From contig WFMF01000179.1 of the NCBI GenBank assembly GCA_011033025.1, positions 1 through 64,000 of the forward strand: DNA of 64,000 bases. Reading direction: 5' to 3'. Shown one piece after another: positions 1 through 64,000 of this stretch (position 1 is the first letter of the stretch; each line of letters opens with the position of its first letter). Both the position numbers and the translations under genes were made by a program. The stretch is from Beroe forskalii (Eukaryota > Ctenophora > Nuda > Beroida > Beroidae). The notes under the pieces were generated by a model that was not told where the DNA came from, made no database searches, and saw only the letters and a program-made list of their open reading frames with translations.

Positions 1-157
1 AAACAAAAAAACCCCCTGTGTTTCGTTTTGATTCACGCTCTCTTTCTGTGGCTGTTTGTAAAACGGATTTTGTAAAACGGATTTTGTAAAACGGATTTTT
101 TTATTACTTCTTGTGTTAATACAAAAATGGGGTATAAACGATTCCTCTCCCTTCCAG

Positions 158-355
158 GTACAAGGGAAGAAGAAGGTGCTGCCTAAGCCGACCTGCAGAA
201 CCTGCAAGAAGAGCTTCCACAGCGCATGTCTTTACAAGTGGTTCAGCACCAGCGGCATGGAGTCCACGTGTCCCTTGTGCCGCGCAGTGTTCAACAGTCC
301 TCGAAGGTCTCAGAGCGCGCCTTCAGGAGGAACCAGGACCCCAACAGTAATTTGA
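158..355 (+). CDS. LTN1: Listerin E3 ubiquitin ligase, terminal exon (RING end), gene otherwise off the left edge
   Basis: Listerin ubiquitinates stalled nascent chains on 60S ribosomes in ribosome-associated quality control. The exon opens after an acceptor (cctctcccttccag) at 157 and reads 65 residues to TGA at 353-355. It carries the second part of the C-terminal RING: a CRTC pair, then [10 protein letters not shown], then CPLC, which closely matches the end of animal Listerin. The first RING cysteines must lie in an exon left of the window. After CPLCRAVF the frame runs about 20 more residues (Ser/Arg/Pro/Thr-rich), whereas known Listerins stop almost at once, so this tail may be lineage-specific or a sign of decay. 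The N-terminal exons of a Listerin gene lie at the right end of the window on the same strand. Confidence 0.88.
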
Positions 356-545
356 TTCTGTTAATTGAAAATTATCGAACAGATCAACAGAATATTGTAT
401 TATTGTCAGACTTACTCATCTAAGGGGATCCTTATCAGACAACGTCTGTCAATCAAAATTAGTAACAGTGACGAAATTGTGCATGAGCCATGAGTTGAGT
501 AAGTAAAGATCAGATGGGCCTCATCACACTGTACTTGTAGTGATA

Positions 546-1013
546 TGGGATCGTTCACATATTACGTAAATGTAATCACCTAGGGGGAGAGGGGACGTTT
601 TCAAATGATTACGTTTGATTACGGGGAGGGGGAGGGGTTTGGTGGTTGATTACGCGTACGTAATCAAAATTTACAAATTTTGACACAATTTTTGACATTT
701 TTTGCCACAAATTTGAAATTCTCGGTATTTTTAGCAAAATTTTGAGAAAACCAACTCAAAAGCACCATTTTCAGCACCATTTTTAAAACACCTCAATATT
801 TTCATAAAACTTTTTCCAAAGTTGAAACATAATCAATTTTAAAGTATTTACACTGTCATTTTCTTCATTTTCTACTCAAAAAGGTGGGGGGTTAAGCCAT
901 GATTACGTAATATTCTCCTCCTCTAGAGGGGTTGGGTTTTGATTACGTTTGATTATGAGGGGAGGAGGGGGTTGAAAATGGCCAAGTGATTACGTAATAT
1001 GTGAACGATCCCC
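546..1013. mobile_element. MITE with inverted ends and TA target duplication
   Basis: The left end GGGATCGTTCACATATTACG (547 onward) recurs inverted at the right end (990-1012). The element TGGGATC...GATCCCC is flanked by TA at 544-545 and 1014-1015, as expected for Tc1/mariner-type insertion. Inner arms repeat GATTACGTTTGATTA and G-rich runs. There is no coding capacity, so it is non-autonomous. Confidence 0.8.
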
Positions 1014-1462
1014 TATCGGGTAGATAGATATTTGTTTATCTTTTTTACGCCCTGACCAGCATTTTGATCTTCAATCCACGGTAATATAATGCAATGCGAA
1101 ATTACAAAAATTAAAAAAACATGACGTCAACAAATTAAAACTTAAAAGACTCCCAAGACTTCTAGTGGATCTAATCACTCAAGCTATATCATAGGGAATA
1201 ATTGTTAATAATGTTTAAATAAATAATGAGTTAATAATGTTTAAATAAATCAAAATGATACCATATACTACACTAGAAGTAGAAGGTTATTGAAATAAGG
1301 GGAAATCAGGAGATCTCGAAAATCATGTGATTATTGTATATTTCCTACAATTATTTGCTTTGTCTGATGATGGAATAGATAAATTTGAAAGTTAAATTAG
1401 AAAAGTCAATGTTTTATTGTTTTAAAATATAGAATATTAAGTTTTACTATTGACAAAAACTT
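1014..1462. other. AT-rich non-coding stretch
   Basis: AT-rich sequence with short imperfect duplications (aataatgtttaaataaat near 1207 and 1233). I see no gene or recognisable element. Confidence 0.5.
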
Positions 1463-1550
1463 CCTAAGCCCGCATAGGTGTGTACGCGCCGCGCGCTTCC
1501 CTGGGGAAGCGCGCCGCGCGAGCCACACAGGGATATACGTGTTTAGCAAG
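1463..1550 (+). repeat. GC-rich hairpin repeat, copy 1
   Basis: This runs from CCTAAGCCCGCATAGGTGTG through a CG-rich hairpin (gcgccgcgcgcttccc / ggggaagcgcgccgcgcg, about 1488-1520) to GGGATATACGTGTTTAGCAAG. A second, inverted copy with the same ends lies at 51794-51899. The strong hairpin between conserved ends suggests a small non-autonomous mobile element. Confidence 0.6.
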
Positions 1551-1984
1551 ACAAAAACCTTTATTTGCTTTAACTCGACGAAGAATTCACCTAAGAAAGT
1601 CACAAACAGGGCCACACAACAATAGTAAGATTCGCTCTCCTCAGCTCGGGGCGCATATTTTACGCCCCTATTAAGTGATTCAACCATATTTGGGCATTAA
1701 TTGTTTGAGTGCGCGCGTCGTACGCCGCGCTCTAGGTGAAGTCACTCTAGCAGAGATGACCATATTTTGAGATCCTCAAATCGCGTTGGATAAAGTGATG
1801 ACGTAGGTCAGGTTTAACAGGCGTTCCTTGAAATAATTGTCAGGTGATACCCATATATGGAATAAACTATCTGCTGAGCACTAGAGTGAGGAATGTGTCC
1901 GGCTTTCCATAAACAGTTGATGTTTTTACGCAGTTCGTTGCTACTCATTACTTCATTAAATTATTTGTTTTTGTGTGGCCATCG
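1551..1984. other. Non-coding stretch before the satellite
   Basis: Contains CG-rich patches (gtgcgcgcgtcgtacgccgcgc near 1711) that may belong to the preceding hairpin element. No gene is evident. Confidence 0.4.
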
Positions 1985-4900
1985 GCTCTTTCTACTTTTC
2001 TAACAGTTTTGATTATGCTAATTGATATTTGCTTGTGAGATGTGACTCTGTGGGCCCGGCTATATCTACTCCATTTTATTATATGCTTGCTGCAGGAGAC
2101 TCTGTGTGCCCGGCTCTATCTACTCCATTTGATTATGCTTGCTGTAGTTGACTCTGTGGGCCTGGCTCTATCTACTCCATTTGATTATGCTTGCTGCAGT
2201 TGACTCTGTGGGCCCGGCTCTGTCTACTCCATTTAATTATGCTTGCTGTAGGAGACTCTGTGGGCCCGGCTCTATCTACTCCATTTAATTATGCTTGCTG
2301 CAGGTGACTCTGTGTGCCCGGCTCTATCTACTCCATTTGATTATGCTTGCTGTAGTTGACTCTGTGTGCCCGGCTCTATCTACTCCATTTGATTATGCTT
2401 GCTGTAGTTGACTCTGTGGGCCTGGCTCTATCTACTCCATTTGATTATGCTTGCTGCAGTTGACTCTGTGGGCCCGGCTCTATCTACTCCATTTAATTAT
2501 GCTTGCTGCAGGAGACTCTGTGGGCCCGGCTCTATCTACTCCATTTAATTATGCTTGCTGCAGGAGACTCTGTGGGCCCGGCTCTATCTACTCCATTTAA
2601 TTATGCTTGCTGCAGGAGACTCTGTGGGCCCGGCTCTATCTAGTATCTACTCCATTTAATTATGCTTGCTGCAGGAGACTCTGTGGGCCCGGCTCTATCT
2701 ACTCCATTTAATTATGCTTGCTGCAGGAGACTCTGTGGGCCCGGCTCTCTATCTACTCCATTTGATTATGCTTGCTGCAGGAGACTCTGTGGGCCCGGCT
2801 CTATCTACTCCATTTGATTATGCTTGCTGCAGGAGACTCTGTGGGCCCGGCTCTATCTACTCCATTTGATTATGCTTGCTGCAGGAGACTCTGTGGGCCC
2901 GGCTCTGTCTGCCCCATTTGATTATGCTTGCTGCAGGGAGACTCATTTGATTATGGGCTGCCGGCTCTATCTGTACCCCATTGATTATGCTTGCTGCAGG
3001 AGACTCTGTTGGCCCCGGCTCTATCTACTCCATTTGATTATGCTTGCTGCAGGAATCTCTGTGGGCCCGGCTCTATCTATATCTACCCCATTTGATTATG
3101 CTTGCTGCAGGTGACTCTGTGGGCCCGGCTCTATCTACTCCATTTGATTATGCTTGCTGCAGGTGACTCTGTGTGCCCGGCTCTGTCTAGTCCATTTAAT
3201 TATGCTTGCTGCTTGTGACTCTGTGGGCCCGGCTCTATTTACTCCATTTGATTATGCTTGCTGCAGGTGACTCTGTGGGCCTGGCTCTATCTACCCCATT
3301 TGATTATGCTTGCTGCAGGGGAGGAATCTGTGGGCCCGGCTCTATCTACCCCATTTGATTATGCTTGCTGCAGGTGACTCTGTGGGCCCGGCTCTATCTA
3401 CTCCATTTGATTATGCTTGCTGCAGGAGACTCTGTGGGCCCGGCTCTATCTACCCCATTTGATTATGCTTGCTGCAGGAGACTCTGTGGGCCCGGCTCTA
3501 TCTACTCCATTTGATTATGCTTGCTTGCTGCAAGTGACTCTGTGGGCCCGGCTCTATCTACTCCATTTGATTATGCTTGCTGCAGGAGACTCTGTGGGCC
3601 CGGCTCTATCTACTCCATTTGATTATGCTTGCTGCAGGTGACTCTGTGAGCCCGGCTCTATTTACTCCATTTGATTATGCTTGCTGCAGGTGACTCTGTG
3701 TGCCCGACTCTATGTACCCCATTTGATTATGCTTGTGCTGCAGGATAATCTGTGTGCCCGGCTCTGTCTAGTCCATTTAATTATGCTTGCTGCAGGTGAC
3801 TCTGTGTGCCCGGGCTCTATCATTACTCCATTTGATTATGCTTGCTGCAGAAGTGACTCTGTGGGCCCGGCTCTATCTACTCCATTTGATTATGCTTGCT
3901 GCAGGTGACTCTGTGTGCCCGGCTCTATCTACTCCATTTGATTTTGCTTGTTGCAGGTGGCTCTGTGTGCCCGGCTCTATCTACTCCATTTGATTATCTA
4001 GACTCTGTGGGCCCGGCTCCATCTACCCCATTTGATTATGCTTGCTGCAGGGACTCTGTGTGCCCGGCTCTATGGCCCTTGACTCTATCTGCCTCATTTG
4101 ATTATGCTTGCCGCGGGAGACTCCGTGTGCCCGGCTCTATCTACTCCATTTGATTATGCTTGCTGCAGGAGACTCTGGTGTGCCCGGCTCTATCTACCCC
4201 ATTTGATTATGCTTGCTGCAGGAGACTCTGTGTGCCCGACTCTATCTAGACCCCATTTGATTATGCTTGCTGTAGGAGACTTTGTGTGCCCGGCTCTATC
4301 TACTCCATTTGATTATGCTTGCTGCATGTGACTCTGTGGACCCGGCTCTATCTACTCCATTTGATTATGCTTGCTGCAGGAAACTCTGTGTGCCCGGCTC
4401 TATCTACTCCATTTGATTTTGCTTGCTTGCAGGTGGCTCTGTGGGCCCGGCTCTATCTATCTACAATTTGATTATGCTTGCTGCAGGTGACTCTGTGTGC
4501 CCGGCTCTATCTACTCCATTTGATTATGCTTGCCGCGGGAGCTCTGTGTGCCCGGCTCTATCTAATCCATTTCATTATGCTTGCTGCAGGTGACTCTGTG
4601 GGCCCGGCTCTATCTACTCCATTTGATTATACTTGTTGCGGGAGACTCTATTGTGCCCGGCTCTATCTACTCCATTTGATAGTGCTTGCTGCGGTGACTC
4701 TGTGGCCCGGCTCTATCTACCCCATTTGATTATGCTTGCTGCAGGTGACTCTGTGGGCCGGCTCTATTTACTCCATTTGATTATGCTTGCTGCAGGTGAC
4801 TCTGTGTGCCCGGCTCTATCTACTCCATTTGATTATGCTTGCTGCAGGAGACTCTGTGCTGCCCGGCTCTATCTACCCCATTTGATTATGCTTGCTGCAG

Positions 4901-7900
4901 GTGACTCTGTGTGCCCGACTCTATATACCCCATTTGATTATGTGCTTAATGCTTGCTGCAGGAGACTCTGTGTGCCCGGCTCTGTCTACTCCATTTGATA
5001 ATGCTTGCTGCAGGTGACTCTGTGGGCCCAGCTCTATTTACTCCATTTGATTATGCTTGCTGCAAGTGACTCTGTGGGCCCGGCTCTATCTACTCCATTT
5101 GATTATGCTTGCTGCAGGACTCTGTGTGCCCGGCTCTGTCTACTCCATTTGATTTTGCTTGTTGCAGGTGGCTCTGTGTGCCCGGCTCTATCTACTCCAT
5201 TTGATTATGCTTGCTGCAGGTGACTCTGTGTGCCCGGCTCTATCTACTCCATTTGATTATGCTTGCTGCAGGTGACTCAGTGTGCCCGACTCTATCTACT
5301 CCATTTGATTATGCTTGCTGCAGGAAACTCTGGGCCCGGCTCTGTCTACTCCATTTGATTATGCTTGCTGCAGGAGAATCTGTGGGCCCGGCTCTGTCTA
5401 CTCCATTTGATTATGCTTGCTGCAGGAGACTCTGTGTGCCCGGCTCTATCTACTCCATTTGATTATGCTTGCTGCAGGTGACTCTGTGGGCCCGGCTCTA
5501 TCTACCCCATTTGATTATGCTTGCTGCAGGTGACTCTGTGTGCCCGGCTCTATCTAATCCATTTCATTATGCTTGCTGCAGGTGACTCTGGCCTGTGGGC
5601 CCGGCTCTATCACGCCCCATTTGATTATACTCCATTTGATTGCAGGCTGACTCTGTGGGCCCGGCTCTATCTACTCCATTTGATTATGCTTGCTGCAGGT
5701 GACTCTGTGGGCCCGGCTCTATCTACCCCATTTGATTATGCTTGCTGCAGGTGACTCTGTGGGCCCGGCTCTATTTACTCCATTTGATTATGCTTGCTGC
5801 AGGTGACTCTGTGACTCTGTGTGCCCGGCTCTATCTACTCCATTTGATTATGCTTGCTGCCAGGGTGACTCTGTGGGCCCGGCTCTATCTACCCCATTTG
5901 ATTATGCTTGCTGCAGGTGACTCTGTGTGCCCGACTCTATGAACCCCATTTGATTATGCTTAATGCTGCAGGAGAATCTGTGTGCCCGGCTCTATCTAGT
6001 ATCTACCCAATTTGATTATGCTTGCTGCAGGACTCTGTGTGCCCGGCTCTATCTACTCCATTTGATTATGCTTGCCGCAGGAGTCTCTGTGTGCCCGGCT
6101 CTATCTAATCCATTTCATTATGCTTGCTGCAGGTGACTCTGGGCCCGGCTCTATCTACTCCTGTGGGCCCGGCTCTATCTACTCCATTTGATTATGCTTG
6201 CTGCAGGTGACTCTGTGGGCCCGGCTCTATCTGCCCCATTTGATTATGCTTGCTGCAGGGGACTCTGTTGCCGGCTCTATCTACCCCATTTGATTATGCT
6301 TGCTGCAGGTGACTCTGTGGGCCCGGCTCTATCTACTCCATTTGATTATGCTTGCTGCAGGTGACTCTGTGTGCCCGGCTCTATCTACTCCATTTGATTA
6401 TGCTTGCTGCAGGAGAATCTGTGCACCCGGCTCTATCTACCCCATTTGATTATGCTTGCTGCAGGTGACTCTGTGTGCCCGACTCTATGAACCCCATTTG
6501 ATTATGCTTAATGCTGCAGGAGAATCTGTGTGCCCGGCTCTATCTACTCCATTTGATTATGCTTGCTGCAGGAGACTCTGTGTGCCCGGCTCTATCTACT
6601 CCATTTGATTATGCTTGCTGCAGGAGACTCTGTGTGCCCGGCTCTATCTAATCCATTTCGATTATGCTTGCTGCAGGTGACTCTGTGGGCCCGGCTCTAT
6701 CTACTCCATTTGATTATACTTGTTGCGGGAGACTCTGTGTGCCCGGCTCTATCTACTCCATTTGATGAGTGCTTGCTGCAGGTGACTCTGTGTGCCCGGC
6801 TCTATCGGCCCCATTTGATTATCTGCCCCATTTGATTATGCTTGCTGCTTGGTGACTCTGTGGGCCCGGCTCTATTTATACTCCCATTTGATTATGCTTG
6901 CTGCAGGTGACTCTGTGTGCCCGGCTCTATCTACTCCATTTGATTATGCTTGCTGCAGGAGACTCTGTGCGCCCGGCTCTATCTACCCCATTTGATTATG
7001 CTTGCTGCAGGTGACTCTGTGTGCCCGACTCTATGAACCCCATTTGATTATGCTTGTCTGCGGGAGGCTCTGTGTGCCCGGCTCTATCTAGTCCATTTAA
7101 TTATGCTTGCTGCAGGAGACTCTGTGTGCCCGGCTCTATCTAATCCATTTGATTATGCTTGCTGCGAAGTGACTCTGTGGGCCCGGCTCTATCTACTCCA
7201 TTTGATTATGCTTACTCCATTTGATTATGCTTGCTTGCTGCAGGACTCTGTGTGCCCGGCTCTATCTACTCCATTTGATTTTGCTTGTTGCAGGTGACTC
7301 TGTGTGCCCGGCTCTCTATCAGTCGTATCTACCCCATTTGATTATGCTTTGCTGCAGGACTGATTCTGTGTGCCCGGCTCTATCTACCTCATTTGATTAT
7401 GCTTGCTGCAGGAGACTCCGTGTGCCCGGCTTTATCTACTCCATTTGATTATGCTTGCTGCAGGAGACTCCGTGTGCCCGGCTTTATCTACCCCATTTGA
7501 TTATGCTTGTTGCAGGAGACTCTGTGTGCCCGGCTCTATCTACTCCATGTGATTATGCTTGCTGCAGGAGACTCTGTGGGCCCGGCTCTATCTACCCCAT
7601 TTGATTATGCTTGCTGCAGGTGACTCTGTGTGCCCGACTCTATGAACCCCATTTAATTATGCTTGCAGTTGCTGCAGGTGACTCTGTGTGCCCGGCTCTG
7701 TCTAGTCCATTTAATTATGCTTGCTGCTTGTGACTCTTCGGACCCAGCTCTATTTACTCCATTTGATTATGCTTGCTGCAGGACTCTGTGTGCCCGGCTC
7801 TGTCTATTTGATTTTCTACTCCATTTGATTTTGCTTGTTGCAGGTGGCTCTGTGTGCCCGGCTCTATCTAGTATCTACCCCATTTGATTATGCTTGCTGC

Positions 7901-8297
7901 AGGACTCTGTGTGCCCGGCTCTATCTACTCCATTTGATTATGCTTGCTGCAGGAGACTCTGTGTGCCCGGCTCTATCTAATCCATTTGATTATGCTTGCT
8001 GCAGGTGACTCTGGCCTGTGGGCCCGGCTCTATCTACTCCATTTGATTATACTTGTTGCAGGAGACTCTGTGTGCCCGGCTCTATCTACTCCATTTGATA
8101 GTGCTTGCTGCAGGTGACTCTGGCCTGTGGGCCCGGCTCTATCTGCCCCATTTGATAATGCTTGCTGCTTGTGACTCTTTGGGCCCGGCTCTATCTACTC
8201 CATTTGATTTAGCTAATTGCTTGTGAATCTGTGAGCACCGGCTCCTTGTACCCCGTTTGATTATGCTTGCTGCTCGTGAGCACCGGCTCTTTTTACT
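1985..8297 (+). repeat. 52 bp satellite array, roughly 115-120 copies
   Basis: The unit reads GACTCTGTGGGCCCGGCTCT then ATCTACTCCATTTGATTATG then CTTGCTGCAGGT: 52 bp, with PstI-like CTGCAG and GGGCCC/GTGCCC variants. Edge units (near 1985-2040 and 8160-8297) are diverged and the middle is most homogeneous, the usual pattern of unequal exchange. Variant positions (GGG/GTG, CTCC/CCCC, GGTGAC/GGAGAC) are shuffled among neighbours, and some units are partial or fused. Because 52 is not a multiple of 3, a reading frame cycles through all three frames, so the chains of open frames here are by-products and not proteins. Confidence 0.93.
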
Positions 8298-8979
8298 GCA
8301 TAATGACATATCGTGCAGCCGCGATGCAATTCATGTTATGTAAACCATCCACGCTGAATCCAATGCGCGGGATATTTTCAGCGCGCGCGATAATTAGTTA
8401 CGACGCGCATCGACTATTACCATTATGGTGGAGCCTTATTTTGCCTCTTCTCTATTGTCTGACGTCGTCAGGCGCGGCAACGCCTGACAACATGGCCATG
8501 GGACAGCCGAAATTCCAAAGTGGACGTAACATCCCAAAGTTGACATTAGGCCCTATTGGACTATGCTGGCATGCTTTAATAATGACTGAAATGATTATGA
8601 ATCGATATATTATTGATATTTCCATAGTGGGTGGCCTTTTTAACAGTCTTATCGATCGGATAAGGCACTCCTTCAGCACAACCAAGTTACTTCTTCATCT
8701 CAATTATTAAGAGTATATATGATGTCAGTGTGCTGTAAAATTTTTATTCAATTCAATTTTTGAAATAAAAACGGTCATCCGCGGATGCCTTCAAATGTGA
8801 GGCAAAGCCTCTATACAATAATCATTTCAAACATTTATATAATAAAAGGTGTCCCAAAAAACTTGATTGGAATCTAAAAAGGCGCACATAAGCTGCATAA
8901 ATTCAAGTTTGGCATCAACATATCAAGGGGATATCACAGTTCATATAAGTATAAGCTATTAGTAAAATTGTCCCTCGTG
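8298..8979. other. Unique sequence between satellite and retroelement
   Basis: There is a CG-containing patch (8340-8540) and then AT-rich sequence. An open frame at 8267-8710 begins inside the satellite and shows no recognisable domain, so I do not call it a gene. Confidence 0.4.
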
Positions 8980-11900
8980 TGGTATAATATTAATGTCACT
9001 GTTGATGTCATCACTCCAATCAGTGGGTTTTCCTCGGTATCCTCTGATGGCAGCCAGAGTAGTCCTCAGGATTGAGAAGCGAAGTTTCCTGCGCACATGA
9101 GACATCGTTTCACTATAGGGGTGTCCCCCTTTTTTGTGAAATGAGTGAAACAAGTCTCTTGTGCAGTGTGGTGGCTTCCTTCCCCATTGCCCTGCTGGTT
9201 GAGAACATGAGTGGTGTGAAGGTGGCTTTCTCGACGTGGATGACCCTGTCGTTGTACACCCTCTTCTTCTCTTGCTCGTGCTTGTGGAACACCGTGTCGA
9301 TGGGGCTGCTGTTGGAGGCATTCCCGTAATGAAACACCCGGACATCAAAGAAGGTCTTCTCCATGGTGTTCCATATAATAATGATAATAATAATAATAAT
9401 AATAATATCAATTTTTTACAGCACTCATTCTAAAAATATCCTTCTTCCCATATAAAAAGAGGCCAATTCCATGTGCAGAGGGCAGACATCAAGTCAAGTA
9501 GTAGTCTAAGTAATAGTTTTAAAAATAAATCATTCTATTGGTTTTAATAAATTCATGCCAACGCATGGTCAAGTCTGCTGTAAAATATAAATAACATTGT
9601 TTCATTAAAATAACATTGTTTCATTAATTATGAAAACTGTTAATAGAGTCACCCACTAAGGACTAATTATAGTTATATGGTTAATTATATTGGAAACAAA
9701 TTTGAATAAATGTAACTAAAAGTGTACTCTTTAAAACTAGTACATACCATTTAAATTAAGATGTATGAAAATTTAAATAAAGAACATATTTACAAAAATA
9801 AGGTTGCATTTTTATGACGTGCTGAGGTCAGACTGCATAACTTGCCCAAGTAAAATAAATTGAATAAATTTAAAATGTTTCTTAATAACAGTTGGTAAAT
9901 GAACATTTAAAAATAACATAACACTGTTATCATAAAAAGTCAGAACAAACTATGCAGGTGAAATTTACAGCATCCAGGGATGGCCAATGGTTTCAAGAAT
10001 ATTGTTTGAGAGAAATCAACAAAAATTATGTGTTATAATAACACAAAACACATAGTTAATTGCCATACCAAAGTTACAAGGAAAACTTATCCTGAGGTGA
10101 ATCACCTTGGCTTATACAAGTGATCAAATGCATTATTCAATATTCACTGCATAATTTGGATCATTGACTATTGAATCTAACAATAGTGCCTTATACAGTT
10201 TCCCAAAGAATTTTGGATCACTTTTATTCCTGAGGTCTAATGGGAGGATATTCCAAGCTTTTGCTCCTAGATAGTAAAAGTTTTTTAGGTGAGCAGATTT
10301 GGGTGTGTAGAGGTTACAGTTTGCACCATCTCTACTACCTCCAGAGATGAACTTGAACTTATTCATAAAGTTGGAAGGACTGAGATGTCCAGCCTTGCGT
10401 CTGGTTGGGCGTTAGTCGACCTCAGGTGAAATTTTTCACCTGTCAGAGGGGACAGCTTAGGCTCCGTTCTGACATCTTTGCAGACTTCCTCCATGAGCTT
10501 AGCTTCCATGTCCCTTATCTGATTATGCCACAAGTCCGTGAAGCCTCCTTTGGCGCAAGACAGTGCATGATCTATCGAGTTGGGCTTCGAACATGCTGCA
10601 GGTTTTGGGGGCAAACCTTTGATGGGGTGTCTGTACCGTAGGAGGACGGCGTCCGTGAACTCCTGCTTTGATAGTGTGTGTAGCAGGAATTCTTCGAGAG
10701 GCAGGGCAGTAAGCACAGGATGAAGCTCTCCTCTCTGACTGATGATGTCCAGGTTCCAGCAGACTTCATCAGAAGACTTCTCCTTGATGGCTTGTACTCG
10801 TTGTTGGTAGTACGAGTCCTTCTTCTTCGAGACAGCTTGCTTCGCCTCTCTGACAGACTTAGCAAGCTGCGCTGATTCCTCTTTTGTGACTGAGACCTGC
10901 TGGAGGATCATTTCACGCAGTGCGCGTGTTGCTATTGAGGAGTTCTCGAACTCTAGCGTAGCCATTTCAACTGGGTTGAAGATGGCTAGTCCTCCAAAGT
11001 GTGTTGGAAGGCTGTAGATCTCACAGTCAACATCAGAGAAGCTATGGTTTCCCACCAGTATTGGGAGGAAACATGAGCGGATGGCTGCCTCCAGGGGTTC
11101 AAACAGGGGACTTATGTTTTGGATTGTTCTCATTACATAAGTCCACCTCTTGCAAAGGCCGGTGGTGTAGGCGGAGTATGCCAGTTGGGGCTCGACTCTG
11201 GCGATCTTGCACAGCTCCTCAACCTCTGTTATCCACATCTTCACTTTGGAGCTTACATACTCCTCAATGAATGACATCGATCCAAGGGCTGCTCCAAGGT
11301 ATCTCTGGCCTCCAATGGCATCTTCCATGCTTAAGGCATCGTCTGTTATTCTGATGCCTGTTCCCTCAAAGTGGCGGGTGGCTTCCTCCTTGTGCTCCAG
11401 TTTGACCACCAGCCACGTTTTGCCAGCGTTTGGAAAGTACCCAACTGGGGGTCCAATGTGTGTCAGTCTGTCCCACCATGTTTTCAGAGCAGTGAGTCGT
11501 CTCTCAGCACCACCATCGCCGGCATACCAGATCTGCTTGCACCCATCAATAAGTGCCAGGTCTTTGATGATGCTGGAGGGTGGAGATGGAGAATCCTGAC
11601 GCACAGTTGTCACCTTGGGTCGTTCCTTCCTTTTGACAGGATGTGGCTTCCGTCAGGGAGGAACAGTTTTGCTGGCATTCTGTACGTGTTGATGACGTAC
11701 GTGGCCAATTCTGGGCATGTGTGCTGGAGATTCAACAGTGCTGTGGTCCGGTTGAGGCTGTTGAATGCATTTGAGGCGTCGACAAGAATGACTCCCTGGC
11801 AGTTGGAATCATGGCGTGACAGGCTGCTTCACATCCACCTTCCTGGCCAGCTGATAACTGGAGTGGTCCCACAGAGTTGATGATCTCCAGTTTGAGAAGC

Positions 11901-12130
11901 ATGACCACAGCTTTTCCATGATTCTGGGGAGAACTTCACCGATTCCTATGGGGCGCACTCCAGGGTTCTTGTCGAGGGGTATGAGTCTGCAGTTCAGCAG
12001 TGGGGCAATAGAAGAGGATCCACATGTTCAGTGCAGAGTCTCCTACAGCAGTGTTATCACGTAGGCGCCAGATGACACTTGGCCAAAGGATTTTGGAACA
12101 CAAATTCTCCTCCATATGTCACTGCCTGGT
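8980..12130 (-). pseudogene. Degenerate retroelement reverse transcriptase, interrupted by a second element
   Basis: Reading leftward from about 12130, short frames show reverse transcriptase blocks: GVRPIGIGEVL, then [11 protein letters not shown] (motif A), then a TTQGD-like block. The long frame 11613-10363 follows with WYAGDGG, where the catalytic YADD is changed to YAGD. Conserved text continues (GGQRYLGAALGS, HFGGLAIFNPVEMA, DHALSCAKGGF) to DARLDIS near 10386. The protein resumes at about 9372 (FFDVRVFHYGN, FTPLMFSTSRAMGKEA) and ends near 8985. Frameshifts, the YADD change and an insertion make it non-functional. This RT family recurs in invertebrate genomes; I do not assign its clade. 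The final part has charged D/E-rich motifs (DARLDI, FFDVRV) that could be a nuclease, which is inference. Confidence 0.75.
9373..10384 (-). mobile_element. CR1/Jockey-like LINE 3' fragment nested in the retroelement
   Basis: The frame 10366-10133 encodes the typical C-terminal end of a non-LTR reverse transcriptase (LKNFYYLGAKAWNILPLDLR, then KSDPKFFGKLYKALLLDS). AT-rich 3' sequence follows and ends in a TTA microsatellite (plus strand ataataatgataataataa, about 9376-9410). The host retroelement protein stops at about 10386 and resumes at about 9372 with only a few residues missing, so this fragment inserted into it. The insert is 5' truncated, as is usual for LINEs. Confidence 0.7.
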
Positions 12131-12283
12131 AAGAGCTTCCGAGTTGATCAAATTATTAGATTCAATCCAAGAGCGACAAAAACCATGACAAAACAATGGT
12201 AGATATTCAATTCCATCAATATGGATGAAATAAGATGTGTTGTTTTACCATCAATTTTATGAAAAAGCTCTTGCAATTTGAAG

Positions 12284-12326
12284 GCCCTGAAAGCTGAGGT
12301 AGGTATTGGACTGAAGATGCCTGCAC
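12284..12326 (+). repeat. 43 bp direct repeat, left copy (partner at 18106)
   Basis: AAAGCTGAGGTAGGTATTGG followed by ACTGAAGATGCCTGCACAC recurs in the same orientation at 18106-18148 with one or two changes. The two copies bracket the giant foldback element. Confidence 0.7.
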
Positions 12327-12362
12327 ACAGGATTTTGTTTAAAGACGACCTTAAATGTTGGG

Positions 12363-12505
12363 TAATTTCCCCTAATTCATGTGCATTGTTCTTCAATGGG
12401 TAAGCACCAGAAACTGCAGGGATCTATCAATATTCAATAGGTATTCCGCAAACATAAGGCAAATTACAACGTAAAAGAGGATTTAAAGGTGACCTTTAAA
12501 TTTAA
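12363..12505 (+). repeat. Direct repeat copy A (about 140 bp)
   Basis: TAATTTCCCC, then GGTAAGCACCAGAAACTGCA, through AAAGAGGATTTAAAGGTGAC. Copy B at 12801-12942 is nearly identical. The 300 bp between the copies has no recognisable gene. Confidence 0.8.
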
Positions 12506-12800
12506 TTAAAATCTAACTGTAAAATCTAAGCTGTAAAAATCTAAGTCTGAAAGCATCAAACGAATCAAGCTCTCGGCGAAGCTGTAAAATCTAACTATCG
12601 AATTTTAGTTGATATCAGAATTCCGATATACCATTTCATTTGTTGGTGTTACTAAACATAGTTTATGCCGATATGTCTACAAATAAGCCAAATTACTGAC
12701 TCTCGGAATACTGGAGGTTTTCTGAGGGAAGTCGGCACACCAGCAGCCGCCAATTCTTTAATGATTGTTAAAATTTAAATTTCATTCGATAATTCAAAAA

Positions 12801-12942
12801 TAATTTCCCCAATTCATGCATTGTTCTTCAAATGGGTAAGCACCAGAAACTGCAGGGATCTATCAATATTCAATAGGTATTCCGCAAACATAAGGCAAAT
12901 TACAACGTAAAAGAGGATTTAAAGGTGACCTTTAAATTTAAA
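12801..12942 (+). repeat. Direct repeat copy B
   Basis: Nearly identical to 12363-12505, with small indels near the left end. The AAAGGTGACCTTTA box recurs once more at about 12980, so the two copies sit in a locally repeated region just left of the foldback element. Confidence 0.8.
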
Positions 12943-13038
12943 GTAGCTCCTGAGGTCAGCTTTAGTTCTTTACGATTTAAAGGTGACCTTTACCGAATTT
13001 AAAGCCCAGACTCTTTAGATTTGTTTTAAGGGTATGAC

Positions 13039-16000
13039 ATTTGCAGATTGGAACATAACATACACTAGGTATTTAGATTTAGCCCACTATAAAATGATCA
13101 TTGTTAGATGATCTTCCTTACAGGCCACCCTATGGAATAACTTTCTAGATGTAGAGTGCTAAGGGGCAGCCACACTAGCATTATTTCACTTAAGTGTCGC
13201 ATGTTTGTAGCTTACACGCAATAACAAATTGATAGCTGACTTATAGGCAATCTTCATGAACTCTATTTCATAATTGGAAATGTTCTACTGGGTGGCTTGC
13301 AATTCATAGTGTTTGATGTTCTGGGTTTCTGTTGTTCATGAAACATTTCTTAAATGGAAAATGTTCATATTAAATATTTCTTAAATGTTGTAAAATATTT
13401 CATATATGTTCATGGAAGTAAACATGTACACTAAACTAAATTCTAGTTACATAACATCCACCCTGACCTTGATTCACCTCTAATACAAAATATGAACCTA
13501 ACTGGACTCTGAAAATTTTCTATTTCATATTTTGAACGGATGATGTGTTGATGTACACAAGTTAGCAATACCTGCCCCTAATGCATGTGAATTTGGCATT
13601 CACTATTTTCAGATTAAACATATCATAATGTTGTTTTTTATATCGGGGGCATCACATATTTGATATGCTGAAATTGAGATTGGGAGACGGACATTTCATC
13701 ATAAACATTCTATCACGACATTTCATCTCACTGACATTTCATTCTGACACTTCTCTCAATTACAAAAACTTTCATCACTATGGTGTGTGCTATAAAGTAC
13801 GACATTCTCAAGTGCAGTTTCGTCTCAAAGACTTTGGCACTCATCTCACCACAACTTGATTTTCTGTAAAATGTCTGGCTGACCTCAGTACAGGCATTTC
13901 ATATCAGGCTACAACACTTCATGTCTCGTTATGGCTTTTTACTCTTATCAGGGGAAAAACACTTGATATCAAGAATTGGGTCACTTTATCTCAGACTGCG
14001 ACATTTCATCTGGTACTTCATCTCAAAAGTATGACCTTCTATCTCTGAGTTAACAAAATATGAACTGCTTCAACATCTCAGATTTTGTTTCATCTCTGAT
14101 TTTGACTTAAATCTCAGACTAGATGTTTTATCTCTGGATTTGACACTTCACATCGTGAACTTTAATTTCCTTTGTGTTGGAAAATATTATTAACTACTAG
14201 ACACCATTTATTAACATATATTCGCCATGTTTAGGGAAAATATTCGCTATTGGGCGCTTGTTCATTCTTAAAAAATTTCTTCATGTTTAAGGAAATAATT
14301 CTTCTTATGATATAAATTTCTTTTTGGAATAAATTTTCTGTATTGGTAAAATATTTAATAATATTATGAATTGCAATATATTGCCTCTCTAAGTTGCACA
14401 TGGCCCCACCTCTGCATGATTCGCATCTGTTGCAAAATGTGGTTTTCTAGCTTGACTCCACAATTCTATTTCATATTTTAGAACAGATGATCAATATTAA
14501 TATTACAAATTGCATAGCAATCCAAGAGCTACTGTGTATTATGTAATTTAAAGCATCAATTATACTTTTCGGATTTAACAAAATATCATATATATTTTTG
14601 GTTCAGACTCATATAGAAGGCCGATTTCATGATCTAGAACATCACATAGTACGACGGGCTAAGTTTGAGTCGTCGAGTCAGTCGTCGAGTCAGTCGTTCG
14701 TCGAGTCGAGTCTCGTCGAATCGTCGAGTCGTCAGTCATCTGAGTCGGCGGTCGTCGGTCAGTGATCGAGTCGAGTCGTCGAGTCGAGTCGTCGAGTCGA
14801 GTCGTCGAGTCGGAGGTCGTCAGATCGAAGTCGTCGTCGAGGTCAGTCGATTCGTCAGGTCGAGTCATCGAATCGTCGGTCATCAGTCAGTATCCGAGTA
14901 GGTCAGTATCAAAGTAGGCCGACTCGACTCAACTCGACGAGTCGTTGACTTTTGTCTTGGCTCTCGATCGTCGACGACATCGACGACACGACGGCGGACA
15001 CGACACGACACAACGACTCGCTCGACTCGGCTCGACTCGACGACTCGACGACTCGACTCGACGACTCGACTCGACGACTCGACTCGACGACTCGACTCGA
15101 CGACTCGACTCGACGACTCGACTCGACGACTCGACTCGGCTCGACTCGACTCGACGACTCGACTCGACGACTCGACTCGACGACTCGACTCGACGACTCG
15201 ACTCGACGACTCGACTCGACGACTCGACTCGACGACTCGACTCGACGACTCGACTCGACGACTCGACTCGACGACTCGACTCGACGACTCGACTCGACGA
15301 CTCGACTCGACGACTCGACTCGACGACTCGACTCGACGACTCGGCTCGACGACTCGACTCGACGACTCGACGACTCGACTCGACTCGACTCGACTCGACT
15401 CGACTCGACTCGACTCGACTCGACGACTCGACGACTCGACTCGACGACTCGACTCGACGACTCGACGACTCGACGACTCGACTCGACGACTCGACTCGAC
15501 GACTCGACTCGACTCGACGACTCGACGACTCGACTCGACTCGACGACTCGACGACTCGACTCGACGACTCGACTCGACGACTCGACGACTCGACGACTCG
15601 ACTCGACGACTCGACTCGACTCGACTCGACGACTCGACTCGACGACTCGACGACTCGACGACTCGACTCGACGGCTCGACTCGACGACTCGACTCGACGA
15701 CTCGACTCGACGACTCGACTCGACGACTCGACTCGACGACTCGACTCGACGACTCGACTCGACGACTCGACGACTCGACTCGACTCGACGACTCGACGAC
15801 TCGACTCGACGACTCGACTCGACGACTCGACTCGACGACTCGACTCGACGACTCGACTCGACGACTCGACTCGACGACTCGACTCGACTCGACTCGACTC
15901 GACGACTCGACTCGACGACTCGACTCGACGACTCGACTCGACGACTCGACGACTCGACGACTCGACGACTCGACTCGACGACTCGACTCGACGACTCGAC

Positions 16001-17903
16001 TCGACGACTCTCGACTCGACGACTCGACGACTCGACGACTCGACGACTCGACGACTCGACTCGACGACTCGACGACTCGACTCGACGACTCGACTCGACG
16101 ACTCGACTCGACGACTCGACGACTCGACTCGACGACTAAACTTCGCTCCGTCGTACTATGTGATGCTCCTATGATCATATGAAAACGGGCTCTCTGTTAG
16201 GCTATAACGAACCAAAATGACATAACATGACATTTTGTTAAATCCGAAAAGTATAATTGATGCTTAAATTTACATAATACACAGTAGCTCTGGATTGCTA
16301 AGTGCAACTTCCTGTACATTAATACATCATCTGTTCAAAATATGAAATAGAATTTCAGGAGTCAAGTTAGAACACATTTTGTACAGATGCGAATCAAGGT
16401 GAGGGTGGGGTTGAATGTTGATGTGTGTAACTTAGAGTGTACATATTGTAATCATAACATACGACAATATTTTATCTAACACGGCGAAATTTATTCCAAA
16501 AAGAAATTTGATACCCAGCAAGCGAATATTTTCCAAACATGGCGAAAATTTCTTTAAGAATGAATGTGTTGCCCAATAGGCGAATATTTTCCTAACACGG
16601 CGAAATATTCTGTATTAATAAATGTGTTACCCAGTAGGCGAATATTTTCCTAACACAGCGAATTAAAGTCTACGATGAAGTGTCGTATCCAGAGATAAAA
16701 TATCGTAGTCTGAGATTTTAAGTTTCGTAACCAGAGATGAAGTGTCGTACCCTGAGATGAAGTGTCGCAGTCTGAGATATTTTGTTTACCCTGAGATGAA
16801 GTGTCATACTTTGAGATGAAGTGTCGTACCCTGAGATGAAATGTCGCAGTCTGAGATAAAGTGACCTACCCTGATATCAAGTGTTTTTCCCTGATAAGAG
16901 GTGCCATACCCAGAGATGAAGTGTCGTAGCCTTGGATATGAAATGTCGTACTTTCGAGGTCAAATGATACACTTTACAGAAAATCAAGTTGCAGTAAGAG
17001 ATGGAGTGCCGTACCCTTGAGACGAAACTTCGCACTCTGGAGATCAAAGTCGTACTTTATAGCACAATCAAATTACAGTAGGAGATGAAGTTTCGTACTT
17101 TGAGATGAAGTGTCAGGGACGAAATGTCGCGAGATGAAATGTCGTGATATAACGTGTCGCGAGATGAAATGTCCGTTCCCCAATCTCACTCTGTCGTAAG
17201 TTATGTGATGCCCTCATGATATAAAAACGGGCCATTATGATATGTTTAATCTGAAAAATATGAATGCTTAAATTTACATACACAGTAGGTAAGTAGGTAG
17301 GTATGTATTGCTAAGTGCAACTTTGTGTACATCAACACATCATCTGTTCAAAATACGAAATAGAAAATTTTCAGGAGTCAAGTTAGAACACATTTTGTAC
17401 AGATGTGAATCAAGGTCAGGGTGGGGCTGCTATGTGTAACTTAATTAGTTTAAAGTGTACATGTTATCATAACATACGGCGAATATTTTATTAACACGGC
17501 GAAATATTTTCTAAGGCGAATATTTTCCGAACACGGCGAAATATTCTCTAAGAATAAATATGAAACCCAGTAGGCGAATACTTTCCAAACACGGCGAATT
17601 ATTCTCTAAGAATGAATGTGTTACCCAGTAGGCGAATATTTTCCTAACATGGCGAAATAGAGTCTACGAAGATTGTTTATAAAACAGGCGAATAATTGCT
17701 TAGCATTGCGTGTGTTTACAAACATGCGACCACTTTGGCGAATATAATGCTAGTGTGGCGAATATTACCCTGCACTTTACACGCATTCTTAGAAAGTTAA
17801 CGCATAGGGTGTGGCCTGTGGCGAATATCATTTTAACAATGCGATCATTTTTATAGTGTGGCGAATTCAATACCTAGTGTGGCGTTGTTCTAATCTGGCA
17901 GGG
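13039..17903. mobile_element. Giant foldback element: about 1.6 kb inverted arms around a minisatellite loop
   Basis: The left arm (13039-14655) and right arm (16148-17903) are inverted copies. Matching blocks are: TTGCAGATTGGAAC at the left end with GTTCTAATCTGGCA at the right; CACTAGGTATT near 13065 with its complement near 17870; CATCACATAGTACGACGG (14638) with CCGTCGTACTATGTGATG (16149), directly next to the loop. Each arm holds two copies of a subunit (TATTTCATATTTTGAACAGA type; left at about 13500 and 14465, right at about 16330 and 17340). Each also has runs of GAGATGAAGTGTCGTACC-like repeats and of GGCGAATATTTTCC repeats. The right arm keeps many CG-containing boxes that the left arm has lost. 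No transposase frame is seen. Long inverted repeats with internal direct repeats around a unique loop are the hallmark of foldback (FB/Galileo-type) transposons; the superfamily here is unknown. Confidence 0.82.
14655..16137. repeat. CTCGA / CTCGACGA minisatellite in the foldback loop
   Basis: From about 14925 to 16137 the sequence alternates CTCGA (5 bp) and CTCGACGA (8 bp) blocks, often as the 13-mer CTCGACTCGACGA. From 14660 to about 14915 the complementary sense (GAGTCGTCGAGTC) prevails and is more degraded, so the array itself changes orientation. All six frames are largely open, giving Ser/Arg or Asp/Thr/Arg/Leu-rich translations. These are a consequence of the repeat and not evidence of a protein. 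CpG density is extremely high compared with the AT-rich flanks. Confidence 0.92.
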
Positions 17904-18105
17904 GGGCTTAGCATGACTGCCACTTGTCTGGTTGCTCAACATGACCTAGGTGCATTTGTGATCGCTGTATAGAACCATCACAATTTAATCATGGCAGCTA
18001 CAAGTCCTAAGCAAACATTAATCATTGAAACAGAAGAACATGTCAGGGACTTTATCCTTCAAGTTTAGGTTTGGGGGCCTACCTTAAAGGTCTCCAATTT
18101 AACCG

Positions 18106-18148
18106 CCCCAAAAGCTGAGGTAGGTATTGGACTGATGATGCCTGCACA
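18106..18148 (+). repeat. 43 bp direct repeat, right copy (partner at 12284)
   Basis: AAAAGCTGAGGTAGGTATTG then GACTGATGATGCCTGCACAC, in the same orientation as the copy at 12284. Both lie outside the ends I assign to the foldback element. Confidence 0.7.
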
Positions 18149-18340
18149 CCATTCATATTGGTGTGATACACTTGGATCTGGCTGTTTCTGCATAGTATGT
18201 CTCAAGGAATCATGTTCAAGTTCATAGTTTGAGAAAAGTCTTGCAGATTGATGTGTTTTAAAAGATTGGTCCTTTAATACTCTAATTGTTGATTTATAAG
18301 TTTAGGTTATACCTAGATAACTTTTCTAGATTTAGTTCTC

Positions 18341-18730
18341 ATGCTATGTTCTATTGCTATGTTTACCTATGATCAACCTCTCTCAGAGGAACATCCCCAG
18401 AACAGCACTGACATGCTGCAACTGCACAAGATTCTTGAACCCTGTTCCTTGCTTTTCCTCAAAGTCAGCAGACCTCATCTGGAAGTGTTCTCCTGGCCTC
18501 CTTGTAAAAAGTGTAAGAACATATGGACTTACAGTGTTCTTACCAGACAGAAACTCTCAGCAGAGTTTGATGAGCTACTGGAGTTTGTTGAGCTGTCCTT
18601 CTACCTCAGTATCAAGGAGATGAAGAATATTGCTATTAGACAGCTGATGGGTATTTCAGAGAACATCATCAGTAACTGGAGGACTCTCCTGCACATAAGG
18701 GTGGAAGAGTGGTTGATCATGACCTGGTAA
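18341..18730 (+). pseudogene. Possible ISXO2/IS1595-like transposase N-terminal relic
   Basis: The frame carries a CKKCK zinc-ribbon-like half, then a helix-turn-helix-like stretch (IAIRQLMGISENIISNWRTL) and ends at TAA near 18730. The overlapping frame at 18354 contains CCNC and a W-x-C pair, so the zinc ribbon may be split by a frameshift. The order zinc ribbon, leucine-rich helix, LGISE..ISNWR-type HTH is typical of the ISXO2-like transposase family that is domesticated or mobile in many invertebrates. The catalytic DDE domain is not seen downstream. The assignment rests on pattern only. Confidence 0.42.
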
Positions 18731-19165
18731 AAATATTTTTATCCCCTATCATTTTCTTAAGTACCTTCCACTGTGCATAGTTTTCTATTCAAAAATAGTG
18801 TAATAGATATGAATTCGGTAACATTTTTATACCTATGTACTGGAGGATTATTTATAAGGATTGCCCTAGTTGCAGCTGCCCTGATTGAATTTTGATGATG
18901 ATGCAGTGCTTTGCTAATTTACCATACCGCCGTCACTTATGTACCTAACAAGCAATTGTGGAATTTCATTGAACCTGAGTAGCCTTTAGTCTTTGACTCT
19001 CTGAGTTATATCTGAGGAGTCTCAGTGAAGTCTAAAGACACCTCTGAAATGTGGTTGTGCTGCATGATCAGTGATCACTTGCACTGCCATTGAATATAAA
19101 TTGATTAATATTTTTCTGACCATATAACAAGCATTGATGAGATATCAATCATCACAATTTTCAGG

Positions 19166-19268
19166 ATCTTGGGTATGGTTTCAAGAAGGGGTTTCAGATG
19201 ACCTCTACCCAACCCAGTCTGACAAGAATCTTTGCCTGGTCTATATCCATTAGACTGCCATGTATAAG
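19166..19268 (+). other. Exon-like unit, copy 1 of 3
   Basis: Begins after an acceptor-like tttcag with GATCTTGGGTATGGTTTCAA and ends at AAG|GTGAGT. Diverged copies with the same splice-like edges lie at 20753-20862 and 20977-21069. I do not recognise the encoded peptide (GYGFKKGFQMTSTQPSLTRI in one frame). Confidence 0.45.
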
Positions 19269-19528
19269 GTGAGTCCCTAGAACTACGCCTTTAAAATTGA
19301 GCAAGGATGGCAAGAAATACACATTTTTACCACAATTGAGCCATAAACCCCCAGGTTTGGCAAATAGGGGTTAAATTTTTGGGGGTTTGTGGGGGTTGCT
19401 CCCCCCCCCATAAATGGATCTGCACTTCTATGGTATTAATCAGATGTTTTGGGTGCAGTTTTTAAACCACTGCAAACAAACACAACCAAATATGATCCGT
19501 ATCATGGATATAAATCCATCTTATCTTA

Positions 19529-20369
19529 TCTTACTATATATAATGCGTGTTGTTAATGTATATATATATATATATTTATTTATATGTGGCGATTCATTTT
19601 CAAGTTAGCATCGAAATTATCTTTTAATTGTGTTGTAAGAAAGTTATAATAAATCAGAAAAATAAAGAATTTTTTTTGCGGTCACCCTGAGGGGAGTGGG
19701 GGACCACGCCCTTTTTTTCGCAAAAATTAAACTTTCGATTTTTTTCAAAATTCCTTCGCCATCGAGTTGCTCATGATGAATAAAAATTTTGAGAATTTTG
19801 TCCGCAATATTGGGTCACCCTGAGGGTAGTGGGGGGCCACGCCCTTTTTTTCGCAAAAATTAAACTTTCGAATTTTTTCAAAATTCCTTCGCCATTGAGT
19901 TGCTTATGATGAATAAAAATTTTGAGAATTTTGTCCGAATTATTGGGCCACTCTGAGGAGCGTGGGAGGCCACGCCCTTTTTTTCGCAAAAATTAAACTT
20001 TCGAATTTTTCCAAAATTCCTTCGCCATCAAGTTGCTTATGATGAATAAACGTTTTGAGAATTTTGTCGGAATTATTGGGTCACCCTAAGGGGCGTGGGA
20101 GGCCACGTCCTTTTTTCGCAAAAAATAGATTTTCGAATTTTTTCAAAATTCCGGTTCGCTATGGAGTTGCTTATGATGAGTAAAGGTTTTGAGAATATTG
20201 TCGGCAATATTGGGTTACCGTTGGGGGCGTGGGAAACTTTTTTTCGCAGAAATTAAAGTTTCGAATTTCCCCTTCAAACTCGCACGGTCAAATCACTGTC
20301 AAAGGGACATGTGGCTGTTAGCTCATGCGGCTGCCATCATTCGCCGTCCGTAGGACGGGAACCGACTAG
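19529..20369 (+). mobile_element. Helitron-like non-autonomous element, family 1, copy 1
   Basis: The 5' end TCTTACTATATATAATGCG directly follows A, and the 3' end CTAG directly precedes T, with a short hairpin (CCGTCCGTAGGACGGG) just upstream. These are the diagnostic Helitron termini (A|TC...CTAG|T). The interior is a tandem of about 120 bp units (TTCGCCATNGAGTTGCTTAT; CACGCCCTTTTTTTCGCAAA), about four times. Two further copies in reverse orientation are at 47658-48337 and 49178-49873. No Rep/helicase is present. Confidence 0.72.
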
Positions 20370-20752
20370 TTTGAATAATTAAGAAAACATATTTGAAAAT
20401 AAATTACTGATCTTTGACCATTTTTCCATATCTCAAATTTTGTTCAAATTATCCCATGAACCAGTCCCAAACTCAAAAGTGTAAATTGGGACAGGGAAAT
20501 TGGAACAGTGGTCAGTGAAACTTCCCCAATTATGGATCATTTATCTCTTATATCATACACATATACAGCACTTAAGAATTAGAATGAGGCCTTTTTCCTT
20601 GTTTTTGCCATTTTATCAATGATATCTTGGTGATTGGAGATGGGAAAACATGATCATGATGCTTGAATTGTTTGAATAGATTGCAATGAGGGTCATCAAT
20701 TGGCATGGTATTTAAATCAAAATTTAATTCTACACAGCTACATGTTCAGGTT

Positions 20753-21069
20753 CTTGGGTACGGTTTCAAGAAGGGGGTTTATTAAGATGTCCTCTACCCA
20801 ACCTAGTCTGACAAACATCGTTGCCTGGTTTCTGTGGATAAGGTTCTTGCACATGATGTGAGTCCCTAGACCGATATTTAATCCTTGCCTCTGTGATATT
20901 AAGTGTTTTCAGTTCATTTGTTGATTTAGTACACTTCAAATAGAGGAGTTTGACTCCAATGCCTTACATTTTCAGGTTTTCTGGTAAAGTTTCTTGGAAG
21001 GGGTTTCCGATTTCCTCTACCAAACACAGTCTGATACATCTCCTTATCCTCCCCCCTGCTAATAGTAAG
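20753..21069 (+). other. Exon-like unit, copies 2 and 3
   Basis: Copy 2 (20753-20862) begins ttcag|GTTCTTGGGTACGGTTTCAA and ends near a GTGAGTCCCTAGA also found after copy 1. Copy 3 (20977-21069) begins tttcag|GTTTTCTGGTAAAGTTTC, ends AATAGTAAG|GTATGC, and is open in one frame (VSWKGFPISSTKHSLIHLLI). Three tandem diverged copies look like duplicated exons or a decayed gene; the product is not recognised. Confidence 0.42.
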
Positions 21070-21423
21070 GTATGCCAGATTTCACGGTCTTTGAATAAGA
21101 GTCGCATGATAGCAATTAATGAGTACTTTATTTATTCTCTTTTGACTCAATTGTACAAGTACAAATGGAAACGTTGTGGCTCTTTAATGAAAATCAATCT
21201 CGTCGTTCACAACATCTTCAGGTCTCAAATTTGATTGTATAAAGTATAGTAGTGTTGTAAAGTTTTAAATTTTACAACACTACTCCCCCAAAAAAGCAGA
21301 AGCCATTTCAGGAAGATATTTTTCCTTTGCATCATGGGATTAATTGCCATCAGAGTGGCTTTAATTAAATCTCAGATATCAATAATTGAATAATGAATAA
21401 TAAACAGTGCTTTTTATTAGAAC

Positions 21424-21705
21424 TCTATTTGTTACAGATACAACGGGATACAATGTCTCATCTGCATCTACTACTAAACGGGAGACGGATGTACAAGAGA
21501 TCCAGACAGACACCCCAGCACGGGACATCCTGCTACATGTTGTCTCAGTCGTCAGGACTACTATGGATGGGATCGCGTGCCCTACCTCCCCAGCCTCATC
21601 TGCATCAGAAATGTCTAGATTCGATAAATGCAACGGTACTTTCCTCTGTCACAGAAATGTCTAGATTCGATAAATGCAACGGTACTTTCCTCTGTCACAT
21701 GGTTC
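21424..21705 (+). other. Exon-like open stretch with a 46 bp tandem duplication
   Basis: After an acceptor-like gttacag (about 21438) all three forward frames stay open for over 180 bp. The 46 bp block 21606-21651 (CAGAAATGTCTAGATTCGAT start) is perfectly repeated at 21652-21697. No domain is recognised, and with several open frames the coding claim is weak. Confidence 0.3.
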
Positions 21706-23176
21706 ACCTCTTGGGGAGTTGTAGTGCCCCTTATGATAAAAGACTACAGGCGGCTTCACACCAAAGCCTTAATGCAGGATAAACCAATTTTAATTTTTCA
21801 GTGCATGGGAATTACATTGCACTGAAACAATACCAACCATTTGAGCACATGGGAACTATATTGTGCTTAAATTCACTGTTCTGCCCATTGCCGTCTTAGT
21901 AACTGTTGGTTATTGATGAGAGAGAATCATGAATTATCTCACTTAGCTAATCGTGACATGATTGAACTGTAGTCATAACAGATAATCCTTTGTCGATTTG
22001 GGAAGTTATCCAGAGAGAATTTGACCCGCCTGTCGAATCGTGATGAACGGAATTTCGGTCGCAATTTGCTAGCTTGGAATCAGGAAATTCTCGTTTTGGT
22101 TCTTCCTCCTCTGCTGCTCTACAATAACTCTCGAACTTGCCATTGTGGTTGCGAGATCCGTTATCTGCTTCTCGTTGATCCTCGTCGAAAAAATTAGCTG
22201 ATCACTGAACCGGCAAAAACACTGAAATAATCTGGTGGTAGATGTTTCATTATTTGTTGTTAAAAGAATATAGTTTGTGTTTAATAAAAGTTTGAAGATA
22301 ATAATATTCTTAGAATTAAATCAGAGCAACTTTTAACTGTTATTAAGTGTTAAAGTGGTACGTAATAACTTGCAGTTTAATTACGATTTTAGGATTTGTA
22401 GCGCCTTAAAGAAAAGTCTACAGGTTTTTTTAAAAGCAGGAGCAATATTCAGCCAATTCTGAGCTATTTTGATATTTGTTAAAACTTTAACAATACCATG
22501 AAGTTAAATAGTCACTGTGGATTCCTTATCCTATGATGAATGTGACACATGTGAGGGTTCGTCTAGTGTGGCCAGGAATGGTCCCAGACGGCTCAAAGAC
22601 CAATGACACAATCTGAGGAGGAATGACACACTCGATAAGTGCCATTTTGGGTATCATTTAAAAGTTGAAACTGATCTATATGTTTTGTATTGAGGTTATG
22701 CCGACATGCCATAATATTGTGCAGTAAAACAGTATTAGTTTAGGTTCCATTCTTTTAAAATTTAAATATGTCAACAATATCCATTGTTATATTTGCAATG
22801 TTGGTCTCCACCATATTTCATCACTGAATTGAGGTCATATGTTTTGTTTCAATGTCTACAACTAATTTATGAAATTGCAATTGAAGTACAGTGATTGGAG
22901 CACTGGACATTGTTTGGCCACATTCCACAATTATGAAAATTATAGGCTATGTTACTTGTTTATTGAATTAACTTTGCCTTGGTGTTGACAGATCAAATGG
23001 TTGTCAGAATATTGATATTTCTCTTGTATTATATCTGTGAAAGTTGGTATCATGAAAAATTCTAATCCAGCATTGACTTTGTAATTCTATACTTTATTTC
23101 CAACATTATTTCATACCTCTGTTGAGTTAATAATAATAAAGTTATTTAAATACTAAAATATTCCAATTCCTTGAGG
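21706..23176. other. AT-rich non-coding stretch upstream of the RICTOR fragment
   Basis: I see no recognisable gene. A short palindromic TTTTAAATTTTACAACACTAC pair lies just before it (about 21255-21285). Confidence 0.45.
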
Positions 23177-24554
23177 ATGGGGGAGCTATCAGATCTCAGA
23201 GTTATTCTTGACCAGCTAGCGGATGCAAACACTTCAGACTCCTCTGTATCTTGTCTGCAGACTAATTTTGTTCACATCATCAAACTTCATGGTGACAGAG
23301 TGTTTCAAGAGATAGAACCATTAGTAATTTTCGAAAAGCTTGCCACACAACTCAACTCACAAGTACCTAAGATAAGAGCGAATGTTTTTCGGTGTTTCAC
23401 TCTGAGCCTCCCTAACATAACATATAAACATGTACAAGAACTCCACATTGATTTGTTTCTGGTCCGTGCTATAGACACTGGTGGTGGAAAGGATGGTAAT
23501 GAGGCCTTAGAGGGGGTGGAGGCCCTCAAGTTTGTTTACAATCTAGCAAAATATGGCAAATTGCCTCGGTCAATACTGTTCAGTCTACTGTCACTAGTTC
23601 GGACTCCTTCCAAGGAGAACTACAAGAAATGTGCGACAGCTATTATATCCTGCTATGCTTTGTCACAGCCCACTTGTTTTATTGAAAATGGGGGAATCAA
23701 GTGCATACTTGAGGCTATTGCAATGGGAGGTGAATATAAGGAAACAGAGGTGCTGTGTCAAGTTTTTATGTTCTTATTCAACAATGTATCTACTAGAAAC
23801 TTTGTACATGTTCAAAACGATATTGGATTCTTAGTTGCTTCTCTCTCAGACCCATTCTTTATTTTGTACGAAAAGAAATCTGAAAATAAGAAGGAATTTG
23901 ACTATGCTGAAGAACGGGCCGTGTGGCTGAATGGGTGTAAAAATGCAATACTTTCATTTTGTCGTACATGGCCTGGCCTTTATACAATTGAATTGGTATT
24001 CAAAGAAATGATGGGAGCTTTGACAAAACCATTCCCAAAAATCCAACGGACTGTTGTCCAATGTTTTTATGAAATGCTCAACCTCAAACAACCAACAAAT
24101 CTTGAATCGTTTGAAAAAGCTCTGAGTTCTATCATTGACTGGCAGCAGAATCCTGACTGGAGTATCTGTGACTCTTGGGTTGTAGGAGAAGCTGAACAAA
24201 TATTACTACCACATCATGTTGAACGTCCGAATATAGTGGAAATATACTACCCTACTTGCATTGATTTTATCTGTTGATCCCAAGTTGGACTCAATTACTC
24301 ATGTTGCAATCAATGGGGAGAAAGAAGAGGCTATCCTAGCAGCAATCCTTGTCGGGGAGTTATTGCATCTGATAAACAAGTTCAACTTAATATCTGAACA
24401 GCACATTGCTCACATCCAACCATTGCTTGTTGCTGCTGTGTCTGTGCACAAAGGCTTTGGAGTGGAGGCTCCCAATGCATCACAAAGCTTCTCAATCACA
24501 GGCAGCGTCAGACCTCTTCCCGTTTCCCCCATGATTGCGAGCGACATTCCGTGA
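23177..24554 (+). pseudogene. RICTOR: RICTOR-like N-terminal fragment with a frameshift
   Basis: RICTOR is the scaffold of mTOR complex 2. The frame from ATG 23177 matches the armadillo-like N-terminus of RICTOR in order: LSDLRVILDQLAD; then VPKIRANVFRCFTL; then IDLFLVRAID; EALEGVEALKFVYNLAKYGK; and QILLPHHVERPNIVEIYY (against human sequence ending in an ILPHRARSRPDLMDNY-like block). At about 24250 the match shifts by one base: the first frame reaches TGA at 24275-24277, while the next frame continues the family text (LLALILSVDP, then ILAAILVGELLHLINKFN) to a stop at 24552-24554. Nothing of the remaining large C-terminal part of RICTOR is visible. About 1.37 kb without an intron, a frameshift and truncation suggest a pseudogene or partial copy; a sequencing error plus far-away exons is the alternative. 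Confidence 0.75.
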
Positions 24555-25596
24555 TCGTTTTGAATCCGCTTTGTCCGACTTTATCAGATCCAGGGAGTCT
24601 GCCAACGCCAGACATAATCCCTTCAAATTCATGACTGATACTTCCAATTCCATACTCATGATTAAAAAAGAACAAAACAATAAAACAGATTTTTTAGTGT
24701 TTCACATTTCACAGATCTCGGGATCGGAATAAGCTTTAAGACTGCCGAACGATGAAATAGAATTAGGTAGAGGGCCTACTCGTTTAAAATACAACAAACT
24801 AGGTCACCGTTAACTGGATTTCTTCATGTTCAAAGAGATACTGCTTGCTTCCTCCTATCAGTCACGAGAACCTTGTTCTGCTCGGTCATTGGTTGAGGAG
24901 AGTGTCCTCTACTTTGTCATGTAGATCTGACTGGGGACACTCAGCAGTCACATGCACCCTGACTCCTGATTGGGATGTACAATTTTAACCCTGTATAGTA
25001 CTAATGTACTTCCCAGCTCAATGTATAAACTTAAGCATCCATTTTCCAAGTAATGGCACTTATCAATAAAAATGGCAATGGCAAAACTTGCTGATTCTTA
25101 AATTATTTGCTATCTGCGTCTATCATAGATTGGTTCAGAAAATTCCATTATTCAATAAAGATAAGTCTTGCCAATGCCATAGATAGCACAGAATTGACAC
25201 GGACAACTCAGATCCGCGAACGCGCATAGAATTACAATTGCGCGCGCGGAATCAGAGCGCGCACAAAGTACTAGCAGGGCGGATCACGTGACAGGTCACG
25301 TGATGTGACGTCACGAAACAGAAAAACGCCCAGAGTAAAGGGAAGACATTGTCCAATTTCAAAACTTGATATCCTCGTGATCAGCTCACTGAGATCTACA
25401 ATCGAGTCAAAGTGCCTAAAAAACTTTGAAAAAAGGGCGCACCCTAACATGAAGAGGGTCACATAACGTGTGACAAAATATTCCCTGAAGAATTATGATT
25501 TTCGAAAAGATGGGGGATCTTCAGGGATATAATAATTGCATTCAAGTTTCAAGATAATATCACCTCGGCAATAAAGGCAGGAAGAAATCTGGTTAC
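24555..25596. other. Intergenic stretch between the RICTOR fragment and the last visible Wnt exon
   Basis: Mixed sequence with a CG-rich patch (gcgaacgcgcatag...gcgcgcgcgga, 25216-25262) and overlapping CACGTGACAGGTCACGTGAT palindromes near 25285. No Wnt C-terminal exon is detected here on the minus strand. Confidence 0.45.
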
Positions 25597-28500
25597 CTTG
25601 ATCCCGACATCGTTGTTGTGTTTCACGACGAGGTCCCTCGTGTCACTGCTTCTGCCGCGTCTTGTGGTGGGGGCGGCGTCCATCACGATGCTGGAGGCAA
25701 CCTCCACATTATCGTCACACCCCGTCATGTGCCACGAACTTTCTGAGAAACAAATACATTTGTATACATTTGTATAAAATTTTATACATTTTTATACATT
25801 TTTATACATTTGTATACATTTGCATACATTTGTATACATATGTATACATTTGTAAATATTTGTATACATTTGTATACATTTGTATACATTTGTAAACATT
25901 TGTAAACATTTGTATACATTTGTATACATTTGTATACATTTGTATACATTTGTATAAAATTTTATACATTTTTATACATTTTTATACATTTTTATACATT
26001 TGTATACATTTGCATACATTTGTATACATATGTATACATTTGTAAATATTTGTATACATTTGTATACATTTGTAAACATTTGTCAACATTTGTATACATT
26101 TGTATACATTTGTATACATTTGTATACATTTGTATACATTTGTATACATTTGTATACATTTGTATACATTTGTATACATTTGTATACATTTGTATACATT
26201 TGTATACATTTGTATACATTTGTATACATTTGTATACATTTGTATACATTTGTATACATTTGTATACATTTGTATACATTTGTATACATTTGTATACATT
26301 TGTATACATTTGTATACATTTGTATACATTTGTATACATTTGTATACATTTGTATACATTTGTATACATTTGTATACATTTTTATACATTTGTATACATT
26401 TGTATACATTTGTATACCTTTGTATACCTTTTTATACATTAAACATACATTTTAAACAAGAATTGCGCTCGTTTTCTCTATCCCTCCTCAAAGCCTTTTT
26501 GTAAAAATTTCAATGTAGAACATAGAATGCAGTTAAATGTGACTAAAATTTCAGATCGTAATTTTCACTTTTAAGAATAAGATTCATCATTGAATGAAAA
26601 CTCCAAGAGTATAAAGTGTGAATGAGAGCAAGATGGTAATCCCATTCCCCAGTAACTCACTGTTAGTAAAATGGAAGGAATCTGATGTGTTGGATGCATC
26701 TACGTTGAAGCTTTCTGCCACATTGTCGTTACAGAAGCACTCGGGGAACTGCCCTTCGCCACAGGCGTTTGTGAGCATATAAGTGATACCAGCGGAGAGA
26801 ATGGCGTAGGAAAATGCTGACTCCCGAAAACCTGGTTTTTGGGAGAAGAAAAGTTTATTTGACATCATTATCCATAAATCAATTCATAATGCCACTGTTA
26901 GATAAAGGCGAGATATTGAGAGAATGTGAGATGTACATTGTACATGGCTTTGAAAGACGAGGGAAAAAGTGCAAAACTATAAGATTTGTTCACCTCTCTC
27001 TAGCAGCTTTATGAAGGGGTTATTGTCGACGGAAGTGCAGTTCCACCGGTTTTTACTGAACTGCGTCTGGCACTCCAGCTGAGCCTGAGATATTCAACAT
27101 TTAGTTTTACTGGAATCCAACTCAGTTTGTCGTCTTCGGCGCTCCATTCTCACACCACTCCACTCTGACAACAGTAAACTCTGACTCAACTCCACTCTGA
27201 CTTTAATTGACAATGATGCACTCTGACACCACTTCACTCTTAAACCAGTGGACTGACACCTGGGGCGTAGCCAGGGGGAAGGCGACACAGGCGGCTGCCT
27301 CCCCTTTTTGGACAGGCAATATGAAAATTTTGTTTATTCTGATAAAATGATGGCTTTGTGCCAAGCAAAATAAAACATTAAAAAGGTTTTCAATGTAACT
27401 CGCCAGTTGCCGCCCCCTTTTCTTAAATCTGGCAACGCCCCTGACTGACACCAGTGCAGTTTGACACCAGCGGCTTCTGGCACTAGTGAACTCTGACACC
27501 ATAAAGCCATTACACTCTGACACCATTGTACTCTGAAACTATGGTATACTCCGACAACAGCACACCCTAACTCAAGAGCACTATGATATCGGCACAGTGG
27601 GGTTTACTCTGAAGCTATAGTATGCTCTGACACCAGTGCACTCTGACACCAGTGCACTCTGACACCAGTACACTCTGACACCAGTACACTCTGACATTGA
27701 CACCAGTACACTCTGACACCAGTACACTCTGACACCAGTAGACTCTGACACCAGTAGACTCTGACACCAGTACACTCTGACACCAGTACACTCTGGCACC
27801 AGTACACTCTGACATCGGTACCCTCTGACACCAGCATACTCTGACACCATTACACTCTGACACCAGTACACTCTGACACCAGTACAAGTTCTGAAACCAG
27901 TACACTCTGACACCAGTACACTCTGAAACCAGTTCACTATGACACCAGTACATTCTGACATCAGCACACTCTGACACCAGTAGACTCTGACACCATTACA
28001 CTCTGACACCAGTAGACTCTGACACCAGTACACTCTGACACCAGCACACTCTGACACCAGCACACTCTGACACCAGTACACTCTGACACCAGTACCTTCT
28101 GACACCGGTACCCTCTGACACCAGTTCACTCTGACACCAGTACACTCTGAAACCAGTACACTATGACACCAGTAAACTCTGACACCAGCACACTCTGACA
28201 CCAGTACACTCTGACATCGGTACCCTCTGACACCAGCATACTCTGACACCATTACACTCTGACACCAGTACACTCTGACACCAGTACAAGTTCTGAAACC
28301 AGTACACTCTGAAACCAGTACACTCTGAAACCAGTTCACTATGACACCAGTACATTCTGACATCAGCACACTCTGACACCAGTAGACTCTGACACCATTA
28401 CACTCTGACACCAGTAGACTCTGACACCAGTACACTCTGACACCAGCACACTCTGACGCCAGCACACTCTGACACCAGTACACTCTGACACCAGTACATT

Positions 28501-30787
28501 CTGACACCAGTACACTGTGACACCAGAACATTCTGACACCAGTACACGCTGACACTTGACACCAGTACACTCTGACACCAGTACACTCTGACACCAGTAC
28601 ACTCTGACACCAGTACATTCTGACACCAGTACACTGTGACACCAGAACATTCTGACACCAGTACACGCTGACACTTGACACCAGTACACTCTGACACCAG
28701 TACACTCTGACACCAGCACACTCTGACACCAGTACACTCTGACACCAGTACACTCTGACACCGGTACACTCTGACACCAGCACATTCTGACACAAGTACA
28801 CTCTGACACCAGTACACTCTGACACCAGTACACTCTGACAGTGACACCAACACACTCTGACATCAGACACTAACTGACTCCCAAGTACGAGTTTTACCTG
28901 CAGAATGCCTTGCTGGACGTAGTGCATGAGGTTGGGGTAGCGTTTGCAGAGGTAGATGTGGTGATGTGGCAGACCAGGAAGGTTATTACACGAGAACTGG
29001 GAGCTGGAGAAGTTGGTGCTGCCAACCGCCCTGCGGAAATACAAGGGTTAGAAATATAGGTAGAGGAGAATGGGGTGAACAGGGATAAGAGAGGGTTACA
29101 AGGGTTCCAGGATAATTAAATAGTGAGGGATTTTAAAGTTTTAAAGAGTCCCAGTAGTTGGGTTTTGCAGAGAGTAGAAGTGGTGGTAAATGGTCGAAAG
29201 CAGCAGTCCCAGTGGAATTCCTTAAACGACAGTATATCTCCCTTCCTTGGCTATTTATAGTTCCAATCACATTTCTGGAAACGAGCTAAGGTTTGAAATG
29301 GGGCAAGAGGTCACCTTGGCTCACACCCTCCTTATAATCCGATTTGAACCTGACATTTTAATTCGGAATCTCATTACTACGTTTCGTCATCAATTACGCC
29401 AACTACTTTTGATAAAGAGTGGCAAATATTTGAATCAAAACTCCACCACTAGTTCTGGTGGCACTTCAAATCAATTAAATTCCGTTTCATTCCAGAGCAC
29501 TTACAAGAATACAAGTAAACTGAGCAACGTATCAGAGCGAATAGGCTGATTTCTGGACAGAGGTGAATGCTACCGTACGTTAATAAAAAATGGTTTTTGA
29601 AAACTTTTATCGAACTTCCAGAAAATTATCAACTGTTTTTTCCACGATTGGAGCAACAAGTTATGGCCTCTAGCCAGTATCAATATTCAATATGCAAGAA
29701 AACTGAGATAGTACAATTCTGACACCAACTATAGAACACATGCTCATAACTTGAACGCTTGCTCAGGAAAACTTAATCGTGAAGAGCAGCAAAACAAACA
29801 GAAAACAAAGCATCAGTAATGTTTGATATTTGTTGGAGAGGAGAAAAGCAAAGAGTAGAAAGCATGGATGTCGCGTTACAATTGAACTAACCCTCACCCC
29901 TACCTTACACCAACTCCATATTATCATTTAACATATCAACACGTGTCTGTAACACCTGCAAACCTCTTTAAATCTTTTTAATACCATGAGCTAAGCCAAA
30001 CCGTACCATTCCATGCATCTATTACAGTAAAACAACATCTGACTGTACTACCTCTCGGTTGTTACAAATCAATCGACTAGTTGCAAATCAAAGAACAAGT
30101 CATATTTCAAAGATGTGCCAGTGTTTTCGTTTGCGTCAAGTAACAAGCTGCGATTGTTCCCGAGACTGCAAGTAAGACGCAAATAACCTGGTATCTCCTG
30201 GTAACCTGGTATTACCTGGTGACCTGGTAGCATGGTAACCTAATAGCATGGTAACCTAGTAACTCCTGCTGCCATGTTATTTCTTGGTAGCCTGGTAGCT
30301 ATCAATATTGTGGTATCCTGTAGCAGTGTAGCATGGTTACCTGGCATCTCCTGGAAACCTGGTAGAATGGTTACTTGGTATTTCCTGATAACCTGGTAGC
30401 CCTGGTATTTCGTGATGGCCTGATATCTCCTGGTAATAGCATGGTAACCTTGTATCCTGGTAGCATGGTTACCTGGTATATCCTACTGCCATGCTAACTG
30501 CAAATAACTCGGTATCTCGGAGTACAAAGCGTTAAGTTCTTATAGTGAATCAATTTCATTTTCAACTGTTACAGATTCTAAATCATTTCAAACAGTCAAC
30601 TAAATGAAAGTTGTTGATAGTTGTGCTACTTAAACACAAGGGAATCTTTTCAAACAATCTGCTAATTAGAAAGTTGCAGATAGTTGGATACTCACACGAG
30701 GAACGCACCGTCGATGCTGGTAAATATCGATGCGGTTAAGATATGACTGATGAGAGAGAAAAGCATTAGGAATAAGCTCGGAGACAT
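25597..30787 (-). CDS. Wnt family secreted ligand, 5' five exons (C-terminal exons not found)
   Basis: Exons in transcript order: 30787-30696, 29030-28898, 27084-26994, 26831-26661, 25742-25597. All splice in phase with GT-AG sites and give 211 residues. Exon 1 is a signal peptide (MSPSLFLMLFSLISHILTAS). Exon 2 has CNNLPGL and LCKRYPNLMHYVQQGI; exon 3 ECQTQFSKNRWNC; exon 4 FRESAFSYAILSAGITYMLT then a Cys-rich turn; exon 5 GCDDNVEVASS and DTRDLVVKHNND. These follow the Wnt fold block by block. The usual WxWGGC is altered to WHMTGC. The palmitoylated-serine block (CHGVSGSC type) and the C-terminal cysteine domain are missing: I find no candidate down to 20 kb, where a RICTOR fragment on the other strand intervenes. 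The subfamily is uncertain; exon 4 resembles Wnt8/WntD most. Introns 2 and 4 contain minisatellites. Confidence 0.85.
25751..26450. repeat. 10 bp minisatellite (TGTATACATT)n in a Wnt intron
   Basis: About 70 units of TGTATACATT, which contains the palindrome TGTATACA. The central part (26090-26380) is nearly perfect and the left part has TTTATACATT and TGTAAACATT variants in a higher-order arrangement. It lies inside intron 4 of the Wnt gene (25743-26660). Tyr/Ile/Phe-rich open frames here are artefacts of the repeat. Confidence 0.95.
27120..28870. repeat. 16 bp minisatellite (ACACTCTGACACCAGT)n in a Wnt intron
   Basis: Dense from about 27540 to 28868 and looser from 27120 to 27540. The unit is ACACTCTGACACCAGT. 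A higher-order duplication is visible: about 27780-27990 and 28190-28400 share the same variant order (ATCGGTACCC, CAAGTTCTGAAACC). The array fills intron 2 of the Wnt gene (27085-28897). A 487-codon open frame across it starts in real exon 2 but reads repeat and is not a protein. Confidence 0.94.
27262..27441. mobile_element. Short inverted-end element inserted in the 16 bp minisatellite
   Basis: GGGGCGTAGCCAGGG at the left and CTGGCAACGCCCC at the right are imperfect inverted ends. The insert (about 180 bp) interrupts the CTGACACC repeat, with GACTGACACC on both sides. It is non-coding and MITE-like. Confidence 0.6.
30185..30500 (+). repeat. Imperfect CCTGGTA-type tandem repeat
   Basis: CCTGGTAACCTGGTA, TCCTGGTAGCATGGTTA and similar 7-15 bp units are irregularly repeated. 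It lies in intron 1 of the Wnt gene. Confidence 0.7.
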
Positions 30788-32589
30788 TACGGTGTAGTAC
30801 AACTAATATGACAAAATTATGATAAGTTGAAGGGCTCAATGGGGACTACGCAGCCACGGAATAAACAGAAGTAAAGAGTCGATCTGATAACACGTGTCCG
30901 CCCTAAACCATCACGAGACCTTGGTATTTGTCACGATCGCGCGGACTCCTTGCCACCGACCCTCCCCATTGGAGGATGACTCAACAAACCTCATCTCCCA
31001 CGCTGATTGGAGGTTAACCAGCTCCGACCCTTCCTATTGGAGGATAACTCATCATACTCCATCCCCCATCCTGATTGGAGGATTACCCAGGTAGTCAAAT
31101 AGTCTGTATTCTATGAATCTATCGAGTTATGTTGTATATATGATGTTGTAAGTGTGCCACACAAGGGCGCGATTAGATGAGGGTAGGAGTAGTTTGTGGG
31201 ACAGGTTCTTTACAAGGGGCATCTACCAGGTAGGAACTAGGGGCTAGCTTGGGGGCATGTGACCCCCTGACTTCACCCCTCACTAGACGGTGTCGGTAGG
31301 GGAAGGGTTCCTGGTGTCTCCTGAGCAGGAGTAATGGTCAAGCACCAGTCACTCATCCCCAGTGATTAGTATTCCTGCGATTAGTCCTAGGAATCCTCTT
31401 TCCTACAGAGCGAGCATGAGAGGGATTACTGGGCTGGGTTACGTTATCATTCAGCGTCCTGACAAGGGGCGTTTGGCAGGGAAAGAAGGGCCGCCAATGT
31501 CACTAATTCAAATTGACACAGCGAATCATGCCTATCACCTAATGCTGTGAGCTTAGTGAGCTGAATTTCTAAGCACGGATTGCGCAGAGTCCTACTTCCC
31601 GGAATTTAAGCTAAAAATGGAATGTTTCTAAGCAGCCACAGGAATTTAAATGGGATGGCATCATCGTGTTACGTAGCCAAAAGAATGGCGTTATTCGCTC
31701 ATATCCTGGATTCAAAATTGGAAAAGCTTGATTGAAGGATTAGAATTGATTGAAGCCAGGAAGAGAGCTCGTTAGACTTTTCAGAGTAGCCAGAGACCAA
31801 AGCAGGAGCAGACTTGATAAAAGAAATGTCAGAAAAATTTCGTGAGTAGAGGACTGATAATCAATTAGCAGAGCAAGAAGACCCTTTTAAAACTTTAAAA
31901 AGCACGAGGAAGTCTCGCTACAGACTCAAGTGCCTTGATTTACGACTTAAGAAAACTACAAAGTCAAGTCCAATTAACTTAGTCTACGTTTCAATATTTT
32001 GGATGGGACGATGCGTCTAATCACGTGAAATGTTTCGTACAGGCGATGCACTTACTCAAGATAGCTTTATGGCAACTAATTCTATAGAAAAGCTGTATAG
32101 ATATTGTAACTTTAAATGAACAAATAAACACGAAAATGCACTGGAGAGATTCCTATCAAGTTATATTGTTTTTAAAGTTTAAAGTCACTGAGTGTGGAAG
32201 GTAGGAAGCAAGAAAAAGATAATACAATCATATAAAAACAAGAAAGGGTCGCTGTAAGGGTATCTTGAAAAGGGGGTTAATGTAAGGGGTATCATGAAAA
32301 GAGGGTCGCTTTGAGGAACATCAAGATAGAGGAGTATGGAGTCATGAAAAAAGGCTGCTAAAAGAGTAAAAAGGGCATCTTATACACGGGCGTCGGGCAT
32401 CGTGAAATGGGTTAACGTTAAGAATTTAGTTTTGTTAAAAGGGTTAAAGGGCATGTTGAAAAGGGGACCACTAAAATGAAATATCATGAACAAGTTGCAC
32501 CTACCAGCGCCTCCTGGTAAACGAGAGGTGGAAGAGGATGAGCAGGGCTGAGAGAACCAGAAAACGATACATCTACCACTCACATGTCT
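30788..32589. other. Intergenic stretch upstream of the Wnt gene
   Basis: There is a local repeat of CTGATTGGAGG and CCATTGGAGGATGAC-like units (30950-31085), and A/G-rich imperfect repeats (AAGGGTATCATGAAAAG) at 32240-32470. The Wnt promoter is expected just right of 30787, but I cannot point to a core element. Confidence 0.45.
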
Positions 32590-33010
32590 TGTAAAACTAG
32601 ATACACCGTTATCACTATTACTAGACAAGTTTTGTCACTATAACTAGGTACACCCTTGTCACTATTACTAGACAGTTTTATCACTATAACTAGATTCACT
32701 GCTGTCATTATTACAAGGGAGACAGTTGTCACTATAACTAGATTCACTGCTGCAACTATTACTAGATAAGTAGATACACCGTTGTCACTATTACTAGACA
32801 AAGTGTTGTCACTATTACTAGACAAAGTGTTGTCACTATTACTAGATAAAGTGTCGTCACTTTAAAAAGATTCATTCCTGTCACTATTACCAGAGTCTAG
32901 AGAATTCGTTGTCACCATAAGTAAATACCTACATTGTTTTCACTATTAATTGATTCACTGCTGTCACTATTACTAGATGCACTGCTGTCACTATAACTAG
33001 TAAACTGTTG
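32590..33010 (+). repeat. Imperfect tandem repeat of GTCACTATTACTAGA
   Basis: Units such as GTTGTCACTATTACTAGACA and GTCACTATAACTAGATTCAC repeat with period about 25-30 bp. No coding signal. Confidence 0.75.
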
Positions 33011-34655
33011 TCTAGATAGGTAGTAGATACCAATTAAGGGGCCGGGGGTCTTCGGGTTTTGGTGGCTGAAAACTATAAAAGCGCAGAAAAACTCTACGGA
33101 TTGAACAATATTGTTCCTAGTTCGCGAGTGAAGCTTAATTACATGCAAATTCCGATTTTCAAAATCCAATCAATTAGGCTAGGAACAAGATGTTTCTACT
33201 CCGCAAAGTTTTCTGGAGGCTAGGATGATCTTCTATCATGTCCACAAAAACTCCACTTCGGCCATCTTCACCCCCTAAGATCCTCACATGCTATTGGATG
33301 CGACACTGACGATTGACCAACCTTTATTCAATGTATCAGTATGACAGGGATAATGGGGAGCCCAGAAGACGGAAATAGTGCACTTTAATTTCTGGTTATA
33401 TCTGGTGCTATCAGAACTCCTCTCAGAAAGAAGGTGTCAATGTTTCAGTCGATGACTCAAGAACCTTCATAACTCATTCAGTCTCAGTGCATTTACCATG
33501 ATTATAGATACGATTTTATAGTAGTCTGCACAATTCTAAAAACAACAATACTCGATGAGATATGAAATATATGCTCAAAGCTCGATTCGACATTATGCAT
33601 GAATACGGAACTAAGCGCACAGTGGCACTCCAATTAACAGATCCTATCGAACTAATTTCAATGCTCTCCAACGCAAATACACCTGAAATGACTGAAAATA
33701 TCCCGGGCTGTCACTTCACACGAGGGGTGAGGTGGCAACTCAACGGGGGTATTAACCCTAACTGCAGACTGGAAAGTAACCATATCACTCAGGTTCCTTC
33801 ATTTGATTTGCAGGTAGTCAAGTTGTTAAATCGAAGTAAGACGGCACCACTCACCCAGGATCACTCAGAGAGCTCAACCAGCCACTCCCATTGGGCAGTG
33901 CTCTGTTCCGCGGCTTTTCATTGGTTCACGTCCTGTCACCTGCCAACGAATTATGTTGTTTGTGAACAGGCTTTGGATATTTAGTGGTTTTGTTCCAAAT
34001 GTACAGTGAAAAGAGATGCAGTAATACGATTTTATGGCCTGTTTTATATATCGATGTAAATCCAAGTCATAATCACCAGGCAATGAGATGAATTCCTCCA
34101 AATTAACCGGGAATTAATCCTCAGAGAGAGAATATGACAGTTTGTGTAGATGGAAGTGTGTGACGCAGAGTAAGGAACCGTTGGTAACTGCCTAGGCCAG
34201 GCGGCGCTGCCCACACAGCGCTGGGTATTGTACAAATCAGGATTTAATTTAAATAAGTGATTTGCACCAAAAGCCGAACAGTGATTCCAACTATTTCCCT
34301 GAATCATGTTAACGTTCCTACTGTCACCGACTCCTCGGGCGAGGATTTAAAAATTCAAATCACCACATATTTTATCATATATACACGTACAGCAGAGTGG
34401 GTAGTGGTTTCCAATATATTTAGAATGATTAAAATGGAGATCTGTGCCGACACGAAGCACCTTGGAGGCGCTGCCCTATGTCAAACACATGGTCGTGTAT
34501 AGTGGGGTCGGGTCAAATGGTCAAATTCAATAGGGCAGGGAGGGGGCTGGGTAAGAAAATGAGTGTTGTGTAATGTGTGTGTTCGTTGAGAAAATACTAA
34601 GGAATAACAAAAATGCGAATCACAGTTGTTATACTTATTTAGAATGATAACTCAC
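33011..34655. other. Intergenic stretch
   Basis: No recognisable gene. Open frames around 33562-34307 on both strands lack family features and splice support. Confidence 0.4.
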
Positions 34656-34766
34656 CACTTTGAGACTTTGGAGTTGCTACAAGGTCCACAAATCCCAAGC
34701 AGTCCCATCTGACCAGTATTTTGCGGGATGATATCTCGGAATAGAGCAAATACATTATCACCATTG
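34656..34766 (-). other. Exon-like segment, identity unknown
   Basis: On the minus strand, 111 bp lie between an acceptor (tttaatttcgtag) and a strong donor (GTG|GTGAGT), open in two frames; one contains GQMGLLGICGPCSNSKVSK. It sits between the Wnt start and the end of the TMEM39-like gene and could be a non-coding first exon of Wnt or part of an unseen gene. Confidence 0.3.
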
Positions 34767-35044
34767 CTACGAAATTAAAAGATTAGGGCACTCATCATAA
34801 GCATTACCAAATCATCATAACAGAATAGAATAATATTAGCAAGAATGTGAATTTTAAATCTGGTTCCAAAAATCACATTTACACATAACATTTTTTAAGC
34901 TGGATTCTAGAAATGGGTGACACAACTTTTTAAGATTTGAAGTCAAACTGAGTGAATTAAAAACAGCACTGTAGATAAAAATACAAATAGTGAAATGAAT
35001 AAATAAATTCATGAACTAATGAACTAATAAATCAATAGAATACA

Positions 35045-35330
35045 TAGAGAAGCGCCTATCGGGTCCAGTTTGGGATACTTCCCGAGGGTGTAAGCCCGAG
35101 GGATGTATCCGGTTTTGGCCGGGATAAACCAATATGTGTCAAAACCAAGACCAGACAAGTGTCTATGTATTACATACCCGTCTGAAAACGTCAGAGGGTT
35201 CTATAGATTACATAGATCCGCGTCTATCGGGATACTCCCGAGGGATGTTTCCAGTTTAGACCCGCAGCTCGAAAGGCAAGGGGCTTAACCATTACGGACC
35301 CGATAGGGCAAGGGTCTATGTATCATAGAT
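35045..35330 (+). repeat. Interspersed repeat with CCCGAGGG boxes (partner near 61880)
   Basis: AAGCGCCTATCGGG, ACTTCCCGAGGG, TAAGCCCGAGGGATGTATCC. A diverged second half (ATCCGCGTCTATCGGGATAC) repeats the motif at 35215-35325. A related copy is at 61883-61975 (AAGCGCCTATTG, GTAGCCCGAGGGATGTATCT). Function unknown; likely a mobile element remnant. Confidence 0.6.
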
Positions 35331-35609
35331 ACCTATGAAAATTGAAAAGTGCAGAGGTGTCTATAAACTTATGAAAAAACAATACTGCAATTCTTGATCA
35401 TCATAATAAAATAATACCTAATCAACTTTGGGAAACATCCAAGAGACCAGGTCACATTGCGAATATGGAATTCCAGTAGCAGATTTGAAGTAGTAAATTA
35501 AAACCCATTCACCAGAGCTTAATTTCCCAAAAATAGTCTTGGCCCCCCATCAATCTTCATAAAAAGAACTCCAGTTAGGATTCAGAATTCAGGAGTTTTA
35601 ATATTGTTA

Positions 35610-38600
35610 TCATTGCACTGCTTTAGCTCTGGCGTTGAGTTGTTTCGCATCATTGGCAAGAGAAACAATAGTGAAGAGGTGCATGAAAAGAAGGATGGAA
35701 GTGGGCAAGAACTGTTGGAAGAACTTGAGGGTGAGCAGCTGGTAGAACAATATGGACACCAGTAAACCTGAAACATGGGTATTAAGTAGTTTCTAGCTCG
35801 CGGATAATGCGCCGGAAGAACTGGTTAAAACTTTAAAAGGCCGGAATAAAGACCAATAAAGCATGAATCCTAAATTGAAATGAAGTACCTTCGACCAGGG
35901 CCAGTATCTTGAGGACTCTGAAGGACTCATTAAAGAGGAGGTGGAGGAGGGTGTGGGGGTAGAAGCAGGGGTGGGCAGCCACTGAGGGACTAACTGCAAG
36001 GTAGGTCCTGTCTTCGAACTTCACAATGCTCCCTTCCCCCCATTCCACCGCTTCTTTCCACCTGGAGATGGGTTTTAGTGTTATGATAATTCGATCGGGT
36101 TCTCAGTTAACTCTCTGCGGTTTTCATCAGTGTCTATGATGCATAAAGTAATGATCCCTGCCTGATCGGATCCATATTGGCGAAGACCCTAGCCCTCCAA
36201 GCTGCCATAGCACGTTCATTGTTCAACTCCAAGTCACTATATGACAAACATTGTGGGATTGTGGGAATCAGCTATCGCGTGATTGTGTCACGCTGCTATA
36301 ACAAACCCAATGTTTCACTGTTTAAGTTAACTCACTCGGGGACGGAGTCCGTTTGATCGTCCGAGAGGACAGCAGACTGCCAGCGTCCCAACATGTTAGC
36401 AGCGCTAGTCAGCTTCACCATGTAGTCCATGGGTAGCACCTGGACAGAGAAAATCAGGTGACACTCAGAGCAGTTCTCTTCTCCCAGGCTTTTCACTTCA
36501 CGAAATCAGTAACTTGATGACGTCGTTATTAGCATGTGGTAAGCCAAATTTCATGTGCACATAGAACTACGAAAGTCTAAAGTTACAGTAAAGCTCGAGT
36601 TCGAACCTGCAAAACAAGTAGAACTGATATGTGAAGCAGAGCTGTCAGCTGCTGAGCCTTGATACAGTTCATCTGCTTTACGACAGTATTACTCTGAAAA
36701 TGAGAGAAAATTTAAATGGGGATTATACACTGAGCATGAGCTTACTGTAAGGTAAGTATCAACTTATCAAGGATTTAAGACTTTTACTGAAGTACTAGCT
36801 TAGTGCTCACTAGTGATAAGTAATGGTTAAGGGATATGGTTATTCAGAAAGCAAGTGTACCTGCTGGAGTGACGTTGCCATGTAACACGCCATGTATACG
36901 CAGCAAACTATCTGAATACCAAGGTACTGCAATCTTGATTTGAGGTTGCATATCAAGCACTCGACGTACTTTCTTATTTCGTCGGGGCTAGCGGTTTTAT
37001 TTGGACCAACCGAGATGCTATTGGAGGGCTTTGAAGAGAATATCAATAGCACAGCTATCCTGCAAATATTAGATATGTTGAGGGCAGAATTAGGACTCGA
37101 ACAGGGCCCTGGCAACAACGGTACCCTATTTACTACGGTACCTTATTAACAACGGTACCTTACTAACGACGGTACCTAACTAACAACGGTACCTTATTAA
37201 CAAGGATACCTTATTAACAACGGTACCCTATTAACCACGGTACCCTATTAACCACGATACCTTATTAACGACGGTACCTTACTAACGACGGTACCTTATT
37301 AACGACGGTACCTTATTAACGACAATGGTACCTTATTAACGACGGTACCTTACTCACGACGGTACCTACCGTCGTTAGTAAGTTCCTTACTAACGACGGT
37401 ACCTTATTAACGACGGTACCTCATTAACAACGGTACCTTATTAACAACGGTACCTTATTAACAACGGTACCTTACTAACGACGGTACCTTACTTACGACG
37501 GTAACTTATTAACAACGGTACTTTTCTCACGACGGTACCGTTCTAACGACGATACCTTACTAACGACGTTACCTTACTAACGACGGTACCTTACTTACGA
37601 CGGTACCTTATTAACAACGGTACCTTATTAACGACGGTGCCTTTCTCACGACGGTACCGTACTAACGACGTTAGTTAGGTTGGTTGTAAGGTCCTTACTA
37701 ACGACGGTACCTTATGAACAACGGCACCTTATCAGCAACTGCACCTTATTAACAGCGGTACCTTATCAACAAATGTATCTAATTAACAACGGTACCCAAT
37801 TAACGACGGTACCTTACTAACGGCAGTACCTTATTAACAACGGTACCTCAATAACAGCGGTACCTGATTAACCACGGTACCTTATTAACAACGGTACCTT
37901 ATTAACGACGGTACCTTATTAACGACGGTACCTTATTTACAACGGTACCTTACTTACGACGGTACCTTATTAACAACGGTACCTTATTTCAGCACATTAG
38001 CAGACAACTTGAACAATAAACATTAAAACACGAATCGAAATAATGGCGAGACCAGCAGTGCATGTCTTTATATATGACGGTTGACACCACTCAGCATCCA
38101 ATCAAGCATGACGAATAACACTACGTACACACACCGACTCTATGACGTTGACACCACTTGACATGACGAACGTTACGTACACATACCAATTCTATGACGT
38201 TGACACCACTTAGCATCAAATCGAACATGACGAACAACGGCGTTTGCACATTCCAGACACCACTTATCTTACTATGAAGGTGCTCTACCTTCAAATATGC
38301 ATGCAGTTCGTTGAATTGTCAATTGCATGCATGGAATGTAACGTACGTAATTATCGTAACGTTCGTTCATTGCATGCATTGCTGCGCGTGCCGCGCCGCG
38401 CGACGCGTTAACGCGTTAATGCGCGAAAACTGCATGCGCGCGTTAACGCGCGCATGCAGTTTTCGCGCATTGCGGATCAGTAAAGAGCCGCAGCGCCTTA
38501 CAAATATGTGAGATTCAAAAGGTCCCCATTTTTGTCGCCCTTCTTTCACGGAAAATACTCAATTTCTGCTTCCTTTTCTTACTTTTCAAAAAGACGATCA

Positions 38601-40470
38601 ATTCAAAATTCTCAGCATAGATTTCTATCAAACTTTCAAGTTTTCTTGGACCAGATAATCGGATCATGAAACTCAAACTTTCAATTCATCAGATGATAAA
38701 ACTAATTCTAGTTAGTTTAAAGATGATAAAACTACTTCTTGTTAACTAACAGTGGGAAGATGGTTAGTCCGTTAGGAGGCAGGAGAAGGGGCATGAGGGC
38801 AGGAGACACGAACAGCACACCCGTCCAGAAAACTCCGTGAACACAGCACTTCACGGCTTCGTTTAGCACACACTGCAATGTTTTATATCAATCAAACGTT
38901 TCATTTTCTTATCCTAGACCACCCCTTGTAGACATCATGAAATCCTTGTCACGAAGGATACAAAACCTTCGAGAAATATCAAATACAAATTATCTGCAAT
39001 CTTCCCATCAGTCAGTCTTTCTCATGACTGCCCAGTGCCCATTAGCTAAGAAAAGGCTGTTAAATAATTTCAGAATTTTTTCATCACTTCTGTGCCTTGA
39101 TTGACTTGGTAGCTCGAGACTTAAAATTAAATGAGTTGTCAATACACAAAATCTGTAATTATTATTCTCTGTCCCTCATGAGTCCCCCTCCTAGACAACC
39201 CAGGCTCCAGCATAAGGATTAAGGAGCCCCTAGATTATTGAGGTAGCTGTTTATACGTAGGTTACACGCGTAGTATCTTGAGGGCAATTCATTCTATCGT
39301 GCGTTGAGGTTTCCTGTGTTATAGGCAAGTATAGGGGATGCTTAAATGACGTGTTTAAATGAGGCATATTATGGCTGGGTTAGCACACAAGAGGTGAAGA
39401 GGTTAGTTTCTGAAGTAGAGAACCACATAGAAGTTTACCTTTCCGTGCGATTAATAGACTTAGCATCTAGAGTTATAGATTACACCGATGTTTCATTCGT
39501 GTAAATGCCAGGACCATTTACATTACTCAATGAGAACCAAGAATTTGCAGTTGAACTATGGTAGTAAAGTATACGCTTTCAGAATTTTGGGAATTTTCAT
39601 AGCTCATACCAGTGCCGTCCCTCAGTTCACGAACCTGCTTCACTAAGTTGAGGAGGGGTCGGTAGGCCAGCAGAAAGGCCGTGATGATCAGTGCTTCCTT
39701 GTGGACACTGTGCAGGCTCTGCAAAGGATGCGGTAATCAACAAACCGAATAATATATGGTGATAATACACACGCCACACATGAATTACATATGCGGTGTA
39801 ACGAAACATGGTGTAATTCGATAAGGGGTTCGGATCAGGTTTAATAAAATTTTAAAAGTTAAATTGAGATTTAAACATTTAAAATATGGTCAGCCGCAGA
39901 ATATGTTCTATTCCATTTAATTGCATTGTGTTAATCAAATTAATTAAAGCGATGGGCATTTGTTAGATTAATTTGAATTTCGATGACCATTGAAAGCACA
40001 CACATCTCTTTATTGACAAGATAGCAATGAGGTTACATACCCCGTTATGCAGGGTGAAGTTGTGAGTAGAATGAAGGACAGAAGGTAGCCGATGAGTTGT
40101 ACTTCCTTTAACGGACATGTTGTCACTGTCAACCTGTACAAGTGAGAATGTTAGGAGAAAGTTGTGAGGGGATCAGCAACCTATATTCACTAGTTGAAAT
40201 AAACCTATTAAACTATAAAAACCAATTCCTAAGGAGGCTAAGTCTAACTCTGGGATTTCCTCGTTTCTAAGGCCGTTTTTGATAAATTGTTGGCCTGAAA
40301 TGGCCCTAAGAGTTTGTTAATGAAAATAGGACTCCTAAAAGCGGTCCGAGACCCGGACTAATATTCCTGTGGTATGAAATACTCACTTCTTGGAGGGAAC
40401 TGGAGACTGTTTGGTGAAGAGGGGCGGTCTTATTTTCTTCGTCATCATGGACGCCTGGCAACTCTACATC
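35610..40470 (-). CDS. TMEM39-like multipass membrane protein (N-terminal exons uncertain)
   Basis: The 3' exons are firm: 37059-36861, 36693-36607, 36439-36336, 36061-35889, 35767-35610 (stop TGA). They match TMEM39 (ER protein linked to lipid and autophagy regulation) in order: PDEIRKYVECL, then hydrophobic segments, then VLPMDYMVKLTSAANMLGRW, ALVEGLLVSILFYQLLTL, ending LNARAKAVQ. Four more minus-strand exons fit in phase upstream: 40470-40387, 40133-40041, 39718-39635, 38872-38751. The last leaves two bases that complete a Leu codon at 37059. They encode an acidic stretch and two hydrophobic segments (KEALIITAFLLAYRPLLNLV; VFWTGVLFVSPALMPLLLPP), but I cannot align them securely, so they may belong to another gene. 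No start codon is identified. The intron before 37059 holds a minisatellite. Confidence 0.68.
37122..37985. repeat. 17 bp minisatellite (TAACGACGGTACCTTAT)n
   Basis: About 50 units, each with a GGTACC hexamer; ACAACGG, ACGACGG, TTATT and TTACT variants are mixed. Short inverted patches interrupt it (CTACCGTCGTTAGTAAG at about 37366 and CGACGTTAGTTAGGTTGG at about 37667). It lies in an intron of the TMEM39-like gene. Confidence 0.93.
38055..38250 (+). repeat. Short tandem repeat, TGACGTTGACACCACTTAGC type, three units
   Basis: Units TATGACG(G)TTGACACCACT, AGCATCAAATCGAACATGAC and GAACAACG recur with period about 50-65 bp, directly right of the 17 bp minisatellite. Confidence 0.7.
38418..38471. 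repeat. 54 bp perfect palindrome
   Basis: AATGCGCGAAAACTGCATGC and the GCGCGTTAACGCGC centre, mirrored exactly about 38444/38445. It sits in a cluster rich in GCATGC, CGCGTTAACGCG and CGTACG (38297-38475), in a TMEM39-like intron. Confidence 0.85.
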
Positions 40471-42059
40471 CTACTACAGCACCGAATGTTACATTACATT
40501 TCATCAGAATATAATCAGAATTTAATAGGACAATAGCATTCAAGGGATTCATAGCCTTCATATGAATTATTGACCACTTGGCTCTAGAGTTTTTGTCTTA
40601 AATTTCAAGTCTAAGGTTAATTTTCAGCGTGATCTTGATTTCTGATAGCCACTCAGAAAATTGTATCTGCCTGAAATTCCGAATCTTCCAAATGTGAAAT
40701 GTTTCCCTCCACTTTGCTCTAAGAAGAGACCGATCCACCTCTCATAAAATTCCAAGTTCGAACGTCTATTGACATCGATAAGAAAAGGATGAATCTTAAG
40801 TTTTAAATCTTTTTCATCTCGGATACCTACTTACCTAGGGAGCTTCGTTCACAGACCTAGAGTATATGTTGTTGGTCATGGTATGGTGCATGGCCTTTCG
40901 CTAGTTTTTCCTAAATTCTTCATTTTACATGTATGTAGGAAAGGAAGCAATGAAAATATTCAAAAAGTATAGGATATCATGCGATTACGAAGGTATAATT
41001 TGAATTGTATTTCCATTATAATCAAATCAAAAACTGAGTACTATACGTGAGCACCTTGCTGTCAGCCTTTGGCCTTAATCTTAGCACCTGCTCATGAAAA
41101 CTGAGACATCCACTAGTAATACTTGTCTATTAAATGGAGACATGGTTGATCATAATTACAGCAATTGTGAACTGCTTCGTAAAGTAGATCATACCAGGAA
41201 CCCTTGGGAGTAGGTTACAACTTTCTTCCTGTAGTTAAGTATTTAAAAGAACACCTGTACCAGTTAACCTTACTGCATGTTATTTGATCTAAGTGAATAA
41301 ATAAATCTGCATTTACTAATTTATGGAGAAAATGATATCGTCATCTGTCATCTGAAATGAGACTAAACCTTTCAAGTAAAAAGGTACGAATTTGTCAACA
41401 CCTACAATCGACATACCCATATATAATAACGGAATAAACTGTCCCAAACCACACAATAATCAATTTATTAAAAGATGCTCTGAAATTATCATAAAAACTT
41501 AGATTATACTAGAGGCTGCTGTCCATAAAATACGTCAGCAAAATTATAGACCCTTTCCTCCCCCTTGCCTGCAAATTTCCGAAGTCCAAGTATTTCATTA
41601 TTGCATTATTTGTAATTCCTATCCAATCATTCCCATCCAATCATTCATAATTTTCGTAAAATTCCTAACGTACCCAAATTTTCTCTATAGCTGGACGCCT
41701 GCAACTTTTTGGTAAATTACCAAACCTCATGTGCACAAACGTCCAAATCGGCCACACCCCTCCCTCCCCTCCTTGCGGACGACCTTTATTGACAGCCCCT
41801 TTAGGTATAAAGTTATAAGATGCGTTAAAACATTATAAATCAAAATAATAGGTCAAAATATTTCTATTATGAAATGAAATAATCTGAAAGAAAATCACTA
41901 AAAATCAGCTGGAATCTATCGAAAGTGTTCCTTAATAGAACTGTTTACACATAACCAATCATGTTTACCATACTTTATTATATTTTGTGGGAATTTAAGA
42001 GTTCGGAGGGCAACCCAGAAACGGTTGAGTTTGTGCTGGAGCCTCAGTAAAACCATCTG
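40471..42059. other. AT-rich stretch between TMEM39-like and P5B ATPase genes
   Basis: No firm gene. On the minus strand around 40895-40843, ATGCACCATACC... runs to CCTAG|GTAAGT, a donor-like edge, but the frame stops at TAG there. It might be a 5' untranslated exon of the TMEM39-like gene. Confidence 0.35.
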
Positions 42060-45000
42060 TCATTTGTAGAAGTGCTTGGAGTTGAACTTATCTCCTTGGA
42101 TAGAGGCCCATTTCTCCGATACAACGTCAAACTGGATGGAAGCAATTTTTCATAATTTAAAAGTTTAAATTTCAAAATGATCTTATTTACAATACTATGC
42201 ATCAATCAATTAAGACTGAAACTTTATGGCTGTAATTAAGCAGTCAGGCGTCAGCACTATCTGATCAGCTGATTGGACTTTTGAAACTTAACACTAACCT
42301 CAGGCTTCGCCCTGTTGAGACAAACTCTAGCATTCTCCAGGTAATCAGATATGGCTTTGGTAGCAAAGAAACACTCCAGGAGATATGCCGTCACGAAATT
42401 GAGAGCCATCATGAGGACGAAAGTGACCTGAAGTGTAAGATAATTAGATGATCAGTCAATGTCCAAATTTAATAATATGTTATGTAAATGTGACTTAGTA
42501 GTAGGTAGTGACTTAGTGACCACCTTATTAATGATATTTGTGAATGAATTATATCAAAATCAAAGAAATTAGATCCAATGAATTCATAATTCGATTAATC
42601 ATTATCGTGTTAGTTTGGATCATGATAAATTATCAACTAGCTTCAATTTTACCTGAACTTCCGTTTCTTGCAGCGACAATAGGCCAAGTGTCTTGGTTAG
42701 AAACGGGAATGGCTGGAACACAAACAGAAGCGCCATCAGTATACAAATGACAAAGACTATCATGAGGGTCCAGTTTCTATATACTGGCCTGAAAATTAGA
42801 AACATATTTTAGTACACTGTACATTAGCAATGTTCTCTGACTTGAAGCACTGTGATATGTTATATCTTATATATAATTTGGAGATGGCACGTGAATTATG
42901 TCTGTGCGGGCGCACAGTTTAAATTTGAGCTTGCCAAGAAAATATCAAGAGAAACGAAGGCTAAGCTGGGCTAAGTCGCGCCGTTGCTATGGATACAGAT
43001 ATTCTGCACGTGCAGATTATGATCAGTTCTATGCGAGTGCTTTCTGATACGTTGTTGACTGCTGCATTGTAGCGTTTGAAAGAACGGTGCGTTTACTGTT
43101 TTTCATTTGAAATTCAAGATCTGGAAATATAGAACGGGTATGGCTGGCATCGTGGATGCTATTTCCGAAAGCATCTCTTCATAAATCTGTGGCAGACGAC
43201 GGTCGATTTAAATCAATGCTGAGTTGATGGTAACGGAAAATGTGAATTTAGAGGAATTTAAGATTGGACAAAATCAAAATCAAATTGAATCAAATTTGGG
43301 GCTAGCACATTGCGAATTTGGAAGACTGCTCTTGGCATGAATCAAAGCTTTAATTCAAAGTTCAGTATGAGTACGATACTCGGTTTTAATTTTCAGATTT
43401 AAATTCAGCATACAAGAGCACATTATAATAATCAAAACTTGCACGGTCCAGAATTACTCAAAGTAACTTACGAATAATGGTAAATTCTGCTCCTTCATAA
43501 ACTTTTTGACTTTTTGAGAGTTTATTATTTGGTCCAACGGGCTTTTCTAGTCTTAATTATAATTTCGTAAGAGCACGTGAATAATGTTTGTGCTTCCGCA
43601 CCGAATTAAATTTGAGCTTGCCAAGAAAATATCAAGGAAAACGAATACAAACGGGAGAAAGGAGGTGCTGTTGCTATGGAAACCAATTTTAGTGCACGTG
43701 CAGATAATGATCAGTTCTATGCGAGTGCTTTCTAACACGCTTCTACTGTTAAATGCTGTACTGTAGATTTTGGAAATTTGACGTTTTCTTTACTTCAAGT
43801 TCAAGATCTCAAGATGGACATAACTTGAATAACGGAGGATATTTCAGATGGATTGTTATCATAAAACTGTGGCAGAGTTCGGTCTATAATCAATGCTTAG
43901 TCGGTGATAACAGTAGTAACTGTAATTTTGAAATTGAACGCTTAGAGCAATCTAAGGTTTACAAAAGTGTACAATTTATTCGAGTTGAATATAGGTGAAG
44001 CAGATTACCAAGAATTGATCCTGGCCCGGGTCAATATGAAAAAAATTGTCCAATGTCAGTAATCAGTATGGGAATCAGTTGTCAGATTTAACATCATCCT
44101 GCGGAACAAAAACGAACATAAGTCACATGATTTAGCACAATTACTGAGACTAATCGTCGAACTATTTTTTCACCCTGCTCCTTCATAAAATTCGTTGCGT
44201 ATAACTATTTATCTGATTGCAATTTTTTGATGCGGTAGAAATTATCCAATCAATTTGAATGGTAGTGTTCAATATTTGCGAACGAGGTGCTGCGTAGCAG
44301 CGCCGAGTGAGCTGTGTGTCTGCAGGCCCAACGGGCCTGCTAGTTTATTTATAATTGTGTAGAAACTTTGAAAAGCCTAGATATACATCTTACTCTTAGA
44401 TTGAATAGTAACTAACATTCTGTGAGGTCTCCCCTCTGATAATACGATCCCGTAAATTGCATACTGGAAAGATGACGAAATAAAGAGGGCAGTGTTCTCA
44501 TAGGATGGATTGTCATGAAGGTCTTCTGCAGGAGTGTAGGGAACAAAAAACGGCTGCTTCTTCAGGTAGAAGTAAAAGGAAAACTGAAAAGAAGTAATTT
44601 AATGACTTGACTGAATAAGCATATAATAGTGATTATAATCTTCAAACTTTTTGATTTAATCAACAAATCACTTCAGGCTGTGAATATCATGAACATACTA
44701 TTTAAATAGCAGCTTGCTATACCCCACAAACCTGGAAAATGAAAGTTAGAGCAACATGGCTGGTTAACAGCGCAAAGACCTTTAGATCAATCAATTGTGC
44801 TTTAGGAGTACGATTAGCAAGACATCTAGCCGGTTGAGAGTGGCCCAGGGTTGCGGCAACAGCAGTGATGACAAACAAATCAATGTACAAGAACTGAGCA
44901 TCTGACAAGTTATTACCAATGCTGTAGTGGATAAGTTGTGTAATGAACTGTATCATGCTATACATGGCCATGAATCTAAAGGTTACAGAGGCAGTTACCA

Positions 45001-47590
45001 GAGCAGCTCTACCTTGGCGAAGTATTTCAATCATACACGAAATGGAAGGGTTAGCTGAAGTAAAAGGAGCAGCAATTGACGCCTCTGCCTCAGATAATGA
45101 CACTCCAGCATGTGCTGACCTGAGAGCCCCGCAGTCATTGGCTCCATCACCACACATTGACACTGTCAGCCCAATTTGTTGGAGGTCCTCAACTAACTTC
45201 TGTTTAGTAATGGGCTTCATGCGAGCAAATATTTTACCTTTAAGGAGAAGCAGTTCATATATCAATGGATGGTCAGAAGCTATTTGGTCAAATGTTGAAC
45301 CACCAATTGCAAAAACATATGGACCATTAGTTAGTTTTTCAATTGCATCATTTATACTTTCCTCATCATAGTTATCATTTAAAACAATTGCATTTTCATC
45401 CTGAAAATCAAGCTGAAAAGAAACTGAATTGTCAACTACTTTTATAACAAGAACATTATGTTTCATAGGAACTATTCCACACTTCCGGGCAACAGTGGTA
45501 GCAGTTAAAATATTATCTCCCGTAACCATACAGACTCTAGTGTTAGCATTCAAAATATCACCAATGCATTGAGTTGTATCATTTTTCAAGTGATTTTCCA
45601 TGACAAGAAATCCTATAAAATGAAGATTGCACTCAATTTCAGATCTTCTTGTGCTTTGGATGTTATGCCAGCTTGTATCAGAGTCTATTGATTTCCAACC
45701 AAATGCAATTACTCTATACCCATCTTGTGTAAAGGAGTTCAATTTGGAATCAAAATCAACAGGAATACTTTCTTCAACAGAAAGTGATTTAATCATCTCT
45801 GGTGATCCTTTGCAAAAAATGATAAACTCATCATCTTCAAGGCTCTTTGTGATAACAGACATTCTTTGATACTCTGATGTAAATGGGAATATCTTGATGA
45901 TTCCTATCTCTGAAAATTCAATTTGTTGAACATCAGGTGCATCTGAGTCATTGGATTGTGGAGTAACAATGGCACTCAAGAATTGTGTGAGAGAGCTGGT
46001 ATGGTCACATTCTTCAATAGCCCATTTAGTAAATTTGAACATTTCAATATCTAAGGGATCTCCAATAAATTCCCCATTAATAACTGATATCTCATGACAT
46101 GTTGCAAGAGCTTCAACAAGCTTCTTATTACTAATATCACTACACTTGTGTTCAGTTTGTTGGAAAGTAATCTTGGATGGTATAGCGCATAAAACAGTAA
46201 GGCCATCCTCAGTAAGTGTTCCAGTTTTATCAAAACAAATGTTCTGTACTTTACCACAGAAATTTACCCTCTGAGGATCAATGCAAAAAATTTTGGCTTT
46301 TTTCATTCGCTGAACTGCATAAACAACGCCAATTGTCAATGCTGCTGGTAAAGCTGGTGGTACAACTACAGTAATCAAGTCAAGTCCAAGGCGCAATGTC
46401 TTCCAAAATGTTCCACCAAGTTTCATGGAAATATAAAAAGTGTAACCAAAGCCAATGGCAGCAAAAAATGATAACATAACTATAAATCTAGTGGCATCTG
46501 TTTGAAATTCAAACTTTGTAGGCTTTGGACACAAAATAGATCGAATTAAGGAGCCTTTAAATGTATTGAATCCAGTTCTGGTAACAATTGCAACTGCATG
46601 AGCACCAGATGAGGGTTTGGCTTGAAGTATGGTAGTACCTGAAAAAAGAGAATATTTTTTATCTCTTTCAGCATCATATATCAGATCTTCTGCCACATCA
46701 AATCTTTCCACTTCACCAGAATCAAACACAAATTTAGAAATATAAGGAACTGAAGACTTGTTTACAGGTACACTTTCTCCAGTTAAAGCACATTCATTCA
46801 CAATGGCAGAACCAGAAACTAAAACAGCATCACAGCACAATAGCATGCCATCTCTTGGAATAAATATTACATCACCAGGAAGTAATTCTGAGGACTGTAT
46901 GGTAATTTCTCTGCAATTCCTTTGTGTTAAAACTTCAATAGAGGATGATGCCATGGCATTGATCTTTTTCTTTTGCTTGCGCTGCTCAAAAATGGTGATT
47001 CCAATGGAGACAATTGATATGACCAAAATAGCAGATGCATACATCTCATAACTATCACACATCCAGAGAATAACAGCAAATGCTTGAAAAATATAAAATG
47101 GTTGTATTACTTCAATGCAGAATAGCTTCAGATAAGATGGGACAGGAACATCAATAGTATTATTCCCAAATCTTTGAAAATATTCTTCAGCAACAGCTTC
47201 ATCCAAACCACTACTCAATGCATGTATATCGGAATAATGAAGATTTTCTAGACCATTAATTAGAACAAATTGCCCATTATCATAAACATATTTTAAATAC
47301 TGATACTTGAAACACTTTTTACCATTGATAGTCTTGACAGACACCAAACCCTCAGTACCTGCCAAACATGATTTGATATGGACATAATTGGCACTAGAAA
47401 GTTTGGTCTTCTTCTTGGTGAACAAGGCATTAGCTGATGGAAACCAGAATAATAACAGAAGAAATAGTCCCCCTGTTATGAAAGTCAATAGAATGGTCAA
47501 CAATATTTTTGGTAAAGAAGCAGAAAGCCCAGTGATAACATATTCTGTAAAGCAATCATCATTTATGATCTGAGAATTCTTGTAGTTCAT
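42060..47590 (-). CDS. P5B-type ATPase (ATP13A2/ATP13A3 family), complete
   Basis: P5B ATPases are late-endosomal/lysosomal transporters; ATP13A2 exports polyamines. Exons: 47590-44732, 44583-44417, 42788-42653, 42427-42299, 42131-42060 (TGA). All join in phase to 1120 residues, close to the family's roughly 1150-1250. Exon 1 alone codes 953 residues. Visible are an N-terminal hydrophobic region (about 29-50), actuator TGES (270-273), the P5B signature PPALP (411-415), phosphorylated Asp454 in DKTGTLT, KGSPE (594-598), MVTGD (698-702) and GDGAND (814-819). The small exons add the last membrane segments (YENTALF; WTLMIVFVICILMALLFVFQ; ALNFVTAYLLECFF). I chose Met at 47590 because upstream codons run into a Helitron-like repeat at 47658; an upstream exon is possible. 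Intron 2 holds another Helitron-like element. Confidence 0.93.
42865..44343 (+). mobile_element. Helitron-like non-autonomous element, family 2, copy 1
   Basis: The 5' end TCTTATATATAATTTGGAG follows A, and the 3' end is a hairpin (GCAGGCCCAACGGGCCTGC) whose last C starts CTAG before T. Inside, a block of about 500 bp (CACGTGAATTATGTCTGTGC; TTTGAGCTTGCCAAGAAAAT; ATGATCAGTTCTATGCGAGT) is tandemly duplicated at about 42888-43080 onward and 43572-43765 onward. It lies in an intron of the P5B ATPase. A reverse copy is at 52482-53603. Confidence 0.72.
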
Positions 47591-47657
47591 AAGGGATGTG
47601 GTTTCTTCATCCAGAAGTTTTATCAAAAATGATTTGCAAGATAATACAATTATAATA

Positions 47658-48337
47658 TTTGTCGGTTCGCCCCACGGATCGCACGATGGCAGCCGCATGA
47701 GCTAACGGCCACGTGTCCCTTTTGACAGTGATTTGACTGAGCGAGTTTGGAGGGGAAATTAAACTTTAATTTCTGCGAAAAAGCTTCCCACGCCCTTAAC
47801 GTTAACCCAATATTGCCGACAATATTCCCAAAACCTTTACTCATCATCAAAAACTCCATAGCGAAGGAATTTTGAAAAATTGAAAAATCTATTTTTTTCG
47901 AAAAAGTGGCGGGCCTCCCACGCCCCTAAGGGTGGCCCAATAAGACTCCGACAAAATTCTCAAACTTTTTATTCATCATAAGCAACTTTATGGCGAAGGA
48001 ATTTTGAAAAATTCGAAAGTTTAATTTTTACGAAAAAAGGGCGTGGCCTCCCACGCCTCAGAGTGACCCAATAATTGACAAATTCTCAAAATTTTTATTC
48101 ATCATAAGCAACTGATGGCGAAAGAATTTTGGAAAATCTGAAACTTTAATTTTTGCGAAAAAGGGCGTGGCCCACCACGCCCCTTGTGGGTGGCCGAAAA
48201 ATCTCATACTATTTTTCTGATTTATTATAAAGTTTTTGCAACACGATGAAAAAAGAATTTTGTTGCCTTCTTGAAAACGAATCGCCATAAATAAATAAAT
48301 ATATATATATTAACAACACGCATTATATATAGTAAGA
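47658..48337 (-). mobile_element. Helitron-like element, family 1, copy 2
   Basis: Reverse-orientation copy of 19529-20369. The 5' end (TCTTACTATATATAATGCG on the minus strand) is intact next to A; the 3' end is degenerate (CCGACAAAT where CCGACTAGT is expected). It ends 68 bp from the chosen start codon of the P5B ATPase. Confidence 0.7.
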
Positions 48338-49177
48338 TTGCAAACAAATAAAAATCCATTATTGACAATTAAGCCATATCAAAAATGTTGAATGATAGGT
48401 AGTGATAATGAAAATTGCAATTTATGATGGATATTAAGGATTTATAAGGTCAAATGAAATGAATGAAGTTGGCAACAATTAAAGTGCAATTCCAATTCAA
48501 ACTTTATGCTAGATAGTACTTAATATAATATAATATAACAATTTTGACATGATATCAACTCGAATATTCAACCCAATCTCGAGAAAATTTTGTCAATAAT
48601 TTAAAGTACCCTTAGGTCTAGGCACCCACATTTGTTGCTTTCACAATATACAATACATTAATAAATGCAATTTACAAATAAAAATAAATTAAAAGCTAAT
48701 TTACAGATAACATAATGCTAGTTAATGCTACTTAGAACCTGAGTTCACATTTTCTCCAATTTTCAGACCTCCTCCCCCATAACATTTGCCTAGATAGTAC
48801 ATAAAACTTGTATATGTGCTTCAGCTAAACATAACATAACATAAGGATAATGGTATTTAACCATCACTCTTCACATAGACGATTATCAAGAACAATAGAT
48901 AACACTAATACGCACCATTGAACTCAGGTGCCCATTACTCATTGTTACCATTCATAAATAAACTGAATTTGCATAAACAACTCAGTGATAAAAATACTGT
49001 GATAATAAATTAAGAGTATGAAATCACTGTGAGATAAGTTAAGAGCATGAAACTGAAAAGTTAAAAAATATCATAAAAATCAGTATAAATAACTTGATTT
49101 AAAAATGCTGGCAACATACTGTCAACAGCAAACGTAAAGTCAATGAAAATACATTAAATACAATTACAATTAGTATA
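48338..49177. other. AT-rich non-coding spacer
   Basis: Spacer between two Helitron-like copies; no gene or repeat family recognised. Confidence 0.5.
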
Positions 49178-49873
49178 CTTGTCGGTTCCGTCCTACGGAC
49201 GGCGAATGATGATGGCAGCATGATGGCTAACGGCCCGTGTCCCTTTTGACAGTGATTTGACCGAAAGAGTTTGAGGGAAATTCGAAACTTTAATTTCTGG
49301 AAAAAAAGCTTCCCCTAATGCCCCCAACGTTAACCCAATATTGCCGACAATATTCTCAAAACCTTTACTCATCATCAAAAACTCCATAGCGAAGGAATTT
49401 TGAAAAATTCGAAAATCTATTTTTTTCTCGAAAAAGGCGTGGCCTCCCACGCCCCTAAGGGTGGCCCAATAATTCGGACAAAATTCTCAAAACTTTTATT
49501 CATCATAAGCAACTTTATGGCGAAGGAAATTTGAAAAAATTCGAAAGTTTAATTTTTAATGAAAAAAAAGGGCGTGGCCTCCCACGCCCTCAGAGTGACC
49601 CAATAATTCGGACAAAATTCTCAAAATTTTTATTCATCATAAGCAACTCGATGGCGAAGAATTTTGGAAAATTTAGAAACTTTAATTTTTGCGGAAAAGG
49701 GCGTGGCCCACCACGCCCCTCAGGGTGGCCGAAAAAATCTCATACTATTTTCCTGATTTATTATAAAGTTTTTGCAACACGATGAAAAAAGAATTTTGTT
49801 GCTATCTTGAAAACGAATCGCCATAAATAAATAAATATATATATATTAACAACACGCATTATATATAGTAAGA
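49178..49873 (-). mobile_element. Helitron-like element, family 1, copy 3
   Basis: Reverse-orientation copy with the same interior units. The 3' end reads CCGTCCGTAGGACGGAACCG then ACAAG|T, and the 5' end TCTTACTATATATAATGCG follows A. The GTCCGTAGGAC hairpin is intact. Confidence 0.7.
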
Positions 49874-51005
49874 TAGAGTATTAGCAATGAATGTTTATTC
49901 CTTTCTTCTTGGCTACAAAGGGATTATTTCTCAAATAGTCATTGAACTTAATTTTATTAGTCAAATAGTTACCCCCTTCAATTTTGTCAAGCACCACTGA
50001 TGAAATATGCCAGAAATTACTAGGGCAGAATCTTACAGCACTATTCTTATATTGTTCTAAAGAAATTTTAAACATTTCAATACTTGATGCATCCCTCACA
50101 TATTTTGGTAAATCGTTCCAGTAAGGTCTAACTCTTTCTGAAATAAAGTTATCATTAATTCTAACTACTTCTTTCTGAACATTGGTACAAGATTTCCTAT
50201 GAGTTAACAGGTTTCTTCTACTTCTACCCAATTTAAACAACTTCTGACCATAGTCAACTTTATTGTTCAATATCTTAAATGTTTCTATTAGATCTCCTCT
50301 TATTCTCCTTTCAGCTAATGTTGTTAATTTAAGCCTGTCCAACCGCTCACTGTAAGGAAGTGTACCTATGCCATTTATGAGTCTAGTGAAACGACGCTGG
50401 ACTCCTTCCAGCTCCAAGATGGTACCCCAATTCCCATGGTGAGCAGTTGGACTCAAAGTTGGACACAATACTCTAGCTTGGGCCTTATAAGTGATTTGTA
50501 GATTTTCAGCATAACATCAATATCTTTAGCAATAACATTTCTACTTATCCAAGCTATAGTTCTGTTAGCATCTTTTATACTCTTATCTATATTACAATTC
50601 CAATTCAAATTTTCATTTATAAGGACTCTAAATCTGTTTCTGAACTAGTTTCTTCAAGGACTTTATTATGTAAAACATATTCATTTCTAGGGTTATCATT
50701 CATATCTATATGTAATACCTTACATTTCTCTATATTGAACTTCAAAAGCCAAGTTTCCTCCCAATTTTCAAGTTGTCTCAAGTCAACATTATTTATATTA
50801 CACTCAGTGGCATTGAAAACAATCTTAAGGTCATCAGCAAATATTTTAGACACATTCTTAATCTGATTAGGTAAATCATTTATGTAAGGACGAATAATAA
50901 AGGTCCTAAAACTGAACCTTGAGGTACACCAGATTTAACCTTTCTAGAATCAGATAATTCCCCTCTTACAACAGTTCTCATAGTTCTATTAGAAAGAAAG
51001 TCCTG
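49874..51005 (-). mobile_element. 5'-truncated LINE (CR1/Jockey-like) reverse transcriptase remnant
   Basis: Reading leftward: RT blocks SGVPQGSVLGPLLF (about 50940-50900), FADDLKIVFNATE (about 50845-50810), LENWEETWLLKFNIEKCKVL, then after a break the C-terminal part 50468-49881 (LEGVQRRFTRLI, LPYSERLDRLKL, RIRGDLIETFKILN, YWNDLPKYVRD). Frameshifts and stops between blocks show it is dead. It abuts the 5' end of a Helitron-like copy. Confidence 0.83.
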
Positions 51006-51793
51006 AATAATTCAACACAACATAATTCAAGTAAATTACATTGCAGTGGAGCTATATTGAAACTTCAAAATAGGCGGCATCTTCAGGCTCACAATATCAA
51101 CAACAAGGTTACCATGGAAAAATTTCAAGTATGTGAAATTTGATATGACAGGTATTTACATAAAAGTATAAAACCAGAAATGCAAAAAAAACTTGGTAAA
51201 AGTCGAAATGTGTCACAAGGATTGTGAATTTTGTCCAATGGGTCCATTGGATTCATCATGTCCAATGGAAATGTCCAATGGACGTTCATTTGACATCCAA
51301 TGGCAATCCATTGGTCATGATTTCAATCAGTAAAATTGTCCAATAAATAAATAAATAAATAAAAGGATTTTTCCAATTGGGCAACACGATTCAATGCACA
51401 TCATTCTTCAAAACACTTAATCATTTGATTATGTACCTTGACATGGTACTCAGAATTAACATATTCGATCAACTGTCATCATTGAAAATATAGTCTACAG
51501 GGTAACACATAGCATGCTATCACCATCAGCTTAGATAACGATAAAACATTTGAATAATTTAAATGAAACAAGGTGTGCAATTAACCTATAAATTACATGC
51601 ATATAATATTCGATACATGCTATAAAAACGCTGTTGTACAATTATAAGAAATGACAATGATAAAAACCTCAATGGATCCATTTTTGATGTTCAATGGACA
51701 ATGGACGTGTGCAAAGGATCCAATGGATGTTCAATGGATTCATCTGAGTGGATCCAATGGAAACACTCAGTTTGGTATTTTTGTTCAATGGAT
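51006..51793. repeat. Region with dispersed CCAATGGA / TCCATTGG motifs
   Basis: TCCAATGGA and its near-palindromic variants occur many times at 51236-51350 and again at 51670-51790, often as ATGGATCCAATGG. The spacing is irregular, so it is not a simple tandem array. No gene is seen. Confidence 0.55.
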
Positions 51794-51899
51794 CTTGCTA
51801 AACTTAAACACGTATATCCCTGTCTGCGTTGCGCGGCGCGCTTCCTCAGAACCCCGTAGGGTAGCGCGGCGCGCGTACGCACACCTATGCGGGCTTAGG
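51794..51899 (-). repeat. GC-rich hairpin repeat, copy 2
   Basis: Inverted relative to 1463-1550, with the same ends (CTTGCTAAAC...CGTATATCCCTG and CACACCTATGCGGGCTTAGG) and a GCGCGGCGCGC hairpin core that has diverged. Confidence 0.6.
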
Positions 51900-52048
51900 A
51901 ACAATGGATCCAATGATCCATTATGTCCATTGAGTTACCGCGCCGCGCACAAAACCAAAACCTGTTTTAGTGCTTTGAACTTAAAGCCATGCTTTCTCCT
52001 TACCAGGACCCTGGTTAGGTGCACGGAGCTGGAGTGCGCGGCGCGGCA

Positions 52049-52341
52049 AGCGCTAAAACCGCGACGCCCCTAGTTAGGGAAACCTAAATATGGGGCAGAC
52101 AACTTTTGGCAAGGGAAACCAATAACCATGCCCATGCTTGGCGTCCCTGATGATGCGCGCCATGCGGCGCAATATTGCTAACTAATTGCTAAACACATAT
52201 AATCCGCTTTTAAAATATTTTAAAAGCGGATTATATGTGTTTAGCAATTAGTTAGCTTAATAGCTTTGCGGCACGCGGTTGTCAGTTCCTAAGCGCCCGC
52301 ATTTCCCCTAACCAGGCCAGGGGCGTCGCGGTTTTTATAGT
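52049..52341. mobile_element. Small foldback element with an 80 bp perfect palindrome core
   Basis: The ends are inverted: GCTAAAACCGCGACGCCCCT near 52050 and AGGGGCGTCGCGGTTTTTA near 52319. At the centre, 52177-52256 is an exact 80 bp palindrome (GCTAACTAATTGCTAAACAC ... GTGTTTAGCAATTAGTTAGC) around TTTTAAAATATTTTAAAA. Related GC-rich boxes lie at 51938-52050. Confidence 0.75.
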
Positions 52342-52481
52342 GGCTTGTTTTTTTGGAGAAAATATAAATAAAATATCAATTCAAAATGTCATCTTCTTTC
52401 TTCTTTCTATTAGGTAATTTTTATAGAATGAATCGAGGTACTTTATAGTTAAATCATTATATTATATTATACTAGAAGGCC

Positions 52482-53603
52482 CGTTGGGCCTTCTGGGTCA
52501 CAGGACACCCGACCCTTTCAATGCTGGCTACAGGGCACCACCATGCCAGCATATAATTGCCCTAGTCAGGACCCTGGTTTCTTAGACTTGAATAGTTGAA
52601 AAAATGGACATTTAAGTACGCAGTATTTTCAAAATTCATGAGCCACAACGCAAGTTTCATAAATAATAATATTGAATTATGAAAATTAATGACAAAAAAA
52701 ATTGAAACGTATGAAATTGGAATAAAATGAACAATTGCGGTTTTTAAGTTTGGAAGTGTCAAATGTGATATCTTACACTAAGTTAGTCATTGATGCAATT
52801 TTTTGTTACTGGGGGTAGGGGTGCAACGTAACGAAATTACGAAATATTCACATAAGGGCTTTGAAAATAAATGAAAATATAGACCAAATTTTACGATTGC
52901 ATATTAACCTCGAACAAACAGCTGTTAAATAAGGAGAACTCAAAATAATGTTTTTAGTCTTAAGTTCAGATTAGGAGAATAGATGGGCAACAAATTTTGA
53001 ATCCGAGCTCATTAAAATCAAAATTGTTTGCATTTTTATCTTTTCATAACCCACTTCTAGCTTCAGTAAATAATTGAATTCCTCATTCCGTCGAATTCTC
53101 GCAGCAAACCATCGAATTGTTTTCTTGAAAGAATTACCGCTAATTTTCATAATGGAACAACTCTTACCATTTCTCCTACGACGGTGATAAGTTAGTCTTC
53201 GGTCAAAAACTTTTTACCAAACTCGAAAATTCCATTGGGAACGTTAATTATGAATTTAAACAGTGGAAACGTTTCCAAAATACACAATAACGAAATGGTA
53301 GATTTTTCTTCAAAATGCACGTGCAGTTTTGCGCGCGCTAGCGCATGTATCCATAGCAACGCGCTCAACTGGTGAATCAAATCTAAAACTCGATCATGTT
53401 TTTCGCGACCCTTTTTCCAACTTTGAGCGTTAACCACAAATAATCTAAAGCCTTTACTCAAAAAAGAAGAATGTAGCAATACGAAGACACCTTTTTTCTA
53501 CCACCCTGCAAAAAATCGCGGTTTTTCAACTCCTAGTTTGTCAGATTTTCTGGGAGAGCGGAGGCTCCTACTTATAACTACCTCTCTCGATTATAATAAT
53601 AGA
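52482..53603 (-). mobile_element. Helitron-like element, family 2, copy 2
   Basis: On the minus strand it ends in the hairpin AGAAGGCCCAACGGGCCTTC then CTAG|T (plus-strand ACTAGAAGGCCCG at 52481), and starts A|TCTATTATTATAATCGAG at 53603. It shares internal boxes (GCACGTGCA, CCATAGCAAC) with 42865-44343. No coding capacity. Confidence 0.68.
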
Positions 53604-54475
53604 TTAAGTATATGTCTAAAAGTAGCCATATGATATATGATAACTTAGTATTTGCACCAAAAAATTGTATAGAAGAGAAGTTCGCATCTTACTCTAGAAG
53701 TTTGCTTTAGAGTTCAACATGTTATTAGATCCAGTAAGAGGTGGAAGGTCGAAGATAATTCATGTTTACTAGATGGATTTCACCCATCCCTAGCGCGCAA
53801 CACTCGGAAATTTGGAGGGTCGTGTTGCGGAAAAAAATGGCGCGCGGCGGAGGGTAGGGTAAAATCCTACTAATGTTTACTAATGAACTGAACTGTGATG
53901 GTCCTATACCATAATTTCTATACTTTACTATACTACCAATTGAGTGTTGTGAACAGTGTTGATGCATTCATTCAAAATAATTTATTTCATATAATTTATT
54001 TTATATCATTTCATTTTGTAATTTTGAGAGTATCCAGCACTGTTAAGGTACATGAAATAGATGGCAATTAAAAGTGCTAAAACACATCATAGTTTATTGT
54101 GGTTTTTATCATTATGATTTGAATCTAATGACTGAGGGTTCCCCTCAGTCAATGCTATTAGCAATCAAGTTCAGCAATATGATTTGGATATCTTCTTTGT
54201 AGAACAAATACAGTCATCTTTGGAATGGCATAGTATCTCATAAAACCTTTGTTTTGCAGCCGTTTCCTTAGACCAATTCTATACTTGCTCATGTCTGTCT
54301 TAAATGAACTTACTAGTAGTCTCATTTTTCCCTGCAACTAGAGGGCGTGTGTCACATCTTTAATCAAACCTATAGTTTTTATTTCATAGGCTATTAATTC
54401 ATTTTTTAATTTAAATTATTATAACCCAGTGACACATTGTTTGTAAATTAAGAAGTAATTAATTAGTTAATTTGT
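53604..54475. other. Non-coding spacer
   Basis: AT-rich. It contains one copy of AGAACAAATACAGTCATCTTTG (about 54205) that recurs at about 54920 in the duplicated segment to the right. Confidence 0.5.
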
Positions 54476-55080
54476 AGTCAAGCCCCAGAACTCTCCAGCA
54501 ACTCCAATTGTAGTCTTTGACAGGATCCATGAAAGAAATGCCTTCATCAGAGAGCTGGGCAGATCCAAATAAAGCATGAGACACCAAAAATGATATGGTG
54601 TACTGAAAACTCACACTCTGGCACACGAACTTGCAACCATGTTGTGGGGTTGAATGCGTATGATGGGTGCCCAATGCTCCCCCAACCACAAGATGTAGTG
54701 TGTTAGTTTCAGAACTTCAGAAGCTCCAAGTTTATCAAGGAAATTAAATTCAGCAATGTCTTTATCCAGTGTAGGGAAGATAAAGTTCCATCTGGTCCTG
54801 AAAAGATCAAAAGATCAAATCGACTGTGTTAACTTGTAGACGAGAATGAACCAGAGAAACAATGGGACTCCATTCTGGGTGACTTCACCCTTGCTTGCAA
54901 GGTTAAAAACATCTTCTTTATAGAACAAATACAGTCATCTTTGTAGTCAAGCCACAGAACTCTCCAACAACGCTAGTACCGTAGTCTTTGACAGGATCCA
55001 TGAAAGAAATGCCTTCATCAGAGAGCTAGGCAGATCCTTATATAGCATGAGACACCAAAAATGATATGGTGTACTGAATA
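54476..55080 (-). repeat. Local segmental duplication with exon-like pieces upstream of parkin
   Basis: A block of about 135 bp (54476-54610, with CTTTGACAGGATCCATGAAA) recurs at about 54945-55079 with about 90% identity. On the minus strand the first copy reads SAQLSDEGISFMDPVKDYNW in an open frame, and the stretch 54800-54620 reads WNFIFPTLDKDIAEFNFLDK after a good acceptor (gatcttttcag). The second copy is broken by changes. This may be a decayed or duplicated gene; I do not recognise it. Confidence 0.5.
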
Positions 55081-55243
55081 TATTTTATTTTGTTGTTTTC
55101 ATTTACAAAGCATTATATTACTATTGACTGGTAACAAAACTCATCTCTGTAAAATAGTAAAATGCTTCAGCCTACTTTCTGTGAAATTCATACATGCTAA
55201 TATCCCTAAGATAACATTATTTCATCTGTTACTATCAACAGAT

Positions 55244-58200
55244 ATGGGTGATCCTATTCATGTCTTTGTGAAGTTTGATAGTTCAACTCTTCCTATAACT
55301 ATAAGCAGTTCAACCACTGTACAAGATATAAGGCAAGTTTGTCATAGAATGATTTAGTAGGGTTTAATTGATGTTTTTTCTATTGTCTATTTTTCTGATG
55401 TTTTTCTGATGTTTATCTTTGCTTTGATGTCTTTCTATTTATTCTTTTATTCTTGATATATAATCCCTTCTTATTACTTTATTAAATGGCATGCCAAAGC
55501 CTCAAAGGTCTTAAGTTTTGAATGAGTTGATTAATCCCATTATTTTATTTGCAGGTCAGAGATATCAAAATCAAATAATTTATCCAATGGGGAAGTAAGA
55601 ATAGTGTTTGCTGGAAGAGAGTTGTATGACCACCAAAAACTGAAGGTATGTATAATTTGTAGAGGGTCTGATATTTTGATAAACTTGATTTTGATATTAT
55701 TGAACTCAATCATATTGTCAAATTTTGGATAGGGTTTGGAGCCCACAGACCCACTGACACCAATATGACAGAAACACTAAAAAGAGTCAAAGATTGGTAA
55801 TTTTTTCCAAAAAGCAGCCCAGTTAGCTACTAGCTAGTAGCCATCTGAAGTATGCAATAAACTGTTATGTTGCCTTCTTAATGACCATAAAATTCAACTT
55901 TACAACTCATAAACTGTTTTAAAATACAACCAAAGTATCAAATTATCAGGCTAAAACAGGCATATATTTAAATATGTGGTTATGTTGAGAACTGTGTTCA
56001 AAAACATATTCCCTTGTTACAAAGGCATCCTGAAGGCCAATATTATATTAGCATCATGAAGGCAAATTTGATTATTCTGTGCAAGTTTGGTAGCTTGATA
56101 GCTGATAAAATGCTGATTTGAGGAACAAAAAAATCTCTAAAGCTAAAAATTGCCATGGGCCATGGTGGTGTTTTTTATTTACAAGGTTTTTCTTATATTC
56201 CAACAGCTGTACTGCCAATTACTGGATTTGAAGATTAATGTATACCTAACAAATAATTAAGCCATCGAAAGTGAAGAGAGTTTACAGTAATCCATACTTT
56301 ATCTTTAATTGTCGATCCTTTGCTGCAATAGGCAGCTCCTCATTTAACCCTCCTGCACAGTTTCCTGTAGGTACACTTGATTGGGTGAGCTTCAGATAGA
56401 TGTCTCACCCTTAGCACAATGGAAATGGCATGGAATTAATAACCCAGGATCTATCAATCAGGAGCCAGACATGATACCATTTAACGGTTACACCTACTTA
56501 CCACTAAATAACTTGGCTATGGAGGGCTGTTTGCATTTGTCTCTTGGTAGAAATTTTTGAATTACTGTGTGAGATTTAATTGAAGAATTTGCATGTGAAA
56601 ATTTAAGCCCCTCGTAATTACAGGACATAGATATCCAGAGCCAGACTATTGTTCATGCTTTCCGTGGTAAGCATTTGGAACCCAGAGCTGCTCTACATTC
56701 ACAAAGGAGCACTGAATCCACTGAATCAAGGTTAACCTGTGATATCAGGGTTTATATTCTTCTGTGATCCACTTTTTGAAGAGAGGTTGCTTCCTACCTC
56801 TATTTACCTCAGATTACAATTATTCTACCATCCATTCAGGTCTAATAAGAATGGTGACAAGTCAAGTGTCCCCACCTACTTCGTGCTGTGTAGGAAGGTG
56901 TGTGGCCAAGTGAAGCCAGGTAGGCTGAGGGTGAGATGTGCAGCTTGTGGCGATGATAAAGTTGTGTTATCAAGTGAACCTCATCAGTGGTCTGACATTC
57001 TGGAGACCGGAAGAATCCAGGGCATATGTCACTCCCAGGGCTGCAGGGGTGCGCAGCCCCAGTTCTACTTCAAGTGCCGAGGTCATGACACTGAGAAGGG
57101 ACATGACCATGTGATCCCACTGCCTTTGGTGAGGAACAACTTCCTGGGTGTGTCGTGCATGACTTGCCTGGACGACGGAAGGTTGGTTTCAGGCATCTTA
57201 TATAATAGTTTTGGTAGTGAGTGTGTTAATTGTGTTTATACCAAGTTTGCTATATATCTACAAGAAGCAGTAACAATATACCACGTTCTGATTTGAATAA
57301 TCCTGTGTTATCTCTGATCTTGTCTTTAGATTGATGATAATGACTCTCTCTCCTCTCAGTAATCCCATCCTGGTGTACCCCTGTCCGTCTAACCACGCTA
57401 TGTGTCTGTCCTGCTTTGAGTCCTACTGTCAACACCAGCTCAGCTCCAGACAGTTTGTGGAACACGACTCTGTGGGCTACACGTTGTCTTGTCCAGGTAA
57501 TGGAGATTCTATGCTTTATCTACTGTGTTACTGTAGGCTACACTTTTGTCCAGGTAATATAGATTCAATGCTTTAACTACTGTGCGTCTGTGCAGACTGC
57601 TGTGGGTAGCAGCTTTAAAGTGGAAAATTGATTGATGTTTTCATCAATCATCATCGTTTCATCATCGCTTAATGATTTTTTTAAAGTAGGTATTTTAATA
57701 CTCAATAATAGTTATCAATCAACCCTATTCTTCCATGGTCATATTTTCACTCATATACATGGGCAAAATAGGTATTTTATTTTCCGAGATTTTTACCAAT
57801 ATCTTTACATTTTTCTTATTGATTTGAATTGATACACATTACACATGCTTTACAATTCAAAAATGACTATAATGGTTAAATTGTACATTTTGTGCCATAT
57901 TTTGATTTTATATATTCTAAGAATTACCGAATAAATCATTTTTAATTGATTTAGGTTGCAAGTTAAATTGAATTTATGAATCCTCTAAGATTAAATTAAG
58001 TTTCATTTGATTACGCAGTGTATTTTATATTGATTGTTATGGTAATACGGATTGTTTACAACTTATTCAAGACGAAGTTTTAATTAGTCCTCATTCCTAT
58101 TATAAACTATTTGTTAAGTTCAAAATATGTATGTATAGAGCCGATCTGCAAACTTATTTGCAAATATAATATGTTTGAGATGATGCATAACATGATTTTA

Positions 58201-59598
58201 ATCTAATCTAGTCCAGTCTAATACTATCTATCAATCACAAATAAACATGTCGATAGCCATTAGTCAATCTGCAAATATATCACGAATGTAATCCGAGTGC
58301 CGAGGTTCTTAATAATAATTGGGCGTGAATTAGGATTTAAGATGATTAATTGATTAATAATAGCATATGATGTACAGGGACTGATAGGGAGTGCAGATCC
58401 GCCTTTATAACAGACGTGCATCACTTCAGCGTCATGGGACCCGACAATTACGAGAGGTAAGACTTTCAGCTCTTAAAATTACCAAGTAAATCTTTATTAA
58501 TTGATGGATGAGCATGAAACTACCTTATTTATAAAAGGTCCACTGGAGGTTCATATCGGAATAGGACGTTGCCTGGCTCTGAGCATGATGAAAGAATAGA
58601 AAATTTGTTCGTTTTTTTAAAGTTCAAATTGAGAAATTTGATATTCTAGTACAATGAAAATCCACTTCCTGTGTCTCAGATACAAGCAGTTCGCTGCTGA
58701 GGAATGTCTGCTGAAGATGGGCGGAGTGCTGTGTCCGGCCCCCGACTGTGGGACAGGCATCTTCCTGGAGTCAGAAACTGAGGAACAACACGTGGAATGT
58801 TCGGAATGTGGGGTGAGTTCGCCATGTATTCTTACGGAAAAAGTTGACGGAGAAGGCCCTGTTTTACATGTTATAATTGCTTTCATGAATCAAGAATCCA
58901 AAGTCTTATCTATTTAAACTTATAAAGGTGTATGGGTTTATATGTCAAACATAAAATAAGTGCTGAATTGATCAATTGAGAAATGGCTATATAAGATATA
59001 AAATGGCGGGGAATTAAAACCCATAACCCGTGACACTCACTAATCTTTCTTCGCAGCACCACTTTTGTTTTGTGTGTCGGGACAGTTACCATGGAGAGGT
59101 ACCATGCACCAGCTCCGCTACCACCCTCCCGCTACCAGGGAGCAGTGGTATCCTCAACCAATACGCCGTCAACTTGTCGTTGTCTCGATACGATAGCGAG
59201 TCGGCTGTCACCATCAGAGAAACTACCAAACCCTGCCCCCAGTGCGGGTATGTGGGATTGCTAACTCTTAGTAATTAGATGTTGGTATGGTTGTAAGTCC
59301 TTTAGTCCAGAAAAAGGTGTGAGTTGTTAAATCCTAGTTGTTAGTTTGAAGAGAAGGTCTTGGCAAATATCTAGCAATGGTGTTAATTTGAAATTTGACA
59401 TCAGTTTAAAAGTTTGCCTATTAGCTGTATCTATCTTTTTATTCGTTAAATCATTGCTTTTCCCTCAGCACTCCAGTTGAGAAGAGCGGTGGCTGTATGC
59501 ACATGGAATGCCCCCTTGCTCGCTGTCACTTTTCTTGGTGTTGGATGTGCAGTTCTGAGTGGACACAAGACTGCCAGGACAATCACTGGTTTGGATAG
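55244..59598 (+). CDS. PRKN: Parkin, RBR E3 ubiquitin ligase, complete nine exons
   Basis: Parkin is activated by PINK1 on damaged mitochondria and ubiquitinates outer-membrane proteins. Exons: 55244-55332, 55555-55645, 56624-56730, 56840-57181, 57360-57496, 58378-58456, 58680-58812, 59057-59247, 59469-59598. All splice in phase to 432 residues (human 465). Residues 1-75 are the ubiquitin-like domain (VRIVFAGRELYDHQ); then a linker shorter than the human one, RING0 (about 105-205), RING1 (from CMTC), IBR (VLCPAPDCGTG to CFVCRDSYHGEVPC) and RING2 with the catalytic Cys399 in VEKSGGCMHM; it ends HWFG. Human Ser65, the PINK1 site, aligns with Thr68 (QTIVH). Intron 1 uses a GC donor (AAG|GCAAGT). 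An acceptor at 55240 suggests a 5' untranslated exon. The stop lies inside the first unit of a 27 bp repeat. Confidence 0.96.
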
Positions 59599-59792
59599 CA
59601 CTAGGACAACCACTAGTTTGGATAACACTGGGACAATCACTGGTTCGGATAGCACTAGACAATCACTGGTTCGGATAACACTAGGACAGCCACTGGTTCG
59701 GATAACACTAGGACAGCCACTGGTTCGTATAACACTGGGACAATCACTGGTTCGGATAGCACTAGTACAATCACTGGTTCGGATAACACTGG
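59575..59792 (+). repeat. 27 bp minisatellite overlapping the parkin stop codon
   Basis: Eight units of GACAATCACTGGTTTGGATA + GCACTAG (27 bp). The first unit is the last codons of parkin (DNHWFG and TAG), and the later units with GGTTCGGATAACACTAGGAC fill the 3' UTR. The array seems to have grown from coding sequence. Confidence 0.9.
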
Positions 59793-60443
59793 GGAATGTT
59801 CAATTGATTCTATTATTTTTCACTTGATAAACCTAAAACCAGTAGACGGCGAAAGTTTAATTATAAAGCATAGATAAAAATTTTGTACAGTACCATCCAT
59901 TGAGTCGTTGCTTTATTGATTGATGTATCGATTTTCTAAGGTCATAAATGATTTTTATTATTAACGGAAATGACAATTATGTTTTTCCTATCCTATTTAA
60001 CATGAGGAATTATCAAAAAGACCGTTTTTTAAAGACTATACCAGTTCTGAAACATTTTATGTTGTTTAATGTTTATGTTGATGGAAGTTTTCTTGTAACG
60101 CCAATGTGGTATATTTATTATTTTAATAATTATTTTTAATAGATATTTGTATTAATTCAGATATAGGATAGTAAGTAAATACTAAATATCATTAAAATTA
60201 AAACTTCAAAGCTCCCGAAGCTTTGAATGGCTTAAATACTTTAATATTTCTTAGGACTATACTCTATAATATTTTAGGATGCCTAAGTGTGTAAAAAATA
60301 CTTGAAGGTATTTATTTAAATAGGTTTTATCATGTAACTATGATCATAATATTTGAGATAGTGCATTATTTGATAAATTTATAGATCAGATGAAAAAAGG
60401 TCAATCACAAACTCCGTTTAATCGTGTTGTGATTTATACCTAC
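59793..60443. other. AT-rich spacer right of parkin
   Basis: No firm feature. Later exons of the small secreted gene that starts at 60787 on the minus strand should lie here or further left, but I could not place them. Confidence 0.4.
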
Positions 60444-60787
60444 CTAAGGTGAAGCAGTAGCCATTGTATCGGAAGTCACTTGTTCCATTGCAAGGCACAC
60501 AGCTGATGCTGATAAATTCGTCCTCCGTAAATTTCATGTACCACGGACCACAAATTCTGTCTGTAGGTGTTGAAAAATCTGCGAGATATTTGATATCCTC
60601 ATTTTGGATATAATGGTATTTTATATGTCATACATTGAAGGTATTAATTTGTAATTGTCACTCAAGTCTGATTTCCCCTAAGATTGAATCGAACTCCAGT
60701 TTCTGAAACGGAAGAAAGTTACAAAAAGTATTTCTTACCGCGCCTGCAGTATGCTAGTCCCCATATTGCGATCGTCAGTAGGAACAT
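60444..60787 (-). CDS. Small secreted cysteine-rich protein, first two exons
   Basis: Exon 1 (60787-60739) encodes a signal peptide, MFLLTIAIWGLAYCRR, and ends with one base of a codon at CGCG|GTAAGA. Exon 2 (60578-60444) starts after ctcgcag and completes Asp. It continues FSTPTDRICGPWYMKFTEDE and then a C-x2-C motif (SCVPCNG) and YNGYCFTL to TTAG|GTAGGT. Phase, splice sites and signal peptide agree, so the gene is well supported though short. About 60 residues are visible with four cysteines after the signal; later exons are not found. I do not recognise the family; it could be a secreted peptide, an inhibitor or a cuticle/immune factor. Confidence 0.62.
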
Positions 60788-61537
60788 GCTACTTCAAAAC
60801 TCCACAGAACTTGGACTGACTGATATATCACTTACCTATGAAAAACAAGCTGTGAAGTTATGAGCTACGGCAAGGTGACCTCTACTTTATCAAGCCAGCG
60901 AGGCAGCTATCCTGTCCTTTGGAGGCTCCACTGAGATACTTACTAAATACTCTCCATGCTCAAACTCATCCCGGTGTCTCATTCGAGCTTCATCACAAAG
61001 TCATAAGAATGAATATTGCATTTCTTATGAATTACAAATCACTGTTAATTGCTCATCTACTGATCTTATAAAGGTCTTCTAATTCGCTAGTCGATACCTA
61101 GGATGCTTTTAACAAATTAGCACTATTGAATTTGATACCTATCAAACGAACATCTGGTTGATAACTGATGCTACTAAATGTTTTAAAGGAGACCTCTAGG
61201 CGATAGCGTGACTAAATTTCACCCTTAATTAAACTCATATAATATAAATAATCATGAATATAATTAGCCAATTTAGTTACATTAATCATAGATGTTTAAA
61301 GAATCCAATTCTTTAACCCCTACCTAAAGTTATGAGGTATCCTTTAATTATTGCGCTGAAATTTCAATATCAAATAGCAGCTTTTTATAAAGCTACACAT
61401 CCGACTAATATCAAGTAATTGCATAATTATTAAGAAGCTTCTCCTGCAACCATTATCAAATACTAACCCTCAACCTAGCACCTTCAATTAACAAAGATTA
61501 CTCTAACTGAGGATAGCAGTGATGAACTATATTGAAA
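60788..61537. other. Shared upstream region of the secreted gene and Listerin
   Basis: The small secreted gene starts leftward at 60787 and Listerin rightward at 61538, so these 750 bp hold both promoters. It is AT-rich with no core element I can name. Confidence 0.5.
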
Positions 61538-64000
61538 ATGGGTAAGAAACAGAATCAGCATCAACGAACTAAAGGAAACTTACAGGTTTGTTCTGAATGA
61601 GTTTGCAGTTCTAGAATATCAAATTATATGTACGTACAGAAGCGGGGTTCACGTTTGATAAATGATATGTACAAGCAATTCATATTGTTCAAAACTTAAT
61701 TTATTAATTCAAGAAGTTGATACTCAATAATTGAATTCATCTTTTTTCTAATTTGCGATTGTAGTTGCAATCTTAAGCGTAAAATCCTTTTCGTCATGAT
61801 AAATCATTATTCATTATTCAATCATTATTTATCTTATCAATAACGCAGTGTAAAATAACGCAGTGATGAAATAAATAGAATTGCGCGAAGCGCCTATTGT
61901 CTAATGTTTGGTAAACTTCCCGAGGGCGTAGCCCGAGGGATGTATCTGGTTAAGACCCGCAGCCCGAAGGGGGTGTGTCCAAACCAATAAATATAGCAAA
62001 ATATAAATACAGCAAGCAAGGACCTATAAATTATTCACGCCAATTAAAACTTTAGAGGTGTCGGCAAATTACTAAACACCTGACTAAACACCTGACTAAA
62101 TTTATATCATGAATTTCTCCAGGCATCCTCAAGTTCCCGTGCTGCACAACTTCTCCAGAGTAAGAATGCCGCGATCACGCCGGCCGTGGGATTCACCAAG
62201 GACCCACACGCCGCAGAGAGCACAGTGGACTCCATCCTATCCTCCTCCTTCAGGAAGCTGGGGAAGAAGGAACCAGTGACGAAACAGAAGGTAGATTTTT
62301 AGATAAAACCGTGGATTTGCTGGTCAGATTATTTGTGATTCGAGTCAAAATTTAAAAAGTTCAGATCAAGTAAAGAAGTACGTAATTGTATCGTATTGCA
62401 TCTAATTGTAATTCCTGCGTTTTCCTGATTGCAGGCGTTATCTGAGATATTGGACGTTGTGTGTGAGGAGAACATTGGGGGCTGTCTCATCCTCTGGGCC
62501 AGGTTCTTCGGGAGGATTTCAATTGTAAGTAGGTATTCCGTAAATTCCTTGATCGAGGACCATGTCATCTCCTCATCTAATGACGAACGTGATCAAAATC
62601 TATATCATTGCAATGAGTGAATCATCCCCTCACTCCTCAGCAAAGGGAATCGCAACTTTCTTTAATCTTGAATGCGTAAGTGGATTCTCAGTTGCTATAT
62701 TCTAGGGAATGAAGCCCAAAAAAGGTAGAAATAAGTTACACATTGTCTTACAGGACAATGACCGGAGGACAAGGGAGCTAGCTCAGCAAGTTCACAGTAA
62801 GATAGTGGGACTAGCAGGACGAGACCTTGCTCCCTACCTCAACACAGTCATGGGTAATGTATCAGTCGTAATTGTGACATTTCTATGTTTTATCATCAGA
62901 GCAATGGTATATTCTGGCCCCTTCTTTTACACAAAGCCTTGTAATAACACCCTCATTCCTCACTCCTCAGTAAATTATCTAATGATACGCCAGGTCCGTG
63001 GCTTGAGGGAACATGTGACGTACACTCTGCTGCTGCTGACGTAGCTATGACGTCACTCAAGACAGCCTTCCCGGGAGACAAGCTGAGGAATGCCATTGCG
63101 TACTGCGACCAAGGTCTAGCCAAGGTACTGGAAGAGGATGAATGCGAATAAGTGGGGTTGGGTATTTAAGGATCGATAAACAATTACCGCTTGATGATAA
63201 ACTGAAATTTCCTCTGATTGGGACAAAATGAGAAGCAGCACCTGAAATAGTAAGTCTTGATAATAATCCCGTCATTTTAACCAGCATACTTCATTAGTCC
63301 ATGTTTCAGCACCTGAAAGACAGGTTGGGATCGAGCCCATGTTCCCTTTCTGATGTGAAGGTTGCAGATCCTTTGGACGCAGAGGAAAAGTACACCAGAG
63401 TTATCGGTATGTGACAAAGTGTACCAGAGTTATCGGTGTACGTTTTCAACTTGCTCCTTAAGTAAATGCAAGTTGGAGTTTAACCTCTTTTCGTCGTCCA
63501 TTATTTCTAGCTCTACTCAAGTACTATAAATACTTAAATAATTAAATAATAACTTTCGACCACATTGCCTCAGGCAGTTCCCTGCGGATGTTTGCTTTCC
63601 TGCTCAGCACTACAGATAAACTCGAGCCAATCAACATTCTATTTCATGACAACTTGCTCTGGGCCCTGGGCAGATCTAAAACTCCGCAAGTAAGATTATA
63701 TGAGCTAATTTAGTACGATGGCTAGAGAAATAGAGAGCTTCTCCGTTTATCAGCTCATCGTTGATGGTATTTTGGTATTTCGCAGCTAGATATGCATAAC
63801 ATACCAGACAAATACCATTCGGACGGTAGGTACATCCAACGACTGTGATGACGTAGTATCCGTGTGTCCTGTGTATTGTCAAAGATTTTCTTATAAATAC
63901 CGAATACTGACAATGGTAACTTCTCCGCAGGTACGGAAGCACATGTTCCTCTTCATATGCCGTGTCAGCAGCATACCGGCCTACTCCGACCTCCCGGACG
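61538..64000 (+). CDS. LTN1: Listerin E3 ubiquitin ligase, first eight coding exons (runs off the right edge)
   Basis: Exons: 61538-61585, 62123-62290, 62435-62524, 62754-62853, 62994-63124, 63310-63406, 63574-63689, 63931 to the window end; all GT-AG and in phase, giving about 273 residues. The start MGKKQNQHQRTKGNLQ matches the animal Listerin N-terminus. It continues with SSSRAAQLL, STVDSILSSSFRKLGKKEPV, DNDRRTRELAQQVHSKI, RDLAPYLNTVMG, PWLEGTCDVHSAAADVAM, TAFPGDKLRNAIAYC and EEKYTRVIGSSLRMFAFLLS, all in family order. This region is the N-terminal HEAT-repeat part that docks on the 60S subunit/NEMF complex. Introns are 120-540 bp. The C-terminal RING exon of a Listerin gene lies at 158-355 on the same strand, which cannot be the same transcript in this orientation. 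Confidence 0.94.
61883..61975 (+). repeat. CCCGAGGG-box repeat (partner of 35045)
   Basis: AAGCGCCTATTG, AAACTTCCCGAGGG and GTAGCCCGAGGGATGTATCT match the copy at 35045-35120. It lies in intron 1 of Listerin. Confidence 0.55.

Follow-up and report, generated by a model that had tools for sequence, protein, structure and literature searches.

A palindrome in the genome of Beroe forskalii probably combines an old and a recent half-element of one non-coding foldback transposon family

A palindrome at 13044-17908 in the stretch of DNA analysed here (the window, 64,000 nucleotides of contig WFMF01000179.1 from the ctenophore Beroe forskalii) very probably unites an old and a recent member of a single foldback family, joined inside their repeat loops. 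Searching the host assembly (216 Mb in 1,134 contigs) shows that this family, read here as non-coding foldback DNA transposons, behaves as an element: its termini are 5'-AG...CT-3', its copies have terminal inverted repeats of about 670 bp in common, and insertion duplicates 6 bp of the target.

The inverted arms of the palindrome, seen in the earlier note, do exist: 13044-14660 on the left and 16141-17908 on the right match at 73% over 1,806 columns, and the joined arms score 1506 bits against their own inverted orientation, with 41 bits being the best of 100 shuffles. Nested repeats are present as that note described them, with two subunits per arm and units of about 20 bp; when checked, the right-arm subunits share 77.7% identity over 461 columns. 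A 20-bp GATGAAGTGTCGTACC array occupies 16674-16951 and a satellite with a 13-bp period 15014-16120. Counting also bears out that CG boxes are lost in the left arm alone, with 18 GGCGAA boxes (either strand) on the right and 1 on the left, together with 69 and 19 CpG sites, respectively, and the satellite does change orientation, between 14885 and 14931. The right border was refined to 17908 (GGGGGGCT), after which TAGCAT follows at 17909-17914, while on the left homology starts with CAGATT at 13044; the outermost family motif, AGCCCCCTGC, was not found at this left border.

Frames neighbouring the palindrome match RICTOR_N, a P5-ATPase and the RING-type domain PF17976, the last of which we take to be a mark of parkin. 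The window also holds other arrays: one of 6.2 kb at 2042-8273 (52-bp unit, higher-order period 156), a repeat of about 133 bp, apparently of one kind, in short arrays at 19680-20234, 47786-48184 and 49334-49730, and minisatellites at 25754-26440 (10 bp), 27625-28840 (16 bp) and 37114-37988 (17 bp). By eye, the ~133-bp repeat contains a GGGCGTGGGAGGCCACGCCC-like palindrome and occurs in both orientations.

That the arms belong to a dispersed family with conserved ends, as the earlier note had suspected, is borne out by 68 family ends. These are the genome sites that match the 27-bp end AGCCCCCTGCCAGATTAGAACAACGCC at up to 3 mismatches (62 perfectly, 5 with one mismatch), and a reversed-pattern control gave 0 sites genome-wide. 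The window's own end has two mismatches because of an extra C. Used as genome queries, the left arm gave at least 54 matches (40 of 186 candidates scored) and the right arm at least 48 (40 of 507 scored). Elements take the form 5'-AGCCCCCTGCCAGATTAG...CT-3'. As in the foldback structural class, the family has long inverted repeats that contain tandem repeats, and its dispersed copies combine conserved ends and target duplications with a variable middle.

Copies that we call type A are normally asymmetric: the long arm measures 1.76 kb and the short arm 0.67 kb, and a CTCGA satellite and a spacer of about 0.5 kb lie between them. Both arms are present in 14 of 20 loci mapped and one arm only in 6, and all 14 pair one arm of up to ~1.76 kb with another of ~0.67 kb, some of the long arms being interrupted or incomplete. 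The spacer adjoins the short arm and measures ~0.5 kb where uninterrupted; insertions lengthen it in L012, L018 and others. The satellite adjoins the long arm and is present in 15 of 17 type-A loci examined (the other four of the 21, L010, L014, L023 and L027, show a single arm and were not counted; the parts of them that were read hold no CpG-dense loop). Main arrays range from 625 to 4325 bp, a set that includes L022, whose satellite is cut by the contig start. The two loci of the 17 without CTCGA satellite are L013 and L025, the latter having a different tandem array inward of its arm. Satellite orientation tracks the long arm in 15/15 satellite-bearing loci, L017 also carrying 20 counter-oriented units. 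Subfamily B (L036-L038, L073-L075) has the same ends and a terminal repeat that is 77-85% identical; its middle is higher in G+C and has inverted repeats and no CTCGA satellite. The CTCGA satellite would be a tolerated, length-variable passenger. Satellites that may or may not lie in elements were seen on contigs C2, C122, C132, C176 and C177 as well.

Going by outer-arm identity among type-A elements, the family looks young: across the 14 elements compared, the median identity of each to other arms is 0.966-0.988. Since identity between arms within elements (0.970-1.000) is not above the best identity between elements (0.987-1.000), arm-to-arm gene conversion lacks support.

Variable loop length and target duplications, which the earlier note had named as marks of a transposon, were both found among family copies elsewhere, the former in the arrays above. 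Among 53 readable ends of the 68, there are 15 adjacent facing pairs, each pair lying on one contig, and 14 of these are flanked by exact 6-bp duplications (TTAATA, TAGATA, TATTTA, AATGTA, CATACA, TTCAAA, TAAAAT, TATATA, TAAAAA, TAATTA, TTTTAT, TATAGG, ATAATG and TAAGAT), from which it follows that the element starts with AG and finishes with CT. These paired copies are 3.6-10.9 kb in size. Counting against the reading as a whole, the fifteenth pair (C189:48323/55556) has no matching duplication, and the outermost bases are missing at one or both ends in L011, L015, L016, L017, L018 and L026. In several copies of this set the shortened end starts at or near CAGATTAG, and in L016 the 6 bp beside it (TATAAA) still equal those on the other side, as if the shorter end were usable too. 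The left arm of the window likewise is without its outermost bases.

As for unpaired ends, 11 of 20 inward slices read are unlike the long arm, the type-A spacer and subfamily B. Terminal repeats were read in these 11 and in C236 and C451; the recognisable part stops after 107-636 bp in the 11 and after 46 bp in C451. Unmatched ends look truncated, interrupted or different inside, and one of them, C569:298806, pairs with 307717. The stretch C569:298806-336499 is a local cluster of at least 4 family copies in ~38 kb. At L071 (C451:147350-148650), where recognisable repeat extends for only those 46 bp, frames beside the family end resemble, by eye, exons of a MARK-type kinase, and this end is perhaps an old remnant inside an intron.

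Set against this plan, the parts of the window palindrome are read as follows.

13044 to 14660, + strand: left arm, the decayed long arm of the old copy (outer to inner); outermost 10 bp unrecognisable
14651 to 14885, - strand: degraded satellite of the old copy in TCGAG orientation, as in copies with a left-hand long arm (found with TRF)
14888 to 14940, + strand: satellite-proximal tail of the young copy's type-A spacer; aligns with L019 and L020, reading from spacer to satellite
14931 to 16140, + strand: the young copy's CTCGA/CTCGACGA satellite, oriented as in copies with a right-hand long arm
16141 to 17908, - strand: right arm, the intact long arm of the young copy; ends in GGGGGGCT, with one extra base in the C-run relative to the family end
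17909 to 17914, + strand: TAGCAT, expected site of the young copy's target duplication; no left partner

The earlier note took the palindrome for one foldback element, within whose loop the satellite reverses, a description that lacks support, given halves of different age, a spacer tail in the loop and no shared duplication. Against the majority of eight family long arms, the left arm reaches 72.7% identity (75.0% outside CpG sites) and the right arm, itself one of the eight, 99.0%; the best identity of the outer repeat to any of 34 arms is at most 68.5% for the left half and 99.4% for the right. Among the 54 genome matches listed for the left arm, none is full-length above 73%, short pieces reaching up to 85%. 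Between both satellites, whose extents by a sliding threshold are 14651-14885 (TCGAG) and 14931-16165 (CTCGA), the satellite-proximal end of a spacer begins at 14888 and reads toward the right-hand satellite. Each satellite is oriented as expected for the arm that it adjoins, and the TAGCAT at the right end has no matching 6 bp at the left end. The window copy is therefore most likely not a single foldback unit.

With spacer tail, right-hand satellite and right arm following one another as they do elsewhere, the right half reads as an otherwise normal young copy that was broken within the spacer and now lacks the short arm and most of that spacer. The left half reads as part of an older copy in opposite orientation, namely its long arm with some of its satellite, to judge from the sequence. 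Such a junction of two copies at ~14888 accounts for the two long arms, the satellite switch, the CG-box loss in one arm (the half that is old) and the missing target duplication. The join probably arose by deletion or by ectopic recombination between two nearby copies, the break falling in satellite or spacer sequence.

It could be argued that the palindrome is one foldback element in which both arms are long and the left one has mutated faster than the right, as its arms align over nearly full long-arm length and its loop is satellite. To our minds this is very improbable: one arm has diverged by 27% and the other by 1%, a difference that no ordinary process is known to produce, the loop includes the spacer tail at 14888 and two satellite orientations that each suit the adjoining arm, the right-hand TAGCAT is without a left partner, and 14/14 both-arm loci have one long and one short arm. 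Rather improbable, too, is an assembly artefact in which separate copies were falsely joined through their satellites. While a satellite of up to 4.3 kb, as in another copy, could mislead an assembler, the old satellite here is degraded and extends for only ~235 bp, and it is spacer sequence (14888-14940) that marks the break, outside the pure array. We thus favour the fusion of an old and a recent copy.

Stop-to-stop frames of at least 100 amino acids were listed in L009-L028, L036-L038 and L072-L075, and 8 frames from these loci were scanned against Pfam (L023:6861-8018 twice). None of the 8 has a transposase domain. Matches are to WWE, sulfotransferase, helicase and papain-type domains in frames that look like host genes; frame L018:1-528 lies almost wholly outside the element. 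As the copies read yielded no recognisable transposase, we only infer mobilisation in trans, by an enzyme that would make 6-bp staggered cuts and whose gene would lie outside these copies; by analogy, the GGCGAATATT and GAGATGAAGTGTCGTACC arrays may be putative binding sites for it. Genome-wide, Pfam placement gave at least 150 rve (150 of 200 candidates scored), at least 46 MULE, at least 23 hAT dimer and at least 7 DNA_pol_B_2 matches. Among the matches listed, none lies between two facing family ends (coordinates compared by eye). The closest approach, by an rve frame at C276:87192, leaves ~3.7 kb between the frame and an element; on the inward side of unpaired ends, no listed match comes closer than 69 kb (C292). 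An integrase search returned frames of ~360-390 amino acids, some sharing contigs with DNA_pol_B_2 matches, and we infer that these polymerase and integrase frames are Polinton-type; among those listed, none is near a family end.

Foldbacks whose arms contain repeats are already known. FB of Drosophila and TU of the sea urchin resemble the present family in foldback form and in tandem repeats within the arms; their target duplications measure 9 bp and 8 bp. An FB/Mutator-type foldback was set aside as its duplication of 9 bp differs from the 6 bp here. Tetris of Drosophila virilis, as described in PMC4079207, is similar in having long inverted repeats with internal tandem repeats and a variable middle, in showing no apparent coding capacity, in that no transposase-encoding partner was found for it, and in satellite growth within the element, which there feeds a satellite. 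Unlike in that account of Tetris, however, the satellite here occupies the loop next to one of the arms and keeps a fixed orientation, the arms are unequal, and the ends and repeats differ. Galileo of Drosophila, a P-superfamily element, shares long internally repeated arms, chimeric copies and target duplications exchanged at inversions, according to PMC2775673; it was rejected as a match since its duplications there are 7 bp (GTAGTAC) and those here 6 bp and AT-rich. Nor was a P transposase noticed here. IS3EU and GingerRoot do have 6-bp duplications but TA..TA or TG..CA termini in PMC10045372, and so were rejected for a family that ends in AG..CT. Several features of the present family are unusual: its arms differ in length, the satellite in its loop is tied to one of them, AG ends go with duplications of 6 bp, and in the window a very old half has probably been fused with a very young one. 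No earlier description of it was found in literature listings and abstract openings on foldbacks, Polintons, satellites, sponges and cnidarians.

With respect to what moves the family, a non-autonomous derivative of Polintons/Mavericks is conceivable, if on balance unlikely, and would be compatible with the fusion. Mavericks/Polintons have 6-bp duplications with AG...CT ends and inverted repeats of 46-1,447 bp in PMC8097293, the 6-bp duplications also appearing in PMC10045372. The 6-bp target duplications, 5'-AG...CT-3' ends and long terminal inverted repeats of the present family fit these descriptions, and the genome contains at least 7 Polinton-type polymerase matches. Yet no family end is near the 7 polymerase matches listed (on C364, the sole shared contig, they are 124 kb apart), blast with the arms (E up to 1) finds nothing in these 7 loci, and no Polymerase B or integrase lies inside an element among the matches listed. 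Nor was a Polinton gene recognised in the copies read, and the end motif is another one, the vertebrate motifs (AG)3 or (AGT)2 being absent. The 14 paired copies are also smaller than intact vertebrate Mavericks (12.7-24.6 kb in PMC8097293). AG ends and 6-bp duplications hint at a possible Polinton-type integrase. A fuller proposal is more doubtful still: resident Polintons would supply, in trans, the integrase that moves a non-coding foldback parasite whose arms are unequal and whose CpG-rich satellite is locked in orientation, and this parasite would cause inversions and fusions of half-elements in the genome of an animal.

The earlier note expected the palindrome to be a rearrangement hotspot, and this is partly upheld in that one pair of copies bears an inversion mark. 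For REARRANGEMENT elsewhere, the ends at 45988 and 83449 of contig C189, both on the + strand, carry TTGGAG/CTCCAA, which are complementary, 37,461 bp apart and in inverted orientation. Both flanks are parts of another repeat and, when joined with one TTGGAG, match an uninterrupted copy of it (L048) at 229/234 without gaps and a second copy (L018) at 203/227 with 10 gaps. As the joined flanks match an empty paralogue, one insertion apparently had its two sides separated and inverted. These matches point to a probable element-associated inversion on C189, although an assembly error may also produce the signature. In Drosophila, an inversion made by ectopic recombination is recognised by chimeric Galileo copies whose target duplications have been exchanged, with aberrant transposition discussed as an alternative origin (PMC2775673). 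The interrupted repeat, which has TGCACGAGCTTGCGAGTGCA motifs and was seen at L018:1580-3005, L048, L076 and L077, is the target of one foldback insertion and itself interrupts the spacer of another copy. Complementary duplications between contigs were set aside as rearrangement evidence, the 4 seen being close to the ~2 estimated by chance for AT-rich 6-mers.

The AG ends and 6-bp duplications of the family match none of the foldback families compared. The traces that it leaves are clean: target duplications without mismatches, an empty site in a paralogue, the signature of an inversion, and an old half fused with a young one. They make it a good natural case of foldback elements breaking and rejoining chromosomes outside flies, and the probable fusion in the window would be an example of such elements rearranging a genome.
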